DNA from: Oscillospiraceae bacterium
Lineage (GTDB): Bacteria > Bacillota > Clostridia > Oscillospirales > CAG-272
Direction: 5' to 3'
Assembly (NCBI GenBank): GCA_015065455.1
Contig: SVQI01000005.1
Coordinates: 35,736-99,735 of the forward strand
Length of the DNA: 64,000 nt
Position 1 is the first letter of the stretch; the number at the start of each line of letters is the position of its first letter. Made by a program: the position numbers and the translations under genes. The notes beneath the pieces were generated by a model. The model ran no database searches and was not told the DNA's origin. It was given only the letters and a program-made list of their open reading frames with translations. Shown piece after piece: positions 1-64,000 of this stretch.

Positions 1-3
1 CTC

Positions 4-160
4 TTTAGTTAAAGCAGAGTATTATTTTTTAAAAAATAATACAAAAAAACTTGAGCTTGACCAAAAAGGGATAATGCTTCTTTGGCTAAAGCAAAGTATT
101 ATTTTTAAAAAATAATACAAAAAACTTAAGCTTGACCAAAGAGAGATAATGCTTCTTTGG
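4..160. repeat. tandem duplication (about 77 bp) of the rnc 3' end
   Basis: Two near-identical units, about 4-83 and 81-160, lie head to tail. Each holds an AT-rich palindrome (about 19-42 and 96-118) followed by the sequence that, on the minus strand, encodes the last residues of RNase III (AKEALSLFGQA). The inner copy is the real rnc terminus with its stop at 126-128. The outer copy repeats that tail but reads through into further sequence. The palindromes could fold as weak terminators. The array may extend beyond the left window edge. Confidence 0.8.
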
Positions 161-851
161 CGGCATTTTGCTCAGACTCGCGTTTGCTTCTGCCCGAGCC
201 TCTGCCGATAACGTTATTATTCAAATAAGCCTCGGTTTCAAATATTCTTTCGTGCGCAGGACCGGTTTCTTTTACAAGCTTGTATTCCAACACGTCACCT
301 TGTTCTTGCTGAACAAACTGTTGAAGCATAGATTTATAATCCTTGGTGTTGCCTCTGAGAAGCATTTGCTTAATTTCTTCAGTGGCAAAAGGAAGTACGA
401 AAGTTTTAACGGGCTCAATTCCACCGTCAATATACATTGCCGCCAACAATGCTTCAAATGCGTCAGCAAGTAGCGACGGTCTTTCTCTGCCGTTTGTTAT
501 TTCTTCGCCGTGTCCAAGGAAAAGATATTTTCCGAGTTCTATTTGTTTTGCAAACTTTGATAAAGCTTTCTCGCAAACAGTTCCTGCTCTTACTTTTGAA
601 AGCTCACCTTCGGGTAGATCCGGGTAATTCGTATAGAGGTATTCACTTACCGTAAGCGACAGAATGGAGTCGCCGAAAAACTCAAGTCTTTCATTACATT
701 CTGATTTGACGTTTTTTGATTTCAGTTCGTTTGAAAAAGACGAATGGGACAAGGCCTTGAATAGTAGTTGTTTATCCTTGAAAGTGTAATTAAGCTTTTC
801 TTCAAGCCCTTGTACATTACTTGTTAATTCGTTTATATCGTATATATTCAT
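126..851 (-). CDS. rnc: ribonuclease III
   Basis: RNase III cleaves double-stranded RNA in rRNA precursors and mRNA leaders. The 241-residue protein has the usual length and order. The catalytic domain carries the signature NERLEFFGDSILS (about 53-65) and the second acidic cluster DAFEALLAAMYIDGG (about 130-144). A double-stranded RNA-binding domain spans about 170-240. The ATG overlaps the plsX stop by four bases, so translation is probably coupled to the end of the trmH-dprA-topA-trmFO-plsX-rnc run. The last 11 codons lie inside a tandem duplication. Identification is secure. Confidence 0.97.
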   Translation of the reverse strand: MNIYDINELTSNVQGLEEKLNYTFKDKQLLFKALSHSSFSNELKSKNVKSECNERLEFFGDSILSLTVSEYLYTNYPDLPEGELSKVRAGTVCEKALSKFAKQIELGKYLFLGHGEEITNGRERPSLLADAFEALLAAMYIDGGIEPVKTFVLPFATEEIKQMLLRGNTKDYKSMLQQFVQQEQGDVLEYKLVKETGPAHERIFETEAYLNNNVIGRGSGRSKRESEQNAAKEALSLFGQA

Positions 852-1867
852 TCATTATCGCCTGACTTTGCAGATTCTTTTTTTGTTAGCTGAGAGGTTT
901 GACGGGCTATTTCTATTATTATTCCCGTATTTACGTAATATATAGCCTGTTTAATTGCATTTTTTACAGCCTTTGCATCAGATGATCCGTGAGCCTTGAT
1001 TACAGGCTTGGAAATTCCAAGAAGGGGAGCGCCGCCGTATTCCGATGCGTCAAACTTTTTCTTGAATGATTTTAAAGTTCCCTTAAGTACCAATGCCGAT
1101 GCTTTTGTGAGAGCGTTTTTCATAAACAGTTCTTTAAGCTGTTCTATCATAAAAGAACCAAAGCCTTCGGTCATTTTAAGTACGACGTTGCCCGTAAATC
1201 CATCAGTTACTATGACGTCGGATTTTGCAAAGGGAATGTCTCTTCCTTCAATATTTCCTATGAAATTAACGTCGGATTCCTGAAGCTTTTTATATGCTTC
1301 TCTCTGGAGCTCTGTACCCTTGGTTTCTTCACTTCCGTTGTTAAGAAGTCCGACTGTGGGATTCTTGATTCCGTGAAGTCTTTCCATATAGATCGAACCC
1401 ATTTTTGCAAACTGTTCGAGATTTTCGGGAGTAACGTTTATGTTTGCGCCTGAGTCAACGAGAAGGGTAGGTCTTGCCAAAGGGAGAATGGTGCCGATAG
1501 CGGCTCTGAGACCTCTGATTCTTCTTACGATAAACGTAGCTCCTGCAAGAAGAGCTCCTGTATTACCCGCGCTTACAAACGCATCGCCCTTGCCTTCTGC
1601 CAGCATTTTTAAGCCTACGTTCATCGACGAGGTGTTTTTCTCGCGTACAACGCTCATAGCAGAGTCTTCCATAGTTATAAATTCAGGCGCGTCAACAATT
1701 TCTATCTTATCCATTGGGTATTCATTGTCAGCAAATGCCGCCAATATAATGGATTCATCTCCGACGAGCGTAATATCACAGCCGAATTCTTTTACAGCTG
1801 TAACTGCTCCTTCAACAAATTGTTCAGGTGCCTTATCTCCACCCATAACGTCAAGTATAATTCTCAT
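848..1867 (-). CDS. plsX: phosphate acyltransferase PlsX
   Basis: PlsX converts acyl-ACP and phosphate to acyl-phosphate for phosphatidic acid synthesis at the membrane. The 339-residue protein begins MRIILDVMGGDKAPE, the family N-terminus, and contains the conserved stretches FVSAGNTGALLAGA and YGGAPLLGISKPVIKAHGSS. A GGGAG ribosome site precedes the ATG. Many Firmicutes place fatty-acid genes or acpP between plsX and rnc; here the two overlap directly. Identification is secure. Confidence 0.96.
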   Translation of the reverse strand: MRIILDVMGGDKAPEQFVEGAVTAVKEFGCDITLVGDESIILAAFADNEYPMDKIEIVDAPEFITMEDSAMSVVREKNTSSMNVGLKMLAEGKGDAFVSAGNTGALLAGATFIVRRIRGLRAAIGTILPLARPTLLVDSGANINVTPENLEQFAKMGSIYMERLHGIKNPTVGLLNNGSEETKGTELQREAYKKLQESDVNFIGNIEGRDIPFAKSDVIVTDGFTGNVVLKMTEGFGSFMIEQLKELFMKNALTKASALVLKGTLKSFKKKFDASEYGGAPLLGISKPVIKAHGSSDAKAVKNAIKQAIYYVNTGIIIEIARQTSQLTKKESAKSGDNE

Positions 1868-1923
1868 AGATTATCTCCCAAACTATATGTTATAACAAGT
1901 AAAAGTATTTTTATTAATCAGAG

Positions 1924-3252
1924 TTAGATTTCTGATTTGATTATGTTTATGTATTCTAAAGAGCGGTTTGCCAATGCTTCGTTTCTAAAGCGTTTTCCAC
2001 CCTTTACCTTTTGTTCAAGGTTTGCCACAAGTCCAAAATTAGCGTTCATAGGCTGAAAATTCACGACGTTTTCATCACTTATATAGTGAGCTAAAGCGCC
2101 TATTGCGGTAATGTTGGGGAAGTCTATAAGGCTTTCGCCTTTAGCGTATCTTGCCGCATTTACACCGGCAACAAAGCCGCTTGAAGTCGATTCTACGTAG
2201 CCTTCAACTCCCGTCATCTGACCTGCAAAAAATACGTTCGGTTTTTCTCGCATAGAATAGAACTGATTCAGACATTTCGGGGAATTTATAAACGTATTTC
2301 TGTGCATAACCCCGTAACGAAGAAAGTTTGCGTTTTCAAGGCCCGGAATCATAGAAAAAACTCTTTTTTGTTCACCGAATGTAAGATGTGTCTGAAATCC
2401 GACGAGGTTGTACATGGTCTTTTCCGCATTTTCCTGACGGAGCTGAATAACGGCGTAAGGCTCTTTTCCGGTTTTTGGATCGGGAAGACCTACAGGTTTC
2501 AGCGGACCGTAGCGCAGAGTGTCATAACCGCGTCTTGCCATAACCTCAACGGGCATACAGCCTTCAAAAACGTTCGGCTTTTTCTGAGAGTCCTTATCAA
2601 ATTCTTTGAGTTGAGCTTCTTCTGCATTGATAAGATTTTCGTAGAAAACATCATATTCTTCTTTTGTCATAGGACAGTTGAGGTATGAAGCCTCTCCTTT
2701 GCCGTATCGCGATGCGGCGTATATCTTGTTCATATCAAGGCTTGAATATTCAACGATGGGCGCAGATGCGTCAAAAAACGATAAGTGAGATTTTCCGAGA
2801 TATTCTTCAAGATAATGCGAAAAAATATCCGACGTCAAAGGACCTGTTGCAACGACGGAAATCTCGTCTTCGGGAATTGAGGTTATTTCCTGCTCAATAA
2901 CGTTTATAAAAGGATTGGATTTGATTTCTTTTGTAATGTATTCGGAGAACTTATGTCTGTCAACAGCGAGAGCCGAGCCTGCTTCTACCTGAGTAGCGTA
3001 AGCAGCCTGCATTATCAAAGAGTCCATAAGATTAAGCTCCTCTTTGAGAAGACCCACCGCGTTGGTAAGACAGTTACTGCGCAGAGAGTTCGAGCAAACG
3101 AGCTCTGCAAGATTATCACTTGTGTGCGCAGGTGTCATTTTTTGAGGTTTCATTTCGTAGAGGTCGACGTAGACTCCTCTCTTTGCCGCCTGATAAGCGG
3201 CTTCGCAGCCTGCCAGCCCTCCGCCGAATACGTTTATCTTTTTTTGTTCCAT
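1924..3252 (-). CDS. trmFO: folate-dependent tRNA (uracil-5-)-methyltransferase TrmFO
   Basis: TrmFO makes ribothymidine at position 54 of tRNA using methylene-THF and FAD. The 442-residue protein starts with the FAD-binding motif [14 protein letters not shown] (about 8-21) and has the family stretch [13 protein letters not shown] and the C-terminal [16 protein letters not shown]. It sits 26 bases after topA on the same strand, an arrangement common in Firmicutes. Formerly annotated gid or GidA-small. Confidence 0.96.
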
Positions 3253-3278
3253 AATTATTTATATTATTGTTAGTTATA

Positions 3279-5552
3279 TCAGTCTTTTTTTGTTTCTTCG
3301 CGGCTATAATTGCATTTTTCGTTTCTGCAGTATACAAGCTTTTTTCTCTTCTTCATGAGGAGAATATCACCGCATTCGGGGCATTTTTCGTTTGTAGGAA
3401 TATCCCATGATGAGAAGTTACATTCGGGATATTTTTCGCAGCTGTAGAATGTAATGTGCTTTTTACCGCCCTGTTTGGTAACGATTTTTGAGCCGCAAAC
3501 GGGGCACTTAACGCCCGTATCTTTTGTTATCTGTTTTGTGTTACGGCATTTGGGGTAAGCCGAACACGCATAGAAAGAACCGAATTTTCCTGAACGGATA
3601 ACCATTTCTGAACCGCATATTTCGCAAGTCATACCTGTTTTTTCTGCTTCCTTGGTTTCCTTCTTTTCATTTTTCTCTTCTTTGGGCTTTCCGTTTTTAT
3701 CAAGAGGCTTTGTGTTACGGCATTCGGGGTAGTTGGGACATGCGGCAAACTTGCCGTATCTTCCGTTTTTAACTATCATTTTAACACCGCAATGCTCGCA
3801 GATAATGTCGGTTTCTTCGGGAGGAATATCTATTTCGCCGTTTTTAGCCGCTTCCTCTGCCTTTGCAAGACATACTTTGAAGCCTTCGTAGAATTCAGAC
3901 AAAACGTGAAGCATATTATCGTTTCCGTTTTCGATAGCGTCAAGTCTGTCTTCAAGCTGAGCTGTAAATTTATAGTCAATAATATCGGGGAAGTTTTCCA
4001 TTATAAGCTTGGTTGTCATTTCACCAAGATATGTGGGTTTAAGCGATTTTCCCTCTCTCGTAACGTAATCTCTTGCAATAATGGTGGTAATAATAGGTGT
4101 ATACGTACTGGGTCTGCCTATTCCTTTTTCTTCGAGCTGTTTAACCAATGATGCTTCAGTGTATCTTGGAGCGGGTTCTGTAAAGTGTTGCTCGGGCAAA
4201 ACTTCTTTCTGTTTTAAAATTTCGCCTTCGGATACTTCAACAAGCTTAGTTTGTTTTTCGGTATCACCGAGCTCGCTGTAATCACCGGGATCGTAAACTG
4301 ATAAAAATCCGGGGAACTTAACGTTGTAACCGCTTGAATGAAATACGTATCCGTTTGATACGATTTCTGCATTAACTGTATTAAGCTGAGCTGATGCCAT
4401 CTGTGATGCCAAAAATCTGTCCCAGATAAGCTTATAAAGCTTGTATTGATCGGAAGAAAGATATTTCTTGATATTATCGGGATCAAACTTCATAGACGAA
4501 GGTCTGATGGCTTCGTGAGCATCCTGAGCTGTTGATTTTGATTTATAAAATCTCTTTGAAGAAGGGTAGTATTCTTCGCCGTATTTTGTTTTTATATAGT
4601 TTTCAGCCGCTTCCGATGCTTCCTGCGAAATTCGGAGTGAGTCTGTACGCATATAGGTTATAAGACCGTGTACACCGCCGTTTTCGCTTCCGAGGTTAAC
4701 ACCTTCGTAAAGCTCCTGCGCTATCTGCATTATCTTCTGTGAACGGAAGTTCAGTTTTCTTGACGCTTCCTGCTGAAGTGTTGAAGTTGTAAAGGGGGGA
4801 GCGGGATTGCGGTTTTTAATCGCTTTTTTCACAGACTCAACAACAAAGTTTCCGCTTGTAACAGCATCAAAGACCTTGTCTGCATCTTCTTTTGAGCCAA
4901 GCTCCATCTTGCCGTTCTTATCTCCGTAAAATACAGCCTTGAGACCTTTTGACTGGGAGTTAAGAAGCTGAGCTGTAATCGTCCAGTATTCTGTCGGAAC
5001 AAAAGCTCTTATTTCTTCTTCTCTTTCAACGATAAGACGTGTAGCAACAGATTGAACACGGCCTGCAGACAAACCGCTTTTAAGGGTCTTCCAAAGAAAA
5101 GGACTTGCCTTGTAGCCAACTATTCTGTCAAGTATACGGCGTGTTTGCTGTGAGTTTACAAGGTCCATATTTATGGGCTGGGGATTTTTTATTGCTGCCT
5201 TGACTGCGCTTTTTGTAATCTCGTTAAAAGATATTCTTTTTGCCTTTGAAGGATCAATGCCGAGAGCATTGGCAAGATGCCAGGAAATAGCCTCACCTTC
5301 GCGGTCAGGGTCAGTTGCGAGGAAAACTTTATTTGCGTTCTTTGCTTCTTTTTTAAGCTCTGTTATGAGAGGGCCTTTGCCTCTTATGTTTATATAACGA
5401 GCTTCAAAATTATTATCTATATCCACGCCGAGAGTGCTTTTGGGAAGGTCGCGTACGTGGCCCTTGGATGCGGTAACCTTATATCCGCTGCCGAGGTAAC
5501 CTTTAATTGTATTTGCTTTTGCGGGAGATTCCACTATAACGAGATTTGACAT
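3279..5552 (-). CDS. topA: DNA topoisomerase I
   Basis: Type IA topoisomerase that relaxes negative supercoils. The 757-residue protein opens with a Toprim domain (LVIVESPAKANTIKGYLG, with DPDREGEAI near residue 80). The active-site tyrosine is in GLITYMRTDS near residue 300. The C-terminus carries four cysteine-rich zinc ribbons from about residue 590 to the end, each with CxxC pairs (for example CEHCGVKM and CEICGSEM). An ATG with an upstream GAGGTG fixes the start. It lies between dprA and trmFO in one transcriptional direction. Confidence 0.97.
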   Translation of the reverse strand: MSNLVIVESPAKANTIKGYLGSGYKVTASKGHVRDLPKSTLGVDIDNNFEARYINIRGKGPLITELKKEAKNANKVFLATDPDREGEAISWHLANALGIDPSKAKRISFNEITKSAVKAAIKNPQPINMDLVNSQQTRRILDRIVGYKASPFLWKTLKSGLSAGRVQSVATRLIVEREEEIRAFVPTEYWTITAQLLNSQSKGLKAVFYGDKNGKMELGSKEDADKVFDAVTSGNFVVESVKKAIKNRNPAPPFTTSTLQQEASRKLNFRSQKIMQIAQELYEGVNLGSENGGVHGLITYMRTDSLRISQEASEAAENYIKTKYGEEYYPSSKRFYKSKSTAQDAHEAIRPSSMKFDPDNIKKYLSSDQYKLYKLIWDRFLASQMASAQLNTVNAEIVSNGYVFHSSGYNVKFPGFLSVYDPGDYSELGDTEKQTKLVEVSEGEILKQKEVLPEQHFTEPAPRYTEASLVKQLEEKGIGRPSTYTPIITTIIARDYVTREGKSLKPTYLGEMTTKLIMENFPDIIDYKFTAQLEDRLDAIENGNDNMLHVLSEFYEGFKVCLAKAEEAAKNGEIDIPPEETDIICEHCGVKMIVKNGRYGKFAACPNYPECRNTKPLDKNGKPKEEKNEKKETKEAEKTGMTCEICGSEMVIRSGKFGSFYACSAYPKCRNTKQITKDTGVKCPVCGSKIVTKQGGKKHITFYSCEKYPECNFSSWDIPTNEKCPECGDILLMKKRKKLVYCRNEKCNYSREETKKD

Positions 5553-5607
5553 TTATACACCTCATATATTTTATGGGATTTATTTTTAATATTATCTTGA
5601 CGGAGCG

Positions 5608-6843
5608 TTATGAAAGAATAAAGCATCCGCCGGGTAATGCATTTACTATACCTTGAATTTCTAAAATTGTCAATGAAGACATTATGTCCGAAACGGAAAT
5701 ATTCGTGTCTTTTGCAATTTCCTCAAGAGTTTTTGGTGTGTTTTTTGATAAACATAAAGCGACCTTTCTCTGCTCATCGGGGAGATTATCAAAAGAGGGA
5801 AGTATTTCTTCTTCGGTTTTTAAAGTTATATTTTCGAATTCTTCTTTTTTGAAAAAACTTTGTTGAAGAATCGTTTTTTTCGGTTTTGATTTTAGCAAAA
5901 CGGCATTCTCGGGATTATATTTAGAATTGTTTGCTTTGTTTTTTATTGGATTAAGCCTGATTTTTTCGGGATACAGAAACTCATATTCGCGCAGAATGTC
6001 GTTTGCATCTTTTACTGCAATAGCTCCCGATTGGATAAGACTGTTAGGTCCTAAGCTGTTGTATTCGCCAAGTCTTCCGGGAATTGCAAAAAGATCTCTG
6101 TTTTGTTCTTTTGTTTTTTGTGCGGTAATCATAGCTCCGCTTTTTATCTGCGCTTCAATAACCAAAGTTCCGAGCGATAAACCGCTGATAATACGGTTTC
6201 TTTGAGGAAACGAATAACGCGTTGCTTTTGTTCCGGGTGCGTATTCGGAAATTAAAGTTCCGCTAACGCTGAGACTATCGTAAAGCTCTGAATTTTCTTT
6301 AGGATATACTATATCAACACCGCAGCCCAAAACTGCAACTGTTTTGCCACCGGCATCAAGCGCCGCCTTGTGACAAACCGAGTCTATTCCAAAAGCCATT
6401 CCGCTGACAACAAAGGCTCCGTTTAGCGCTAAATCAAACGATATTTCATAAGCGCATCTGCAACCGTAGGGTGAGGGAGTACGAGTGCCTACCGTGCCTA
6501 TACACACCTCTTTATCAAAATCGGGAAGGCGTCCTTTGTAGTATAACAGAACGGGTGGATTTTTAATCGTGCGAAGTCTTGAAGGGAACAGTTCATCTCC
6601 GTAAGGAAGTATGCCGATATTCTCCTTCTGACAGATTTTAAGTATTTCTACAGCTCTGTCGGTTTTTTTGTCCGAAAGGGCTGTTATTTGCTTATTGTTA
6701 AGTGAAAAAACTTTTGTAAGTTCTTCCTCTGTGGCTGAATATATCTTTTCCACAGAACCGAAGGTGTGATATAAAATACTGAATGTCGGGGTATCGGGAG
6801 CGCATTTTTCGCTCAGCCATACCCAATAAAGCAAATTTTCCAT
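5608..6843 (-). CDS. dprA: DNA processing protein DprA
   Basis: DprA loads RecA onto single-stranded DNA taken up during transformation. The Rossmann-like core contains GTVGTRTPSPYG, the dinucleotide-type loop VVSGMAFGIDSVCHKAAL, AVLGCGVDIVYPKEN and FPQRNRIISGLS. A short linker leads to a C-terminal winged-helix domain. I prefer the ATG at 6843 (ENLLYWVWLSEK follows, the family N-terminus), 11 bases after the preceding stop. An in-frame ATG at 6873 would overlap the upstream gene. No other competence gene is visible, so its role may be general recombination. Confidence 0.94.
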   Translation of the reverse strand: MENLLYWVWLSEKCAPDTPTFSILYHTFGSVEKIYSATEEELTKVFSLNNKQITALSDKKTDRAVEILKICQKENIGILPYGDELFPSRLRTIKNPPVLLYYKGRLPDFDKEVCIGTVGTRTPSPYGCRCAYEISFDLALNGAFVVSGMAFGIDSVCHKAALDAGGKTVAVLGCGVDIVYPKENSELYDSLSVSGTLISEYAPGTKATRYSFPQRNRIISGLSLGTLVIEAQIKSGAMITAQKTKEQNRDLFAIPGRLGEYNSLGPNSLIQSGAIAVKDANDILREYEFLYPEKIRLNPIKNKANNSKYNPENAVLLKSKPKKTILQQSFFKKEEFENITLKTEEEILPSFDNLPDEQRKVALCLSKNTPKTLEEIAKDTNISVSDIMSSLTILEIQGIVNALPGGCFILS

Positions 6844-6854
6844 TTGTAATTTTT

Positions 6855-7637
6855 TTACCTGTATGTTTCCCAAAGTATAACTGATGCCGCCGAGGAAACG
6901 TTAAGCGATTCGGCACCTGCTTCCATTGGAATTATTGTGGTTCCCGAACAGCTTTGTATGACTTTTGAGTCAAGTCCGTGGCCCTCGTTGCCCATAACGA
7001 AGCAACAGTTTTTGATTTTTTCCGTTTTCTGAATCGGAACGGCGTTTTTTGTAAGGGCTGTAGCGTAAACGGGAAAACCTTTTTTTCTTATATCTTCGAT
7101 AGTTTTACAAAGATCGTCTGTTCTGTAAGTCGATATTCTGAACATAGCTCCCATAGAAGCTCTGATCGTTTTCTGATTGTAAATATCTGCGCTGTCACTT
7201 GAAATTATAAGCGTCATTTTTCCGAAAGCTGCCGACGTTCTTGCGATAGTGCCCATATTTCCGGGATCCTGAATGGATGACAGAATCAGACAAGCTTTGC
7301 TAAAGTCAATGCTGTCAGCATTATCATAGCGTTTATGTAGATTGTCAAGATACTTTGCGCGGCATATTATTCCTTCGGGGGCTGAATTTTCCGACAGCTT
7401 TTGGCAAACCGAGTCGGATACGAGTACGCTGTTTTTTAAGGCTGCAATATCGGGATGCTTTTCAGAGCATTTTTCGGTGAGAAAAATACGCTCTATTTCC
7501 ACTCCCGAGCTTATTGCTTCTCTTGTGAGTTTTATGCCTTCAAAAAGAAAGGATTTGTTTTCTTCACGGTGTTTTTTGTCTTTGAGTTTTGCAGTTTCCA
7601 CCACAAGCGGATTGTTTCTGCTCGTTATAATATCCAA
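6855..7637 (-). CDS. TrmH/SpoU-family RNA 2'-O-methyltransferase
   Basis: SAM-dependent 2'-O-ribose methyltransferase of the SPOUT class. It has the three family motifs: NMGTIARTSAAFG, VMGNEGHGLD and IPMEAGAESLNVSSAASV near the C-terminus, plus an N-terminal RNA-binding substrate domain. The start is most likely the TTG at 7637, preceded by GGGAGGA at a spacing of about 6; the in-frame codon at 7661 lies upstream of that ribosome site. Whether the target is 23S rRNA (RlmB-like) or tRNA cannot be told from sequence. It precedes dprA closely. Confidence 0.92.
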   Translation of the reverse strand: MDIITSRNNPLVVETAKLKDKKHREENKSFLFEGIKLTREAISSGVEIERIFLTEKCSEKHPDIAALKNSVLVSDSVCQKLSENSAPEGIICRAKYLDNLHKRYDNADSIDFSKACLILSSIQDPGNMGTIARTSAAFGKMTLIISSDSADIYNQKTIRASMGAMFRISTYRTDDLCKTIEDIRKKGFPVYATALTKNAVPIQKTEKIKNCCFVMGNEGHGLDSKVIQSCSGTTIIPMEAGAESLNVSSAASVILWETYR

Positions 7638-7726
7638 AAATATATCCTCCCTTTTTTTCAAAAGTAATAAAATTCAGTGTGGTTTTTACAAAAGTATACA
7701 AAAAGCTACCTTGCCTTTTGTAGCAC

Positions 7727-7753
7727 AAAAACCCGGGAAATATCCGGGTTTTT
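7727..7753 (-). terminator. intrinsic terminator after rplT
   Basis: A stem AAAACCCGG/CCGGGTTTT with a short loop lies just past the rplT stop. It is flanked by A and T runs, so it could work in both directions. Confidence 0.8.
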
Positions 7754-7767
7754 GTTAGTGTTATAAC

Positions 7768-8124
7768 TTATTTAAGTGCAGCTTTAGCTTTTTCTACGAT
7801 TGCTGCAAAAGCGTCCTTATCGGAAACAGCAATTTCAGCAAGCATCTTTCTGTTAAGATTGATTCCTGCGAGCTTAAGACCGTGCATAAGCTGTGAGTAG
7901 TTGATTCCGTTTACCTTTGCCTGAGCAGAGATTCTTGTGATCCAAAGTGCACGGAAATCTCTCTTCTTCTGCTTTCTTCCTACGTATGCGTAGTTACCGC
8001 TCTTCATTACGGCCTGTTTAGCCATCTTGAAGTGTTTGCTCTTTGCGCCCCAGTAGCCTTTAGCGAGCTTGAGCATTTTATTTCTTCTCTTACGAGTCAT
8101 CATAGCGCCTTTAACTCTTGCCAT
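7768..8124 (-). CDS. rplT: 50S ribosomal protein L20
   Basis: Binds 23S rRNA early in large-subunit assembly. The 118-residue protein is standard length, with the basic N-terminus [20 protein letters not shown] and the conserved [19 protein letters not shown]. Last gene of infC-rpmI-rplT. In Bacillus L20 also represses this operon through a leader RNA; that is family knowledge and is not proven here. Confidence 0.98.
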
Positions 8125-8158
8125 TGTATTATCCTCCTGCTTTCAATCAATTTATCAA

Positions 8159-8350
8159 TTATTTAATAAGTGTTCTTACTGTCGGTGCCATAGATTCGCT
8201 AAGGTAACCAGCTTTTCTCAAGCTTCTCTTACGCTTTGCGTTCTTAAGACCGAGGTTATGACGGTGATGCGAGTGATTGATTTTTACTTTGCCGCTCTTT
8301 GTGAGAGTGAATCTCTTAGCAGAGGCGCTGTGTGTTTTCATTTTTCCCAT
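8159..8350 (-). CDS. rpmI: 50S ribosomal protein L35
   Basis: Small (63-residue) basic large-subunit protein with the typical MKTHSASAKRF start region and HSHHRHNLGLKNAKRKR. It lies between infC and rplT, the conserved bacterial order. An AGGAG site precedes the ATG. Confidence 0.98.
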   Translation of the reverse strand: MGKMKTHSASAKRFTLTKSGKVKINHSHHRHNLGLKNAKRKRSLRKAGYLSESMAPTVRTLIK

Positions 8351-8436
8351 AATAATGGACTCCTTTCTGGTTTATGCGTCATTGTACCGTTTTTTGTTTG
8401 GTACCGCAAACTTCTAAAATATTTTTGTGTATTTTA

Positions 8437-8988
8437 TTACTTTGAATTTTTAACGGGAACTATCATCATTGACATAAATCTGCCTTCAAGCGTAGGCTTT
8501 TTGTCAACCGTGCCAAGCTCCTTACAAGCTTCTTCAAACTGTGCGAGTAACTGCTGTCCGATTTCAAGGTGTGTCATCTGGCGTCCTTTGAACTTAACGA
8601 TAACCTTTACCTTATCTCCGCTCTTCAAAAATCTGTGAGCGTGGTTAACCTTTGTGTTGAAATCGTTTACGTCAATTCTGCACGAAAGCTGAATTTCTTT
8701 TGTTTCGATAGTCTGCTGTTTCTTTTTTGCTTCCTTTTCGCGTTTGTCGCGTTCAAAGCGGAATTTTCCGTAGTCCATAATCTTGCATACGGGCGGGTCG
8801 GACTGTGCAGACATAAGTACAAGGTCAAGCCCTTTATCGTATGCTGTTTCCAATGCATCTATAAAGCTCAACATACCGAGCTGTTCGCCGTCGTTGGAAA
8901 TAACTCTGAACATCTTGCTGTCGGAGCACTTAAGCTCGGACTTGATGTCCTCATTGATTATGTTGTCTTTGCTGTTCGTGTTTTTTAT
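8437..8988 (-). CDS. infC: translation initiation factor IF-3, probable AUA start
   Basis: IF-3 binds the 30S subunit and discriminates against non-AUG start codons. The N-domain (INEDIKSELKCSDSKMFRVIS), linker and C-domain (MDYGKFRFERDKREKEAKKK; KVIVKFKGRQMTHLEIGQQ) are complete. No ATG, GTG or TTG has a ribosome site near the expected N-terminus. A strong GGAGGTG (8996-9002) lies 9 bases before an ATA at 8988 and 6 before an ATA at 8991. The canonical in-frame ATG at 9078 would add about 30 unrelated hydrophobic residues. E. coli infC uses AUU for autoregulation; the AUA start here is an inference by analogy. Confidence 0.93.
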   Translation of the reverse strand: MKNTNSKDNIINEDIKSELKCSDSKMFRVISNDGEQLGMLSFIDALETAYDKGLDLVLMSAQSDPPVCKIMDYGKFRFERDKREKEAKKKQQTIETKEIQLSCRIDVNDFNTKVNHAHRFLKSGDKVKVIVKFKGRQMTHLEIGQQLLAQFEEACKELGTVDKKPTLEGRFMSMMIVPVKNSK

Positions 8989-9002
8989 TATAAAACACCT
9001 CC

Positions 9003-9138
9003 GAAAAATAAAAAATTGCACGAAACCGATAACAACTCCGTACAAAATATATGTATGGCAAAAATAGCCGTACAACATTTATTAACCCGTACAAGTCTGT
9101 GCCGTGCAGGTGAGAACGGAGCGTTCTGCTTCTTTTTA
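9003..9138 (-). promoter_or_regulatory. infC operon 5' leader, possible L20-type control region
   Basis: About 150 transcribed bases lie between the promoter and the infC ribosome site. A small hairpin (AGAAC/GTTCT, near 9113-9128) and several short complementary segments are visible. In Firmicutes this position often holds an L20-binding leader with a terminator. I see no clear terminator here, so control would be translational if it exists. Confidence 0.35.
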
Positions 9139-9145
9139 CCGTGTA

Positions 9146-9174
9146 ATTATATCACGTAGTCTCCCCTTTGTCAA
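9146..9174 (-). promoter_or_regulatory. sigma-A promoter of infC-rpmI-rplT
   Basis: On the minus strand a perfect TTGACA (9169-9174) and a perfect TATAAT (9146-9151) are separated by exactly 17 bp. This is the strongest consensus promoter in the window. Confidence 0.9.
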
Positions 9175-9220
9175 GGGGAAAAGTAAAAAAATTCATATTA
9201 ATACCGTTTGGGTATTTCTA

Positions 9221-9249
9221 TTGCAATTTTACTGGCGGTGTGTTATAAT
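9221..9249 (+). promoter_or_regulatory. sigma-A promoter before the stalk-domain/VanY genes
   Basis: TTGCAA (9221-9226), 17-bp spacer, TATAAT (9244-9249). It is followed at 9267-9288 by an AT-rich perfect inverted repeat (two 10-base arms, 2-base loop) in the initially transcribed region, which could be an operator or RNA hairpin. Confidence 0.8.
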
Positions 9250-9334
9250 AAATTAATTTCAAGGGGTTAATTATATTTATATAATTAATTAAATGGAAGA
9301 TAAATCTGAAGACTAATTTTGTCGGAGTGTATTT

Positions 9335-9415
9335 ATGTATTTAACAGTGGAATTTGCCTCGATAATAAAAATAATCGTATCATTAATTTTCTTATTGTTT
9401 TTCGGAATGAGATAA
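9335..9415 (+). CDS. 26-residue putative membrane peptide
   Basis: An ATG at 9335 follows a CGGAG site at a spacing of about 7. It opens 26 codons starting MYLTVEFASIIKIIVSL, continuing as an uninterrupted hydrophobic stretch and ending at TAA 9413-9415. The composition suggests one transmembrane helix with a short polar N-terminus. It lies between a good promoter and the next gene, so it should be transcribed. I do not recognise a family. It could be chance in AT-rich DNA. Confidence 0.42.
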   Translation: MYLTVEFASIIKIIVSLIFLLFFGMR

Positions 9416-9458
9416 AATATTATACCGAAAAAAATACGTGAAAACGGAGGTGAGTATA

Positions 9459-10415
9459 TTGGCAGACAAAAAGAATAACGTCGGGAAAAATCAGAAAAAA
9501 ACTGCGCCTAAAAAAATGACAAACAAAAATGGCGTACAGAATGGACAGAATAGACAGAATGTTTCAAATAGCCGTCCTTCTTCGGCGAACAAGCAGGGTA
9601 GACCAGTCAACGTCGGCGCAAGAATGAATATAAGAGAACAGACTCCGGCAAAGCGAAGAACTGCCAAGGAAACAAAGAGGATTAATCCTGACTCGCCCGA
9701 AATTAAGAGAACCGCCAAAAGAGCGCAGGGGTACAGAATAAAAAAGAAAAAGAAGAGAATAAGCCCCGTGGTTCTTGCAAACGTAATTCTTTTTTCACTT
9801 GTGTTTATTATTTTTTCATCAATTACGGCAGTGATTTTTTATGCTAATCTTGTTAAGACCGATGCACCTCCTTTTGAAAGATTATCGGTGAAGGTTGGTC
9901 CGTCAAATAAAATTGATAATACTGCTTCTGTCAGAGTAAATCCGGAACAATACTTCAGAGACGGAGTTATGTATATAAATATGACTACTGTCTTTGAGGA
10001 ATTTGATTTTACCATAACGGGAGATACAAAAGAAATCAGATTTATTACCGATATTAAAAGCGGCGAAAACGTTCGTTTTGTCAAAGGGACTCCGTTTGCG
10101 GAAATAAACGGAAATACGGTAAGACTTAAGTATAACGTAATCGAAGAGGACGGGCAGATATACGTTCCCGCTCAATTTTTTGAAGAATACGTCGATGGGA
10201 TTGAACTGTTGCTTGATGAGGAAAAATCTACGCTGAGTGTTATCAGGCAAACAACAAAAGATGTTTCCGGTGTATATCAGGAAAAAGAGATAACTTTTAA
10301 GCTGAAAAACAGTAAAATGACATCATCGTTACTCGAAGATTCACTTACCGAAGAAGAAAAGGCAAAGACTTATTTCGTCGGTATATCTGACGGAGACAAT
10401 GATTTGGAAAATTGA
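9459..10415 (+). CDS. membrane-anchored protein with copper-amine-oxidase-type stalk domain
   Basis: The first 100 or so residues are Lys/Arg/Asn-rich and look disordered. One transmembrane helix follows (VVLANVILFSLVFIIFSS). The extracytoplasmic part resembles the Cu_amine_oxidN1 stalk repeat (FRDGVMYINMTTVFEEF and QIYVPAQFFEEY), usually found on cell-wall-associated proteins. I choose the TTG at 9459 because GGAGGTG (9446-9452) is well spaced for it; an in-frame GTG at 9438 precedes that site. The enzymatic oxidase domain is absent. The next gene, 19 bases on, is a cell-wall peptidase, so a role at the envelope is inferred. Confidence 0.75.
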   Translation: MADKKNNVGKNQKKTAPKKMTNKNGVQNGQNRQNVSNSRPSSANKQGRPVNVGARMNIREQTPAKRRTAKETKRINPDSPEIKRTAKRAQGYRIKKKKKRISPVVLANVILFSLVFIIFSSITAVIFYANLVKTDAPPFERLSVKVGPSNKIDNTASVRVNPEQYFRDGVMYINMTTVFEEFDFTITGDTKEIRFITDIKSGENVRFVKGTPFAEINGNTVRLKYNVIEEDGQIYVPAQFFEEYVDGIELLLDEEKSTLSVIRQTTKDVSGVYQEKEITFKLKNSKMTSSLLEDSLTEEEKAKTYFVGISDGDNDLEN

Positions 10416-10434
10416 TTTATTCAGGTGAAGATAT

Positions 10435-11469
10435 ATGCAAAACAATAATTACAACAGAAACTCAAACAGATATAATACACAAAGAAGTCCGCAATCTTAT
10501 CAAGGACAGCCGAGACGCCGCCCAACTCAGTACAAGAAGAAAAAATATAATAAGTTTGCAAGACTTATGGTTGTTATTATTTGTATGTTGGCAATAGTTG
10601 CTCTGTGCGTTGCTCTTATTGTTGGAATCGTTTCATTAGTTAGAAAATCTGACGGAGACGGCGGATTTAAGCCTACGGTTCAAACTACAGATGACGAGAC
10701 GAAGGGCAGAGAAGAAGATACGTCGACCGAAGAAAAGATTACTACGGATGCTCCGGCCGATACTAAAGAACCCGAGCCCGACGTTATTCCCGAATTCAAA
10801 GCCGACCTTTCGGTTTATGAAATGTATATGAACCCGCAGGGTGAACAAAGAGACGCGTATCTTACTCTTATAAATAAAGATAATCCCCTTTCGGCTGACT
10901 ACGTTCCGCCCGACCTTGTGGCTGTAAAGAGTACGAGAAAAGACGGACGTAACACGCAAAAGCTTCGCGAATATGCGGCAAAAGCTTTAGAAGCACTTAT
11001 GCTCGAGGCTGAGGCTTGCGGTATGATAAGAACTAATACTCCGAGCGGATATCCATTGTCGGTAATGAGCGCATACAGAGATTACGAATATCAGCGCCAT
11101 CTTTTTTACGACGTTTATCTTGTCCAGGAAATGAACAGAGGGCTCAGTCGTGAGGATGCGGAGAAAAAAGTTGCCACTTATTCAAGCAGACCCGGAACGA
11201 GTGAGCATCAGGCGGGACTTTGTGTGGATATGCATACTCTGCCGTCAGCAAATCAATCATTTAAAAACCAGCCCGAAGCTACGTGGCTTGCCGAAAATTG
11301 CTATAAATTCGGATTTATTCTCAGATACCCCGAAGATAAAATGGAAGAAACAGCAGGTATTATGTATGAGCCTTGGCATTTCAGATACGTCGGCAGATAC
11401 CACGCGACCAAGATGCACGAGCTTGATATGTGCCTTGAAGAATACGTTGAGTATTTAAATAATAACTGA
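10435..11469 (+). CDS. VanY-type D-Ala-D-Ala carboxypeptidase, membrane anchored
   Basis: Zinc peptidase of the M15B family that trims peptidoglycan stem peptides. The N-terminus is Asn/Arg/Gln-rich. A transmembrane helix (LMVVIICMLAIVALCVALIV) and an acidic Thr-rich linker follow. The catalytic domain holds SAYRDYEYQ, the zinc motif GTSEHQAGLCVDMH and the C-terminal EPWHFRYVG. All expected zinc ligands and the catalytic Glu are present. The gene follows the stalk-domain gene after 19 bases. There are no vancomycin-resistance genes nearby, so ordinary wall maturation is most likely. Confidence 0.9.
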   Translation: MQNNNYNRNSNRYNTQRSPQSYQGQPRRRPTQYKKKKYNKFARLMVVIICMLAIVALCVALIVGIVSLVRKSDGDGGFKPTVQTTDDETKGREEDTSTEEKITTDAPADTKEPEPDVIPEFKADLSVYEMYMNPQGEQRDAYLTLINKDNPLSADYVPPDLVAVKSTRKDGRNTQKLREYAAKALEALMLEAEACGMIRTNTPSGYPLSVMSAYRDYEYQRHLFYDVYLVQEMNRGLSREDAEKKVATYSSRPGTSEHQAGLCVDMHTLPSANQSFKNQPEATWLAENCYKFGFILRYPEDKMEETAGIMYEPWHFRYVGRYHATKMHELDMCLEEYVEYLNNN

Positions 11470-11496
11470 TTCTATATGACACAAGAGGATTTTACT

Positions 11497-12018
11497 ATGG
11501 ACGCAATTAAATGTTTGCTGGAAAGAAGAAGTATAAGAAGCTTTAAAAAGCAAAAGATAGCCAAAGAGGATCTTGAAACTATTGTAAAAACTGCATATCA
11601 CGCACCAAGTGCTATGAATAGACAAACCTGGCAGTTTACGGTCGTGCAGAATGAAGAAATTATAGAAGAACTTGCAGAATGCCTGAGAGTTGAGCTCAAC
11701 AGAGATAAGGGATATAATTTTTATAAGCCAGATGCTTTGATTCTTTGTTCTAACGACAGAGATAATCCTCATGGAGTTGAAGATTGCGCGGTTGCTATGG
11801 AAAATATAATGCTTTCTTCATATGCTCTCGGAATAGGTTCTGTATGGATAAACCAGTTTAAAGGCGTGTGTGATTCTCCCAAGGTGAGAGAAAAGCTTGA
11901 CAAAATAGGTGTTCCCAAAAATCATTTGGTATGGGGCACTGCCGCTCTCGGATATGCTTCCGATGATGCAAAGAGGAATTTTGAAAAGAATTCAAACGTT
12001 GTTAAATGGGTATTTTAA
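11497..12018 (+). CDS. nitroreductase-family flavoprotein
   Basis: Small FMN-dependent NAD(P)H oxidoreductase. It has the family N-terminal FMN contact RRSIRSF, the PSAMNRQTWQF motif and SSYALGIGSVWINQF. The start at 11497 has AAGAGGA at a spacing of about 7, whereas the ATG at 11476 lies before that site. Its length (about 173 residues) is typical of short members. The substrate is unknown. It lies 27 bases after the VanY gene and before a terminator. Confidence 0.88.
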   Translation: MDAIKCLLERRSIRSFKKQKIAKEDLETIVKTAYHAPSAMNRQTWQFTVVQNEEIIEELAECLRVELNRDKGYNFYKPDALILCSNDRDNPHGVEDCAVAMENIMLSSYALGIGSVWINQFKGVCDSPKVREKLDKIGVPKNHLVWGTAALGYASDDAKRNFEKNSNVVKWVF

Positions 12019-12029
12019 AATAAACAAAA

Positions 12030-12059
12030 AACATCACGGTAAATGTTCGCCGTGATGTT
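12030..12059. terminator. bidirectional intrinsic terminator
   Basis: A perfect 10-bp stem AACATCACGG/CCGTGATGTT with a 10-base loop is flanked by A and T runs. It lies between two convergent genes (nitroreductase and epimerase-like) and should stop both transcripts. Confidence 0.88.
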
Positions 12060-12065
12060 TTTGTT

Positions 12066-12917
12066 TTATATTATATTTTTCTTTAAATATTCAACCGCAT
12101 CCCCGATGTTTTGGATAGGGTCGAGTCCTGCTTCGCGTTCAACCGTAAGAAATCCCTTGTAACCGATTTCTTCAAGCGTTTTCAGATATAAAGGAAAATT
12201 AACTGCTCCCTCTCCGAGCGGTCTTTCTTCGAAGAATTTCATTTTCTTAACTTCGTCAGGGATAGGATGTACAACTCTGTATATGAATTCGGGATTTCCG
12301 CGTGTTAACATAACGCCGTCTTTTGCATGAGTATGAACGATGTGTTTTGCAAGATTTCTTGCCGCTTCTGATGCATCTTCACCAACTACCATACAGAGAT
12401 TTGCGGGGTCAAAGTTTATTCCAACGCCTCCTTTACCCAATGATTCAATAAAACGGCAAAGTGTCTGTGATTTTTCGGGACCTGTTTCAATGGCAAAGTA
12501 TGAGTCGTTTTGACGAGCGTATTCGGAAAGCTCGGCGCACGCTTCCTGCATTATTTTATATCTTTCGTGGTTAGGGTCTTCCGGTACTACTCCTATATGT
12601 GTAGTTACAATATTTGTTCCAAGGTCATTTGCAAGATCAAGTATTTTCTTTAGCTTGGCTATAAGAACGGGATTCCTTTCTCTGTCGCCAAATCCCATAC
12701 CCATATCTCCGCAAAGCGCGGAGAATATAAGACCTGCATCGGCAACCTCTTTTTTCAGAGCCTTTCTTGCTGAAAGGTCCATATTTTCGGGGGCGTTAAT
12801 ACCCTTGGTCGCAAACATTTGAATACCGTCAACCTTAAGTCTTGCCGCAAGATCGATTGCAGTATGTCTGTCGGTTTTAAAGCCGTCTATAATTACTCCT
12901 ATTGGGAATTTATACAT
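12066..12917 (-). CDS. sugar phosphate isomerase/epimerase-like TIM barrel
   Basis: Member of the xylose-isomerase-like TIM-barrel superfamily. Supporting stretches are TTHIGVVPEDPNHERY, AIETGPEKSQTL, NFDPANLCMVVGED, HTHAKDGV and the C-terminal LTVEREAGLDP, which hold the usual metal-binding Glu, Asp and His residues. The ATG at 12917 has AAAGGA about 10 bases upstream; the TTG at 12923 is too close to it. The gene lies downstream of purH behind a hairpin, so some readthrough from the pur operon is possible. The substrate cannot be deduced. Confidence 0.82.
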   Translation of the reverse strand: MYKFPIGVIIDGFKTDRHTAIDLAARLKVDGIQMFATKGINAPENMDLSARKALKKEVADAGLIFSALCGDMGMGFGDRERNPVLIAKLKKILDLANDLGTNIVTTHIGVVPEDPNHERYKIMQEACAELSEYARQNDSYFAIETGPEKSQTLCRFIESLGKGGVGINFDPANLCMVVGEDASEAARNLAKHIVHTHAKDGVMLTRGNPEFIYRVVHPIPDEVKKMKFFEERPLGEGAVNFPLYLKTLEEIGYKGFLTVEREAGLDPIQNIGDAVEYLKKNII

Positions 12918-12948
12918 AATCAAAAAATCCTTTCAATTAAAAGAAATA

Positions 12949-12970
12949 GGCTGTTACATAAGTAACAGCC
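12949..12970 (-). terminator. hairpin between purH and the TIM-barrel gene
   Basis: Perfect 9-bp stem GGCTGTTAC/GTAACAGCC with a 4-base loop, followed on the minus strand by a modest T-rich tract. Probably a partial terminator of the purine operon. Confidence 0.7.
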
Positions 12971-12979
12971 CAAATTTTT

Positions 12980-14530
12980 TTAATGCTTAAAGTGTCTCTT
13001 ACCCGTGAATACCATAGCGATACCGTACTTGTTACAAGCATCAATGGATTCCTGGTCGCGTATACTTCCGCCGGGCTGGATAATTGCAGAAATACCTGCC
13101 TTGTGAGCGGCTTCAACACAGTCAGCGAAGGGGAAGAATGCATCACTTGCCATAACGCTGCCCTTTACCTTTTCGCCGCCGTACTTGATAGCAAGCTCAA
13201 GAGCAGTAATTCTGTTTGTCTGGCCGGGGCCGATACCAACGGTAGCGCCGTCTTTTGCAAGAGCGATGCCGTTTGACTTTGTATGTTTAACAACCTTCAT
13301 TGCAAACTTCATATCGCGAAGCTGTTCTTCTGTGGGAGCCTTTTCAGTAACAACCTTTACGTCTTCATCGTCGTACATTTCGGTGTTAAGCTCCTGAACA
13401 AGAAGTCCGCCTGCAACCTTCTTCATATCAAACATTTCTTTTCTGTTGGGAGTTGCAATTTCGGGCAAACGGAGAACACGGAGGTTCTTCTTTGCGCAGA
13501 GTATCTGGAGAGCTTCTGCATCGTAATCGGGAGCGATAATGATTTCAAGGAAGAGCTTTGCAAGTTCCTGAGCAGTCTTTGAGTCAACCTTGCGGTTAAA
13601 TGCAACGATGCCGCCGAAGATGGAAACGGGATCAGCTTCATAAGCTCTTGTATATGCTTCAAGTACTGTTTCTCCAATGCCTACGCCGCAGGGATTTGCA
13701 TGCTTCAATGCAACACAGCAGATGTCGTCGCCAAATTCTTTTATAGTATCAAGCGCGCCGTTTGCGTCGTTTATATTATTATATGATAATTCTTTTCCGT
13801 TAAGCTGTTCTGCTGCAGCCAAAGTTCCTTCAAATCCCTTACCAACCTCGCGGTAGAACGCTGCTGCTTGGTGGGGGTTTTCACCGTAACGCATTTCACT
13901 TACTTTTTCATATGTGAGAGAAAGCTTTTCGGGGAACATAGGCATACCGCTTTCTTTTCTGAGATAGCCGGAAATAAGAGTATCGTAAGCTGCAGTGTGT
14001 TCAAATACTTTATAGGAAAGCTTAAGCTTTGTATCCTTGGATACTTCACCGTTTGCTTCAAGTTCACCTGTAACAGTGTCGTAGTCTACGGGGTCAACAA
14101 TAACTGCAACGTCCTGCCAGTTCTTAGCTGCCGCACGGAGCATTGTAGGACCGCCGATGTCGATGTTTTCAATAGCATCTTCGCGTGTTACGTTGTCTTT
14201 GAGTATTGTTTCTTTAAAGGGATAAAGGTTTATTGCAACGATGTCAATGGGTGTAACGCCAAGTTCTTCAATCTGTTTCATATGTTCGGGGTTTTCTCTC
14301 ATAGCGAGAATGCCTGCATGAATCATCGGGTGGAGTGTCTTTACACGTCCGTCAAGACATTCGGGGAAGTTTGTTACGTCTGAAACGTTTGTTACAGCAA
14401 CTCCGTTGTCTGTCAATGTTTTTGCCGTACCGCCGGTAGAAAGAATTTCATAACCGAGCTTTTCGAGGCGTTTTGCAAATTCAACGACGCCGGTCTTGTC
14501 CGACAGGCTGATTATAGCGCGTTTTTTCAT
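12980..14530 (-). CDS. purH: bifunctional AICAR formyltransferase/IMP cyclohydrolase
   Basis: Catalyses the last two steps to IMP, using 10-formyl-THF. The 516-residue protein has the N-terminal MGS-like cyclohydrolase domain ([10 protein letters not shown]-type start, [25 protein letters not shown]) and the C-terminal transformylase domain ([35 protein letters not shown] at the end). Length and both domains are complete. Fourth gene of purE-purF-purN-purH. Confidence 0.97.
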
Positions 14531-14562
14531 TTTTATTTCACCTTTCTTTTATAGGTCTATTT

Positions 14563-15186
14563 TTATTTTATTTTTACAATATCATTTTCAACGATAAGTC
14601 TTTCGTTGCAAAGTAAGTCAAGGGCAAGGGGGAGAATTTCCCATTCCGCTTCCTGCATAACTCTTTTTTGAAGCTGTTCTGGGGTGTCGCCCTGAAGTAT
14701 ATTGACGGCTTTTTGGAGAATTATAGGACCGCCGTCAGCTATTTCGTTTACAAAGTGAACGGTAGCTCCGGTAACCTTTACTCCTTTTTCGAGAGCAGCC
14801 TTGTGAACTCTGAGTCCATAGAATCCTTCACCGCAAAAGCTTGGAATAAGAGCTGGATGAACGTTCAGAATCTTGTTTCTGTATTTTTCAATAATATTTC
14901 CGCTAAGAATGTGCATAAAACCTGCAAGAACAATAATATCTATCTTGTATTCCTCAAGCTTTTGCATAATAGCGTCGGAAAAAGCTTCTCTGTTATCGCA
15001 CTTTTCTATAACACAAGTGTCTATGTTATGTTTTTTTGCTCTTTCTAAAGCAAATGCATTGGGGTTGCTTGAAAGAACGAGGGCAATATTTCCGTTTACA
15101 ATTCTTCTGTTATTAAATGCATCAATTATTGCTTGTAGGTTTGTTCCGCCGCCGGATACGAGAACGGCAATATTTTTTGTAGTCAT
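14563..15186 (-). CDS. purN: phosphoribosylglycinamide formyltransferase
   Basis: Transfers the formyl group of 10-formyl-THF to GAR. The motifs IAVLVSGGGTNLQAI, the catalytic NVHPALIPSF and GATVHFVNEIADGGPII (with the catalytic Asp) are present. I use the ATG at 15186, one base after the purF stop, because the longer in-frame N-terminus overlaps purF and does not resemble the family. About 207 residues, normal for PurN. Confidence 0.96.
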   Translation of the reverse strand: MTTKNIAVLVSGGGTNLQAIIDAFNNRRIVNGNIALVLSSNPNAFALERAKKHNIDTCVIEKCDNREAFSDAIMQKLEEYKIDIIVLAGFMHILSGNIIEKYRNKILNVHPALIPSFCGEGFYGLRVHKAALEKGVKVTGATVHFVNEIADGGPIILQKAVNILQGDTPEQLQKRVMQEAEWEILPLALDLLCNERLIVENDIVKIK

Positions 15187-15187
15187 A

Positions 15188-16579
15188 TCAGTTTTCCCCC
15201 GGAACGTGTACAGGATAATTGCCTGTAAAGCAAGCATCACAGAATTCAAGTGATGTATCTTTTGTTATTTCTTTCAAGTCCTCAACTGCAAGATATGCAA
15301 GAGAATCTGCGCCAATTTCCTGTCTGATTTCTTCGAGAGTCAAGCGGCAGGCAATAAGCTTATCTCTTGAGTCAATATCTGTGCCGAAATAACAAGGATT
15401 AAGGAAGGGCGGGGAAGAAATACGAAGATGCACTTCGGTAGCTCCCGCATGGCGTACAAGCTCAATAAGATGTGCACAGGTTGTTCCTCTTACTATTGAG
15501 TCGTCAACAATTACGACTCTCTTGCCTTTGAGAACAGCAGGCATAGGATTGAGTTTAAGTCTTACAAGATTTTCTCTTTCACCTTGCTGAGTCTGAATAA
15601 ACGTTCTTCCGATGTATCGGTTTTTGTTTAAGCCTACGCTGTAAGGAATACCCGATTCTCTTGCATAACCAAGGGCAGCGTCAAGTCCGCTGTCGGGAAC
15701 TCCGATTACAATGTCGGCAATATCTTTGTTGTTGTCGCGTCTTGCAAGGCATCTTCCTGCTTCCTGTCTTGCAAAATGAACGCTCTGACCGTCGATTACC
15801 GAGTCGGGACGGGCAAAATAAATGTGTTCAAATATGCAGGATGATGTTTTCTGTCCGCATTTTTCAATAAACGATTCAACACCGTCTTTTGTAACTGCAA
15901 CAACTTCCCCGGGTTGAATATCTCTTATAAATTTACCGCCGATAGCGTCGATGGCACACGATTCTGATGCAAAAATAACAGATTCACCGAGAGAGCCCAT
16001 ACAGAGAGGTCTGAATCCCTTGGGGTCTCTTACTGCAATAAGTTTATTGGGAGTCATAATAACGAGAGAGTATGCTCCGGAAACTCTGTCCATAATATTA
16101 AGAACAGCCTGTTCGGTAGAAACTGTTTTAAGTCTTTCTCTTGATATCATATAAGCAAATATTTCAGCGTCCGAGCTTGTATGGAACATAGCGCCCGAAT
16201 CTTCAAGACTTGCTCTCAGTTTGTTAGCGTCTACAAGCGAGCCGTTATAGGAAACTGCAATCTGTCCTTTTGTGTATTTTGAAACGTAGGGGAGATTGTT
16301 TTCTCTGCCCTTGTTTTCGGATGAAGCGTAACGTACATGACCTATGGCTATATTTCCCTTGAGGTAGTTCAAAACCATTTCGTTAAATACTTCATTGAGA
16401 AGCCCTTCGTCGTTGTGGCTGTAAATCATACCGTTGTTGTTTACTGCGATACCGCAGCTCTGCTGACCTCTGTGCTGGAGCGCATAGAGCCCAGAATACG
16501 TAGCGTGAGTTACGTTAATTTTTTTTGCAGGGTCAAAAATACCGAATACTCCACACTCTTCATGAATATTTCCAAACAT
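15188..16579 (-). CDS. purF: amidophosphoribosyltransferase
   Basis: First committed enzyme of purine synthesis. The sequence starts MFGNIHEECGVFGIF, so eight residues are probably removed to expose the catalytic Cys9. The PRPP-binding motif is VVIVDDSIVRGTT. Cysteines in CIFEH, NPCYFGTD and FCDACF match the positions that hold the 4Fe-4S cluster in Bacillus-type PurF, which makes the enzyme oxygen-sensitive. 463 residues, complete. The start follows purE by 33 bases. Confidence 0.97.
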   Translation of the reverse strand: MFGNIHEECGVFGIFDPAKKINVTHATYSGLYALQHRGQQSCGIAVNNNGMIYSHNDEGLLNEVFNEMVLNYLKGNIAIGHVRYASSENKGRENNLPYVSKYTKGQIAVSYNGSLVDANKLRASLEDSGAMFHTSSDAEIFAYMISRERLKTVSTEQAVLNIMDRVSGAYSLVIMTPNKLIAVRDPKGFRPLCMGSLGESVIFASESCAIDAIGGKFIRDIQPGEVVAVTKDGVESFIEKCGQKTSSCIFEHIYFARPDSVIDGQSVHFARQEAGRCLARRDNNKDIADIVIGVPDSGLDAALGYARESGIPYSVGLNKNRYIGRTFIQTQQGERENLVRLKLNPMPAVLKGKRVVIVDDSIVRGTTCAHLIELVRHAGATEVHLRISSPPFLNPCYFGTDIDSRDKLIACRLTLEEIRQEIGADSLAYLAVEDLKEITKDTSLEFCDACFTGNYPVHVPGEN

Positions 16580-16612
16580 ATAGTTTTTCCTCTCATAAGT
16601 TAAACAAAAAGT

Positions 16613-17110
16613 TTAAATATTTTTTATTTCTTCCTGGAGCTTTGCGTCTTTTGCCTTAACTCCTTCTGCCATTTTAATTTTTTCTTCTTCAAGTTTCTTT
16701 GCAAGTCCTTCATCGGAAAGCGCAATAATCTGTGCAGCAAGTATTGCCGCATTTGCGCAACCGTCAATCGCAACAGCCGCAACGGGTACACCGGGGGGCA
16801 TCATAATTGTGGAAAGGAGTGCATCCATACCGTCAAGTGCATCGCTTTTTATCGGAATGCCGATAACGGGAAGGGTTGTGTATGCAGCAAGAACGCCGCC
16901 GAGATGAGCTGCCTTACCTGCCGCGCTGATAATAACTCCGAAGCCGTTGCTTTTTGCATTTTTAGCAAATGCCGCCGCCTCATCGGGAGTTCTGTGGGCT
17001 GAATAAACGTGTGTTTCAAAGGGGATACCAAAGTACTTAAGTTTTTCAAGGCAATTCTTTACCTTGGGGAAATCGCTGTCGCTTCCCATAATAACAGCTG
17101 CTTTTAACAT
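16613..17110 (-). CDS. purE: N5-carboxyaminoimidazole ribonucleotide mutase
   Basis: Class I PurE, about 165 residues. The motifs are VIMGSDSDFP, HVYSAHRTPDEA and the loop GKAAHLGGVLAAYTTLPVIG. I choose the ATG at 17110, which follows AGGAGG (spacing 7); the in-frame codon at 17158 lies inside the upstream terminator hairpin. First structural gene of the operon, behind a leader ORF and attenuator-like terminator. purK, purC, purD, purL and purM are not in the window. Confidence 0.96.
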   Translation of the reverse strand: MLKAAVIMGSDSDFPKVKNCLEKLKYFGIPFETHVYSAHRTPDEAAAFAKNAKSNGFGVIISAAGKAAHLGGVLAAYTTLPVIGIPIKSDALDGMDALLSTIMMPPGVPVAAVAIDGCANAAILAAQIIALSDEGLAKKLEEEKIKMAEGVKAKDAKLQEEIKNI

Positions 17111-17142
17111 TACAAGTCCTCCTAGATTTACAATGATAGAAA

Positions 17143-17177
17143 AACGCAAAAAGGACATTCGGCTATGAATGTCCTTA
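17143..17177 (-). terminator. attenuator-like terminator upstream of purE
   Basis: On the minus strand a perfect 10-bp stem AAGGACATTC/GAATGTCCTT with a 6-base loop is followed by a T-rich tract. The stem foot includes the two A bases of the leader ORF stop codon, so a ribosome at the stop would cover the 5' arm and prevent the hairpin. This layout predicts translation-dependent readthrough into purE. Confidence 0.82.
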
Positions 17178-17294
17178 GGTTATTGCGTAAAAATTACACT
17201 TTTGGCGTGTGGTTTTTGAGAAAAGTCTGCAACACGGCTGTGTGTTACACTGTGATGAATGAACCGTTTTGTGTTTTTTTGCAAATACAGTCAT
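17175..17294 (-). CDS. 39-residue leader peptide upstream of purE
   Basis: An ATG at 17294 is preceded by GGAGG at a spacing of 9 and opens 39 codons, ending in TAA at 17175-17177, directly at the foot of the terminator. The product begins MTVFAKKHKTVHSSQC and continues with a CC pair and a fourth Cys near the end. It contains four Cys, three Gln, six Thr and several basic residues. It lies between a consensus promoter and an intrinsic terminator. I recognise no family. The position is that of an attenuator leader peptide, but no simple run of one regulatory codon is present. Confidence 0.68.
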   Translation of the reverse strand: MTVFAKKHKTVHSSQCNTQPCCRLFSKTTRQKCNFYAIT

Positions 17295-17330
17295 AAATCC
17301 TTTCCTCCGTAAATCACAAAATACATCAAT

Positions 17331-17359
17331 ATTATACATAATATATTTCTTCTTGTCAA
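17331..17359 (-). promoter_or_regulatory. sigma-A promoter of the leader ORF and purEFNH
   Basis: Minus-strand TTGACA (17354-17359), 17-bp spacer, TATAAT (17331-17336), both perfect. Transcription should start near 17324, about 30 bases before the leader ORF. No purine riboswitch core was seen between here and purE. Confidence 0.88.
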
Positions 17360-17444
17360 TGAAAAAATTACATTTTAGGATGAAAAAGTTACAATTTTTT
17401 TAATAGACCTGAAGGGAAGAATAAAAGGAATTTTTTGTAACCAC

Positions 17445-17472
17445 TTTACAAAATTTGAAATATGTGTATAAT
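17445..17472 (+). promoter_or_regulatory. sigma-A promoter of the Cys T-box operon
   Basis: TTTACA (17445-17450), 16-bp spacer, TATAAT (17467-17472). It directly precedes the T-box leader. Confidence 0.78.
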
Positions 17473-17478
17473 GATATA

Positions 17479-17702
17479 AGAAGAATAATGCGATGATCGG
17501 GAAAATGCCGTCATACGAGTGTTTGTAACCAGAGAGTGTATCGTGTTTGGTGGAAGATGCATACAAATGCAGACGGAAGTGCGCCCGTGAGCAGGTGTTA
17601 ATCGCACCCGTTTTGTCAGCGATACTTGACACGCAAGTTATAAACCGAAGTGGAACCGCGGATGTTTCGCCGCCTTTGAGTAATTCAAAGGTGTTTTTTT
17701 GT
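17479..17702 (+). promoter_or_regulatory. T-box riboswitch, cysteine specifier
   Basis: The leader has the AGAGAG element (17531-17536), a Stem I closed by CCGTC (17508-17512) with GACGG (17572-17576), and an upper helix TTTGTA with TACAAA. The 3' side of the loop between them reads TGC (17568-17570) followed by A: a cysteine codon. The T-box TGGAACCGCGG is at 17651-17661. An antiterminator (CGAAG with CTTTG, GCGG with CCGC) competes with the terminator stem CCTTTGA/TCAAAGG (17673-17691) followed by T7. Uncharged tRNA-Cys is predicted to switch on cysE-cysS. Confidence 0.93.
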
Positions 17703-17722
17703 TTTTAGGGAGACTATGTGTT

Positions 17723-18478
17723 ATGAAAAAGTATGTAAAAAAAGATTTGTTTGACGTAATTGGTGACGTCGTAACCAGCGAGCCTTTTAAGATTGCCAGA
17801 CAATATTGCAAAAATAGCAAGACTGCAAAGTGCATAAAGGGTATAAAAGAGACGGTTGCCGAGGACGTAAGAACGGTAAAAGAAAGAGACCCCGCAGCAT
17901 CGAGCACGGTTGAAGTGTTGTTGCTTTATTCCGGACTTCACGCTTTGTGGGCGCACAGAATATCACACAAGCTGTATAAGGCGAACCACAAATTTTCTGC
18001 TCGTATGATAAGTCAGGGTGCGAAGGTGCTTACGGGTATAGAAATTCACCCAGGAGCTACTATCGGAAAGAATTTGTTTATTGACCACGGTTCCGGCGTT
18101 GTTATAGGAGAAACGACCGAGATAGGCGATAACTGCACGTTGTATCAGGGCGTAACGCTCGGAGGTACGGGAAAAGATACCGGCAAAAGACATCCGACTT
18201 TGGGCGATAACGTTATGGTTGGTGCGGGTGCAAGAGTTTTAGGTCCTTTTAAGGTAGGAGACGGTTCAAAAATTGCGGCAAACGCTGTTGTTTTGGCAGA
18301 GGTTCCCGAAAATTGTACGGCGGTAGGTATTCCTGCCAAGATCGTAAAAAGAAATAACAAACGAGTTGCAGACGACCTTGACCATATTCATATCCCTGAC
18401 CCTGTTGCTCAGAAGATTGCTGAGCTTGAAAGCAGAATACAGGAACTTGAAAAAAGAGAAAACGAAAAAAGTATATAA
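17723..18478 (+). CDS. cysE: serine O-acetyltransferase
   Basis: Makes O-acetylserine, the precursor of cysteine. About 251 residues. The C-terminal left-handed beta-helix is built of hexapeptide repeats (IHPGATIGKNLFIDHGSGVVIGE onward, quoted in part), with the catalytic histidine in DHGSG and the GKRHPTLGDNV loop. The start at 17723 follows an AGGGAG site; the upstream in-frame codon at 17699 overlaps the terminator. The Cys T-box and the adjacent cysS explain its regulation. The C-terminal 25 residues form a short coiled-coil-like tail. Confidence 0.94.
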   Translation: MKKYVKKDLFDVIGDVVTSEPFKIARQYCKNSKTAKCIKGIKETVAEDVRTVKERDPAASSTVEVLLLYSGLHALWAHRISHKLYKANHKFSARMISQGAKVLTGIEIHPGATIGKNLFIDHGSGVVIGETTEIGDNCTLYQGVTLGGTGKDTGKRHPTLGDNVMVGAGARVLGPFKVGDGSKIAANAVVLAEVPENCTAVGIPAKIVKRNNKRVADDLDHIHIPDPVAQKIAELESRIQELEKRENEKSI

Positions 18479-18505
18479 TTATCTGAAAACAGGAGAGAAT
18501 ATATT

Positions 18506-19906
18506 ATGAAACTTTACAACACTATGACAAGACAAAAAGGGGAGTTTACCCCCCTTGATGGAAATACCGTAAGAATTTATTCCTGCGGACCTACAGTATA
18601 CGGATATGCTCATATAGGAAATATGAGAACTTACGTGTTTATGGATTTTTTGAGAAGAACTCTGCAGTGGAACGGATATAAGCTTCTTCACGCTATGAAC
18701 ATAACTGACGTAGGACATCTTGTAAGTGATGCCGACGACGGTGAAGATAAGATGTCTAAGACCGCCCGTGAGCAGAAGAAAACTCCTTGGGAAATAGCAG
18801 AATACTATACAGGAGTATTTCTCCGCGATATCGACAGACTTAATATCCAGCGTCCCGAGATCGTTCCCAAAGCTACTATGCATATTCAGGAAATGATAGA
18901 TTTCGTACAGGGATTGCTTGATAACGGATACGCTTACGAGACAAGCGACGGTATTTATTATGATATAAAGAAATTCAAGGATTACGGAAAGCTTTCCAGA
19001 ATGAACTTTGACGAAAACCAGGCGGGTGCGCGTGTTGAAGTAAACAGCGAAAAGCGTCATCCTGCAGATTTCGCTCTTTGGAAAAAGGCTGACCCGACTC
19101 ATATTATGCAGTGGGAGTCTCCTTGGGGAATGGGTTACCCCGGTTGGCATATTGAATGCTCGGCTATGGGACTTAAATATCTCGGCGAAGAATTTGATAT
19201 TCATACAGGCGGTGTAGACCATATTCCGATACACCACGAAAATGAGATTGCTCAGACCTGCGGACTTTTGGGTCATCCTGCGGCAAAATGGTGGATACAT
19301 GGAGAATTTATGCTTGTTGACGGCGGTAAGATGTCAAAGAGTCTTGGAAATACTTACACGCTTGATCAGCTTCAGGAAAAGGGCTATTCTCCTATGGTGT
19401 TCAGATATTTCTGTCTTAACGCTCATTACAGCCAGAAGCTCAACTTTACTTTTGAGGGAATGGATTCCGCAAAGAAGTCGCTGAAAAATTTGAAAAATCA
19501 GATTAAGAAGCACAAGGGCGCTGACGGACAGGTAAGTGAAGAAGAATTAAGTAGACTCAAGACTGAATTTGAGGAAGCAATAAATGACGACCTCAATATT
19601 CCGAAAGCTTTGGGCGCTGTTTGGAATATGGCAAGATACGAAACCAAGTCTAATAAGATTTATGAGCTTATCATTCTCTGTGACTCTATCCTCGGTATTG
19701 ACCTTGACAAAGAGGACGTTGAAGAAAAAGTTGAAAACAATGTTGATTCTGATCTCGACAGAGAGATCAAAGAACAGATCGCTCTCAGACTTGAAGCTAA
19801 GAAAGCAAAGAATTATGCGGAAGCAGACCGTATAAGAAACGAGCTTGCCGCAAGAGGAATTATTCTCACAGATACGAAAGACGGAACTACTTATACCATA
19901 AAATAA
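18506..19906 (+). CDS. cysS: cysteinyl-tRNA synthetase
   Basis: Class I synthetase, 466 residues. The HIGH-type motif is in GPTVYGYAHIGNMRTY and the KMSKS motif is intact (KMSKSLGN). Zinc ligands are seen at CGPTVY, HIECSAMG and HHENEIAQ. AGGAGAG precedes the ATG. It is the second gene of the Cys T-box operon, so tRNA-Cys charging controls both cysteine supply and its own synthetase. Confidence 0.97.
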   Translation: MKLYNTMTRQKGEFTPLDGNTVRIYSCGPTVYGYAHIGNMRTYVFMDFLRRTLQWNGYKLLHAMNITDVGHLVSDADDGEDKMSKTAREQKKTPWEIAEYYTGVFLRDIDRLNIQRPEIVPKATMHIQEMIDFVQGLLDNGYAYETSDGIYYDIKKFKDYGKLSRMNFDENQAGARVEVNSEKRHPADFALWKKADPTHIMQWESPWGMGYPGWHIECSAMGLKYLGEEFDIHTGGVDHIPIHHENEIAQTCGLLGHPAAKWWIHGEFMLVDGGKMSKSLGNTYTLDQLQEKGYSPMVFRYFCLNAHYSQKLNFTFEGMDSAKKSLKNLKNQIKKHKGADGQVSEEELSRLKTEFEEAINDDLNIPKALGAVWNMARYETKSNKIYELIILCDSILGIDLDKEDVEEKVENNVDSDLDREIKEQIALRLEAKKAKNYAEADRIRNELAARGIILTDTKDGTTYTIK

Positions 19907-19921
19907 GAATGAGGTAAATGC

Positions 19922-21364
19922 TTGTTGAAGAAAATTATTATTCTTTTTCTTGTTGCTCTGATGTGTCTCGGAACTTTGACTTCGTGTTTTATCGTTATCA
20001 ATGAAACGGGAAGCACGGGTCAAAAGCCCGAAAGTACGGAAACTGAGGCGAAAATCGAGAAGATTCCCGCGCAGACAGATGTTCTCGATGTTGGAAAAGC
20101 ATCGGCGGAGCAATCGTTGGGAGAATATACGCCGAGTAAGGATTTTGGAAATCAGATTTTTACAATAGTTATAGTTGATGACACAAAGATAGGAATGTTT
20201 TTAAATGAGGAGTCGACTTATTCGAGGGCTGTTGAAATGCAAAGACAGCTTATTATGAGTAAGTTGAATTGTAAACTCTATATACGCCGCGTGTCATACG
20301 ATGATTTTTTGGCGGATGTGGGGGTCGCTCATAATTCGGGAACAAAGTATGCCGATTTAATTCTCGTTCCGCAGAAGTGCTTAGGATATTTGCACGGTCA
20401 GGGAATGATTTATAAATTGAATGAGCTTTACGGCGATTCTTTTGTTGAAGAGTGTTACGATAACGAATCGAAGGTTCAGTTTTCTGCGGGTGACGGTGTT
20501 TACGGGATCGTTGGTGATTCGGCGATTACGCCGGGGGCATATTTTGGAGTATACTTCAATAAGGACGTAGCAAACGAATGCGGAATTACCGAGCTTATAT
20601 ATAACAGCTTGGAAAACGGAACGTGGACGTTTGATTATATGCTGAGTCTTAAGGATGCCTGCAAAGAGAAGTATGGCGATATTATTACTCTCGGTGCATA
20701 CAGCCGAGAGGTGCTTATTGAATCTATGTTTGGCGCTTCGGGGATGAAATATGTTAATACAGGACTTACCGTTGTTCCTACTGTTGCAGATAACGGCGAA
20801 CGCTTTGACGGCTTTGTGAAGAAAATGAAAGAGGTTATAGCTGACCCTTCTCGTTTCACTTATTCCGTTAATGCTTATGAAGATTTTGGAGATGGCAAGG
20901 TGCTGTTTTATATTGATAACCTTGCAAATGCGTCGAAAATCAGAGGTAATTACGGAATAGTCCCGATGCCCAAATACGACGAACAGCAGGAAAAATATTA
21001 TACCTATGCAAATGAAAATGCACAGGTGTTTGCAGTTCTCAAAACCAATACGAATACAGAGTACGTACCAGATCTGCTTCGTGCATTCAATGAAACCTCG
21101 GCGCTTGTTTATGATGCCTGGTCAAGAGACCTTCTTGATTATGCGCTCCGCGATTCAAAATCTTATCATATGGTAAGAAAAATATTTGACAGTATAAGCT
21201 ATGATTTTGCGTACGTGTACGGTGATGCTTATAATTCTGTAGCTGAATCCACTTACAGAGCTTTGAATCAAGCGGTTCTGACAGATAAAACGTTTAAAGT
21301 TTACGTGGAAAGACAGGATAAGTTATTTAAACCCGATATGGAAAAACTGTTTCCGTTGGGATAA
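19922..21364 (+). CDS. solute-binding-like lipoprotein in the Cys T-box operon
   Basis: A signal peptide with lipobox (ALMCLGTLTSC) makes a lipid-anchored extracytoplasmic protein of 480 residues. The fold resembles family 1 extracellular solute-binding proteins (DLILVPQKCLGYLHGQGMIY, GAYFGVYFNKDVANECGI, RGNYGIVPMPKYDEQQEKYY). It is a distant relative of the lipoproteins at 40594 and 43430, sharing the NKD/NKQ block and the GIVPxPKY motif. The start is a TTG (19922 or 19925) after GAGGT, 15 bases after cysS with no terminator between. No permease or ATPase is adjacent. A link to sulfur uptake is only suggested by operon position. Confidence 0.8.
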   Translation: MLKKIIILFLVALMCLGTLTSCFIVINETGSTGQKPESTETEAKIEKIPAQTDVLDVGKASAEQSLGEYTPSKDFGNQIFTIVIVDDTKIGMFLNEESTYSRAVEMQRQLIMSKLNCKLYIRRVSYDDFLADVGVAHNSGTKYADLILVPQKCLGYLHGQGMIYKLNELYGDSFVEECYDNESKVQFSAGDGVYGIVGDSAITPGAYFGVYFNKDVANECGITELIYNSLENGTWTFDYMLSLKDACKEKYGDIITLGAYSREVLIESMFGASGMKYVNTGLTVVPTVADNGERFDGFVKKMKEVIADPSRFTYSVNAYEDFGDGKVLFYIDNLANASKIRGNYGIVPMPKYDEQQEKYYTYANENAQVFAVLKTNTNTEYVPDLLRAFNETSALVYDAWSRDLLDYALRDSKSYHMVRKIFDSISYDFAYVYGDAYNSVAESTYRALNQAVLTDKTFKVYVERQDKLFKPDMEKLFPLG

Positions 21365-21397
21365 AATGTAAATAAAATATTAAATGAGGAAAACCCC

Positions 21398-21535
21398 TTT
21401 ACAAATTTGGGGAAATGTGTTATATTACTAGAGTATGTAATCGCAGACTCGGTTTGCGGACAAAAAAGCGATAATGCTTTGCTTCACCGACCGCTTACTG
21501 ACGTTTGACGAAAATAATTTATGAGGTGAAAAACT
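21398..21535 (+). promoter_or_regulatory. rpsO promoter and leader
   Basis: TTTACA (21398-21403), 17-bp spacer, TATATT (21421-21426); the -35 is flanked by a CCCC/GGGG inverted repeat. About 100 leader bases follow, with a CGCA/TGCG hairpin and further complementary segments ahead of the GAGGTG ribosome site. S15 represses its own translation through varied leader folds in other bacteria; this leader is a candidate only. Confidence 0.6.
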
Positions 21536-21799
21536 ATGTTGAAAGAACAGAAAAAACAGGTAATTGATGCTAACAAGCTTCACGAAACAGACACAGGCTC
21601 TCCCGAAGTACAGATTGCTATCCTCACAGATAGAATCAATACTCTCACAGAGCATCTTAAGAAGAATGCAAACGACCACCACTCAAGACGCGGTTTGCTC
21701 AAAATGGTAGGACGTAGAAGAAATCTTCTTAACTATCTTACAAAGAAGGATATCAACCGTTATCGTGCAATAATCGAAAAACTCGGTATCCGTAAATAA
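21536..21799 (+). CDS. rpsO: 30S ribosomal protein S15
   Basis: 87-residue small-subunit protein with the family stretches [39 protein letters not shown] and [13 protein letters not shown]. It precedes pnp, the near-universal rpsO-pnp order. Confidence 0.98.
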
Positions 21800-21814
21800 A
21801 ACACGCTTAAAATG

Positions 21815-21839
21815 GGGCAGAATTTTTACGGTTCTGCCC
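21815..21839 (+). other. hairpin downstream of rpsO
   Basis: GGGCAGAA (21815-21822) pairs with TTCTGCCC (21832-21839). There is no T run after it, so it looks like a 3'-end stabilising or processing hairpin rather than a terminator, leaving rpsO-pnp cotranscription possible. Confidence 0.6.
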
Positions 21840-21861
21840 TATAAGTTTATAAAACAAAAAA

Positions 21862-21942
21862 GGCATAGTGGTTTAGCAGTTAAATATCTGCCTGATTTTA
21901 CGAAAAATATCGGACAGGCATTTAAGTGCTAAAACATATGCC
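21862..21942 (+). promoter_or_regulatory. long hairpin leader of pnp, candidate RNase III target
   Basis: An 81-base imperfect hairpin just before the pnp ribosome site. Paired segments, from outside in, are GGCATA/TATGCC, GTTTAGCA/TGCTAAAAC with one bulge, TTAAA/TTTAA and TGCCTG/CAGGCA. In E. coli RNase III cuts a comparable leader stem and PNPase then destabilises its own mRNA. The same mechanism here is inferred from shape and position. Confidence 0.7.
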
Positions 21943-21967
21943 GTAGAGAAGAAAACGGAGGAAGAAA

Positions 21968-24274
21968 ATGTTTGAGAACTACAAGACGTTCGAGTATGAA
22001 TTGTCAGGAAGAAAGCTTGTAATCGAAACAGGCAAAATGGCAGGCCTTGCAAACGGCTCCTGCTTGGTTCGCTTTGGCGACACGGTAATTCTTGCGACCG
22101 CAACAGCAAGTGCAAAACCCAGAGACGGCATTGATTTTTTGCCCCTTTCTGTTGATTTTGAAGAAAGACTTTACGCTGTGGGCAGAATCCCCGGCGGTTA
22201 CCTTAAGAGAGAGGGAAAACCTTCTGAAAAGGCTATTTTGACATCACGTGTTATTGACAGACCTATCAGACCTCTTTTCCCCAAGGATTTGCGTAATGAC
22301 GTAAACCTCAGCTTGACTGTTCTTTGCGTTGACAATGACAACAGCCCTGAAATTGCAGGTATGATCGGTGCATCTATCGCGCTTTCTATTTCTGATATTC
22401 CGTGGAACGGACCTATCGCAGGTGTGTTCGTTGGTTTGGTTGACGGACAGGTTGTTCTTAACCCGACAGTTGAACAGAGAGAAAAGAGTGATCTTGAGCT
22501 TACCGTTGCAGGTAGCTTGAATAAGGTTGTTATGATCGAAGCGGGAGCAAAAGAAGTAAGCGACGACGATATGTACAACGCTATTATGACAGCTCACGAA
22601 GAGATCAAGAATATTTGTAACTTTATCAACACAATAGTTGCAGAGGTTGGTAAGCCCAAGTTTGATTATCCTTCATGCGAATTTGACCACGAAATGTTTG
22701 ATAAGGTATTTGACTTCTGTGAAAAAGACGTTATGTTTGCTCTTGATACAGACGACAAGAACGTTCGTGACGAAAGAATGCAGCCTATAACAGACGCTAT
22801 TGTTGAAAAATTCAGCGAAGAATATCCCGAAATGCCCGACATTATCGGCGAACTTATTTACAAGATCCAGAAGAAGATCGTACGTCGTTGGTTGCTCGAA
22901 GACGGCAAGCGTGTTGACGGCAGAAGAATGGACCAGATCAGACCCTTGGCTGCTGAGGTTGGACTTTTCAACCGCACACACGGAAGCGGTATGTTTACAA
23001 GAGGTCAGACACAGGTAATGACTGTTGCTACTCTCGGCCCGATAGGCGATGCTCAGATCCTTGACGGTATTGATACAGAAGAAACAAAGAGATATATGCA
23101 CCACTACAATATGCCCGGATATTCCGTTGGTGAAGCTAAATCATCAAGAGGTCCTGGCAGACGTGAGATTGGTCACGGTGCATTGGCAGAACGTTCACTC
23201 GTTCCCGTTCTTCCTTCTGTTGAAGAGTTCCCCTATGCTATCAGATGCGTATCTGAAGTAATCAGCTCTAACGGTTCTACATCACAGGCATCTGTTTGTG
23301 GCTCAACATTGGCTCTTATGGATGCAGGTGTTCCGATCAAGGCTCCTGTTGCAGGTATTTCTTGCGGTCTTATTACAGAAGGTGAACGTTGGATGACTAT
23401 GATCGATATTCAGGGTCTTGAAGACTTCTACGGAGATATGGACTTTAAGGTTGCAGGTACTCACAAGGGTATTACTTCTATCCAGATGGACCTTAAGATC
23501 GACGGCTTGACACCTGAAATTATCAAAAATGCTCTCGAAGTAACACATAAGGGTAGAGATTATATTATCGATGAGGTTATTCTCAAGGCTATTCCTCAGG
23601 CAAGAGAAGATGTATCCGAATATGCTCCTAAAATGATCACAATGCAGATCAACCCCGATAAGATCAGAGAAGTTATCGGCTCCGGCGGTAAGGTTATTCA
23701 GAAGATTGTTGCTGATACAGGCGCTAAGATCGATATCGAAGATGACGGAACTATCTATATTTCCGCAATAAACAGAGATAGTGCTTATGCTGCAAAGGAA
23801 ATTATTGACGGTATCGTATTTGAGCCCGAAGTTGGCGCTATTTATACAGGTAAGGTAACAAGAATTATTCCTATCGGCGCGTTCGTTGAATTTGCTCCCG
23901 GTAAGGAAGGTCTCGTTCATATTTCCAAGCTCGACAACAAGAGAGTTGAAAAGGTTGAAGACGTATGTAACGAGGGAGATATAATTACCGTTAAGTTTAT
24001 GGGAACAGATGAAAAGGGAAGACTTAACCTCTCCAGAAGAGATACACTTCCTAAGCTTGAAGGCGAAGACAGACGTCCTCCCCGCCCCAGAACAAACAAT
24101 AACGATAGATTCAGAGAAAATCCCAACAACAGACGTCCCTACAACAGAGAGGAACGCAGAGAAGAGCCCAAAGCAGCTCCTGCTCCCGCTCCTGTAGCTG
24201 AACCCGCAAAGGTTGAAGAACAGCCTGCAGAAACAGAAAACAAAGGTTTGTTTGGATTCTTTAAAAAGAAATAA
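21968..24274 (+). CDS. pnp: polyribonucleotide nucleotidyltransferase (PNPase)
   Basis: Phosphorolytic 3'-5' exoribonuclease. The 768-residue protein has two RNase PH domains (PGGYLKREGKPSEKAILTSR; FTRGQTQVM; DGIDTEETKRYMHHYNMPGY), a KH domain (IREVIGSGGKVIQKIV) and an S1 domain (GAIYTGKVTRIIPIGAF). After S1 there is a disordered tail of about 75 residues rich in Arg, Asn, Pro and Ala, ending in GLFGFFKKK, a short amphipathic basic segment that may contact RNA or membrane. GGAGGA precedes the ATG. Confidence 0.98.
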   Translation: MFENYKTFEYELSGRKLVIETGKMAGLANGSCLVRFGDTVILATATASAKPRDGIDFLPLSVDFEERLYAVGRIPGGYLKREGKPSEKAILTSRVIDRPIRPLFPKDLRNDVNLSLTVLCVDNDNSPEIAGMIGASIALSISDIPWNGPIAGVFVGLVDGQVVLNPTVEQREKSDLELTVAGSLNKVVMIEAGAKEVSDDDMYNAIMTAHEEIKNICNFINTIVAEVGKPKFDYPSCEFDHEMFDKVFDFCEKDVMFALDTDDKNVRDERMQPITDAIVEKFSEEYPEMPDIIGELIYKIQKKIVRRWLLEDGKRVDGRRMDQIRPLAAEVGLFNRTHGSGMFTRGQTQVMTVATLGPIGDAQILDGIDTEETKRYMHHYNMPGYSVGEAKSSRGPGRREIGHGALAERSLVPVLPSVEEFPYAIRCVSEVISSNGSTSQASVCGSTLALMDAGVPIKAPVAGISCGLITEGERWMTMIDIQGLEDFYGDMDFKVAGTHKGITSIQMDLKIDGLTPEIIKNALEVTHKGRDYIIDEVILKAIPQAREDVSEYAPKMITMQINPDKIREVIGSGGKVIQKIVADTGAKIDIEDDGTIYISAINRDSAYAAKEIIDGIVFEPEVGAIYTGKVTRIIPIGAFVEFAPGKEGLVHISKLDNKRVEKVEDVCNEGDIITVKFMGTDEKGRLNLSRRDTLPKLEGEDRRPPRPRTNNNDRFRENPNNRRPYNREERREEPKAAPAPAPVAEPAKVEEQPAETENKGLFGFFKKK

Positions 24275-24280
24275 AAGATA

Positions 24281-24303
24281 AAAAAGCCCTTCGGGGCTTT
24301 TTT
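24281..24303 (+). terminator. intrinsic terminator of pnp
   Basis: AAAAAGCCC, UUCG-type tetraloop region, GGGCTTTTTT directly after the pnp stop. Confidence 0.92.
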
Positions 24304-24343
24304 GATTTGTAAAAATGGCAAGGGGTTTAATTGGGAAATATTA

Positions 24344-24414
24344 TTGACAAAAGTTTGTTTTGTGTGATATAATCTTTGTAATATAGTTTTCTTTTTGCCG
24401 GCAAAAAAAGAAAA
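24344..24414 (+). promoter_or_regulatory. promoter and 5'-UTR hairpin before the MinD-like gene
   Basis: TTGACA (24344-24349), 18-bp spacer, TATAAT (24368-24373). An inverted repeat with arms TTTTCTTTTTGCC (24387-24399) and GGCAAAAAAAGAAAA (24400-24414) ends eight bases before the GGAGG site. It could be an operator or an mRNA hairpin limiting ribosome access. Confidence 0.72.
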
Positions 24415-24434
24415 TATAGACGGAGGTGCATAAT

Positions 24435-25220
24435 ATGTCGTGTAAGGTTGTTATGGTTACATCGTTTAAAGGCGGTGTTGGCAAATCGACCGTTGCGGCA
24501 AATATGGCGTTACGTCTTGCTATTGGCGGCAAAAAAACTATGCTTGTTGACTGCGATTTCAGAATGAGAAGCCTTGATATTATTCTTGGTGTAGAAGAAC
24601 AAATCGTGTATGATGCAGGAGACGTTTTATCGGGAAGGGCTACGCTTGATAAGGCGGTTATTTTTGACAGACGTGATAAAGGATTATTGTTTTTGCCCGC
24701 TCCTTTTAACTGGCAGGGCGGCATAGACAGCAAGGCTTTTTCAGATATGCTCGATGAGGCAAGAGAAAAATATCAGCTTGATTATATTATTCTTGATACT
24801 CCGGGAAGCTCGGGACAGGAATTTTCTGCTGCGGCATACTGCAGTGATATAGCCTATATTGTGGCTACACATTCTTTTCCGTCAATCAGAGCGGCAGAAT
24901 GTACGGGCAGAGAGCTTGAGGAGCTTGGCGTCGTTGACAAGAGACTTATAATAAATATGTTTGATACAACCGGCAAAGATAGTAATAAAAAACCATCTGT
25001 TGTGGATATAATAGATAAGACCTATCTGAAGCTTGTGGGAATTATTCCTTACGATTCATCGTTGGTTCTTATGCAGGACAACGGAGAAATGATAGACAAG
25101 GTTAAGGAATGTAATATTGCAAAGGCTTTTAATAATATTTGCAAGAGAACAGAGGGAAAAAATGTTCCCTTGTTTACCGGTTTTAAGAGAGTGAATAGAA
25201 GAAAGCTTTTAAATAACTAA
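24435..25220 (+). CDS. MinD/ParA-family ATPase
   Basis: Deviant-Walker ATPase of the MinD/FleN type. It has FKGGVGKSTVAANMALRL at the N-terminus, the switch VDCDFRMRSLDIILG, and DYIILDTPGSSGQEF. The C-terminus (PLFTGFKRVNRRKLLNN) is basic and amphipathic, as in MinD membrane-targeting helices. ATG 24435 has GGAGG at spacing 8; the GTG at 24426 overlaps that site. In Clostridia minC-minD-minE often precede mgsA; here mgsA-like follows but no minC or minE is visible, so the division role is uncertain. Confidence 0.87.
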   Translation: MSCKVVMVTSFKGGVGKSTVAANMALRLAIGGKKTMLVDCDFRMRSLDIILGVEEQIVYDAGDVLSGRATLDKAVIFDRRDKGLLFLPAPFNWQGGIDSKAFSDMLDEAREKYQLDYIILDTPGSSGQEFSAAAYCSDIAYIVATHSFPSIRAAECTGRELEELGVVDKRLIINMFDTTGKDSNKKPSVVDIIDKTYLKLVGIIPYDSSLVLMQDNGEMIDKVKECNIAKAFNNICKRTEGKNVPLFTGFKRVNRRKLLNN

Positions 25221-25264
25221 GCTTATAAACTATATATTTTTTCAAAATGCAGAGGGAGGACGAA

Positions 25265-25669
25265 ATGCAGATAGCAATTATTGCAGGTGAAAAGAAGAAA
25301 GAATTGATGGCACAGTTTTGTATCGCGTATTGTGGAATTTTATGCAAACACGAGCTTTATGCAACCGGAACTACCGGAAAGTATATTTCTGATGCCACCG
25401 GACTTAACATTGAATGTCTTCTTTCCGGACAGCAGGGCGGCGCTGAGCAGATCGCTTCGCGTATTTCCTACGACGAGATAGACTTGCTTTTGTTTTTCAG
25501 AGATTCGGATTACAATTTTGAAAACGATAATAATATCGTAAGACTTTGCGATATTCATAACGTTCCGTTGGCAACGAATATTGCAACGGCAGAGGTTTTG
25601 GTGTGCGCCCTTGACAGAGGAGATCTTGACTGGCGTAAGATTGTAAACCCTAAGTATGCAAAGAAGTAA
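25265..25669 (+). CDS. methylglyoxal-synthase-fold protein lacking catalytic residues
   Basis: The 134-residue protein aligns along its length with methylglyoxal synthase: the phosphate-binding YATGTTGKYISDATG and the HNVPLATNIATAE block match. Against E. coli MgsA, positions His19-Asp20 read Gly-Glu (IIAGEKKK), the catalytic Asp71 in GGDQQ reads Ala (GGAEQ), and the His98 region (PHDPD) is replaced by FENDNN. I therefore doubt it makes methylglyoxal; it may be a phosphate-ligand sensor. ATG 25265 follows GGGAGGA. It follows the MinD-like gene by 44 bases. Confidence 0.8.
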   Translation: MQIAIIAGEKKKELMAQFCIAYCGILCKHELYATGTTGKYISDATGLNIECLLSGQQGGAEQIASRISYDEIDLLLFFRDSDYNFENDNNIVRLCDIHNVPLATNIATAEVLVCALDRGDLDWRKIVNPKYAKK

Positions 25670-25689
25670 TTAAAAAAAGATTTATAAAT

Positions 25690-25985
25690 ATATAGACGCT
25701 TGATGAAAAAAATACAGCCAAAAACCGCGCAGAGAGTCGGTGGTTGGTGCGAACCGAGGGGAAGATATGGCTGTTTTCCGTTTTCAGAGTCTGCCGAAAG
25801 CGATGAGTTTTTGGAGGGTGTGCCCTTTACAGCATAGAGATAGAACTTAATGTTTTTTATCTTAAGAGTGGCATATTTTATATGCAATTTGGGTGGTACC
25901 GCGGAGTCTTCCGTCCCTTTTTATGCAATAAGGCTTTTTTGTCTTTGCATTTTTAAGGAACACGGAAGGCTTTTATGTTTTTTGT
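25690..25985 (+). promoter_or_regulatory. T-box riboswitch, serine specifier
   Basis: The AGAGAG element is at 25731-25736. In Stem I, CAGCC pairs with GGCTG above and GAAAA with TTTTC below. The 3' loop between them reads TTTCCG, giving specifier TCC (25777-25779), a serine codon followed by G. The T-box TGGTACCGCGG is at 25894-25904. The terminator stem CTTCCGT (25908-25914) with ACGGAAG (25962-25968) and a T-rich tail follows. It agrees with the downstream serS. Confidence 0.93.
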
Positions 25986-26015
25986 AAAAAATAATGGAAT
26001 ATAGAGGAGAAGAAA

Positions 26016-27296
26016 ATGTTAGACATCAAATTTTTACGTGAAAATCCTGAGGTTGTAAAAGAAAATATTAAAAAGAAATTTCAGGACGAAAAACTCGTGC
26101 TTGTAGACGAGGTTATTGAACTCGACGTTCAGAACAGAGAAGCAAAGGCTAAAAGAGACTCTTTGAGAAATATGAGAAATACCGTAAGTAAGCAGATCGG
26201 TATGCTTATGGCTCAGGGAAAGAGAGACGAAGCAGAGGAAGCAAAGAAGCAGGTTAGTGCAGCTGCTGACGAGCTTTTGGCTCTTGAAAACAAGATCGAA
26301 GAGCTTGAAGCTGAAGTAAAGAATAGAATGATGGTTATTCCCAATATTATTGACGACTCTGTTCCGATAGGTAAGGACGACAGCGAAAACGTAGAGGTAG
26401 AGAGATTCGGTGAACCCGTAGTTCCTGAGTTTGAAGTTCCTTATCATGTTGATATTATGGAGAGACTCAACGGAATAGACCTTGACAGCGCAAGAAGAAC
26501 GAGCGGTAACGGATTTTACTATCTTTGCGGTGATATTGCAAGACTTCATTCCGCAATTATTTCATACGCTCGTGATTTTATGATTGACAAGGGCTTTACC
26601 TATTATATTCCTCCTTTTATGATAAGAGGAAACGTTGTAACTGGTGTTATGAGCTTTGCTGAAATGGAAAATATGATGTACAAGATTGAAGGCGAAGACT
26701 TGTATCTTATCGGTACAAGCGAGCACTCAATGGTTGGCAAGTTTATTAACACTATAACTGATGAAGCTGAGCTTCCCAAGACAATGACGAGCTATTCTCC
26801 CTGTTTCAGAAAAGAAGTTGGCGCGCACGGCATTGAAGAGAGAGGCGTTTACAGAATTCACCAGTTTGAAAAGCAGGAAATGGTTGTAATTTGTAAGCCT
26901 GAAGAGAGCATGGATTGGTTTAAGAAGATGTATACTTATACGGTTGAGTTCTTCAGAAGTCTTGATATACCCGTACGTACTCTTGAATGTTGTTCAGGTG
27001 ACCTTGCTGACCTTAAGGTTAAGAGTATCGACGTTGAGGCTTGGTCTCCCCGTCAGCAGAAATATTTTGAGGTAGGAAGCTGTTCTAACCTTGGTGATGC
27101 TCAGGCAAGAAGACTTGGTATTAGAGTTAGAAGAAAAGAAAAGGACAACTATTTCCCTCATACGCTTAACAATACAGTTGTTGCTCCTCCCAGAATGCTT
27201 ATTGCTTTTCTTGAAAACAATCTTCAGGCAGACGGTAGTATTCTTATTCCCGAACCTCTCCGTATGTATATGGGTGGCAAGGAAGTTATAAGATAA
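26016..27296 (+). CDS. serS: seryl-tRNA synthetase
   Basis: Class II synthetase, 426 residues. The N-terminal arm is a long coiled coil (about 25-110). Motif 2 lies in YSPCFRKEVGAHG and YRIHQFEKQEMV; motif 3 is near LNNTVVAPPRMLIAFLENN. The start follows GAGGAG. Its T-box makes expression respond to uncharged tRNA-Ser. Confidence 0.97.
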   Translation: MLDIKFLRENPEVVKENIKKKFQDEKLVLVDEVIELDVQNREAKAKRDSLRNMRNTVSKQIGMLMAQGKRDEAEEAKKQVSAAADELLALENKIEELEAEVKNRMMVIPNIIDDSVPIGKDDSENVEVERFGEPVVPEFEVPYHVDIMERLNGIDLDSARRTSGNGFYYLCGDIARLHSAIISYARDFMIDKGFTYYIPPFMIRGNVVTGVMSFAEMENMMYKIEGEDLYLIGTSEHSMVGKFINTITDEAELPKTMTSYSPCFRKEVGAHGIEERGVYRIHQFEKQEMVVICKPEESMDWFKKMYTYTVEFFRSLDIPVRTLECCSGDLADLKVKSIDVEAWSPRQQKYFEVGSCSNLGDAQARRLGIRVRRKEKDNYFPHTLNNTVVAPPRMLIAFLENNLQADGSILIPEPLRMYMGGKEVIR

Positions 27297-27318
27297 TTTT
27301 CAGATATCATAAAATATT

Positions 27319-27346
27319 AAAAAAGACGGTTTATTCCGTCTTTTTT
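27319..27346 (+). terminator. intrinsic terminator of serS
   Basis: A-run, GACGG/CCGTC stem, T7 run about 25 bases after serS. Confidence 0.88.
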
Positions 27347-27370
27347 GTTTATATAAAATACTTGTTTTTT

Positions 27371-27542
27371 TAAAAGTTTTTGCGGTGTCAAAAGGGGCTT
27401 TTTTTAAAAAGCCCCTTTTGTCATATATTCGGGAGCGAAGCTCCTGACATTCTGTGCCTTTTTTACGCGCAAAGCGCGTAATTCTCGGCTCCATCTGACG
27501 AGGGAGCTGGCATTTTCGTTAGAAAATGACTGAGGGAGAGAA
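27371..27542. repeat. composite multi-hairpin repeat, copy 1
   Basis: This stretch is a chain of hairpins: AAGGGGC/GCCCCTT (27392-27418), GGAGC/GCTCC (27432-27444), ACGCGC/GCGCGT (27465-27479), GGCTCC/GGGAGC (about 27487-27507) and ATTTTC/GAAAAT (about 27511-27528), ending in GACTGAGGGAGAG. A second copy lies at 45167-45336, with about 58 consecutive bases identical (27484-27541 and 45278-45335). No open reading frame is conserved. It resembles non-coding GC-rich repeats scattered in gut Clostridia. Confidence 0.85.
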
Positions 27543-27593
27543 GAACGAACGATTTTATATAAACAATATTGCAATCAAAAGTCTAACACATAT

Positions 27594-27786
27594 CTCTCCC
27601 TCCGTCTCGGCAACAAAGAATAGTTATACTGTATATCTGTTTATTGCCGAGCCACCTCCCTCCTCAGATGGAGGTCAAGTTCTATGCTTGACTTGCTTTT
27701 AAGACGTAATGTTTAACTAAATAATACTAATTTTTTCTTTTTTTCGTTACTTTCTTGCGTGCGATCGGTAGGGGACGGCGTCCACG
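27594..27786. repeat. second repeat block with opposed CTCCCTC ends
   Basis: The block begins CTCTCCCTCCGTC, has the stem CTCGGCAA (27606-27613) with TTGCCGAG (27644-27651), then CCTCCCTCCTCAGATGGAGG and the stem GTCAAG/CTTGAC (27674-27692). The CTCCCTC ends are inverted relative to the GAGGGAG ends of the neighbouring repeat. At 27768-27786 a GTAGGGGACGGCGTCCACG element resembles GTAGGGGGCGACGTTCACG near 45536. I see no gene between 27300 and 27830. Confidence 0.65.
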
Positions 27787-27800
27787 AAAAAATAATCAAA

Positions 27801-27836
27801 AAAATAAATCATCACATTTTTGTGATGATTTATTTT
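27801..27836 (-). terminator. intrinsic terminator overlapping the truB stop
   Basis: A perfect 16-bp AT-rich stem with a 4-base loop includes the truB stop codon (27830-27832) in its 5' arm on the minus strand and is followed by a T run. Confidence 0.8.
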
Positions 27837-28753
27837 ATTACAAATTGTTTAATTGGTTTTATAGCCATGCCGTCAGGGAACGAGCGTACTTCTCCGAGAG
27901 CAAAAAAACCGTTCGCTCCACAAAGCTTAAATCGGGTATTTTCAGGAGCGTCGTTGGGGGAAATTCCAATCTTTTTCAGATAAATTTCCACGCCGCATCG
28001 TGCAAGTCTTTCAAAAAATGGTGGAAGTATTACTTCGTCAATATCGGAAAACAGTAAGTCGATGGGGCGGAGAAGTTTTATCCTTTCTTCTTCTGTCATC
28101 TCTTCGAGCTGTTGGATAGTGTAGCTGTTTTTAATATCAAAGCCGCCGCTTTTTGTTCGGCTGAGCTTTGTCATTACAGCGCCGCACCCAAGCTTTTCAC
28201 CGATATCGGTACACAAAGTTCTTATGTAAGTCCCTTTTGAACACTCCACTGCAAGTCTGTATTCGCTGTTGGAATTATAAACTTGCTCCAATTTAATATC
28301 TTTTATAAATATATCTCTTGCGTTACGCTCCACTTCTATACCTTTACGCGCTAAGTCAACGAGTTTCTGTCCGTTTACTTTAAGGGCGCTGTACATGGGT
28401 GGTGTTTGTTTTATATTACCTATAAAACAGTTTACGGCTTCTTTTACTTCCTCATAGCTTGGAGTATTGCTGTTTTGAGAAATAATATTGCCAGTAATAT
28501 CACCGGTATCTGTAATAATACCAAGCTTCATTTCTGCAATATATCCTTTATCCTCTGCCGTCAAATATTCGGAAGCTTTAACGGCTCTCCCTACCATAAC
28601 GGGTAAAACGCCCGTTGCCATTGGATCGAGCGTGCCTGTGTGCCCCACTTGCTTGGTGTTGTAAAGCCTTCTCACCATATTTACAATAGTATGGGATGTT
28701 ACGCCTTCGTGCTTGTTTATGCAGATGACGCCCATAAGAGTATTGTCTGACAT
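27830..28753 (-). CDS. truB: tRNA pseudouridine-55 synthase
   Basis: Converts U55 in the T-arm of tRNA to pseudouridine. The 307-residue protein has the N-terminal GVICINKHEGVTSHTIVN, the catalytic Asp in VGHTGTLDPMATGVLP and the RNA-binding SKGTYIRTLCTDIGEKLGCGA, followed by a PUA-like C-terminal region. It is the third gene of rbfA-nrnA-truB, 15 bases after its neighbour. Confidence 0.96.
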   Translation of the reverse strand: MSDNTLMGVICINKHEGVTSHTIVNMVRRLYNTKQVGHTGTLDPMATGVLPVMVGRAVKASEYLTAEDKGYIAEMKLGIITDTGDITGNIISQNSNTPSYEEVKEAVNCFIGNIKQTPPMYSALKVNGQKLVDLARKGIEVERNARDIFIKDIKLEQVYNSNSEYRLAVECSKGTYIRTLCTDIGEKLGCGAVMTKLSRTKSGGFDIKNSYTIQQLEEMTEEERIKLLRPIDLLFSDIDEVILPPFFERLARCGVEIYLKKIGISPNDAPENTRFKLCGANGFFALGEVRSFPDGMAIKPIKQFVIK

Positions 28754-28768
28754 GTTTTACTGTTCCTT

Positions 28769-29749
28769 TTATTTAATTTCGGGTAGAGCTGCTTCAAGAA
28801 CCTTTTGAACAAGAATGTCCTTATTTTCTGCTACGATAAGGCATCCTGCGGCGCATATATGGCCTCCGCCTCCAAATTTTTGGCAAACGGCAGAAGCATC
28901 CGTTCCGGGAACGCTTCGCATAGATGCTTTGAAGTTGCAGGGAACGTCGCTTTTTTCTTTCAGAGTAATACCGAGCAATACGCCCTCTATTTCGACAGGA
29001 ATCTGAGATATATCGCTCAGATCGTCATCGTCAAGATTTTTTTTCGACTTCATATCGTTTGTTATGCAAACGATGGCAATTTTTCCGTCAGCGTAAAATT
29101 CAAGTGAATTGTATGCGGTCTGCAGGGCTGATATTTCTTTTTTGGTCTTATTTCCAAACAGCTTTTGGTTAATTTCAGCAGTGTTTACTCCTCTGGATAC
29201 AAGGTATGCGGCTTTTTGGTGGGTGCCTTCCGTAACGTTGGAATGCTTAAAGCAACCCGTGTCAAAGCTTATTCCCGCATACAGAAGCTCACATACTTTA
29301 TCTGACATTTCTCCCATTATATTTACTAAATCGAAGATAATCTCCGAGCAAGATGCGCTGTCGGGGTCCGCGTAATTATAGTCTGCAAAAGCGTCGTTGC
29401 TGAAGTGATGGTCAATTTTTATTGATTCAGCGAGAGATAAGAGCTTTTCGCAGTTGCCTAACATTGACACGCTTGCAACGTCTACGGACACTATAAGATC
29501 GGGGTTATAGTCTGTCGGTATTTCATCGGGTAGAAAACAATCGCTGTCGCACAAAAATGAAAGCCTTGAGGATACTTTGTCATTAGACGTACATATAACT
29601 TTTTTTCCCATATTGATAAGAACAGACTTCAGTGCGAAAGCGCAAGCCAAAGTATCGCCGTCGGGGCGCACGTGGCTGATTATAATAATTCTGTTTTTTT
29701 CTTTAAGTTTATTTGCTATCTCGTTTAAATTTATATTATTCTCAATCAT
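28769..29749 (-). CDS. nrnA: DHH-family nanoRNase/pAp phosphatase
   Basis: Degrades oligoribonucleotides of a few bases and dephosphorylates pAp. The 326-residue protein carries the DHH motifs ISHVRPDGDTLACA, VDVAS, IDHHFSNDAFADYNYADP and GISFDTGCF, and the C-terminal DHHA1 motif GGGGHICAAGC. I use the ATG at 29749, overlapping the rbfA stop by 8 bases with GAGGAT 7 bases upstream. Earlier in-frame ATG codons exist. It sits between rbfA and truB, as in many Firmicutes. Confidence 0.92.
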   Translation of the reverse strand: MIENNINLNEIANKLKEKNRIIIISHVRPDGDTLACAFALKSVLINMGKKVICTSNDKVSSRLSFLCDSDCFLPDEIPTDYNPDLIVSVDVASVSMLGNCEKLLSLAESIKIDHHFSNDAFADYNYADPDSASCSEIIFDLVNIMGEMSDKVCELLYAGISFDTGCFKHSNVTEGTHQKAAYLVSRGVNTAEINQKLFGNKTKKEISALQTAYNSLEFYADGKIAIVCITNDMKSKKNLDDDDLSDISQIPVEIEGVLLGITLKEKSDVPCNFKASMRSVPGTDASAVCQKFGGGGHICAAGCLIVAENKDILVQKVLEAALPEIK

Positions 29750-30095
29750 GCAAATCATCCTCAACCTGCTTGAGTAATCTGTTTATGTTTGCACCGTATT
29801 CAATAGAATCGTCAGGGAAGAATTTAAGCTCCGGTGTCTGACGCAGATTAAGTCTAATTGCTATTTGCTTTCTGATAAAGCCGGAAGCGCTTTCAAGGCC
29901 TTTTTTAACTTCGTTTTTATCTGTATTTCCAATGCAAGAAAAGAATACCTTTGCATATTTCATATCTGCTGTAACGTCAGCGGCAGTTATGCTGACCAAA
30001 GCCTTTGAAACTCTGGGGTCTTTTACTTCGCGTATGATTGCCGAAAGCTCTCTTGCTACTTCTTCGTTTACGCGTCCGCGTCTGTATCCTGCCAT
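29742..30095 (-). CDS. rbfA: 30S ribosome-binding factor A
   Basis: KH-fold factor for late maturation of 16S rRNA. 117 residues with the family start RRGRVNEEVARELSAIIREVKDPRV and the C-terminal LRQTPELKFFPDDSIEYG. Unusually, nusA and infB are not upstream: the gene heads its own transcript from a promoter at 30149-30178. Confidence 0.96.
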   Translation of the reverse strand: MAGYRRGRVNEEVARELSAIIREVKDPRVSKALVSITAADVTADMKYAKVFFSCIGNTDKNEVKKGLESASGFIRKQIAIRLNLRQTPELKFFPDDSIEYGANINRLLKQVEDDLHD

Positions 30096-30148
30096 ATTAT
30101 CCCTCTTTCCGTGTATTGTTTAAACTCACTTATTAATCATCAAAATAC

Positions 30149-30178
30149 ATTATATCACATTACATATAAATAATTCAA
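30149..30178 (-). promoter_or_regulatory. promoter of rbfA-nrnA-truB
   Basis: Minus-strand TTGAAT (30173-30178), 18-bp spacer, TATAAT (30149-30154). Confidence 0.72.
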
Positions 30179-30186
30179 TAATAAAG

Positions 30187-30215
30187 TTGAAAAAAACTTA
30201 AAGTAGATGTATAAT
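30187..30215 (+). promoter_or_regulatory. promoter of the YhaO/YhaN-like pair
   Basis: TTGAAA (30187-30192), 17-bp spacer, TATAAT (30210-30215). It is divergent from the rbfA promoter, nine bases away. Confidence 0.8.
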
Positions 30216-30239
30216 AGAAATATACGGAGGGGATTTTTT

Positions 30240-31370
30240 ATGGTAAAAATTTTGCATTGTGCTGATTTGCATCTTGACGCGCCTTTTGTGTGTGGAGACG
30301 TGAGAAAATCGGAACTTAGAAGAAGTGAATTGCTAAGCACGTTTTCATCTATGATGAATTACGTGAAGCATAACGGGATAGATATCGTAGTAATAAGCGG
30401 AGATCTTTTTGAAAGCGAGAACGTGACGAGAGATACAGCGTCAATGCTCCAGAGGGAGTTTGCGGACAATCCGATGTGCCGTTTTGTTATTGCGCCCGGA
30501 AACCATGACCCGTATACAGACAATGGAGTATACGGCAAAATTAAGTTTCCCTCCAACGTTTATATTTTTAAAAACAGTAACGTTTCCTGTTTTTCTTTTG
30601 AGGAATTGAACGTAGATGTTTACGGATATGCTTTTGTTAATCCTATTCTTGAATACAATCCTTTTAAAAATGTAAAACCGAATCTTAATTCAAGAATAAA
30701 TATTTTGTGTGCTCATGGCGAATTAGGGGCGGCCAAGAGTACGAGTTGTCCTATAACCGTTGAGGAAATAAGGGAGACGGGCTTTGATTACGTCGCTTTG
30801 GGGCATATACACGCAGGAAGCGACGTTGAAAAGATCGACGATACTTTTTACGCATATTCGGGCTGTCTTGAGGGCAGAGATTTTGGTGAGTGCGGATACA
30901 AGGGTGCCATACTTTGCGAGTTTGAAAAGGTAAAGTATGAACTGAAGGCTAGTTTTAAAAAGCTCCGTTTCTGCAAACGTCATTACGAAATTGAAAGGGT
31001 GAACGTATCGGGAGCTCAAAATATTTCCGACGTATTACCCGCAGTAAAAAATGTTATTGAAGAAAAACAATATTCAAGAGATGCACTTGTAAGGGTTATT
31101 TTGGAAGGTGACGTGTCTCCTGAGCTTGTTATAGCAAAGAGTGCTTTTACGTCTGTTGAAGAAATGCTCTTCTATCTTGAAATAGTAAATAAAACAAGAC
31201 CCTTTTATGATATAGAAAAACTTGAAAACGACCCTACGATCAGAGGTGCCTTTTATGAGGAATTAAAGGATATGCTTGAGAGTGAGGACGAAAATGAACG
31301 CCAGATCGCGTATTCAGCGTTGAAGTACGGACTTTCTGCCCTTGGCGGAAACAACGTTATTGATTTTTGA
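30240..31370 (+). CDS. SbcD/YhaO-like metallophosphoesterase (Mre11 family)
   Basis: Probable nuclease subunit. The five phosphoesterase motifs are present: CADLHLDAP, VISGDLFES, APGNHDPY, CAHGEL and LGHIHAGS. The ATG at 30240 has GGAGGGG at a good spacing; the in-frame ATG at 30207 overlaps the -10 element. About 376 residues. It lies 9 bases before a YhaN-like ATPase, so the two probably form an SbcCD/Rad50-Mre11-type complex in DNA end processing. YhaO is the nearest named relative, by architecture only. Confidence 0.9.
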   Translation: MVKILHCADLHLDAPFVCGDVRKSELRRSELLSTFSSMMNYVKHNGIDIVVISGDLFESENVTRDTASMLQREFADNPMCRFVIAPGNHDPYTDNGVYGKIKFPSNVYIFKNSNVSCFSFEELNVDVYGYAFVNPILEYNPFKNVKPNLNSRINILCAHGELGAAKSTSCPITVEEIRETGFDYVALGHIHAGSDVEKIDDTFYAYSGCLEGRDFGECGYKGAILCEFEKVKYELKASFKKLRFCKRHYEIERVNVSGAQNISDVLPAVKNVIEEKQYSRDALVRVILEGDVSPELVIAKSAFTSVEEMLFYLEIVNKTRPFYDIEKLENDPTIRGAFYEELKDMLESEDENERQIAYSALKYGLSALGGNNVIDF

Positions 31371-31379
31371 GGTATTTGT

Positions 31380-33686
31380 ATGTATATAGAAAATATAAAA
31401 ATCGGAAATTTCGGCAAGCTTTCCCATTGTGAATACGATCTGAAGTCGGGAATCAATATCATTGAGGGCAGAAACGAGTCGGGTAAAACAACTTTGAGTG
31501 AATTCATAAAGTTTGTTTTCTACGGTCTTTCGAACAAGTCCATAGATGGCGAGATGAGCGAGAGAAAGAAGCATATAAGCTGGAAAACAAACGAGGTTTC
31601 GGGTAGTATTATCATTAACACTGAAAAAGGCAGATTCAGAATTGAGAGAGCGATGGCTCCCTACGGCGCAGGCTTTAAAGATAATATTACAGTTGTTGAT
31701 CTTGCTTCAAATTCGGTCGTATCGGGAATAAAGAATCCGGGCGAATATTTCTTTGGTATTCCCGAGGATGTATTTACCCATACTGTTTATATAAGACAAG
31801 CCGAGGGCGCATATTTTAACGGAGAAAGCATCGGTCAGGCGGTCGAGAATATATTCTATTCCGCAGATGAAAGTGTTAACACGACAAAGGCTTTGAAAAA
31901 ACTTGACGAAGCCAGAGTTCATATAAAGCATAAAAAGAACACGGGAAGAGGACTGCTTGATCTGTACGAAAAAGAAAGAGACGAGTTATCAGTAGCATTG
32001 TCTGAAGCAAGGGCGGTTAACGAACAGATAATACAGAACGAGTCTTCTTTAAGAAATACTCTTTCTTCTATTGAAAAGAACAAAAAAGAATGTGAAAAAA
32101 TGTCAGACCTTATGCGCAAGGCAGAGCTTTACGAGGTGCTTTGCGGATTTGAGGAAAAGAAAAAATATCAGGAAAAGATTGACGGATTCAAAAAAGGAAA
32201 AGACGAGATAATAAATGCTACGACGGTTAACGGATTTTTTCCAAATCAAGAATACGTTAAGGAGATTGACGAAATAAAGGGCGAGCTGAATTACATTGAT
32301 AAAGAAGTAAAGTCTTTTGATGAAGACGTACAGCCCGAGGAAATTTTAGATTATCCGAAAGAGCTTGCTGAAAAAATAAAAAATTATGGCGGAAAGTCGG
32401 GGGTTTCCGAAAAGCTTTCAGCATTAAACAGTAAAGCAAAAACATTTGTCGTTTCTGCCATGGTTTTTGGTGTTGTCGGTTTGATTGCAGGCGTATTGGG
32501 GTGGTTATTAGGAAAATTCGTAGCAAACATTGTAACGATTTTTGCTGTTGGAAGTATATTATCATTTGTTGTTTGTGTGTTCTGTTTATTAATGAACGTT
32601 AAGTCCAATTCGGAAAAGAAGCGTATTTACACAGATTTTTCGGCGGGAAACAGACAGGAGCTTTTTGCGATTATTGACAGTATACAAGAAAAGGAGCATT
32701 ATTTCATTCGCAAAAATGAAATGCAAGAATATAAAGCAAGCAAAAAAGCGGAAGCAGAGCAGAGACTGTATAATGCGATAGTTAAAGCTTTGGGTGTTCT
32801 CGGCAAATGGGGCGTAGTACCGGATACTAAGGACTATGCAGGTGTTGTTGACTGTCTTGAGGCGGTTAAGACAGACGTAAACGAGATAAATAACAATCTT
32901 GCTTTATACGACAGAGAAATAGAGAAGAACGAGGCAGTTATGAACGCCGTTACAGGAAAACTGTCGGGCTTTGACGAAGAAAATATCAGAATCCAATACG
33001 ATTCCATTGAAGGAAACGTAGAAAAAGAAAATATAAGCGAGATAAAAAAGAAATACGATTTTGCCGTTATGGCTAAGGACAGCTTAGCTGCAAGATTGAC
33101 TGAGCTCGAAAAGAGTCTTGCCGAGCTTCGCGCAAAAACCGATAAGCCCGCCGACATAGAAAGCAGACTTAAAATTGCAGTCGGCAAGATAGAAGAATTA
33201 AAAATGAAATATGATGCTTATATGCTTGCTTATGAAAAGCTTCAAAGCGCGGCAGATTCTTTGAGAGGCAGACTTGCCCCCGGACTTGCATCAAGCGCGG
33301 GAAAGATGATGAGTGGGCTTACAGACGGCAAATATAAGGATATCGGTGTTTCGGATAAGCTTGAATTGACATATTCGTTTGAAGATGACGGAGCGACATA
33401 TACAAAAGATATTGCCTACGTAAGCTCGGGAACTCAAGACATAGCTTACGTTTCGTTAAGACTTGCATTGGCAGAGCTGTTCAGTAAATCGGGACATAAT
33501 ATGCCCATTATATTTGACGAGGCATTTGCCCGGCTTGACGATGAAAGACTTTTGAATATGTTGAAAATTGCGGAAAAATATACTGAGAATTCAGCACAGG
33601 CAATTATTCTTACCAGCCAGAAGCGTGAGGCTGTTATTATGAAGAAGGTATCAAACGAAGACAAATTTAACTATATTTGTATTTAG
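31380..33686 (+). CDS. YhaN/SbcC-like SMC-type ATPase with central hydrophobic segment
   Basis: The Walker A motif IIEGRNESGKTTLSEF is at about 27-42. Long coiled-coil regions follow on both sides of a hydrophobic double segment near residues 350-400 (VSAMVFGVVGLIAGVLGWLL and a second helix). The signature loop YVSSGTQDIAYVSL and Walker B MPIIFDEAFARLDDER are near the C-terminus. At 768 residues it is shorter than SbcC and resembles YhaN. The membrane-like segment in place of a zinc hook suggests anchoring at the membrane. Partner of the upstream phosphoesterase. Confidence 0.88.
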   Translation: MYIENIKIGNFGKLSHCEYDLKSGINIIEGRNESGKTTLSEFIKFVFYGLSNKSIDGEMSERKKHISWKTNEVSGSIIINTEKGRFRIERAMAPYGAGFKDNITVVDLASNSVVSGIKNPGEYFFGIPEDVFTHTVYIRQAEGAYFNGESIGQAVENIFYSADESVNTTKALKKLDEARVHIKHKKNTGRGLLDLYEKERDELSVALSEARAVNEQIIQNESSLRNTLSSIEKNKKECEKMSDLMRKAELYEVLCGFEEKKKYQEKIDGFKKGKDEIINATTVNGFFPNQEYVKEIDEIKGELNYIDKEVKSFDEDVQPEEILDYPKELAEKIKNYGGKSGVSEKLSALNSKAKTFVVSAMVFGVVGLIAGVLGWLLGKFVANIVTIFAVGSILSFVVCVFCLLMNVKSNSEKKRIYTDFSAGNRQELFAIIDSIQEKEHYFIRKNEMQEYKASKKAEAEQRLYNAIVKALGVLGKWGVVPDTKDYAGVVDCLEAVKTDVNEINNNLALYDREIEKNEAVMNAVTGKLSGFDEENIRIQYDSIEGNVEKENISEIKKKYDFAVMAKDSLAARLTELEKSLAELRAKTDKPADIESRLKIAVGKIEELKMKYDAYMLAYEKLQSAADSLRGRLAPGLASSAGKMMSGLTDGKYKDIGVSDKLELTYSFEDDGATYTKDIAYVSSGTQDIAYVSLRLALAELFSKSGHNMPIIFDEAFARLDDERLLNMLKIAEKYTENSAQAIILTSQKREAVIMKKVSNEDKFNYICI

Positions 33687-33712
33687 TCCTTTTTTCATTT
33701 TTCTATAATCAC

Positions 33713-33741
33713 TTGAAAAAAAGAAAAATATGGTGTATAAT
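33713..33741 (+). promoter_or_regulatory. promoter of the 33783 membrane gene
   Basis: TTGAAA (33713-33718), 17-bp spacer, TATAAT (33736-33741). AGGGAAAAG follows before the ATG. Confidence 0.78.
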
Positions 33742-33782
33742 TATTTGTATTAGAAACAAAAAATAAATATAGGGAAAAGATT

Positions 33783-34670
33783 ATGAACGATAACAAAAAA
33801 GTATCATGGTTATACGTTGTTTTAACTGTAATAATATCGGCAGTAGCAACCTTTTTTCAGTATATAGTAAAGAATAACTATATTGACGAAAGTGTCGACC
33901 TTTACAAAACGGGTGTTGTTACCCCGGAGGCGTTTGGAATTTTCATGGTTATTGCCGTGCTCTTTATGCTTACTCCGGCATTTATTATGCGAATGGACGC
34001 TTTGCCGAAAAAGTTGAAATACGGTTCGTTTTTGACTTCTTTTATGAGTATTTTGTGCGCGTTTTTAGTTGCCTTTACAGCTTTTATGTTTTTTATGTCA
34101 AAGAGTGAGGTTGCTCATCTCGGAAGTACGCAGATGATAGTGTACAAGTTAAGATTTGCTTGTTCTGTTATTGCATTTCCGACAGCTATTTACTATTTGA
34201 CGGTTAGCTTTACATGGAAAAAGAATAACGATGTTATAAGCTGGCTTTCATTTTTGCCTATACTCTGGACTTTGATATATCTTATGAGTGTTTATTTTGA
34301 CCATTCTGTTTTGATAAACAGTCCTTTAAGAATCGTTCAGCAGACCGCGTTGATCTTGCTGATGGTTTATCAGCTCTTTGAAACAAGAAGTCATATAGGA
34401 AATTCGAAACCGATTGTATATTTTATTTTGACAAATCTTACTATACTGTTTTTGTCAACCGCATTTATTCCCGAGCTGGTGGATCTTTTGCTTGGAAAAC
34501 AAAAAATGACACTTGATATGTCATATGTGTTATACGGTTGCGGTATGGTTCTTTATGTTCTGGCAAGAACTGTTGACTTCGCTGCGGGATGTAACTTTGA
34601 CGGAAAGAAGTTATTTACCCGTAAGACACCTCCGAAGAATGATATTTTCTCGGTGGATGAGGCTGAATAA
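33783..34670 (+). CDS. polytopic membrane protein of unknown function
   Basis: 295 residues with roughly seven or eight hydrophobic helices (first WLYVVLTVIISAVATFF; last SYVLYGCGMVLYVLARTVDF) and a short charged cytoplasmic-type tail. I recognise no family or catalytic motif. It has its own promoter and terminator, so it is a single-gene unit between the YhaN-like gene and recG. Confidence 0.8.
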   Translation: MNDNKKVSWLYVVLTVIISAVATFFQYIVKNNYIDESVDLYKTGVVTPEAFGIFMVIAVLFMLTPAFIMRMDALPKKLKYGSFLTSFMSILCAFLVAFTAFMFFMSKSEVAHLGSTQMIVYKLRFACSVIAFPTAIYYLTVSFTWKKNNDVISWLSFLPILWTLIYLMSVYFDHSVLINSPLRIVQQTALILLMVYQLFETRSHIGNSKPIVYFILTNLTILFLSTAFIPELVDLLLGKQKMTLDMSYVLYGCGMVLYVLARTVDFAAGCNFDGKKLFTRKTPPKNDIFSVDEAE

Positions 34671-34676
34671 ATTAAC

Positions 34677-34696
34677 GGCGGAGATTTTTCTCCGCC
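34677..34696 (+). terminator. hairpin terminator after the membrane gene
   Basis: GGCGGAGA/TCTCCGCC stem with a short T loop; the following tract is only moderately T-rich. Confidence 0.65.
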
Positions 34697-34745
34697 TTAT
34701 TGATTATACTTATGTTTTTTAGATTAGAGAAAGGGGGAAGAGTAC

Positions 34746-36881
34746 GTGGATTTTTCTACACCGATAGGCAGTCTTTCGGGTGTTGGTAAAAAACGTTGCG
34801 AATGCTTTTATAATCTCGGTATACATAACGTAGAAGACCTTTTGTATCATTTTCCGAGAGCGTATCAGAACAGGGGCAATATTCTTCCTCTTGCTATGAC
34901 TCCCGATGGAACGGTGGGAGCTTTTATGCTTACTGTGGCTACAAAGCCGCAGACTTTTACTCTGAAAAACCGTAAACAGATTACCAAATTTGTAGCATTT
35001 GACGAGTCGGGAAAGTGTACATTGACATTTTTTAATCAGCCGTTTATAAAAGATATTTTCCACGTAGGTGATGAGTTCAGGTTTTACGGGAAGCTGTCTG
35101 TAAAATACAATACAAGAGAGCTTTCATCACCATCATACGAGCCCGTTATCCCAGGGAAAAAGCTTCAGTCGCTCATACCCGTATACCCTCTTACCGAAGG
35201 GTTGACTCAAATGTTTGTCAAATCTGTTACAGAACTCGCTTTCAATACTCTTGAGTTTGGAAATTATGATTTCCCCGATATTTTCAGAACCGAGACGACA
35301 GAAAAAATGGGACTTATGAATTTAAAGGATGCGTTACGCGAAATTCATTTTCCCACTGATATAGAAAAAGTAAAAAAAGCGCGTGAAAGATTTGTTTTTG
35401 AGGAATTGTATGCTTTTGCATTAGGTTTATCAATGTCAAAAAAATACAAAAAAGACGGAAATGCAATTCCTATGGAAGATACGGATATAAGCGAGTTTTT
35501 ATCGATTTTGCCGTATTCGTTAACGAGAGCGCAGGATAGGTCGGTTAAAGAAATATTATCCGATATGTCGAATGAGTCAAGAAAACCTATGAGCAGACTT
35601 TTGTCGGGAGATGTAGGAAGCGGAAAAACCGTTTGCGCGGCAATAGCTTTGTATGTTGCCGTAAAAAATAATACGCAGTCAGCTTTTATGGCACCTACGG
35701 AAATTCTGGCGACACAGCATTATAACGACCTTGCTCCCATATTTGAAAAGTTAGGTATAAAGACGGCTCTGATTACGGGAGCCACTACGGCTTCAACAAA
35801 GAAAAAGATCTATGAAAGCGTTTCAGCAGGCGATACAAAGGTAGTTATAGGAACACATGCTTTACTCAATGAAAAGCTTGAATTTGAAAAGCTTGGACTT
35901 GTTATAACAGACGAACAGCACAGATTTGGTGTAAGACAGCGGTCGGCTCTTGCTGATAAAACCAAAAAAGACGGATATGAGCCCCATGTTCTTGTAATGT
36001 CTGCGACTCCTATTCCGAGAACGCTTGCTCTTATTCTTTACGGCGATCTTGATATATCGGCTCTTGATGAGCTTCCTCCGGGAAGAAAACCGGTCGATAC
36101 GTTTTTGGTTGACGAAAGCTACCGCGAGAGGTTGAATGGATTTATAAGAAAAAATGCGCAAAACAATCAGGTCTATATAGTTTGTCCTATGGTTGACGAG
36201 AGTGATGATGAGGAAGAAGCGCTTCTGCCTTTTGATTTCACTTCCGAGGACGTAGAAAAGAAGGAAAAAATTAACCTCAGGTCAGCGGTAGCCCTTGCTG
36301 AGACTCTGAAGAACGAAACCTTCCCCGATTTACCGATAGGGCTTATTCACGGAAAGATGAGATCGTCGGAAAAAGACCGTGTTATGCGCGATTTTGAACA
36401 GAATAAGATAAAAATTCTCGTGTCAACAACTGTTATTGAAGTTGGTGTAAACGTGCCGAATGCGGTGTTGATGGTTATTGAAAATGCCGAAAGGTTTGGT
36501 CTTTCGCAGTTGCATCAGCTGAGAGGGCGCGTCGGAAGAGGGAAGGATAAATCGTATTGTGTTCTTGTTTCTTCAAGTGACAGCGAAAAGGCAAAGAAAA
36601 GACTTAAGGTTATGTGTTCGACTAACGATGGATACAAAATAGCGGAAGCCGATCTTGAACAGAGAGGTCCCGGAGATTTCTTCCCGAACAACAAGGGAGA
36701 TGCGAGACAGAGCGGAGGAATAAAATTCAGATTTGCTTCGCTTTGCGATATGGAGCTTTTAAAAAAGGCGTTTGATGAAGCAGAGGCGGTTTTGAATGAT
36801 GACAGAACACTCTCTAATCCCGAAAACAAGGGCGCATTCAGATATATGCAGAGACTCTTTCTGAGATTGCGCAATTCTTAA
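34746..36881 (+). CDS. recG: ATP-dependent DNA helicase RecG
   Basis: Branch-migrating helicase for stalled forks and Holliday junctions. The 711-residue protein has the N-terminal wedge/OB domain (KKRCECFYNLGIHNVEDLLYHFPRAY), Walker A in LLSGDVGSGKTVCAA, the DEQH box (ITDEQHRFGVRQR), MSATPIPRTLAL, and C-terminal motifs TTVIEVGVNVPNA and QLRGRVGRG. The start is the GTG at 34746 after GGGGGAAG. Complete. Confidence 0.96.
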   Translation: MDFSTPIGSLSGVGKKRCECFYNLGIHNVEDLLYHFPRAYQNRGNILPLAMTPDGTVGAFMLTVATKPQTFTLKNRKQITKFVAFDESGKCTLTFFNQPFIKDIFHVGDEFRFYGKLSVKYNTRELSSPSYEPVIPGKKLQSLIPVYPLTEGLTQMFVKSVTELAFNTLEFGNYDFPDIFRTETTEKMGLMNLKDALREIHFPTDIEKVKKARERFVFEELYAFALGLSMSKKYKKDGNAIPMEDTDISEFLSILPYSLTRAQDRSVKEILSDMSNESRKPMSRLLSGDVGSGKTVCAAIALYVAVKNNTQSAFMAPTEILATQHYNDLAPIFEKLGIKTALITGATTASTKKKIYESVSAGDTKVVIGTHALLNEKLEFEKLGLVITDEQHRFGVRQRSALADKTKKDGYEPHVLVMSATPIPRTLALILYGDLDISALDELPPGRKPVDTFLVDESYRERLNGFIRKNAQNNQVYIVCPMVDESDDEEEALLPFDFTSEDVEKKEKINLRSAVALAETLKNETFPDLPIGLIHGKMRSSEKDRVMRDFEQNKIKILVSTTVIEVGVNVPNAVLMVIENAERFGLSQLHQLRGRVGRGKDKSYCVLVSSSDSEKAKKRLKVMCSTNDGYKIAEADLEQRGPGDFFPNNKGDARQSGGIKFRFASLCDMELLKKAFDEAEAVLNDDRTLSNPENKGAFRYMQRLFLRLRNS

Positions 36882-36924
36882 GAGTAAAAATAATACTTGT
36901 TATACAAAAGTTTACATTATGTAC

Positions 36925-36953
36925 TTGCAACGGTATGGTTTTAAGTGTATAAT
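36925..36953 (+). promoter_or_regulatory. promoter of yajC
   Basis: TTGCAA (36925-36930), 17-bp spacer, TATAAT (36948-36953). Confidence 0.8.
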
Positions 36954-36992
36954 TGTAGAAAAAATTATAGAATATATCGGAGGCATAAAAAT

Positions 36993-37313
36993 ATGTTTAA
37001 CAGATTTTTGGCAGAAACTGCAAATCTTGGATTTATGGAAAAGTACGGCTCACTCTTGCTTTTGGGTCTTATGTTGTTGCTTATGTATTTGTTTATGATC
37101 AAGCCCCAGAAGAAGCAGGAAAGAGAAATTCAGGATATGAGAAACAACCTTCAGGTTGGTGATGAAATTACCACCATCGGAGGAATTATCGGAAAGATCA
37201 TCAGCATCAAAGAAGAAACAGTTCTTCTTGAAAGCAGCGGAGATAAGACAAAGATCCGTATTTTGAAGAGCGCGGTAAAGTGTGTTGACGTAAAGGCTGA
37301 GGACTGCGAATAA
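36993..37313 (+). CDS. yajC: preprotein translocase subunit YajC
   Basis: Accessory protein of the Sec translocon. About 106 residues with one N-terminal transmembrane helix (LLLLGLMLLLMYLFMIKPQ) and the family core QKKQEREIQDMRNNLQVGDE followed by ITTIGGIIGKI. The ATG at 36993 follows CGGAGG. secD/secF are not next to it. Confidence 0.93.
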   Translation: MFNRFLAETANLGFMEKYGSLLLLGLMLLLMYLFMIKPQKKQEREIQDMRNNLQVGDEITTIGGIIGKIISIKEETVLLESSGDKTKIRILKSAVKCVDVKAEDCE

Positions 37314-37332
37314 TTTTTTGGAATAAAAAGAC

Positions 37333-37388
37333 AACACCCATCATAGACATTTATCAAAAGATGTTTATGAGAGGGTGTTTTTTCTTTG
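37333..37388 (+). terminator. yajC terminator that contains the next gene's ribosome site
   Basis: AACACCC (37333-37339) pairs with GGGTGTT (37373-37379); the inner arms CATAGACAT and ATGTTTATG also pair. A T-rich run follows. The only purine-rich ribosome site for the next gene (AGAGGGTG, 37370-37377) is in the 3' arm, and its TTG start is at 37386. The hairpin can thus both end yajC transcription and mask initiation on readthrough RNA. Confidence 0.75.
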
Positions 37389-37787
37389 AATACTTCGTTT
37401 TTAAAAAATTGCGTTAAGGGATTTGTTGCGGCGATTCTTGCATCTGTTTTACTTATCTTTACTTTTGGGTATTTTTGTTATACAAGCAAGGATCCCGACA
37501 GTCTTATAAATTTACTTAGCATGATTACTCTTTATGCGGGCGCGTTTATAGGCGGATTCGTTGCATCCCGTTTTAACAGAGAAATGGGGCTTCTGTCAGG
37601 ATTAGCGACGGGCGGCTTGTTTATGTTTTTTGTCCTCGTGTTATCTTTAATATTAAACGACGGAAACGGTGAAACTACCTTTTTGAAGTGGGTTATGTTC
37701 TTTCTTGTTGCCCTTGCATCTGCTGTAGGGGGATATCTTGGAGTTCCCAATTTTAAAAAGAGAAAAAAGCATAAGAAAAAAAGATAA
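37386..37787 (+). CDS. TIGR04086-like small membrane protein
   Basis: 133 residues with four hydrophobic helices (AAILASVLLIFTFGYFC; LSMITLYAGAFIGGFVASR; LATGGLFMFFVLVLSLIL; FFLVALASAVGGYLGV) and a strongly basic C-terminus. The RxxGLLSGLATG region resembles the YrzE/TIGR04086 group, which sits beside yajC in many Clostridia. Function unknown. The start is a TTG whose ribosome site lies in the preceding terminator. Confidence 0.78.
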   Translation: MNTSFLKNCVKGFVAAILASVLLIFTFGYFCYTSKDPDSLINLLSMITLYAGAFIGGFVASRFNREMGLLSGLATGGLFMFFVLVLSLILNDGNGETTFLKWVMFFLVALASAVGGYLGVPNFKKRKKHKKKR

Positions 37788-37795
37788 TGATAGAA

Positions 37796-37825
37796 AAGGC
37801 AGGACGAATTTATTCGTTCTGCCTT
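37796..37825. terminator. bidirectional terminator
   Basis: AAGGCAGGACGAAT/ATTCGTTCTGCCTT stem between two convergent genes (TIGR04086-like and yebC). Confidence 0.85.
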
Positions 37826-37832
37826 GTAATAT

Positions 37833-38567
37833 TTATTCTGCGTCGGGCTCGTCCCAGTTGTGATAGATTTCCTGAACGTCGTCGTGATCTTCGAGATATT
37901 CAATAAGAAGTCTCATTTTTTTGAGATCGTCTTCGCTTTCGAGAGTAACGTAGTTTGAGGGAATCTTGTCTTTTTCAGCTGATTCAATGGAATATCCCTT
38001 GTCCTTAAGGGTCTGGCTTACAAAATCAAGATCTTCGGGAGTTGTATAAATTTCAAATATGTCTCCGTCAGAAACAAAGTCCTCAGCTCCTGCTTCAAGA
38101 GCATCTTCCATAAGCTTGTCTTCATCAACTGCGCCGTTGTTTGCTACGATAATAACACCCTTGTCTGTGAAGAGATAGCTTACGCAACCCGTCTGACCAA
38201 GGCTTGCGCCGTACTTGTCAAAGTAATGTCTTACGTCTCCGCCTGTACGGTTTCTGTTATCTGTCAAAGCTTCTACAATAACTGCAACGCCGGAAGGACC
38301 GTAGCCTTCGTATACGATTTCTTCGTAGTTTGCGCTGTCTGCAGCAGTAGCTTTTTTAATAATACGGTCAATATTGTCGTTAGGCACGTTGAGGGATTTT
38401 GCTTTTGAAATAAGGTCGCGGAGCTTGCTGTTTGACGTGGGGTCAGCGCCGCCTTCCTTAACGCATACTGTAATTTCTTTTCCTACCTTTGAAAAAACTT
38501 TTGCTTTCTGAGCGTCAGTTTTTTCTTTTTTATGCATAATATTTTTCCATTTTGAATGTCCTGACAT
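37833..38567 (-). CDS. yebC: YebC/PmpR-family protein
   Basis: 244 residues with the family N-terminus SGHSKWKNIMHKKEKTDAQKAKVFSK and GYGPSGVAVIVEALTDNRNR. The family has been described as transcriptional regulators and, more recently, as factors that help ribosomes through proline-rich stretches; sequence alone does not decide. It lies 13 bases after argS on the same strand. Confidence 0.94.
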   Translation of the reverse strand: MSGHSKWKNIMHKKEKTDAQKAKVFSKVGKEITVCVKEGGADPTSNSKLRDLISKAKSLNVPNDNIDRIIKKATAADSANYEEIVYEGYGPSGVAVIVEALTDNRNRTGGDVRHYFDKYGASLGQTGCVSYLFTDKGVIIVANNGAVDEDKLMEDALEAGAEDFVSDGDIFEIYTTPEDLDFVSQTLKDKGYSIESAEKDKIPSNYVTLESEDDLKKMRLLIEYLEDHDDVQEIYHNWDEPDAE

Positions 38568-38580
38568 AACTAAGTCTCCT

Positions 38581-40296
38581 TTATATCTTTTCTGTTTTTC
38601 TCATACAGATAAGTCCGAATGCGTTACCGAGAACGTATTTTGTGGCTTCTGTAAGGTTAAGTCTGAATATTTTTGTGTTTTCATCTTCCGCACCGAGAAT
38701 CTGGCAATCGTGATAGAAACCGTTAAATGCTGTACATACGTCAAGTATGTATCTTGTGATCACCGAAGGCTCGTATTCATTAAGTGCCTGAAGTATCTTT
38801 TCGGGGAAGATTGAAATTGTACGAAGCAAAGCTTTTTCTTTGTCGTTGATCTCATAGCTTGTTTCTATATTTCTGTCGATGTCCTTTGCTTTTTCAAGAA
38901 CACTGCAGGTTCTAGCGTAAGTGTACTGTGCATAGGGACCTGTGTTTCCGTCAAAACAAAGAGCGTCTTCAAGCATAAAGTTTATATCCTTGATTCTGTT
39001 GTTTGAGAGATAGTAGAATACGATAGCGCCAACGCCGACAGCGGTAGCCTTTTCGTCTCTGTTTTCAAGGTTGGGATTCTTTTCGTCCATAATATCCTTT
39101 ACCTTGTCAATAGCTGAAGCAAACAAGTCTTTAAGAAGTATAACGTTACCCGTTCTGGTTGCAAGCTTTTCTCCATTTAAGCTTACCTTGCCGTAGGGAA
39201 CATGGACGAGATTCTTTGCCCATTCGTATCCCATAAGTTCAACAACCTTGAACCACTGTGCAAAGTGAAGCGATTGACCGGCGTCGGTGACGTAAATAAC
39301 TTTTTCAAAATCATACGTATTCTTGCGGTAGATAGCTGCCGATATATCTCTTGCAGGATATAAAGACGAGCCGTCGCGTTTAAGTATAAGACAGGGAGGC
39401 ATTTTGTATTCTTCAAGGTCAACAACGGATGCGCCGTCGTCAATTTTGAGAAGATTCTTTTGTTTCAACTCTTCGATTACGGCAGGCATTTTATCGCTGT
39501 AAAAGCTTTCGCCGCAATAGCTGTCAAATTCAATGTCAAGCTGTTTGTATGTCTTCTTATATTCTTCGATGCTTATGTCGATGAACCATCTCCAAAGCTT
39601 CATATTTTCTTCGTCAAAATGCTCGAGCTTTGTAAATTCTGCTCTTGCTTTGTCGTTCAGTTCGGGATTTTCTTCAGCTTCCTTGTGGAATCTTACGTAG
39701 AGAGCAACAAGCTCGTCGATTCCTTTTTCTTCGATTGTCTGCTTGTCTCCCCAGAGGTGATAAGCAACAATAAGCTTTCCAAACTGTGTTCCCCAGTCTC
39801 CAAGATGGTTTACACCAACGCAGGTGTAACCTGCAAATTCGTGGAGTTTTTTGAGAGAATGACCAATAACAGTTGTTCCAAGGTGGCCTATGTGGAAAGG
39901 CTTTGCAACGTTGGGGGAAGAGTAGTCAAGAACGACCGTTTTGCCTTTTCCAAAATCAAAAGAACCATATTTTTCTCCCTTTTCCAAAACGCCTTTGAGA
40001 ATTTGGTTTGAAAAATAACTTCTTTTAATATAGATGTTGAGGTAGCCGTTTACCGTTTCTATCTTTTCTATATTTTCAAGTTTCAGCTCCGATGCGATTT
40101 TCTCGGAAATCATAACGGGAGACATACGGAGCGATTTTGAAAGCTTAAAGCAGGGAAGTGCAATATCTCCCATTTTTTCGTCGGGGGGATATTCTAACAT
40201 CTGCGCAATTTTTTCTTCATCGAGACCGTGAGAAGAATTTATGCTGTCAAGTACGTTTTTTAGTTCTTGTGACAGACTGTTCTTGAAAAGTAACAT
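38581..40296 (-). CDS. argS: arginyl-tRNA synthetase
   Basis: Class I synthetase, about 571 residues. The HIGH motif is in SSPNVAKPFHIGHLGTTVIG. A degenerate KMSKS region follows (GEKLATRTGNVILLKDL), as is usual for ArgRS. The C-terminal DALR anticodon-binding domain contains GAIVFYYLSNNR and NTGPYAQYTYARTC. I choose the ATG at 40296 after AAAGGA; the longer in-frame start (40350) overlaps the promoter region. A tRNA-Arg(CCG) gene lies at 61.6 kb. Confidence 0.95.
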   Translation of the reverse strand: MLLFKNSLSQELKNVLDSINSSHGLDEEKIAQMLEYPPDEKMGDIALPCFKLSKSLRMSPVMISEKIASELKLENIEKIETVNGYLNIYIKRSYFSNQILKGVLEKGEKYGSFDFGKGKTVVLDYSSPNVAKPFHIGHLGTTVIGHSLKKLHEFAGYTCVGVNHLGDWGTQFGKLIVAYHLWGDKQTIEEKGIDELVALYVRFHKEAEENPELNDKARAEFTKLEHFDEENMKLWRWFIDISIEEYKKTYKQLDIEFDSYCGESFYSDKMPAVIEELKQKNLLKIDDGASVVDLEEYKMPPCLILKRDGSSLYPARDISAAIYRKNTYDFEKVIYVTDAGQSLHFAQWFKVVELMGYEWAKNLVHVPYGKVSLNGEKLATRTGNVILLKDLFASAIDKVKDIMDEKNPNLENRDEKATAVGVGAIVFYYLSNNRIKDINFMLEDALCFDGNTGPYAQYTYARTCSVLEKAKDIDRNIETSYEINDKEKALLRTISIFPEKILQALNEYEPSVITRYILDVCTAFNGFYHDCQILGAEDENTKIFRLNLTEATKYVLGNAFGLICMRKTEKI

Positions 40297-40362
40297 ATAA
40301 TTATCCTTTCTGAAAGTAAATAGTCGTATTATCTGTGTATACAAACCCATTTTAACTTATAT

Positions 40363-40391
40363 ATTATAACATAACATAAATATCATTTCAA
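40363..40391 (-). promoter_or_regulatory. promoter of argS-yebC
   Basis: Minus-strand TTGAAA (40386-40391), 17-bp spacer, TATAAT (40363-40368). Confidence 0.8.
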
Positions 40392-40409
40392 GTATATAAA
40401 CCAAATTAT

Positions 40410-40445
40410 TACAAATCAAATTACGATTTGTATGCGTAACGTTAC
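40410..40445. promoter_or_regulatory. operator-like palindromes between argS and the lipoprotein gene
   Basis: TACAAATC (40410-40417) and GATTTGTA (40425-40432) form a perfect inverted repeat. GTAACGTTAC (40436-40445) is a perfect 10-bp palindrome. They lie just upstream of the argS -35 element and about 90 bases before the divergent promoter. Binding by a repressor is inferred only from symmetry. Confidence 0.5.
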
Positions 40446-40534
40446 AAATTAACACATAAAAATACGACATTGGTCATTATTCACAATTTTTATACACGTA
40501 TTTAAAACAAAAAGTAGTTTTTGAACATAGATTG

Positions 40535-40563
40535 TTGACAAATTGTGTACAATTTGATATAAT
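40535..40563 (+). promoter_or_regulatory. promoter of lipoprotein 1 with a palindrome in the spacer
   Basis: TTGACA (40535-40540), 17-bp spacer, TATAAT (40558-40563). CAAATTGTGTACAATTTG (40539-40556) is an inverted repeat of two 8-base arms filling the spacer and touching the -35, a classic operator position. Confidence 0.85.
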
Positions 40564-40593
40564 TTTTTTATAAGTTTTGTTAAGGAGAATTGT

Positions 40594-42057
40594 ATGAAAA
40601 ACAAGAATTTTTCAAAAATATTGGCTTTAATGTTGATGGCAATTATGTTGTTGTCGATGTTTGCTTCTTGTAAGAAAAAGCCGCCGGAGCCTGTCGAAGA
40701 CGTTCAGGACACCATCTATAACCATTCTGAAGAAAACCCGAATATTCCTGCTCAGAACTATGAAGGATATGAATTTGCTTTCATAACACAGGGCGGAAAC
40801 GCTTACAATATTGGATATTTGGTTTCTGATAGCGAAACAGGTAACCTTATTCCTGATGCTGTTTACAAGAGAAACAGCGTGCTTTCTCAGAAATACAACA
40901 TTACTTTTAAGCAGATCGTTGTTTCTGACGTTTTGTCGACAGTACGTTCTCAGGTAATGAGTGGAAGCACGGAATTTGACCTTATTATTGACAATACTCA
41001 GCGTCTTGCTACTATGGCAAAAGAAGACCTTCTTCTTGATCTTAACACAGTAGAAAGATTTGATATGACAAAGTCGTATTGGGATAGTAATGCTGCAGAA
41101 CAGCTTTTGATTGGCGAGCAGTTGTTTTTCACAAACTGTGACCTTAACATTCAGGAGCTTGCGTTCGTAGTTTTCTTTAATAAGCAGCTTATAAAGGATA
41201 AGAATCTTACCAGCCCTTACGAATATATGGCTAATAACGAATGGACGCTCGATAACTGGGCAATTCTCGCTACTGCGATATATGATGACGTTAACGGTAA
41301 CGGTAACCAAGAGGAAACGGACAGATATAGTAACCTTTACGAATATCATAACGGAAGAATGTTCCTTTACGGTACCGGAGTAAGAGCTACAACGAACGGT
41401 GCAGACGGTGTTCCGAGAGTTTCGCTGTTTGATACAGATAAGACCGTAAAGGTTTACGAAAAATGTAAAGAAGTATTTAAGGGTCAATCTTCTTGGTGTA
41501 TAAACGAAATGAGCAGTGACGCACACGGATTTACAAACAAGTGGAATTATGCACGTTCATTGTTCTGTCAGGATTTGTATTTGTTCCACTATCAGGGTGC
41601 AGGTATTATAGGCCAGTTTGCTGATATGGAAAGTGAATTTGGTATAGTACCTTTCCCGAAGTATAATTCCGATCAGGAAAACTACTGTTCTATGTATCCC
41701 TATAACTGTTCAATGGTTGCAATGCCTAATACTTTGCAGGGAGAAGATCTTGAAAGAGCAGCAAATATTATTGAAGATTTGAACTACTACTCAAGTATCG
41801 ACCTTAAAGACGCTTGGTACGAAAAGCTTCTCAAGAGAAGATATACACAGGATACAGAATCCGAAGAAAACCTTGAGCTTGTAAAAAATAACCGTGTATA
41901 CGATATCGGTATTTATTACAACTTCGGCGGTATTGTGAATAAGCTTCTTGACCTTGACGTAAGAACAAGCAATATTTCATCTACATATAAGAGAGTTCAG
42001 AAGGCTATAAACAATGATATTAAGAATGTTTATAAAGACTTTGGCTTGACGTCTTAA
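40594..42057 (+). CDS. substrate-binding lipoprotein, paralogue 1
   Basis: 487 residues. The signal peptide ends in a lipobox (SMFASC, Cys near residue 27), so the mature protein is lipid-anchored outside the membrane. The body looks like a family 1 extracellular solute-binding protein. A DVNGNGNQEETDRY loop resembles a calcium-binding motif. By eye more than half of the residues match the protein at 43430-44911 (shared RFDMTKSYWD, FTNCDLN, ESEFGIVPFPKYNS). No permease or ATPase is near. The ligand is unknown. Confidence 0.87.
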   Translation: MKNKNFSKILALMLMAIMLLSMFASCKKKPPEPVEDVQDTIYNHSEENPNIPAQNYEGYEFAFITQGGNAYNIGYLVSDSETGNLIPDAVYKRNSVLSQKYNITFKQIVVSDVLSTVRSQVMSGSTEFDLIIDNTQRLATMAKEDLLLDLNTVERFDMTKSYWDSNAAEQLLIGEQLFFTNCDLNIQELAFVVFFNKQLIKDKNLTSPYEYMANNEWTLDNWAILATAIYDDVNGNGNQEETDRYSNLYEYHNGRMFLYGTGVRATTNGADGVPRVSLFDTDKTVKVYEKCKEVFKGQSSWCINEMSSDAHGFTNKWNYARSLFCQDLYLFHYQGAGIIGQFADMESEFGIVPFPKYNSDQENYCSMYPYNCSMVAMPNTLQGEDLERAANIIEDLNYYSSIDLKDAWYEKLLKRRYTQDTESEENLELVKNNRVYDIGIYYNFGGIVNKLLDLDVRTSNISSTYKRVQKAINNDIKNVYKDFGLTS

Positions 42058-42077
42058 GTGTAATTGAATAAGGAATT

Positions 42078-42108
42078 AAAGCTCCGTTTATTAAGCGGAG
42101 CTTTTTTT
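42078..42108 (+). terminator. intrinsic terminator of lipoprotein 1
   Basis: AAAGCTCCG/CGGAGCTTT stem with T run. It resembles the terminator of lipoprotein 2 at 44927. Confidence 0.9.
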
Positions 42109-42159
42109 GTATATATTGATAACGACGAAATGTATTTTTTTGTAATCAGATGAAAACTG

Positions 42160-42188
42160 TTGCAAAAAAGAATAAGATGTTGTATAAT
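42160..42188 (+). promoter_or_regulatory. promoter of mreB
   Basis: TTGCAA (42160-42165), 17-bp spacer, TATAAT (42183-42188). Confidence 0.82.
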
Positions 42189-42232
42189 TGGTTAGATAGA
42201 AATAGGGAATTGATTGAAAGGGGGAGTTTTGT

Positions 42233-43264
42233 TTGGCAAGATATATCGGAATCGATCTTGGAACGTCGTCTGTTCTTATATATATAAAGGGTAAGGGAAT
42301 TGTTCTTGACGAACCGTCTGTTGTTGCTGTTAATGACGAAACGGGTGAACTTATAGAAATAGGAAAAGAAGCTGTTCTTATGCTCGGCAAGACACCGCCC
42401 GGAATTTCGGTCATAAAGCCTATGAGTGAAGGGGTAATCAGTAAATACGAGGTTACTCTTACAATGCTTCAGCATTTTCTGAAGAAAGCAATATCCGTTT
42501 CTCAGATATTCAAGCCTATCGTTGCAGTGTGTGTTCCAAGTGGCATAACCGATGTTGAGGAAAGGGCTGTAAGGGATGCAGCGACACAGCTTGGGGCAAG
42601 GTATACTTATCTTGTGGAAGAGCCGCTCGCAGCTGCTATTGGCGCCGGACTTGATATTATGGAGCCCGAAGCGAAGCTGGTCATTGATATAGGGGGCGGT
42701 ACTACCGATATTGCCGTTATTTCCTACGGGCAGATTGCTTTTTCCGAATCTGTAAGAGTAGGCGGAGATAAGTTTGACGAGGCAATTGCGCGTTACGTAA
42801 GAAGAAAATATAACTTGCTTATTGGAGAGAGAACCGCAGAAAAGGTTAAGCAAGAGATAGGAACGGTGTGGCAGAGAGAAGAGACTGTTAATATTGAAGT
42901 AAAGGGCAGAAATCTTCTTGATGGATTGCCTAAGGCTGTTAAACTTACGTCATCGGAAATGGTTGGCGCTCTTGAAGAACCCGTAACTGCTATAATTGAG
43001 GCAGTTTGCGCAGTTATAGAAAAGATACCTCCGGAGATGCTTAAGGATATTACGAAAAACGGAATAGTGATGACGGGTGGCGGAAGTATGCTCTACGGAC
43101 TTGACCACTTGACCGCAAACGTGACTGGTATTAAGACGCGCGTTGCAGAAAATGCGATTTCGTGCGTGGCTATTGGAACCGGAAAGGCACTTGAAAGATA
43201 CTTGAAAGATCCGGAAAAAGCGGTTAGTTTCTCAAAGGTAAAGAAGTACTACGAGTACGATTAA
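42233..43264 (+). CDS. mreB: MreB-family actin-like cell-shape protein
   Basis: Bacterial actin that guides lateral wall synthesis. The 343-residue protein has the phosphate-1 motif YIGIDLGTSSVLIYIKGKG, the connecting PSGITDVEERAV, the phosphate-2 motif LVIDIGGGTTDIAVISYG and the adenosine motif GIVMTGGGSMLYG. The start is a TTG after AAGGGGGAG. It is not next to mreC/mreD; instead it is bracketed by two paralogous lipoprotein genes, each unit with its own promoter. Mbl or MreBH cannot be excluded. Confidence 0.94.
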   Translation: MARYIGIDLGTSSVLIYIKGKGIVLDEPSVVAVNDETGELIEIGKEAVLMLGKTPPGISVIKPMSEGVISKYEVTLTMLQHFLKKAISVSQIFKPIVAVCVPSGITDVEERAVRDAATQLGARYTYLVEEPLAAAIGAGLDIMEPEAKLVIDIGGGTTDIAVISYGQIAFSESVRVGGDKFDEAIARYVRRKYNLLIGERTAEKVKQEIGTVWQREETVNIEVKGRNLLDGLPKAVKLTSSEMVGALEEPVTAIIEAVCAVIEKIPPEMLKDITKNGIVMTGGGSMLYGLDHLTANVTGIKTRVAENAISCVAIGTGKALERYLKDPEKAVSFSKVKKYYEYD

Positions 43265-43359
43265 CAGCTGTTTTTTTAACAAAAATAGACTAAATAAGAA
43301 ATTATTTATAAAAAAGCAAGTATAATTAAAAACAAAAAGTTAAATTTGTATAACAAGCA

Positions 43360-43388
43360 TTGACAAAGGTGTCGGTGATAGGTATACT
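43360..43388 (+). promoter_or_regulatory. promoter of lipoprotein 2
   Basis: TTGACA (43360-43365), 17-bp spacer, TATACT (43383-43388). The palindrome found in the promoter of paralogue 1 is absent, so the two copies are probably controlled differently. Confidence 0.85.
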
Positions 43389-43429
43389 ATACATGTAATA
43401 ATTTAAAAATTTTTTTAAAGGAGTTCGCT

Positions 43430-44911
43430 ATGAAAAAAACATCTTTAGCAAGATTGTTAGCTTTTCTTTTGGTTGCTATTACAGTAGTATCCTCCTTGGT
43501 GGCTTGTGGCGGTAAAGACAAACCCACAGGTGAACAGGGCGGCGGCGAATGGTTTATTACAAACCACAATGAAGAAAATCCTAACATTCAGCAGAAAGAC
43601 TACGAAGGTCATGAATTTACATTCATCTGCCAGCCGTACTTGGATGGAACCGGCGCATACTCGGTAAACTACTTGGTTTCCGACGGCGAAACAGGTAACC
43701 ATATTCTTGACGCTGTTTACAGACGTAACAGCGACCTTACCAGAAAGTACAACGTAACATTTAAGCAGATGCAGGTAAAAGACCTTATCACAACAGTACG
43801 TTCTCAGGTAATGGGCGGCGGTACAGAGTTTGACGCAATTATAGGTACAGCAAAGGACCTTGCTACATTGGCAAGAGAAAACCTTCTTCTCGACCTTAAC
43901 AGTGTTGACAGATTCGATATGACAAAGTCATATTGGGACGGCAACGCAGCAAAGGACCTTAAGATCGGTGAAAAGCTTTACTTCACAAACTGTGACCTTA
44001 ACGTTCAGGAGCTTGCATTCGTTGTATACTTCAACAAGGCTCTTATCGCAAACGATGAAAACCTCACAAGTCCTTATGAATATATGGAAAATAATGAGTG
44101 GACCATCGATAACTGGGCAAACCTTGTAAAATCTGTAAGCCAAGACGTAAACGGTGACGGTGAATACACCGAAACTGACAGATACGGTACTCTTTATGAA
44201 TACCACAACGGTAGAATGTTCCTTTACGGTTCAGGCGTGAGAGTTACAACAAACGACTCTACAGGTAAGCCTGTTGTTACATTGTTTGATACAAACAAAG
44301 CTGTAACAGTATACGAAAAGTGTAAGGACGTATTTAGCTCAGCTAGCTCATGGTGTATCAATGATATGAGCGGTGAAACTCATGGATATCCTGATAAGTG
44401 GGACTACATGCGTTCATTGTTCTGCCAGGACCTCTATCTCTTCCACTATGAAGGAACAAACATTATTCACCAGTTTGCTGACATGGAAAGCGAATTTGGT
44501 ATAGTTCCTTTCCCCAAGTATAATTCAGAACAGACAAACTACACATCAATGTATCCGTTGTTCTGCGCTATGTTCGCAATGCCTAACACGCTTGAAGGCG
44601 AAGAACTTGCAAGAGCAGCAGACATCATCGAAGATATGAACTACTTGTCCAGCCTTGACCTTAAGCAGTGCTGGTACGATAAGCTTCTTAAGAGAAGATA
44701 TACTCAGGACGTAGAATCTGAAGCTAACCTTGAAATCATTAAGAACGGACGTGTTTATGACGTTGGTTTGTACTATGACTTTGGTGGTATCAGATTGAAG
44801 CTCGTTGACCTTGACGTTAGAAATACAAACCTCAACTCAACATACAAGAGACTCCAGAGAGCTATCGAAGCAGATATTAAGAGTACATACAGCAAGTTTG
44901 ACTTGTCCTAA
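43430..44911 (+). CDS. substrate-binding lipoprotein, paralogue 2
   Basis: 493 residues with signal peptide and lipobox (SSLVAC). It is a close paralogue of the 40594 gene over its full length, including YEGHEF, NYLVSDGETGN, RFDMTKSYWDGNAA, the DVNGDGEYTETDRY calcium-like loop and ESEFGIVPFPKYNSEQ. Codon use is shifted to forms common in the ribosomal and elongation-factor genes of this window, which suggests high expression. The ligand is unknown and transport partners are not visible. Confidence 0.87.
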   Translation: MKKTSLARLLAFLLVAITVVSSLVACGGKDKPTGEQGGGEWFITNHNEENPNIQQKDYEGHEFTFICQPYLDGTGAYSVNYLVSDGETGNHILDAVYRRNSDLTRKYNVTFKQMQVKDLITTVRSQVMGGGTEFDAIIGTAKDLATLARENLLLDLNSVDRFDMTKSYWDGNAAKDLKIGEKLYFTNCDLNVQELAFVVYFNKALIANDENLTSPYEYMENNEWTIDNWANLVKSVSQDVNGDGEYTETDRYGTLYEYHNGRMFLYGSGVRVTTNDSTGKPVVTLFDTNKAVTVYEKCKDVFSSASSWCINDMSGETHGYPDKWDYMRSLFCQDLYLFHYEGTNIIHQFADMESEFGIVPFPKYNSEQTNYTSMYPLFCAMFAMPNTLEGEELARAADIIEDMNYLSSLDLKQCWYDKLLKRRYTQDVESEANLEIIKNGRVYDVGLYYDFGGIRLKLVDLDVRNTNLNSTYKRLQRAIEADIKSTYSKFDLS

Positions 44912-44926
44912 CTATAACAAGAAATT

Positions 44927-44955
44927 AAGCTCCGCTTTAATGCGGAGCTTTTTTT
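44927..44955 (+). terminator. intrinsic terminator of lipoprotein 2
   Basis: AAGCTCCGC/GCGGAGCTT stem and T7 run. Confidence 0.9.
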
Positions 44956-45009
44956 GTTTAATAAAACAAATGATTATCATATATAAGTTTTTTGCGTTCA
45001 TCCAGAGAT

Positions 45010-45160
45010 GCTTTTTTCAAAAAGCACACTAAAAATATTATTTAAAAAATAATATATATTATTATATTAAAAGTTTTGGGGGAGTCAAGAGGGCACTTTT
45101 TTGAAAGCGCATATATAAATATTATTTTAAAAAAATAATATAGAAAAATAATAAATGATT
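45010..45160. repeat. array of AT-rich palindromes and degenerate repeat pieces
   Basis: A GCTTTTTTCAAAAAGC hairpin is at 45010-45025. AT-rich palindromes lie at 45035-45055 (ATATTATTT/AAATAATAT) and 45119-45141 (ATATTATTTT/AAAATAATAT). Between them an AAAAGTTTTGGGGGAGTC segment followed by GGGCACTTTTTTGAAAGCGC looks like a degenerate start of the composite repeat that follows. The palindromes resemble those in the rnc 3' duplication. No gene is seen. Confidence 0.6.
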
Positions 45161-45166
45161 ATCTAT

Positions 45167-45336
45167 TTAAAGTTTTTGCGGTTTCCAAAGAGGCTTTTTT
45201 CAAAAAGCGCCTTTGGTGTGGGTTCGGGAGCGAAGCTCCTGACTTTTTGTGCCTTGTTACGCGCGAAGCGCGTATTTCTCGGCTCCATCTGACGAGGGAG
45301 CTGGCATTTTCGTTAGAAAATGACTGAGGGAGAGAA
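45167..45336. repeat. composite multi-hairpin repeat, copy 2
   Basis: Same order of hairpins as 27371-27542. CCAAAG/CTTTGG pairs outside GCTTTTT/AAAAAGC, then GGAGC/GCTCC, ACGCGC/GCGCGT, GGCTCC/GGGAGC and ATTTTC/GAAAAT follow. The loops and some stem bases differ, but the outer arms of the first hairpin remain paired in both copies. The last 58 or so bases are identical between loci. Confidence 0.85.
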
Positions 45337-45377
45337 AAGCAAACGTTTTAACAGATAATGTTGTTTTTTCTTTTTTA

Positions 45378-45570
45378 CCACTTTCTTTGCGCAAAGAAAG
45401 TGGAGCAAAGAAGGCGTATAGGGGCAGGGGTTTCGATTCCCCCGCCCCTATAAACCCCTACCCCGCAAACGACCGAGGGGGATACCCCCTTGGTTCCCCC
45501 TTTTTTTGTTCGCAGAAATGGTATTGTCTGTTTTGTAGGGGGCGACGTTCACGAGTCCCCAAAAACCTTA
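45378..45570. repeat. 26-bp perfect palindrome and GC-rich hairpin block
   Basis: Positions 45378-45403 are a perfect palindrome with half-site CCACTTTCTTTGC. A strong hairpin follows, TATAGGGGC (45417-45425) with GCCCCTATA (45444-45452), then C- and G-rich tracts. Base composition differs sharply from the AT-rich surroundings. A 92-codon open frame crosses it but lacks coding character. No gene is supported between 44960 and 45720. Confidence 0.7.
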
Positions 45571-45674
45571 CTACGTGTGGTTCGGGGAATCCCTGCCTCG
45601 ACGTCCTGTTTGAAATGGATTGTGAGATAATAAAATCTAAAATTGTACGGGCTTATGTTTGTTAGTGGTGGATA

Positions 45675-45706
45675 TAAAAAACTCCCCCGCATTGTTGCGG
45701 GGGAGA
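45675..45706 (-). terminator. intrinsic terminator of the NagB/PIG-L pair
   Basis: CTCCCCCGC/GCGGGGGAG stem, 6-base loop, followed on the minus strand by T6. Confidence 0.9.
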
Positions 45707-45719
45707 GAATGAATATAGA

Positions 45720-46670
45720 TTAGTTACATTCAGCACTGAGGGGACCAGCAAGGTCTTCAAGGAAGAACAACTTACCGGGCATTGTGGGCATATAGCTGGA
45801 GGGGATCCATCTTGTAGGACCATGACGGAGAGTCATCCAGAAGCTCATACCCTGCCACTGCATTCCACGGTTGAATACGCCGTCGCATCCGCCAATGATG
45901 TAATCAGCCTGCAAGAAGAGACCGGGGCCGATTGTGTTTGCACGGCAAGGAACGAGGGGGGTACGTGACTTGAAGCTTGTGATAGCGTTCTGTTCTATTG
46001 TAAGGGGATGGAGCTTAGCACCAATGCGGTAGCACTGCTTCTTCCATTCTTCGTCTGTTGCAAATTCAGCTGCAAACTGGGGTTCCCAGAATGCGATGTG
46101 GCACATTCTGCCTATACCGAATACAAGAATGAGCTTTGCGCCTTCAGCCTTAAGAGCTGCAATCTTTTCAGGATATGTGGGAAGGTTTGCCTTTGTAGCG
46201 AAGTTTCTCTGATCCTTGGGAATTGTGTATTCGCCGAGGGGATTGAAGAATGCATCTTCCATAGCGCACTGGAATGCTGCCTTGTTTGTAGAAGGGAGTG
46301 TGTTTCCTTCGCTGTCTGCCCATTCGTCCATATTGAATGTATAAACGTGGTCACATTTGATCTTCCATTCTCTGAGGAAGTAAACAGCCCACTTGTACAT
46401 ACCCATAGGGCCTACGGGGAGAATGAAAGCGATCTTTTCGCCTGCTTCTTTAGCTTCTTTGATTTTGAGAGCAATTTCGTGGCCCATAAGAGTGTCGAAT
46501 GCATAAATGTTATCGCACTTAACGGGAGTAAAATCCTTGTGCCAGAATGCCTGGGGTTCTGTTGCTGATTCGGGAGCAAAATCCATACAAGCGTTGATTT
46601 TGTCGAAATCCCAACCTGCAGGGTAGAAACCTTCGAGTAATGAACCTTTAACGGTTGACATGAAATCCAT
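45720..46670 (-). CDS. NagB-like glucosamine-6-phosphate deaminase-family protein
   Basis: 316 residues of the NagB/RpiA-like sugar-phosphate isomerase fold. The catalytic Asp region is present ([10 protein letters not shown], equivalent to NMDEY of NagB). The [13 protein letters not shown] block matches GIGNDGHIAFNEP, so the His and Glu of the ring-opening triad are kept but the Asp141 equivalent is Met. SRTPLV is also present. AGGAGG precedes the ATG. It follows a PIG-L deacetylase gene, so an amino-sugar substrate is likely, but standard GlcN6P deamination is doubtful. Confidence 0.83.
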
Positions 46671-46716
46671 ATTGAATGAACCTCCTATAAATTATATATT
46701 ATATTTTTGTATTTAC

Positions 46717-47421
46717 TTAGGGGAGAAGTGTTCCGGGAACAACCTTGGGCCAGAACATGCATTTTGTAAATGCTTCTGCATACTGTACGCCACACTGAAT
46801 ACCGCGGAAACGAGCGCATGTCTTTACAAATTCCGCAAAGTCGATATTGTCGTGGTCGCGCATCCAGGTGAGCTGGCTTTCGTGACATTCGAGCATTTCG
46901 AGTTTAAGATCAATAAATTCGGAAATGTCAACGTATTCTGTGGGGAGCGATCCGACACCTGCAAGTGTATCCATATAATAAATGGGAGTTACCTTTGCAG
47001 GATTGTTATTTACAGCAGGGTAATGCGCAACGCTTGCTGCGAATGCTGCATCAAAAACGAGCTGGCTTACAGCGTTGTGGTCGGGCATATAGTCATCGGG
47101 GCAGTGCGTAATAATAACGTCGGGCTGTTCTTCAGCAATGAGTGCTGTCATCTTGTCTCTGTGTTCTTTCTTGTCTCCGTAAACGAGAAGGTCGCCGATG
47201 TCAAGAGTTCTTACGTTGATTCCTGCAAGAGCCCCTGCGTTTTTAGCTTCCTGAATACGCATTTTGCCAAGTTCTTCGGGTTCGATGATTACGTGTCCGA
47301 GGTTTCCGTTACATACGTGTACAACGGTAACGTCGTGACCGAGTTTTTTATATTTTGCGAGAGTTCCAGCGCATCCGATTTCAATATCATCGGGATGGCA
47401 ACCTATTGCTAATACCTTCAT
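46717..47421 (-). CDS. PIG-L/LmbE-family deacetylase
   Basis: Zinc-dependent N-deacetylase family, 234 residues. The N-terminal AIGCHPDDIEIGCAGTLAKY holds the zinc ligands and catalytic Asp, and CPDDYMPDHNAVSQLVFDAA supplies the third ligand. Members act on GlcNAc conjugates, as in bacillithiol or lipid-linked sugars. It is first in a two-gene unit with the NagB-like gene, suggesting deacetylation followed by sugar-phosphate processing (inference). Confidence 0.9.
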   Translation of the reverse strand: MKVLAIGCHPDDIEIGCAGTLAKYKKLGHDVTVVHVCNGNLGHVIIEPEELGKMRIQEAKNAGALAGINVRTLDIGDLLVYGDKKEHRDKMTALIAEEQPDVIITHCPDDYMPDHNAVSQLVFDAAFAASVAHYPAVNNNPAKVTPIYYMDTLAGVGSLPTEYVDISEFIDLKLEMLECHESQLTWMRDHDNIDFAEFVKTCARFRGIQCGVQYAEAFTKCMFWPKVVPGTLLP

Positions 47422-47494
47422 TATATTTGCATCTCCTTACAGTTGAAAAATAGCGTAATTATATAATTGACGCTCAAATTATCTATCTTCTTTA

Positions 47495-47523
47495 ATGATA
47501 CTACACCTTTCAAACTATGTCAA
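47495..47523 (-). promoter_or_regulatory. promoter of the PIG-L/NagB pair
   Basis: Minus-strand TTGACA (47518-47523), 17-bp spacer, TATCAT (47495-47500). About 75 leader bases follow with an AT-rich hairpin (GCGT/ACGC). Confidence 0.75.
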
Positions 47524-47658
47524 GAATATTTCAAGAAATAAATGTATTTATTTACATATTTAAGTATATATCCTTATTGAAATAGTTCTGATATTTGTTG
47601 TGTGTATGTATATACTTTTTGCGGTTAAAAAATGTATTTGACAATATTTTAAAGTGTA

Positions 47659-47687
47659 TTGATTTTTTTTATTGTTTATGTTATACT
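47659..47687 (+). promoter_or_regulatory. promoter of the Wzz-like gene
   Basis: TTGATT (47659-47664), 17-bp spacer, TATACT (47682-47687). The 300-base gap 47422-47725 otherwise holds only this and the divergent promoter. Confidence 0.65.
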
Positions 47688-47725
47688 ATTGTGTGTTATT
47701 GTAAAAAAAGATAAGAGAGGAAAGA

Positions 47726-48457
47726 ATGATGGAGAAGACAATGGAAGGTATCGATTTAAAGTCGTACTTTAAAAAATTGCTTGACAACTGGCTGATTATC
47801 TTACTATGCTGTGTTATAGGAGTTTCCGGAGCGTTTGTATATTCCGCTTTTTTTGCAACTCCTATGTACTCGTCGAAGATTACGGTCAGTGTGAATAACT
47901 CTGACTGGACCTCGGGAGTAAATATAAATGATATCCAAACCACACTTAAGCTTGTAGAAAGCTGTGTTATTGTTCTTGAGCATGACGAGATGGCTGAAAA
48001 GGTTTCTAAAAAAATAGAAGACCAGACAGGAGATAAGTTCAGCGTTGCGAGTGTTAAGGGTGCGCTTTCCTTTTCTCAAAAAGGTGAAACGAATTTTATA
48101 GACGTAATAGCAAGAACGACAGACCCTGAGTTGTCTGCGTTATTATGTAATACGGTTGCAGCGGAAGCGCCTGAGCTTATAGTTCGTAACGTTGCAGGTA
48201 TACAAGTTTCGGTTATCGAAGAAAACGGCGCCAAGGTTAATGAGAATCCTGTTTCGCCCAATACTGCTAAAAATATGGTTTTAGGTTTTATTATTGCCTT
48301 TGCTGTATCGTGTTTTGCTATATTGATGATTATGTATTTTGACAATACGGTTTCCGATGGTGAGATTATCAGAGAAAAATACGGTATATCTGTTCTTGGA
48401 ACCATTCCGAACTTCGAGACAAGCTCCAAGAGAAAGCACTACGGTTATTCAAATTAG
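47726..48457 (+). CDS. Wzz/CpsC-like polysaccharide co-polymerase
   Basis: 243 residues with a transmembrane helix at each end (NWLIILLCCVIGVSGAFVY and NMVLGFIIAFAVSCFAILMI) around an extracytoplasmic domain, the Wzz layout. The proline-rich NPVSPNTAKN before the second helix is typical. A short cytoplasmic tail ends in KRKHYGYSN, with tyrosines like those in capsule tyrosine-kinase modulators. No CpsD-like kinase or capsule gene is adjacent; it stands alone with its own promoter and terminator. Confidence 0.88.
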   Translation: MMEKTMEGIDLKSYFKKLLDNWLIILLCCVIGVSGAFVYSAFFATPMYSSKITVSVNNSDWTSGVNINDIQTTLKLVESCVIVLEHDEMAEKVSKKIEDQTGDKFSVASVKGALSFSQKGETNFIDVIARTTDPELSALLCNTVAAEAPELIVRNVAGIQVSVIEENGAKVNENPVSPNTAKNMVLGFIIAFAVSCFAILMIMYFDNTVSDGEIIREKYGISVLGTIPNFETSSKRKHYGYSN

Positions 48458-48465
48458 TTAAAAAT

Positions 48466-48497
48466 AAAAAATGCACACTGCGGTGTGCATTTTTTGT
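48466..48497 (+). terminator. intrinsic terminator of the Wzz-like gene
   Basis: ATGCACAC/GTGTGCAT stem with A and T runs. Confidence 0.88.
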
Positions 48498-48522
48498 TTT
48501 GAAAAATAAGGAGAAAATAAAA

Positions 48523-48551
48523 ATGCTAACTCAATCAATATGAGTTAGCAT
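48523..48551 (-). terminator. intrinsic terminator of rpsT
   Basis: Perfect 11-bp stem ATGCTAACTCA/TGAGTTAGCAT, T-rich on the minus strand. Confidence 0.82.
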
Positions 48552-48566
48552 AATCATCGTCTGAAC

Positions 48567-48833
48567 TTACGCGTTTACTGTGTTGAGCTTGCGAGTAAAC
48601 TGACTCTTTTTACGAGCAGCAGCGTTCTTGTGGAGAAGACCCTGTGCAACTGCCTTGTCAAGCTTCTTAACAGCAGCTTTGTATGTTTCTGCTGCAACTT
48701 CCTTTTCACCTGCTTCGATTGCAGCTTCGTATTTCTTTATAGCTGTCTTGAGAGCGGTCTTAAGCATTTTGTTCTGTAAGGTTTTAGCCTCGATAGTTTT
48801 AACGCGCTTCTTTGCGGACTTAATGTTAGGCAT
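48567..48833 (-). CDS. rpsT: 30S ribosomal protein S20
   Basis: 88 residues, basic and helical, with MPNIKSAKKRVKTIEAKTLQ at the start and KGLLHKNAAARKKSQ-like GLLHKNAAARKKSQFTRKL at the end. The ATG at 48833 follows GGGAGGTG; the upstream in-frame codon at 48863 precedes that site. Single-gene unit convergent with the Wzz-like gene. Confidence 0.97.
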   Translation of the reverse strand: MPNIKSAKKRVKTIEAKTLQNKMLKTALKTAIKKYEAAIEAGEKEVAAETYKAAVKKLDKAVAQGLLHKNAAARKKSQFTRKLNTVNA

Positions 48834-48970
48834 GTATTTCACCTCCCTGAAAAACTTATACATCTATCAAGTGTATATACTAGCACACTTTTTGGTAAAA
48901 ATCAAGTCTTTTTGTAATTTTTTTGAAATATTAATTTTTTGTTAATTTTGATTTGGGGGAGAAAAATCTG

Positions 48971-49273
48971 TTGACAATTATTGTAAATAATGATAATATT
49001 ATATACTGCCCAAACAGTGTTGTGAACAACGTCTTAAAAAACGCTGGGGGCTGAAAAAGTAAAGAAAGTATACTGCTTTTTTTGTGAAATGCAGTTTCTG
49101 AATAATGAATGTTGAGGACATACCACTGAATTTCCGTGGCGTACAGTCTTTGATTTTTCCGCAGCTTATAATTTGGCTGTAACCAGCATGCCGTAGGGGT
49201 AGCGGAAGAAAAAAGAGTGTAAATCAGGGGGACTTTTTGGTATGCCTATTAATTTGAATGGAGTGATTGTTGC
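48971..49273 (+). promoter_or_regulatory. rpoBC promoter and long structured leader
   Basis: TTGACA (48971-48976), 17-bp spacer, TAATAT (48994-48999). About 270 leader bases follow with hairpins ACTGC/GCAGT, CCAC/GTGG, and a larger element closed by TTCCGC/GCGGAA that encloses CAGC/GCTG. rplJ and rplL, which usually supply the promoter for rpoB, are absent upstream. The leader may carry regulation but I cannot assign a known RNA family. Confidence 0.6.
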
Positions 49274-52200
49274 ATGGTCAAGCCCCATAAGCTTGGAACA
49301 AATGTCAGAATGAGTTTTTCTAAAATCGACGAAACGCTCGATATGCCCAATTTGATTGAGGTACAGAAAAAATCATATCAGTGGTTCCTTGAAGAAGGTC
49401 TGAAAGAAGTATTGCGCGATGTATCGCCTATAGTTGACTATTCAGGCAATATTTACATTGAGTTTGTGGATTACACAGTTGATCCCAATCCGAAGTATCC
49501 CGTCGAGGAATGTAAGGAAAGAGATGTAAACTACGCAGTTCCTTTGAGAGTTACCGTACGTATGTATAATAAGGAAACAGGCGAAGTTGTTGACAAGAAC
49601 GTATTTATGGGCGATTTCCCGCTTATGACCGAAAATGGAACGTTCGTTATCAACGGTGCGGAAAGAGTAATTGTTTCGCAGATCGTTCGTTCGCCCGGTA
49701 TGTACTATGATAGTTCTATCGATAAGACCGGTAAAAAGCTTTACACGGCGACGGTTATTCCTTATCGCGGCGCATGGCTCGAATACGAAACAGATGCAAA
49801 TGACGTATTCTACGTACGTATTGATAAGAACCGTAAGATACCCGTAACTGTACTTATTCGTGCATTGGGTATTGAGAGTGATGCTGAAATTAAAGCATTA
49901 TTCGGAGAAGATCCCAAGATCGTTCAGACTCTCGAAAAAGACGGTATGAACCAAGAGGCACAGAAGAACGGCACTACTGTTGGCGATGAAGCTCTGAAGG
50001 AGATTTATAAGAAGCTCCGTCCCGGCGAACCTCCGTTGGTTGAGAGTGCTCAGATACTCATAAACAATCTGTTCTTTGATCCCAAGCGTTACGACCTTGC
50101 AAACGTTGGTAGATACAAGTTTGACAAGAAGATGGGAATTGCAAACAGACTTGTCGGAAGAATACTTGCGCTTCCTGTTGTAAACCCCATTACAGGCGAG
50201 ATTCTTTATGATGCTGAAACAGAAGTGACCCGCGAGATTGCAAATAACATCGAAAGAAACGGTGTAAACGAGGCTACCATATATACAGAAGAAGGAAACA
50301 CTCTTAAGGTTTTCTCAAACGGTATGGTATATCCGGAAACAGTATTCGGTTTTGACCTCAAGGAAGCAGGTATAAACGAAAAGGCAAGACTTTCAGTTAT
50401 GCTTGAGATTGCTGAAAACTGCGATGGCGACAAAGAAAGAATTATTGAAGAGGCAAAGAACAGAATTGCTGAGCTTTCGCCTAAACATATCACAAAAGAT
50501 GATATTTTTGCATCAATTAACTACCTCGTAGGACTTGCTCACGATATCGGTAGTGTTGATGATATTGACCATTTGGGTAACCGTCGTTTGCGTTGCGTAG
50601 GTGAGCTTCTCCAGAACCAGCTCAGAATCGGTTTCTCCCGTATGGACAAGATAGTTAAGGAAAGAATGACAATTCAGGATAACGATACGCTCAGTCCTGA
50701 AAACCTCATTAATATAAGACCTGTTGTTACTGCGATCCGTGAATTCTTCGGTTCATCTCCGTTGTCTCAGTTTATGGACCAAAACAACCCCTTGGCAGAG
50801 CTTACTCACAAGCGTCGTTTGTCAGCTCTCGGTCCCGGCGGTCTTTCGAGAGACCGTGCATCCTTCGAAGTTCGTGACGTACACTATACTCATTATGGTA
50901 GAATGTGTCCTATCGAAACTCCTGAAGGTCCTAACATCGGTTTGATTTCATATCTTTCAACTTATGCAAGAATTAACGATTATGGCTTTATTGAGGCTCC
51001 TTACAGACGTATCGATAAGGAAACGGGCGTTGTTCTTGATGAGGTTGAATATATGACTGCTGATATAGAAGATAACTATACGGTAGTTCAGGCTAACGAG
51101 CCTTTGACAGAAGATAATAAATTTGTAAATAAGAGAGTAACTGCAAGACATCAGGCTGATATTATTGAAATAGACGCATCTCAGGGTGACTATATGGACG
51201 TTTCTCCTAAGATGGTTGTGTCTGTTGCAACAGCTATGATCCCCTTCCTTGAAAACGACGACAACTCTCGTGCGCTGATGGGTTCAAATATGCAGAAGCA
51301 GGCAGTTCCGTTGTTTGTTACAGACTCGCCTATCGTTGGTACGGGTATGGAATACAAAGCAGCGGTTGACTCCGGTGTTGTTGTGGTTGCTAAAGAAGGC
51401 GGTCTTGTTGAACGCGTATCTGCAGATGAAATCGTTATCCGTACATCAAGCGGAAGAAAAGATGCATATCAGCTTATTAAGTTCAAGAGATCTAACCAGG
51501 GTACTTGTATTAACCAGATTCCGATAGTAAAATGCGGTGAGTATATCGAAAAGGGACAGGTTATCGCAGACGGTCCCGCAACCGACAAGGGTGAAATTGC
51601 TCTTGGCAAAAATGCTCTCATCGGATTTATGACTTGGGAAGGTTATAACTACGAGGATGCTGTATTGCTTAACGAACGTCTTGTTCGTGATGATGTATAT
51701 ACATCTATTCATATAGAAGAATATTCGCACGAATCCCGTGATACAAAGCTCGGTCCGGAAGAAATCACTTGCGAAATCCCCAACGTTGGTGCCGACGGTC
51801 TTAAGGATCTTACTCCCGAAGGTATCGTAAGAAAGGGTACTGAAGTAAAAGCGGGTGATATTCTCGTAGGTAAGGTTACACCTAAGGGTGAAACAGACCT
51901 CACTGCAGAAGAAAGACTTCTCCGCGCTATTTTTGGCGAGAAGGCAAGAGAAGTAAGAGATACGTCTCTCAGATTGCCTCACGGCGAATCCGGTGTTGTT
52001 GTTGACGTAAAAGTATTCTCAAGAGATAACTCAGACGATCTTCCTCCCGGCGTAAACAAGGTTGTTAAAGTATACGTTGCTCAGAAGAGAAAGATATCGG
52101 TCGGAGATAAGATGGCCGGACGTCACGGAAATAAGGGTGTTGTATCCCGTATTCTTCCTCCCGAAGATATGCCTTTCTTGGCAGACGGTACTCCTCTTGA

Positions 52201-53137
52201 TATAGTTCTTAACCCCCTCGGCGTTCCTTCTCGAATGAACATCGGTCAGGTGCTTGAAGTGCATCTCGGTATGGCAGCGAGAAAGATGGGCTGGAAGGTT
52301 ATGACTCCCGTATTTGACGGCGCAACCGAAAAAGATATTACAGAATGTCTTACAATGGCAGGTCTTTATCGTGACGTATTGCCGAACGAAAACGTAACCG
52401 GCAAGCCCTTGTTTGAAGAAGTTATAAACGATAACGGTGACAAGGATATCAGAAGACTTGCAGATGAAGAAATTGCAAATGAAGAATATATGAAGGAGCT
52501 TTTTGAAGCAGGAAAGCTCAAGATTGTTGACGGTAAGTCTATACTTTACGATGGCAGAACGGGTGAAGCGTTTGATAACCCTGTTACAGTCGGTGTAATG
52601 TACTACCTCAAGCTCCACCACCTCGTTGACGATAAGATTCACGCTCGTTCAACAGGTCCTTACGCTCTCGTTACACAGCAGCCTTTGGGTGGTAAAGCTC
52701 AGTTTGGTGGTCAGCGTTTCGGAGAAATGGAAGTTTGGGCGCTTGAAGCTTACGGTGCGGCTTATACACTTCAGGAAATTCTTACAGTTAAGTCTGACGA
52801 CGTTACAGGACGTGTTAAGACTTACGAAGCAATTGTTAAGGGACAGAATATTCCTCGTCCCGGTATTCCCGAATCGTTTAAGGTTCTTGTTAAGGAACTT
52901 CAGGCACTTGCACTTGACGTTTGCGTTCTTGATAAGGACGGAAATGAAATTGAGCTTGCTAAGATTGGCGAAGACGAAAGTGAAGCAGCAACATATGTTA
53001 CTGCAGAAGAAGTTGGCGAAAGTGTTGTAACTGATGATGTTATGGACAATTTCGTTGAAGAAGAAACAGATGATGACGACGAATTCTACTCCGATGATGA
53101 CGGAGAGGATTACGACGATGACTTGGGTGATGACTGA
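49274..53137 (+). CDS. rpoB: RNA polymerase beta subunit
   Basis: 1287 residues. The N-terminus ([20 protein letters not shown]), the rifampicin region ([33 protein letters not shown]), the [12 protein letters not shown] motif and the C-terminal [20 protein letters not shown] are all intact. The last 50 residues form a very acidic tail (Asp, Glu, some Tyr). The rifampicin-region residues look wild type. GGAG precedes the ATG at 49274. Confidence 0.99.
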
Positions 53138-53154
53138 TGGAAGGAGAAAAGAAA

Positions 53155-56100
53155 ATGGAACAGAGCATGGAACATAATATATTTGACTCTATACGCATTA
53201 GTCTGGCTGACCCCGAAAAGATCAGAGCTTGGTCATCGGGTGAGGTTAAGCGTCCCGAAACTATAAACTACAGAACGCTTAAGGCTGAAAGAGATGGTCT
53301 TTACTGCGAACGTATCTTTGGTCCTACAAAGGACTGGGAATGTATGTGCGGTAAATACAAGAGAGTACGCTATAAGGGTAAGGTATGTGAAAAGTGCGGT
53401 GTTGAAGTTACAACCAAAAAGGTTCGCCGTGAACGTATGGGACATATCGAACTCGCGGCTCCCGTTTCTCATATCTGGTATTTTAGAGCAATCCCCTCAA
53501 GAATGGGTCTCCTTCTTGACATTTCTCCCCGTTTACTTGAAAAGGTTCTTTATTTCGCTCAGTATATAGTAATTGATCCCGGTACAACCCCTCTTGAAAA
53601 GAAGCAGCTTCTTACAGAGCGTGAGTACAGAGATAATCTTGAGCGTTATGAAAACGACTTTAAGGTTGGTATGGGTGCTGAAGCTATAAAAGAGCTTCTC
53701 AAAGAGCTTGACGTCGAAAAGCTCGCAGAAGAGCTCAAGGCAGAGCTTGCAACTGCAACAGGTCAGAAAAAGCTCCGTATAATCAAGAGACTTGAAGTTG
53801 TTGAAGCTTTCAGAAAGTCCGGTAACAGACCCGAATGGATGATCCTTGATGTAATTCCGGTTATTCCTCCGGAAATTCGTCCTATGGTTCAGCTTGACGG
53901 TGGAAGATATGCAACGTCAGACCTTAACGACCTTTACCGTCGTGTTATTAACAGAAATAATCGTCTTAAGAGACTTATCGAGCTTAATGCTCCCGATATT
54001 ATTATAAGAAACGAAAAACGTATGCTTCAGGAAGCTGTTGACGCTTTGTTCGACAACGGAAGAAGAGGTAAACCCGTAACAGGTCCTAACAACCGTCCTT
54101 TGAAGTCGTTGTCAGAAATGCTCCGCGGTAAGCAGGGACGTTTCCGTCAGAACCTTCTCGGTAAGCGTGTTGACTATTCAGGCCGTTCGGTTATCGTTGT
54201 TGGTCCCGAACTTAAGATTTATCAGTGTGGTCTTCCTAAAGAGATGGCACTTGAACTCTTCAAGCCCTTTGTTATGAAGCGCCTTGTTGAAACACAGAAG
54301 GCATCTAATATTAAAGAGGCTAAGAAGAAGGTAGAAAAAGTAGATCCGGATGTATGGGACGCACTTGAAAACGTTATTAAAGAACATCCTGTTCTTCTTA
54401 ACCGTGCTCCTACACTTCACCGTCTTTCTATTCAGGCGTTCGAACCTGTTCTTGTAGAGGGTAGAGCAATTAAACTTCATCCGCTCGTATGTACAGCGTT
54501 TAACGCGGACTTCGACGGTGACCAGATGCCTGTTCACGTTCCGCTTTCAGCAGAAGCTCAGGCAGAAGCACGTTTCCTTATGCTTTCTGCAAACAACTTG
54601 CTTAAACCTGCTGACGGTAGAGCAGTAACAGTTCCTTCTCAGGATATGGTCCTCGGTTCGTTCTATCTTACAATAGATAAGGCGGGCGAAAAAGGCGAGG
54701 GAAGAGTATTCCGTGATTTTGATGAAGCTATGATGGCTTATGAAAATAAGCAGCTCGGACTTCACGCTCCTATTAAGGTTCGTATTTCGCGTGAGATAAA
54801 CGGTGAAACTGTTACCGGCGTTATTGACGCGACACTCGGAAGACTTATATTCAACAGCATAATTCCTCAGGACCTCGGTTTTGTTGACAGAAGCGATCCT
54901 TCAAAGCTCCTTGACCTCGAAATTATGTTTACTGCAGGCAAGAAACAGCTTGGTCAGATCGTTGACCGTTGTATCAAAATTCACGGCGCGTCAGTTACAG
55001 CTACCGTTCTTGACAATATCAAGAAGTTAGGTTATAAATACTCCACAAAGGCGTCTATCTCTATTTCTTACGCAGACGTTACGATTCCTCCCGAAAAGTA
55101 CACCTTGATCAGCGAAGCTGAAAATAAGGTTGCTGAAATCCAGGAACACTTTATGTACGGTGAACTTACAGAAGAAGAACGTTACCGTAACGTTATCGCG
55201 GTATGGGAAAAGACAACAAAAGACGTTGTTGCAGCACTCCAGACAAGCTTTGACCGTTATAACTCAATCAAGATGATGAGTGACTCCGGTGCCCGTGGTA
55301 ACATTACACAGATGCGTCAGCTCGCAGGTATGCGTGGTCTTATGTTTGCTACAAACGGACGTACGATGGAAATTCCGATTAAGTCGAACTTCCGTGAAGG
55401 TCTTAATATACTTGAATACTTTATCGCTGCGAGAGGTGCTCGTAAGAGTCTTTCGGATACAGCGCTTCGTACAGCCGACTCCGGTTACCTTACAAGACGT
55501 CTCGTTGACGTATCTCAGGAAGTTATCGTTCGTGAGGATGACTGCGGATCGACAGAAGGTTACTGGGTAAGCACAATCAAGGATGGCGGAGATGTTATCG
55601 AGCCGTTCAAGGACAGACTTGTTGGACGTTATACTATCGGTGACGTAGTTGATGCAAACAATAACGTAATTGTTGCAGGCGATACTATGATGACTGAAGA
55701 AGATGCTGACAGAATTATTGCTGCAGGTATCGAAAAGGTATATATCCGTACTGTTCTTAAATGTAAAGCAAGACACGGCGTTTGTGCAAAATGTTACGGT
55801 GCTGACCTTGCTTCAGGTAAATCGGTTAACGTTGGTGAAGCTGTTGGTATTATCGCGGCTCAGTCTATCGGTGAACCCGGTACACAGCTTACGATGAGAA
55901 CGTTCCATACCGGTGGTGTTGCCGGATCAGATATTACGCAGGGTCTTCCCAGAGTTGAAGAACTCTTTGAAGCGCGTAGACCTAAGAAGACAGCTATTAT
56001 TGCTGAAATTTCCGGTAACGTTACTATTCAGGACGTTAAGAGAACAAGAAACGTTACTATTACTTCTGTTGAAACGGGCGAAAGCTCATCTTATGCAGTT

Positions 56101-56709
56101 CCTTACGGTATGAGCATAATTGTTGCCGAGGGTGATTACGTAAGTGCAGGACAGCCTTTGACTGAAGGTTATATGAGCCCTGCTGACATAGCAAGAGTTA
56201 GCGGACTTGACGCGGTATATGACTACATTATCCGCGAAGTTCAGCGTGTGTACCGTTTGCAGTCTGTTGAAATCAACGACAAGCATATCGAAGTTATTAC
56301 ACGTCAGATGACACGTAAGGTTCGAGTTGAGGATTCGGGTGATACAAACTTGTTGCTCGGCTCTATGGTTGACGTTAACGAATATAATGATGAAAATGCC
56401 GCAATTCAGGCAAGAATTGATGCAGGCGAGCGCGATCTCTGTCTTGCTACAGTATCTCCTGTATTGCTTGGTATTACAAAAGCCGCATTGCTTACAGAAT
56501 CCTTCCTTTCTGCTGCATCATTCCAGGAAACTACAAAGGTTCTTACAGATGCTGCTATCAGAGGTAAGGTTGACCACTTGCTCGGTCTTAAGGAAAACGT
56601 TATTATCGGTAAGCTTATTCCTGCAGGTACCGGTCTTCAGAGATACCGCAGTGTAGAAATTGATAAGAACGAATCTGAACAGACAGAGACGGCTATTGTT
56701 GAAGAATAA
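53155..56709 (+). CDS. rpoC: RNA polymerase beta' subunit
   Basis: About 1184 residues. The N-terminal zinc site ([20 protein letters not shown]), the catalytic NADFDGDQM near residue 460, the bridge-helix region and the second zinc site ([13 protein letters not shown]) are present. I prefer ATG 53155, which follows AAGGAG and fits the family; an ATG at 53137 overlaps the rpoB stop and could give a six-residue longer form by coupling. Confidence 0.99.
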
Positions 56710-56715
56710 TATTAT

Positions 56716-56752
56716 AAAAAAGAGAGCTTTTATAAAAAGGCTCTCTTTTTTT
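56716..56752 (+). terminator. intrinsic terminator of rpoBC
   Basis: AAAGAGAGC/GCTCTCTTT stem with T8 run. Confidence 0.9.
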
Positions 56753-56866
56753 GCGTTTTAATTACATATGTATTTTAGTTATAGTAGTGAAAAATGTGAA
56801 TGTTGGGTTTGTGTTCTGTATGAAAATTGTGCAAAACGTAGAAAAATTGCATAAATTTAATCGCTC

Positions 56867-56970
56867 TTGACAATTATAAGAGGCGATGGTATAATATAAC
56901 ATATCTACCTATGCTTTGGCATAATTATGCCTATTTGTAGGGTAGAAAATATTGAAGAAGGAGGAAGAAT
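56867..56970 (+). promoter_or_regulatory. str-operon promoter and rpsL leader hairpin
   Basis: TTGACA (56867-56872), 17-bp spacer, TATAAT (56890-56895). The leader has CTACC (56905-56909) paired with GGTAG (56941-56945) around the perfect palindrome GGCATAATTATGCC (56918-56931). It ends at the GGAGGA ribosome site. Feedback by S12 or S7 is possible but not shown. Confidence 0.8.
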
Positions 56971-57381
56971 ATGCCAACCTTTAACCAGTTAGTAAGACAG
57001 GGCAGAGCAGAAAAGCAGTACAAGTCTAAAGCACCCGTGCTTCAGAAGGGATTCAACACAATTAAGAACGTTCCCACTGATTTCAGTGCTCCTCAGAAGC
57101 GTGGTGTTTGCACCAAAGTTTCTACAACAAGCCCTAAGAAGCCTAACTCAGCTCTTCGTAAGATTGCCAGAGTTCGCTTGACAAATGGTCTTGAAGCTAC
57201 AACCTATATCCCCGGTATCGGTCACAACCTTCAGGAACACTCAGTTGTACTCATCAGAGGCGGAAGGGTTAGAGACCTCCCCGGTGTGCGTTATCACATC
57301 ATCAGAGGTAGTTTGGATGCTCAGGGCGTTGCAAACCGCAAGCAGAGCAGATCCAAGTACGGTGCAAAGAGACCTAAGTAA
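56971..57381 (+). CDS. rpsL: 30S ribosomal protein S12
   Basis: 136 residues. Decoding-centre protein with [24 protein letters not shown] and [16 protein letters not shown]. The streptomycin-related lysines (in PKKPNS and RVRDLPG regions) look wild type. First gene of rpsL-rpsG-fusA-tuf. Confidence 0.99.
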
Positions 57382-57552
57382 GTCTTAGCATCAAGTTATT
57401 TTTAAGGTAACACATGAATATCGTCATTGCGATTATCCGAATGACCGGTACTTATTTATATATAAATAACTGACCGACTCGGAAAAAGCATGTACGAAGT
57501 TATTCTTCGAGTACCTATGAATTCATTATCATTTATGAAGGAGGGAAGATCC

Positions 57553-58023
57553 GTGCCAAGAAGAGGTCAAATTACAAAAAGAGATGTATTGCCCGATCCT
57601 TTGTACAATTCTAAACTTGTAACAAAGCTCATCAACAACATTATGTATGATGGTAAGAAGGGTGTTGCTCAGAAAATTGTTTACGATGCATTCGCAGCTG
57701 TTGAAGAAAAGACAGGAAAGAACGCACTCGAACAGTTTAACGCTGCTATGGAAAACGTTATGCCTGTACTTGAAGTAAAGGCTCGCCGTGTAGGTGGTTC
57801 AACATATCAGGTTCCTATGGAAGTAAGAGCAGAAAGAAGACAGACACTCGGCCTTCGTTGGTTGACAGCATACGCAAGAACTCGCGGTGAAAAGACAATG
57901 TCTGAAAGACTCGCGAACGAAATTATGGATGCTATCAACAGCACAGGCGGTGCTTTCAAAAAGAAAGAAGAAACACACAGAATGGCTGAAGCTAACAAAG
58001 CTTTTGCACATTACAGATATTAA
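57553..58023 (+). CDS. rpsG: 30S ribosomal protein S7
   Basis: 156 residues starting at a GTG (57553) after AAGGAGGG. The mature start [20 protein letters not shown] is family-typical; upstream in-frame codons from 57490 precede the ribosome site and are not family-like. The core [20 protein letters not shown] and RWL are present. The 171-base gap after rpsL includes a perfect 18-bp AT palindrome (57452-57469) and further short pairings, a possible S7 binding site; no gene is seen there. Confidence 0.98.
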
Positions 58024-58051
58024 TAATGCCGCATAATAAGGAGATATTATA

Positions 58052-60142
58052 ATGCCAAGAGAATATACACTTGAAAAAACACGTAATATAGGCATTATGG
58101 CACATATCGACGCCGGTAAGACAACAACCACAGAGCGTATCCTGTTCTACACAGGTAAGACTCATAAGATGGGTGAAACACACGACGGCGGCGCAACGAT
58201 GGACTGGATGGTTCAGGAACAGGAAAGAGGTATCACGATTACATCTGCTGCTACCACATGTTTCTGGAAGAACCACCGTATCAACATCATTGATACCCCC
58301 GGACACGTTGACTTTACTGTTGAAGTTGAGCGTTCTCTCAGAGTTCTCGACGGTTCAGTAACAGTATTGTGTGCTAAGGGCGGCGTTGAACCTCAGTCTG
58401 AAACTGTATGGCGTCAGGCTGACAAATACGGCGTTCCGCGTATGGCTTATGTTAACAAGATGGATATTATGGGTGCAAACTTCTACCGTGTTGTTAATAT
58501 GATGCACGAAAGACTTAAGGCGAATGCTGTGCCGATTCAGCTCCCGATTGGTGCCGAGGATACTTTCAGAGGTATCATCGACCTTCTCAACATGGAAGCT
58601 GACGTATATTACGATGAATTAGGTAAAGATATGCGTATCGAACCCATTCCGGAAGATATGCTCGAAATGGCTCAGGAATACCGTGCAAAGCTTATTGAAG
58701 CTGTTGCTGAAACAGACGATGCTTTGCTTGATAAGTTCTTCAACGATGAAGAAATTACAGTAGACGAGCTTAAGGTTGCTATTCGTAAGGCAACAATCGC
58801 TAACCAGATCGTTCCCGTTGTTTGTGGAACATCTTATAAAAACAAGGGTGTACAGAAGCTTCTCGACGCTATCGTTGATTATATGCCTGCACCTATTGAC
58901 GTACCTGCCATTACAGGTATAAACCCTGATACAGAGCAGGAAGAAACACGTCCTTCATCTGATGAAGAACCCTTCGCAGCTCTTGCATTCAAGATTATGA
59001 CAGACCCGTTCGTAGGAAAGCTTTGCTTCTTCCGTGTTTATTCGGGTATTATTGAAACAGGATCTACAGCGTTCAACTCTGTAAAGGGCGCGCGTGAAAG
59101 ATTCGGTCGTATTCTTCAGATGCACTCAAACGAGCGTCAGGATATTGACAAGTGTTATGCAGGTGATATTGCCGCAGTTGTAGGCGTTAAGAATACAACT
59201 ACAGGTGATACACTTTGTGATGAAAAGCATCCCATTATTCTTGAATCAATGGAATTCCCGGATCCTGTTATCCGTGTTGCTATTGAGCCTAAAACAAAGG
59301 CAGGTCAGGAAAAACTCGGTATTGCTTTGTCAAAACTTGCAGAAGAAGACCCCACATTCAAGACTTATACAGACGATGATACAGGACAAACTATCATCGC
59401 GGGTATGGGTGAGCTTCACCTCGAAGTTATCGTTGACCGTTTGCTTCGTGAATTTAAGGTTGAAGCTAACGTAGGTAAGCCTCAGGTTTCTTACAAGGAA
59501 ACTATCAGACGTGCTGCATATTCCGATACGAAGTATGCTCGTCAGTCAGGTGGTAAAGGTCAGTACGGTCACGTTAAGATCACTATTGAGCCTAACGAAG
59601 CAGGTAAGGGTTACGAATTTATCAACAAGATTGTTGGTGGTGCTATTCCTAAGGAATACATTCCCGCAGTTGATGCAGGTATCCAGGGTGCTATGCAGAC
59701 CGGTACTGTTGCAGGCTACAACGTTGTTGACGTTAAGGTAACACTTGAAGACGGTTCTTACCACGAAGTTGACTCTTCTGAAATGGCATTTAAGATTGCC
59801 GGTTCTATGGCGTTCAAGGATGCGATGAAGAAGGCAGATCCCGTTCTTACAGAGCCTGTTATGAAGGTTGTAGTAATTACACCTGAAGATTACATGGGCG
59901 ATGTAATCGGTGATATCAACTCAAGACGTGGACAGATTCAGTCTATGGAAGCAGTTTCAGGCGCACAGGAAATCAACTCTTTTGTTCCGTTGTCTGAAAT
60001 GTTTGGTTACGCTACAGACCTCCGTTCCAAGACACAGGGACGTGGTCAGTACTCTATGGAGCCCAGCCACTTTGCTGAAGTTCCGAAATCAATTATGGAA
60101 ACACTTGTTTCTGCAAGAATGAAGAATCAAGAAAATAAATAA
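58052..60142 (+). CDS. fusA: elongation factor G
   Basis: Translocase GTPase, 696 residues. G1 is [18 protein letters not shown]3 is [19 protein letters not shown] and G4 is [12 protein letters not shown]. Domain IV has [12 protein letters not shown] and the C-terminus ends in the usual domain V. The start is 29 bases after rpsG with AAGGAG. Confidence 0.99.
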
Positions 60143-60165
60143 TAAAACTTAGGAGGAATTGAAAA

Positions 60166-61371
60166 ATGTCTAAGGAAAAATTTGAAAGAACGAAACCCCA
60201 TGTAAACATTGGTACAATCGGTCACGTTGACCACGGTAAGACAACTCTTACAGCAGCTATCACAAGAACACTCTCTCTTACAAACGATAAGATCGAGTTC
60301 CAGGCTTACGATCAGATCGACAATGCTCCCGAAGAAAGAGCAAGAGGTATCACAATCAATACAAGACACGTTGAATATGAAACAGCTAATCGTCACTACG
60401 CTCACGTTGACTGCCCCGGACACGCTGACTATGTTAAAAATATGATCACTGGTGCAGCTCAGATGGACGGTGCAATCCTCGTTGTTGCAGCATCTGACGG
60501 TCCCCTTCAGCAGACTCGTGAACACGTTCTCCTTGCTCGTCAGGTTAACGTTCCCCAGATCGTTGTTTTCATGAACAAGACAGACCTTGTTGACGACGAA
60601 GAACTTCTCGAACTCGTAGAAATGGAAATCCGTGATCTCCTTTCTCAGTACGAATTTGACGGTGACAACACACCTATCATTCGTGGTTCTGCTCGTACAG
60701 CTCTTGAATGCACATCTTCTGATATCAACTCTCCTGAATACGCTCCTATCCTTGAGCTCATGAACGCTGTTGACGAATACATTCCTACTCCTGACAGACA
60801 GAGCGATCTTCCTTTCCTTATGCCTGTTGAAGACGTATTCTCCATTTCCGGTCGTGGTACAGTTGCTACAGGTAGAGTTGAACGTGGTACAGTTAAAGTA
60901 TCTGACACAGTTGAAATCGTTGGTCTCGCTAACGAAAACAAGACAACAGTTGTTACAGGTGTTGAAATGTTCCACAAGCTTCTCGACCAGGCTGAAGCTG
61001 GTGACAACGTAGGTCTTCTCCTCCGTGGTATTGCAAAGAACGAAATCGAAAGAGGACAGGTTCTCTGTAAGCCCGGTTCTATCCAGCCTCACACAAAGTT
61101 TGTAGGTCAGGTTTATATCCTTACTGAAAAAGAAGGCGGACGTCAGAAGCCCTTCTTCTCTGGTTACAGACCTCAGTTCTATCTCAGAACAACAGACGTT
61201 ACCGGTGTTATCGGTCTTCCTGAAGACGTTGAAATGTGCAAACCCGGCGACAACGTAAACATCACAGTTGAACTCATTACACCCGTAGCTATCGAAAAGG
61301 GTCTCCGTTTCGCTATCCGTGAAGGCGGTAGAACAGTTGGTTCCGGCGTTGTAAGCGAAATCATTGAATAA
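60166..61371 (+). CDS. tuf: elongation factor Tu
   Basis: 401 residues. GTP motifs are [29 protein letters not shown] and NKTD (where most EF-Tu have NKCD or NKVD). The effector loop is [19 protein letters not shown]. Codon use is strongly biased. It is the last gene of the str operon, 24 bases after fusA. Confidence 0.99.
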
Positions 61372-61396
61372 TCATAACTGATTATATACAAAAATC

Positions 61397-61425
61397 AGGC
61401 AGAGCTTAAATGCTCTGCCTTTTTT
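61397..61425 (+). terminator. intrinsic terminator of the str operon
   Basis: AGGCAGAGC/GCTCTGCCT stem with T7 run. Confidence 0.92.
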
Positions 61426-61472
61426 GTATTATTAAATTATTTACAATGTATCATAGGTTATTATTATAATCA

Positions 61473-61519
61473 ACTATTCATTATTTATTTGTAATCCTTA
61501 CGAATGAGTGATGAATAGT
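61473..61519. repeat. inverted repeat between tuf and tRNA-Arg
   Basis: ACTATTCAT (61473-61481) and ATGAATAGT (61511-61519) form a 9-bp inverted repeat with a 29-base loop. Similar ACTATTCATTATT-type repeats are common in intergenic DNA of gut bacteria. Function unknown. Confidence 0.5.
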
Positions 61520-61546
61520 AAATAAAAAAAATGAATAATACAAAAC

Positions 61547-61585
61547 AAAAAATCCCTTTCGACATACGTCGAAATGGGATTTTTT
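61547..61585 (-). terminator. terminator of tRNA-Arg
   Basis: AAATCCC/GGGATTT with inner TCGAC/GTCGA and ATAC loop, flanked by A and T runs, just past the tRNA 3' end on the minus strand. Confidence 0.85.
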
Positions 61586-61592
61586 GTTTTGG

Positions 61593-61666
61593 CCTGCCCG
61601 ATAGGATTCGAACCTACGACCTTCAGAGTCGGAGTCTGACGCGCTATCCAGCTGTGCCACGGGCAG
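61593..61666 (-). tRNA. tRNA-Arg (anticodon CCG)
   Basis: Cloverleaf on the minus strand. The acceptor CTGCCCG (61660-61666) pairs with CGGGCAG (61594-61600), discriminator G. The D-arm contains AGCTGGATA. The anticodon stem TCAGA/TCTGA encloses loop CTCCGAC, giving anticodon CCG, which reads CGG. The T-arm is GTAGG-TTCGAAT-CCTAT. The D-stem has one A-C mismatch. CCA is not fully encoded (CC follows the discriminator). Confidence 0.95.
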
Positions 61667-61693
61667 ATGCTTTACATTGTTTTTATTCATAAT

Positions 61694-61722
61694 AGTATAA
61701 CACATAAAAAATATAATGTAAA
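61694..61722 (-). promoter_or_regulatory. promoter of tRNA-Arg
   Basis: Minus-strand TTTACA (61717-61722), 17-bp spacer, TATACT (61694-61699), about 28 bases before the tRNA. Confidence 0.8.
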
Positions 61723-61760
61723 GGGCGTTTTTGACAGTAAAAAATTAAAAATATTACAAA

Positions 61761-61825
61761 AAAATCAATATTTTTGAAAAAATATTGATTTTACTGTTTA
61801 AATGATTTAAAATATATGTTATAAT
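61761..61825 (+). promoter_or_regulatory. fhs upstream palindrome and promoter candidate
   Basis: A perfect AT-rich inverted repeat of 15-base arms (61761-61775 and 61778-61792, loop of two bases) precedes a candidate promoter TTTAAA (61797-61802), 17-bp spacer, TATAAT (61820-61825). The palindrome abuts the -35 and could be an operator or upstream terminator. Confidence 0.6.
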
Positions 61826-61864
61826 TAACCTGAATAATGATTTTTTTACAGGAGGGCATACATA

Positions 61865-63538
61865 ATGCTTACTGACATTCAAATTTCACAAAACGCTTCT
61901 ATGAAGCCTATTACCGAAATTGCTGAAAAATTAGGCGTAAACCCCGATGAACTCGAACTTTACGGAAAATATAAGGCGAAGATTACTAACGATTTTATTA
62001 AGCGTAATTCCGACAAAAAGGACGGAAAGCTTATACTTGTTACAGCAATCAACCCTACTCCCGCAGGAGAAGGTAAGACTACAACATCTATCGGTCTCGG
62101 ACAGGCTATGGAGAAGATTGGAAAGAAGGCTGTTATTGCTCTCCGTGAACCCTCACTTGGCCCGGTGTTTGGTGTAAAGGGTGGCGCTGCAGGTGGCGGT
62201 TACGCTCAGGTAGTTCCTATGGAAGACATCAACCTTCACTTTACAGGTGACTTCCATGCGATTACAGCTGCAAACAATTTGCTTTGCGCTATGATAGACA
62301 ATCATATCCACCAGGGAAATGCACTTGGCATTGACCAGAGAAGAATTCTCTTCAAGAGAGTAACGGATACAAATGACAGAGCGTTGCGTAACACGATCTG
62401 CGGACTTGGTTCAAAGGTTGACGGTATTCCGCGTGAAGATCACTTTATGATTACCGTTGCAAGTGAGGTTATGGCTATTCTTTGTCTTGCGGATTCCGTA
62501 ACAGACCTTAAGGAAAGACTTGGTGACATTCTCGTTGCTTATAAATACGACGGATCTCCCGTTTATTGCCGCGATATCAAGGCAAACGGCGCTATGACAG
62601 CTCTTCTTAAAGACGCTTTGAAGCCTAACCTTGTTCAGACACTTGAAAACACTCCTGCGCTTATTCACGGCGGTCCTTTTGCTAATATTGCTCACGGCTG
62701 TAACTCTGTAAGAGCTACAAAGCTTGCGCTTAAGCTTGCAGATTACGCTATTACAGAAGCTGGCTTCGGTGCTGACCTTGGTGCTGAAAAGTTCCTCGAT
62801 ATCAAGTGCCGTATGGCAGGAATTGCTCCTTCTACTATCGTACTTGTTGCTACAGTTCGTGCTTTGAAATATAATGGTGGAGTTCCCAAGACCGAGCTTA
62901 AGACAGAAAACCTCGAAGCATTGAAGAAGGGTATATGCAACCTTGAAGCTCATATTGATAATATTGCAAAGTTTGGCGTTCCTTGTGTTGTTGCAATCAA
63001 CCGCTTTGATACCGACAGCGAGGCTGAACTCAACTATATTGAAGAAGTTTGTAAAAAGAAGGGTGCAGAATTTGCCCTCTCCGATGTATTTGCAAAGGGC
63101 GGCGACGGCGGAATCGAGCTTGCAAAGAAGGTAGTTGAATCTTGCGAAAAAGAAGCAAACTTCAAGTTTATATACGATGAATCACTTTCAATTTGCGAGA
63201 AGATTGAAACTGTTGCAAAAGAAATATACGGTGCTGACGGCGTGACCTTTACAGCACAGGCTCAGAATGCTATCAAGCAGATCGAAGCTCTTGATGAAAA
63301 ATATAAGAAGTATCCTATATGCGTTGCTAAGACACAGTATTCGCTTTCCGATGATCCTGCTCTTCTCGGAAGACCCAGCAATTTCACAGTTACTGTTCGT
63401 GACGTAACACTTTCTGCGGGCGCTCACTTTATCGTTGTTTTGACTGGCAATATAATGACAATGCCCGGACTTCCTAAAGTTCCTGCAGCAGAAAACATTG
63501 ACGTTGACGATGACGGTATTATTACAGGATTATTCTAA
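61865..63538 (+). CDS. fhs: formate-tetrahydrofolate ligase
   Basis: Makes 10-formyl-THF from formate, ATP and THF. The 557-residue protein has the P-loop [18 protein letters not shown] and family stretches [35 protein letters not shown] and [16 protein letters not shown]. The product feeds PurN and PurH encoded at 13-15 kb. AGGAGGG precedes the ATG. In acetogens it is part of the Wood-Ljungdahl pathway, but no other gene of that pathway is visible. Confidence 0.98.
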
Positions 63539-63541
63539 AAA

Positions 63542-63997
63542 ATGATAGAACTTGTTAAACAAACAGTGACAGCCTCTGCTATTGAAACAGAGGCTGTTGC
63601 AAAAGAGTTTGCAAATATTATCCGAGAGGATATGAAGAAAATATCGGGCGATAATCTTTTTTTAGCTCTCTACGGTGACGTAGGTGTTGGAAAGACGGTT
63701 TTTGTTCGAGGACTCGCATCAGTTATATGTCCCGATGATTACGTTCAGAGTCCTACTTATGCATTAGTGAACGAATACAAGGGCGAATATAGGATATGTC
63801 ATTACGATATGTACCGTATAACAAGCGAGGATGATCTCGAATCTACGGGCTTTTATGACTACAAAAATTGCATTATAGTTGCAGAGTGGTGCGAAAATAT
63901 TCCGTTTGCAATTCCCGACGAATACTATCGTATAGAAATATCAAAGATAGATGACGGGTGCGGAAGAAACATAAAAATTGAAAAGATTACGGAGTAA
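63542..63997 (+). CDS. tsaE: tRNA threonylcarbamoyladenosine biosynthesis ATPase TsaE
   Basis: Partner ATPase of TsaB-TsaD in making t6A37 of tRNA. 151 residues with Walker A LYGDVGVGKTVFVRGLA, the SPTYALVNEY motif, CHYDMYRI and the AEWCENIP block. It starts 3 bases after the fhs stop with no clear separate ribosome site, suggesting coupling to fhs. The stop codon lies at the right window edge, so the gene is complete. Confidence 0.95.
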   Translation: MIELVKQTVTASAIETEAVAKEFANIIREDMKKISGDNLFLALYGDVGVGKTVFVRGLASVICPDDYVQSPTYALVNEYKGEYRICHYDMYRITSEDDLESTGFYDYKNCIIVAEWCENIPFAIPDEYYRIEISKIDDGCGRNIKIEKITE

Positions 63998-64000
63998 TAA

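Follow-up and report, generated by a model that had tools for sequence, protein, structure and literature searches.

A 39-codon leader frame ending on the terminator upstream of purEFNH: a candidate ribosome-occlusion attenuator in Clostridia

Purine operons are textbook cases for control by repressors and riboswitches. In the pyrBI and pyrE (rph) leaders of Escherichia coli, a translated frame ends at or crosses an intrinsic terminator and a ribosome nearby gives readthrough, the sequence of the peptide being unimportant. The purE leader described here resembles these in that its frame ends at an intrinsic terminator just upstream of genes for nucleotide biosynthesis, and in that its peptide appears to be dispensable, since divergence is about equal across the three codon positions; it differs in that it belongs to a purine operon, occurs in Clostridia, has no nucleotide-specific pause tract that we could find and, in its genus, has an excess of Cys codons. 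In E. coli, termination fell from about 90% to less than 10% once a stop codon that had lain 28 bp before a terminator was placed 5 bp before it, the repression of the terminator fading beyond a stop distance of about 27–30 nt, and ribosomes were considered unlikely to catch the polymerase within the first 100 bp without a polymerase pause (PMC4824070). In antibiotic-responsive attenuators of Firmicutes such as that of Bacillus subtilis vmlR, a uORF is likewise followed by an intrinsic terminator at which readthrough is set by the position of the ribosome, but there the signal is a drug-stalled ribosome and the gene is one for resistance (PMC9226507).

Short leader frames with Cys codons have also been described. 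The uORFC-8-2 attenuator of cysS in Rhodobacterales has tandem Cys codons at conserved positions together with RNA stems (PMC8632094), whereas the Cys codons of the purE leader are scattered, the genes are purine genes, there is no antiterminator and the predicted sign of control is opposite. The polycysteine leader ORFs of mycobacteria control Cys genes (Canestrari 2020, as cited in PMC13236596) and share with the purE leader a short frame with Cys codons, but not the position upstream of purine genes. The purE leader of this genus resembles attenuators of the trp and his type in having codons of one amino acid in excess, but it lacks a mutually exclusive antiterminator and the genes controlled are purEFNH, not those for synthesis or charging of Cys. 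Unlike arrest peptides of the TnaC type, it has no conserved residues near the stall site in the genus, although such residues are partly seen in other families. The ZMP/ZTP riboswitch (RF01750), which takes the same place before purE in much of the family, is a ligand-binding RNA without a frame. On this comparative evidence, the purE attenuator would stand apart both from the trp type, having no antiterminator, and from riboswitches, in needing a translated frame; it appears to be a new purine-operon form of an established type of switch. The papers searched contained no report of a uORF or of a ribosome-controlled attenuator before purE.

The window analysed, a stretch of 64,000 nucleotides from an Oscillospiraceae bacterium, carries the leader on its minus strand (Table 1). 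A preliminary description of the locus had reported a perfect sigma-A promoter and a 39-codon frame with a GGAGG site, and all of these elements are present. Its counts for the peptide (four Cys with one CC pair, three Gln and six Thr) are also correct. The 10-bp terminator stem does start in the TAA codon, the two A of which (TAA at 17177–17175) form stem bases 1 and 2, but the coordinates reported for it, 17153–17177, were off by 1–2 nt (17176–17151). Similarly, the distance of 33 bases from terminator to purE applies only if the count starts where the T tract ends; the purE ATG at 17110 is 40 nt 3′ of the stem, and this gap is too short for a separate promoter and ribosome binding site.

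Table 1. Features of the purE leader region; positions are those of the window.
Feature	Position	Strand	Remarks
Sigma-A-type promoter, TTGACA-N17-TATAAT	17331..17359	−	12/12 match to consensus
Shine–Dalgarno site of the leader frame, GGAGG	17304..17308	−	9 nt 5′ of the ATG at 17294
Leader frame, 39 codons and TAA (MTVFAKKHKTVHSSQCNTQPCCRLFSKTTRQKCNFYAIT)	17175..17294	−	39 codons in 4/4 congeners
Cys codon 16 (TGT)	17247..17249	−	In-frame Cys excess at genus level
Cys codons 21 and 22 (TGT TGC)	17229..17234	−	
Cys codon 33 (TGT), final Cys	17196..17198	−	Position observed; footprint presumed
Intrinsic terminator stem-loop, 10 bp, −13.0 kcal/mol, stem AAGGACATTC/GAATGTCCTT	17151..17176	−	Folding and congeners
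T-rich tail of the terminator (TTTGCGTTTTTCT)	17138..17150	−	
Shine–Dalgarno site of purE, AGGAGG	17118..17123	−	
purE, gene 1 of the purE-purF-purN-purH operon	16613..17110	−	

The sample of the genus comprised five genomes, four of which (the window species and three congeners) have purE, and the leader was present in all four. In each the promoter spacer is 17 nt and the distance from TATAAT to the ATG is 34–36 nt, the promoter and the first transcribed bases being well conserved and a purine-rich Shine–Dalgarno site being retained. The frame is exactly 39 codons long (120 nt with the stop) in 4/4 and its stop codon lies within −2 to +6 nt of a stem, GGACATTC/GAATGTCC, that is identical in the four species and occurs once per genome, with 0–6 nt separating the stop from GGACATTC; from this conserved stem to purE there is an untranslated spacer that varies from 42 to 52 nt. 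The invariance of the stem (in the window, L003, L004 and L005) beside a saturated frame is more than pairing alone requires.

The interior of the frame gave a very different picture. In ungapped comparisons, 21–32 of the 39 sites differed at each of codon positions 1, 2 and 3, which is near saturation, whereas at codon positions 1 and 2 of purE itself only 4–10% differed, and at third positions about 50%; the frame has thus been kept without its peptide. Only the window and G002 peptides were clearly more alike than shuffles (11 identical residues, P < 1e-4), with a second, weaker similarity between the window and G003 (P = 0.02). The C-terminal residues of the four peptides (NFYAIT, YASTAN, LTAQK and CKSIR) are not shared. 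No second copy of the leader was found in the genome, nor any similar leader before purD or purC of the genus. What the comparison shows, at the level of sequence, is selection on the open frame, its exact length, the position of the stop on the stem and the terminator, with the peptide sequence nearly free.

These results bear on several earlier ideas. That the peptide might sense a small molecule through its sequence is not supported, given the like divergence of the three codon positions and the unconserved last residues. Aligning the regions upstream of purE in relatives, which the preliminary description had proposed, showed that the frame, the overlap of stop and terminator and the Cys content are kept, but not the positions of the Cys codons. 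The same description would have taken equal rates of synonymous and non-synonymous change as a refutation. Equal rates are what we found, and they argue against a sequence-specific peptide; the need to translate the frame survives, because the open frame, its length and the position of its stop have been retained. Since the frame is conserved, it is probably translated; readthrough of the terminator of the purE leader is likewise presumed.

The comparison was extended to the purE upstream regions of about 180 genomes from the order, together with those of 64 named contigs taken from a wider collection. Many other genomes of the order have a promoter, a Shine–Dalgarno site and a frame of 18–59 codons that stops at or crosses a terminator before purE. 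For 37 leaders with a terminator, without a ZTP motif and with a Shine–Dalgarno site and ATG 45–165 nt upstream, the stop was at the base of the stem in 34, against 6.0 expected when the interior of the frame was shuffled with dinucleotides kept; the three exceptions had the stop 14 nt before the stem, the stop within it, or a frame running through it. Counted from genus labels, the layout is found in about 19 of 22 genera. A cultured relative, Massilioclostridium coli (L049), has it too, with 28 codons and the stop 2 nt before the stem. Frames of 15–60 codons led by a Shine–Dalgarno site and stopping at the base of a terminator preceded 10/54 purE genes but only 2/282 other genes of the same contigs. 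Constancy of codon number recurs in other genera, with 39 codons in g105, 38 in g106 despite 20–28 residue differences, and 27 in three species of g82 (24 in a fourth). Leaders of this class appear to be common among the purE leaders of this order of Clostridia, and the earlier proposal of a translation-controlled attenuator is borne out as a comparative pattern: in the genus the frame, its exact length, the stop–terminator overlap and the Cys codon content are all kept, and the layout extends to most of the genera tested. At a few loci (L168, L176, L231, L235 and L237) the frame crosses the terminator rather than stopping at its base, as in E. coli pyrBI.

With the covariance models of Rfam 15 no riboswitch was detected on the leader strand, either at the gathering threshold or at E values up to 5, the models for purine, PRPP, ppGpp and ZTP riboswitches included, which agrees with the earlier remark that none was visible. 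A large part of the window's family instead carries a ZMP/ZTP riboswitch (RF01750) near purE, so that the two kinds of switch seem able to replace one another; in the window's genus this riboswitch precedes a pyruvate-formate-lyase-like (pflB-like) gene, named from reading its protein (G000:C1:61002–61085, L164). RNA folding was done for the four congeneric species with the 5′ limit of free RNA shifted along the leader frame. The terminator formed in 4/4 species at each limit tried, and no conserved antiterminator or alternative pairing of the 5′ arm was found across the four. As the terminator forms every time, termination apparently occurs by default, and readthrough would be achieved most simply by a ribosome sitting on the 5′ arm. 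An ACGCA/TGCGT pairing, suggested previously as an antiterminator, was rejected: in the window species it lies outside the stem and extends the base of the terminator, thereby lengthening it, and it is absent from some congeners. In the window species GTCCTTTT, which is part of the 3′ arm of the terminator and the T tract, is able to pair with the purE Shine–Dalgarno site.

We consider it probable, from these sequence comparisons, that the purEFNH leader is a translation-dependent transcription attenuator working by ribosome occlusion, whatever the signal. RNA polymerase would initiate just 3′ of the promoter (17359–17331) and transcribe the leader with its 39-codon frame. If the end of the frame were free of ribosomes at the time of terminator synthesis, the 10-bp hairpin would form and transcription would stop; with the last codons or the stop occupied by a ribosome, the 5′ arm would be covered, the hairpin blocked and the polymerase able to continue into purE. 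A point against occlusion is that, in these Clostridia, the ribosome would have to match the polymerase within 120 nt. The signal is presumably either the supply of Cys-tRNA or the relative timing of polymerase and ribosome.

The case for Cys comes from the codon content of the leaders in the genus. Together they have 19 Cys, against 7.7 expected (SD 2.2; 0/4000 shuffles that kept the base composition at each codon position), and no other residue is in strong excess. TGY codons number 19 in frame but 1 and 5 in the other two frames (binomial P = 1.6e-5). The basis of this excess is one genus and four genomes, and Cys sensing as a rule for the whole order was rejected, as TGY codons there are no more frequent in frame than in another frame (counts of 74, 54 and 77 across the three frames), with an in-frame excess in the window's genus only. 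Rare codons in general were also rejected, the leader codons being rarer than those of genes but not clearly rarer than those of any open stretch of window DNA. A C-x4-C peptide motif was noticed by eye in several leaders, but the general Cys enrichment disappeared in the frame control, and the motif that stands out in frame is another one, G-I-x-A.

The positions of the Cys codons are not conserved (16, 21, 22 and 33 in the window; 6, 12, 19, 20 and 28; 4, 7, 8 and 32; and 8, 17, 22, 31, 33 and 35 in the other species), and in all four species the final one is 4–11 codons from the end of the frame. Judged from a normal footprint, the stem would stay uncovered if a ribosome stalled at that codon. 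The 4–6 scattered Cys codons, all of them 5′ of the occlusion zone, might then delay the ribosome when Cys-tRNA is scarce and so turn purine synthesis off. We tentatively regard the speed at which Cys codons are read as the most likely signal in the window's genus, while giving this specific signal a rather low probability. Against it, control of purine genes by Cys is unexpected, and a switch that goes off on Cys starvation would be the reverse of classical amino acid attenuation.

The Cys-tRNA reading shares occlusion with two others, in which RNA polymerase speed or an arrest peptide provides the signal; the likelihoods given for these two therefore concern the signal only. A kinetic attenuator like those of pyrBI and pyrE is given a rather low probability as well. 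Low ATP or GTP would slow the polymerase, the ribosome would catch up and purE would be read, whereas with plentiful purines the polymerase would run ahead of the ribosome and terminate; the fixed number of codons would serve as timing and the peptide would be irrelevant. This would suit a drifting peptide of fixed length and stop, its sign is the one expected for a purine operon, and it has both a precedent in pyrBI coupling (PMC4824070) and counterparts in the pyrBI-like frames that cross the terminator elsewhere (L168, L176, L231 and L237). However, the leader RNA, with 38–59% A+G depending on codon position, is not purine-rich, no purine tract shared by the leaders was seen, and the in-frame Cys excess would be left unexplained.

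An arrest peptide of the TnaC type that holds the ribosome at the stop is improbable as the signal in the window's genus, where no C-terminal residues are shared and all codon positions are near saturation; the layout with the stop on the stem, and the ZTP riboswitch near purE in much of the family, are nevertheless in keeping with it, and it may apply in other families. A G-[ILV]-x-A motif, in frame and mostly near the C terminus, occurs in 14/52 leader peptides against 2.6 expected; these peptides belong mostly to families f12, f13 and f24, and the motif is absent from the window's genus. In genus g106, four 38-codon frames retain GxIAYF at their end. The G-I-x-A-like peptides of these purE leaders are a candidate family of arrest peptides. 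Examples of such C-terminal sequences are AGIFAHK, SGIGAAK and QGISASKF, and the loci include L212, L230, L236, L242, L246, L254, L265, L276, L283 and L046.

A classical trp-type attenuator, in which stalling at Cys codons would favour an antiterminator and Cys starvation would turn purE on, could draw on the Cys codons with their CC pair and on the tandem-Cys uORF attenuators upstream of cysS in Rhodobacterales (PMC8632094), but is very improbable: no antiterminator is conserved, the terminator forms in the four species at all 5′ limits, ACGCA/TGCGT extends the stem rather than breaking it, and occupancy of the stop by a ribosome would hinder the terminator, not promote it. Equally hard to credit is a gene for a small protein, complete with a terminator, and purE transcribed independently since, ordinary as a terminator after a gene is, the peptide shows no conservation, the 42–52 nt between conserved stem and purE are too short for a promoter, and such frames cluster upstream of purE rather than of other genes.

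A further observation concerns the genes on the other side of the leader. A T-box leader (RF00230) lies at 17484–17680 of the window on the plus strand, upstream of cysE and cysS, with a score of 57.1 bits that is below the gathering score; by reading of the alignment, the triplet at its specifier position is UGC (Cys). The same T-box also occurs in the congener G004 (L034, 2249–2050), but neither of the remaining two congeners has it close to purE, and in two of the four species the cysE-cysS and purE operons lie side by side in divergent orientation. The purine and Cys pathways both consume serine-derived carbon, which might be the reason for a coupling of the two. More speculatively still, this one intergenic region might balance two serine-consuming pathways through tRNA-Cys: when Cys-tRNA is low the T-box would turn cysE-cysS on, while ribosomes stalled on the Cys-rich purE leader would shut down purine synthesis, which uses serine-derived glycine and formyl groups; and, more broadly, the whole order of Clostridia might rely on ribosome occlusion for the control of purE, with leader peptides that drift freely at a fixed length. 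We think this combined proposal unlikely to hold in full.

Whether transcription and translation are coupled in Gram-positive bacteria is disputed, and the purE leaders bear on the question. With a peptide that drifts and a codon count that stays fixed, they offer a natural test, in Gram-positives, of whether the position or timing of the ribosome can control a terminator without the identity of the peptide playing a part. The Cys excess, if confirmed, would link sulfur and purine metabolism. A similar arrangement was seen before an unrelated gene in Ruminococcus-like genomes (L037 and L038), where a 22-codon frame (MHFTLRENSIFG..CISVFKNR) stops 4 nt before a terminator that lies upstream of an acetyltransferase-like gene.
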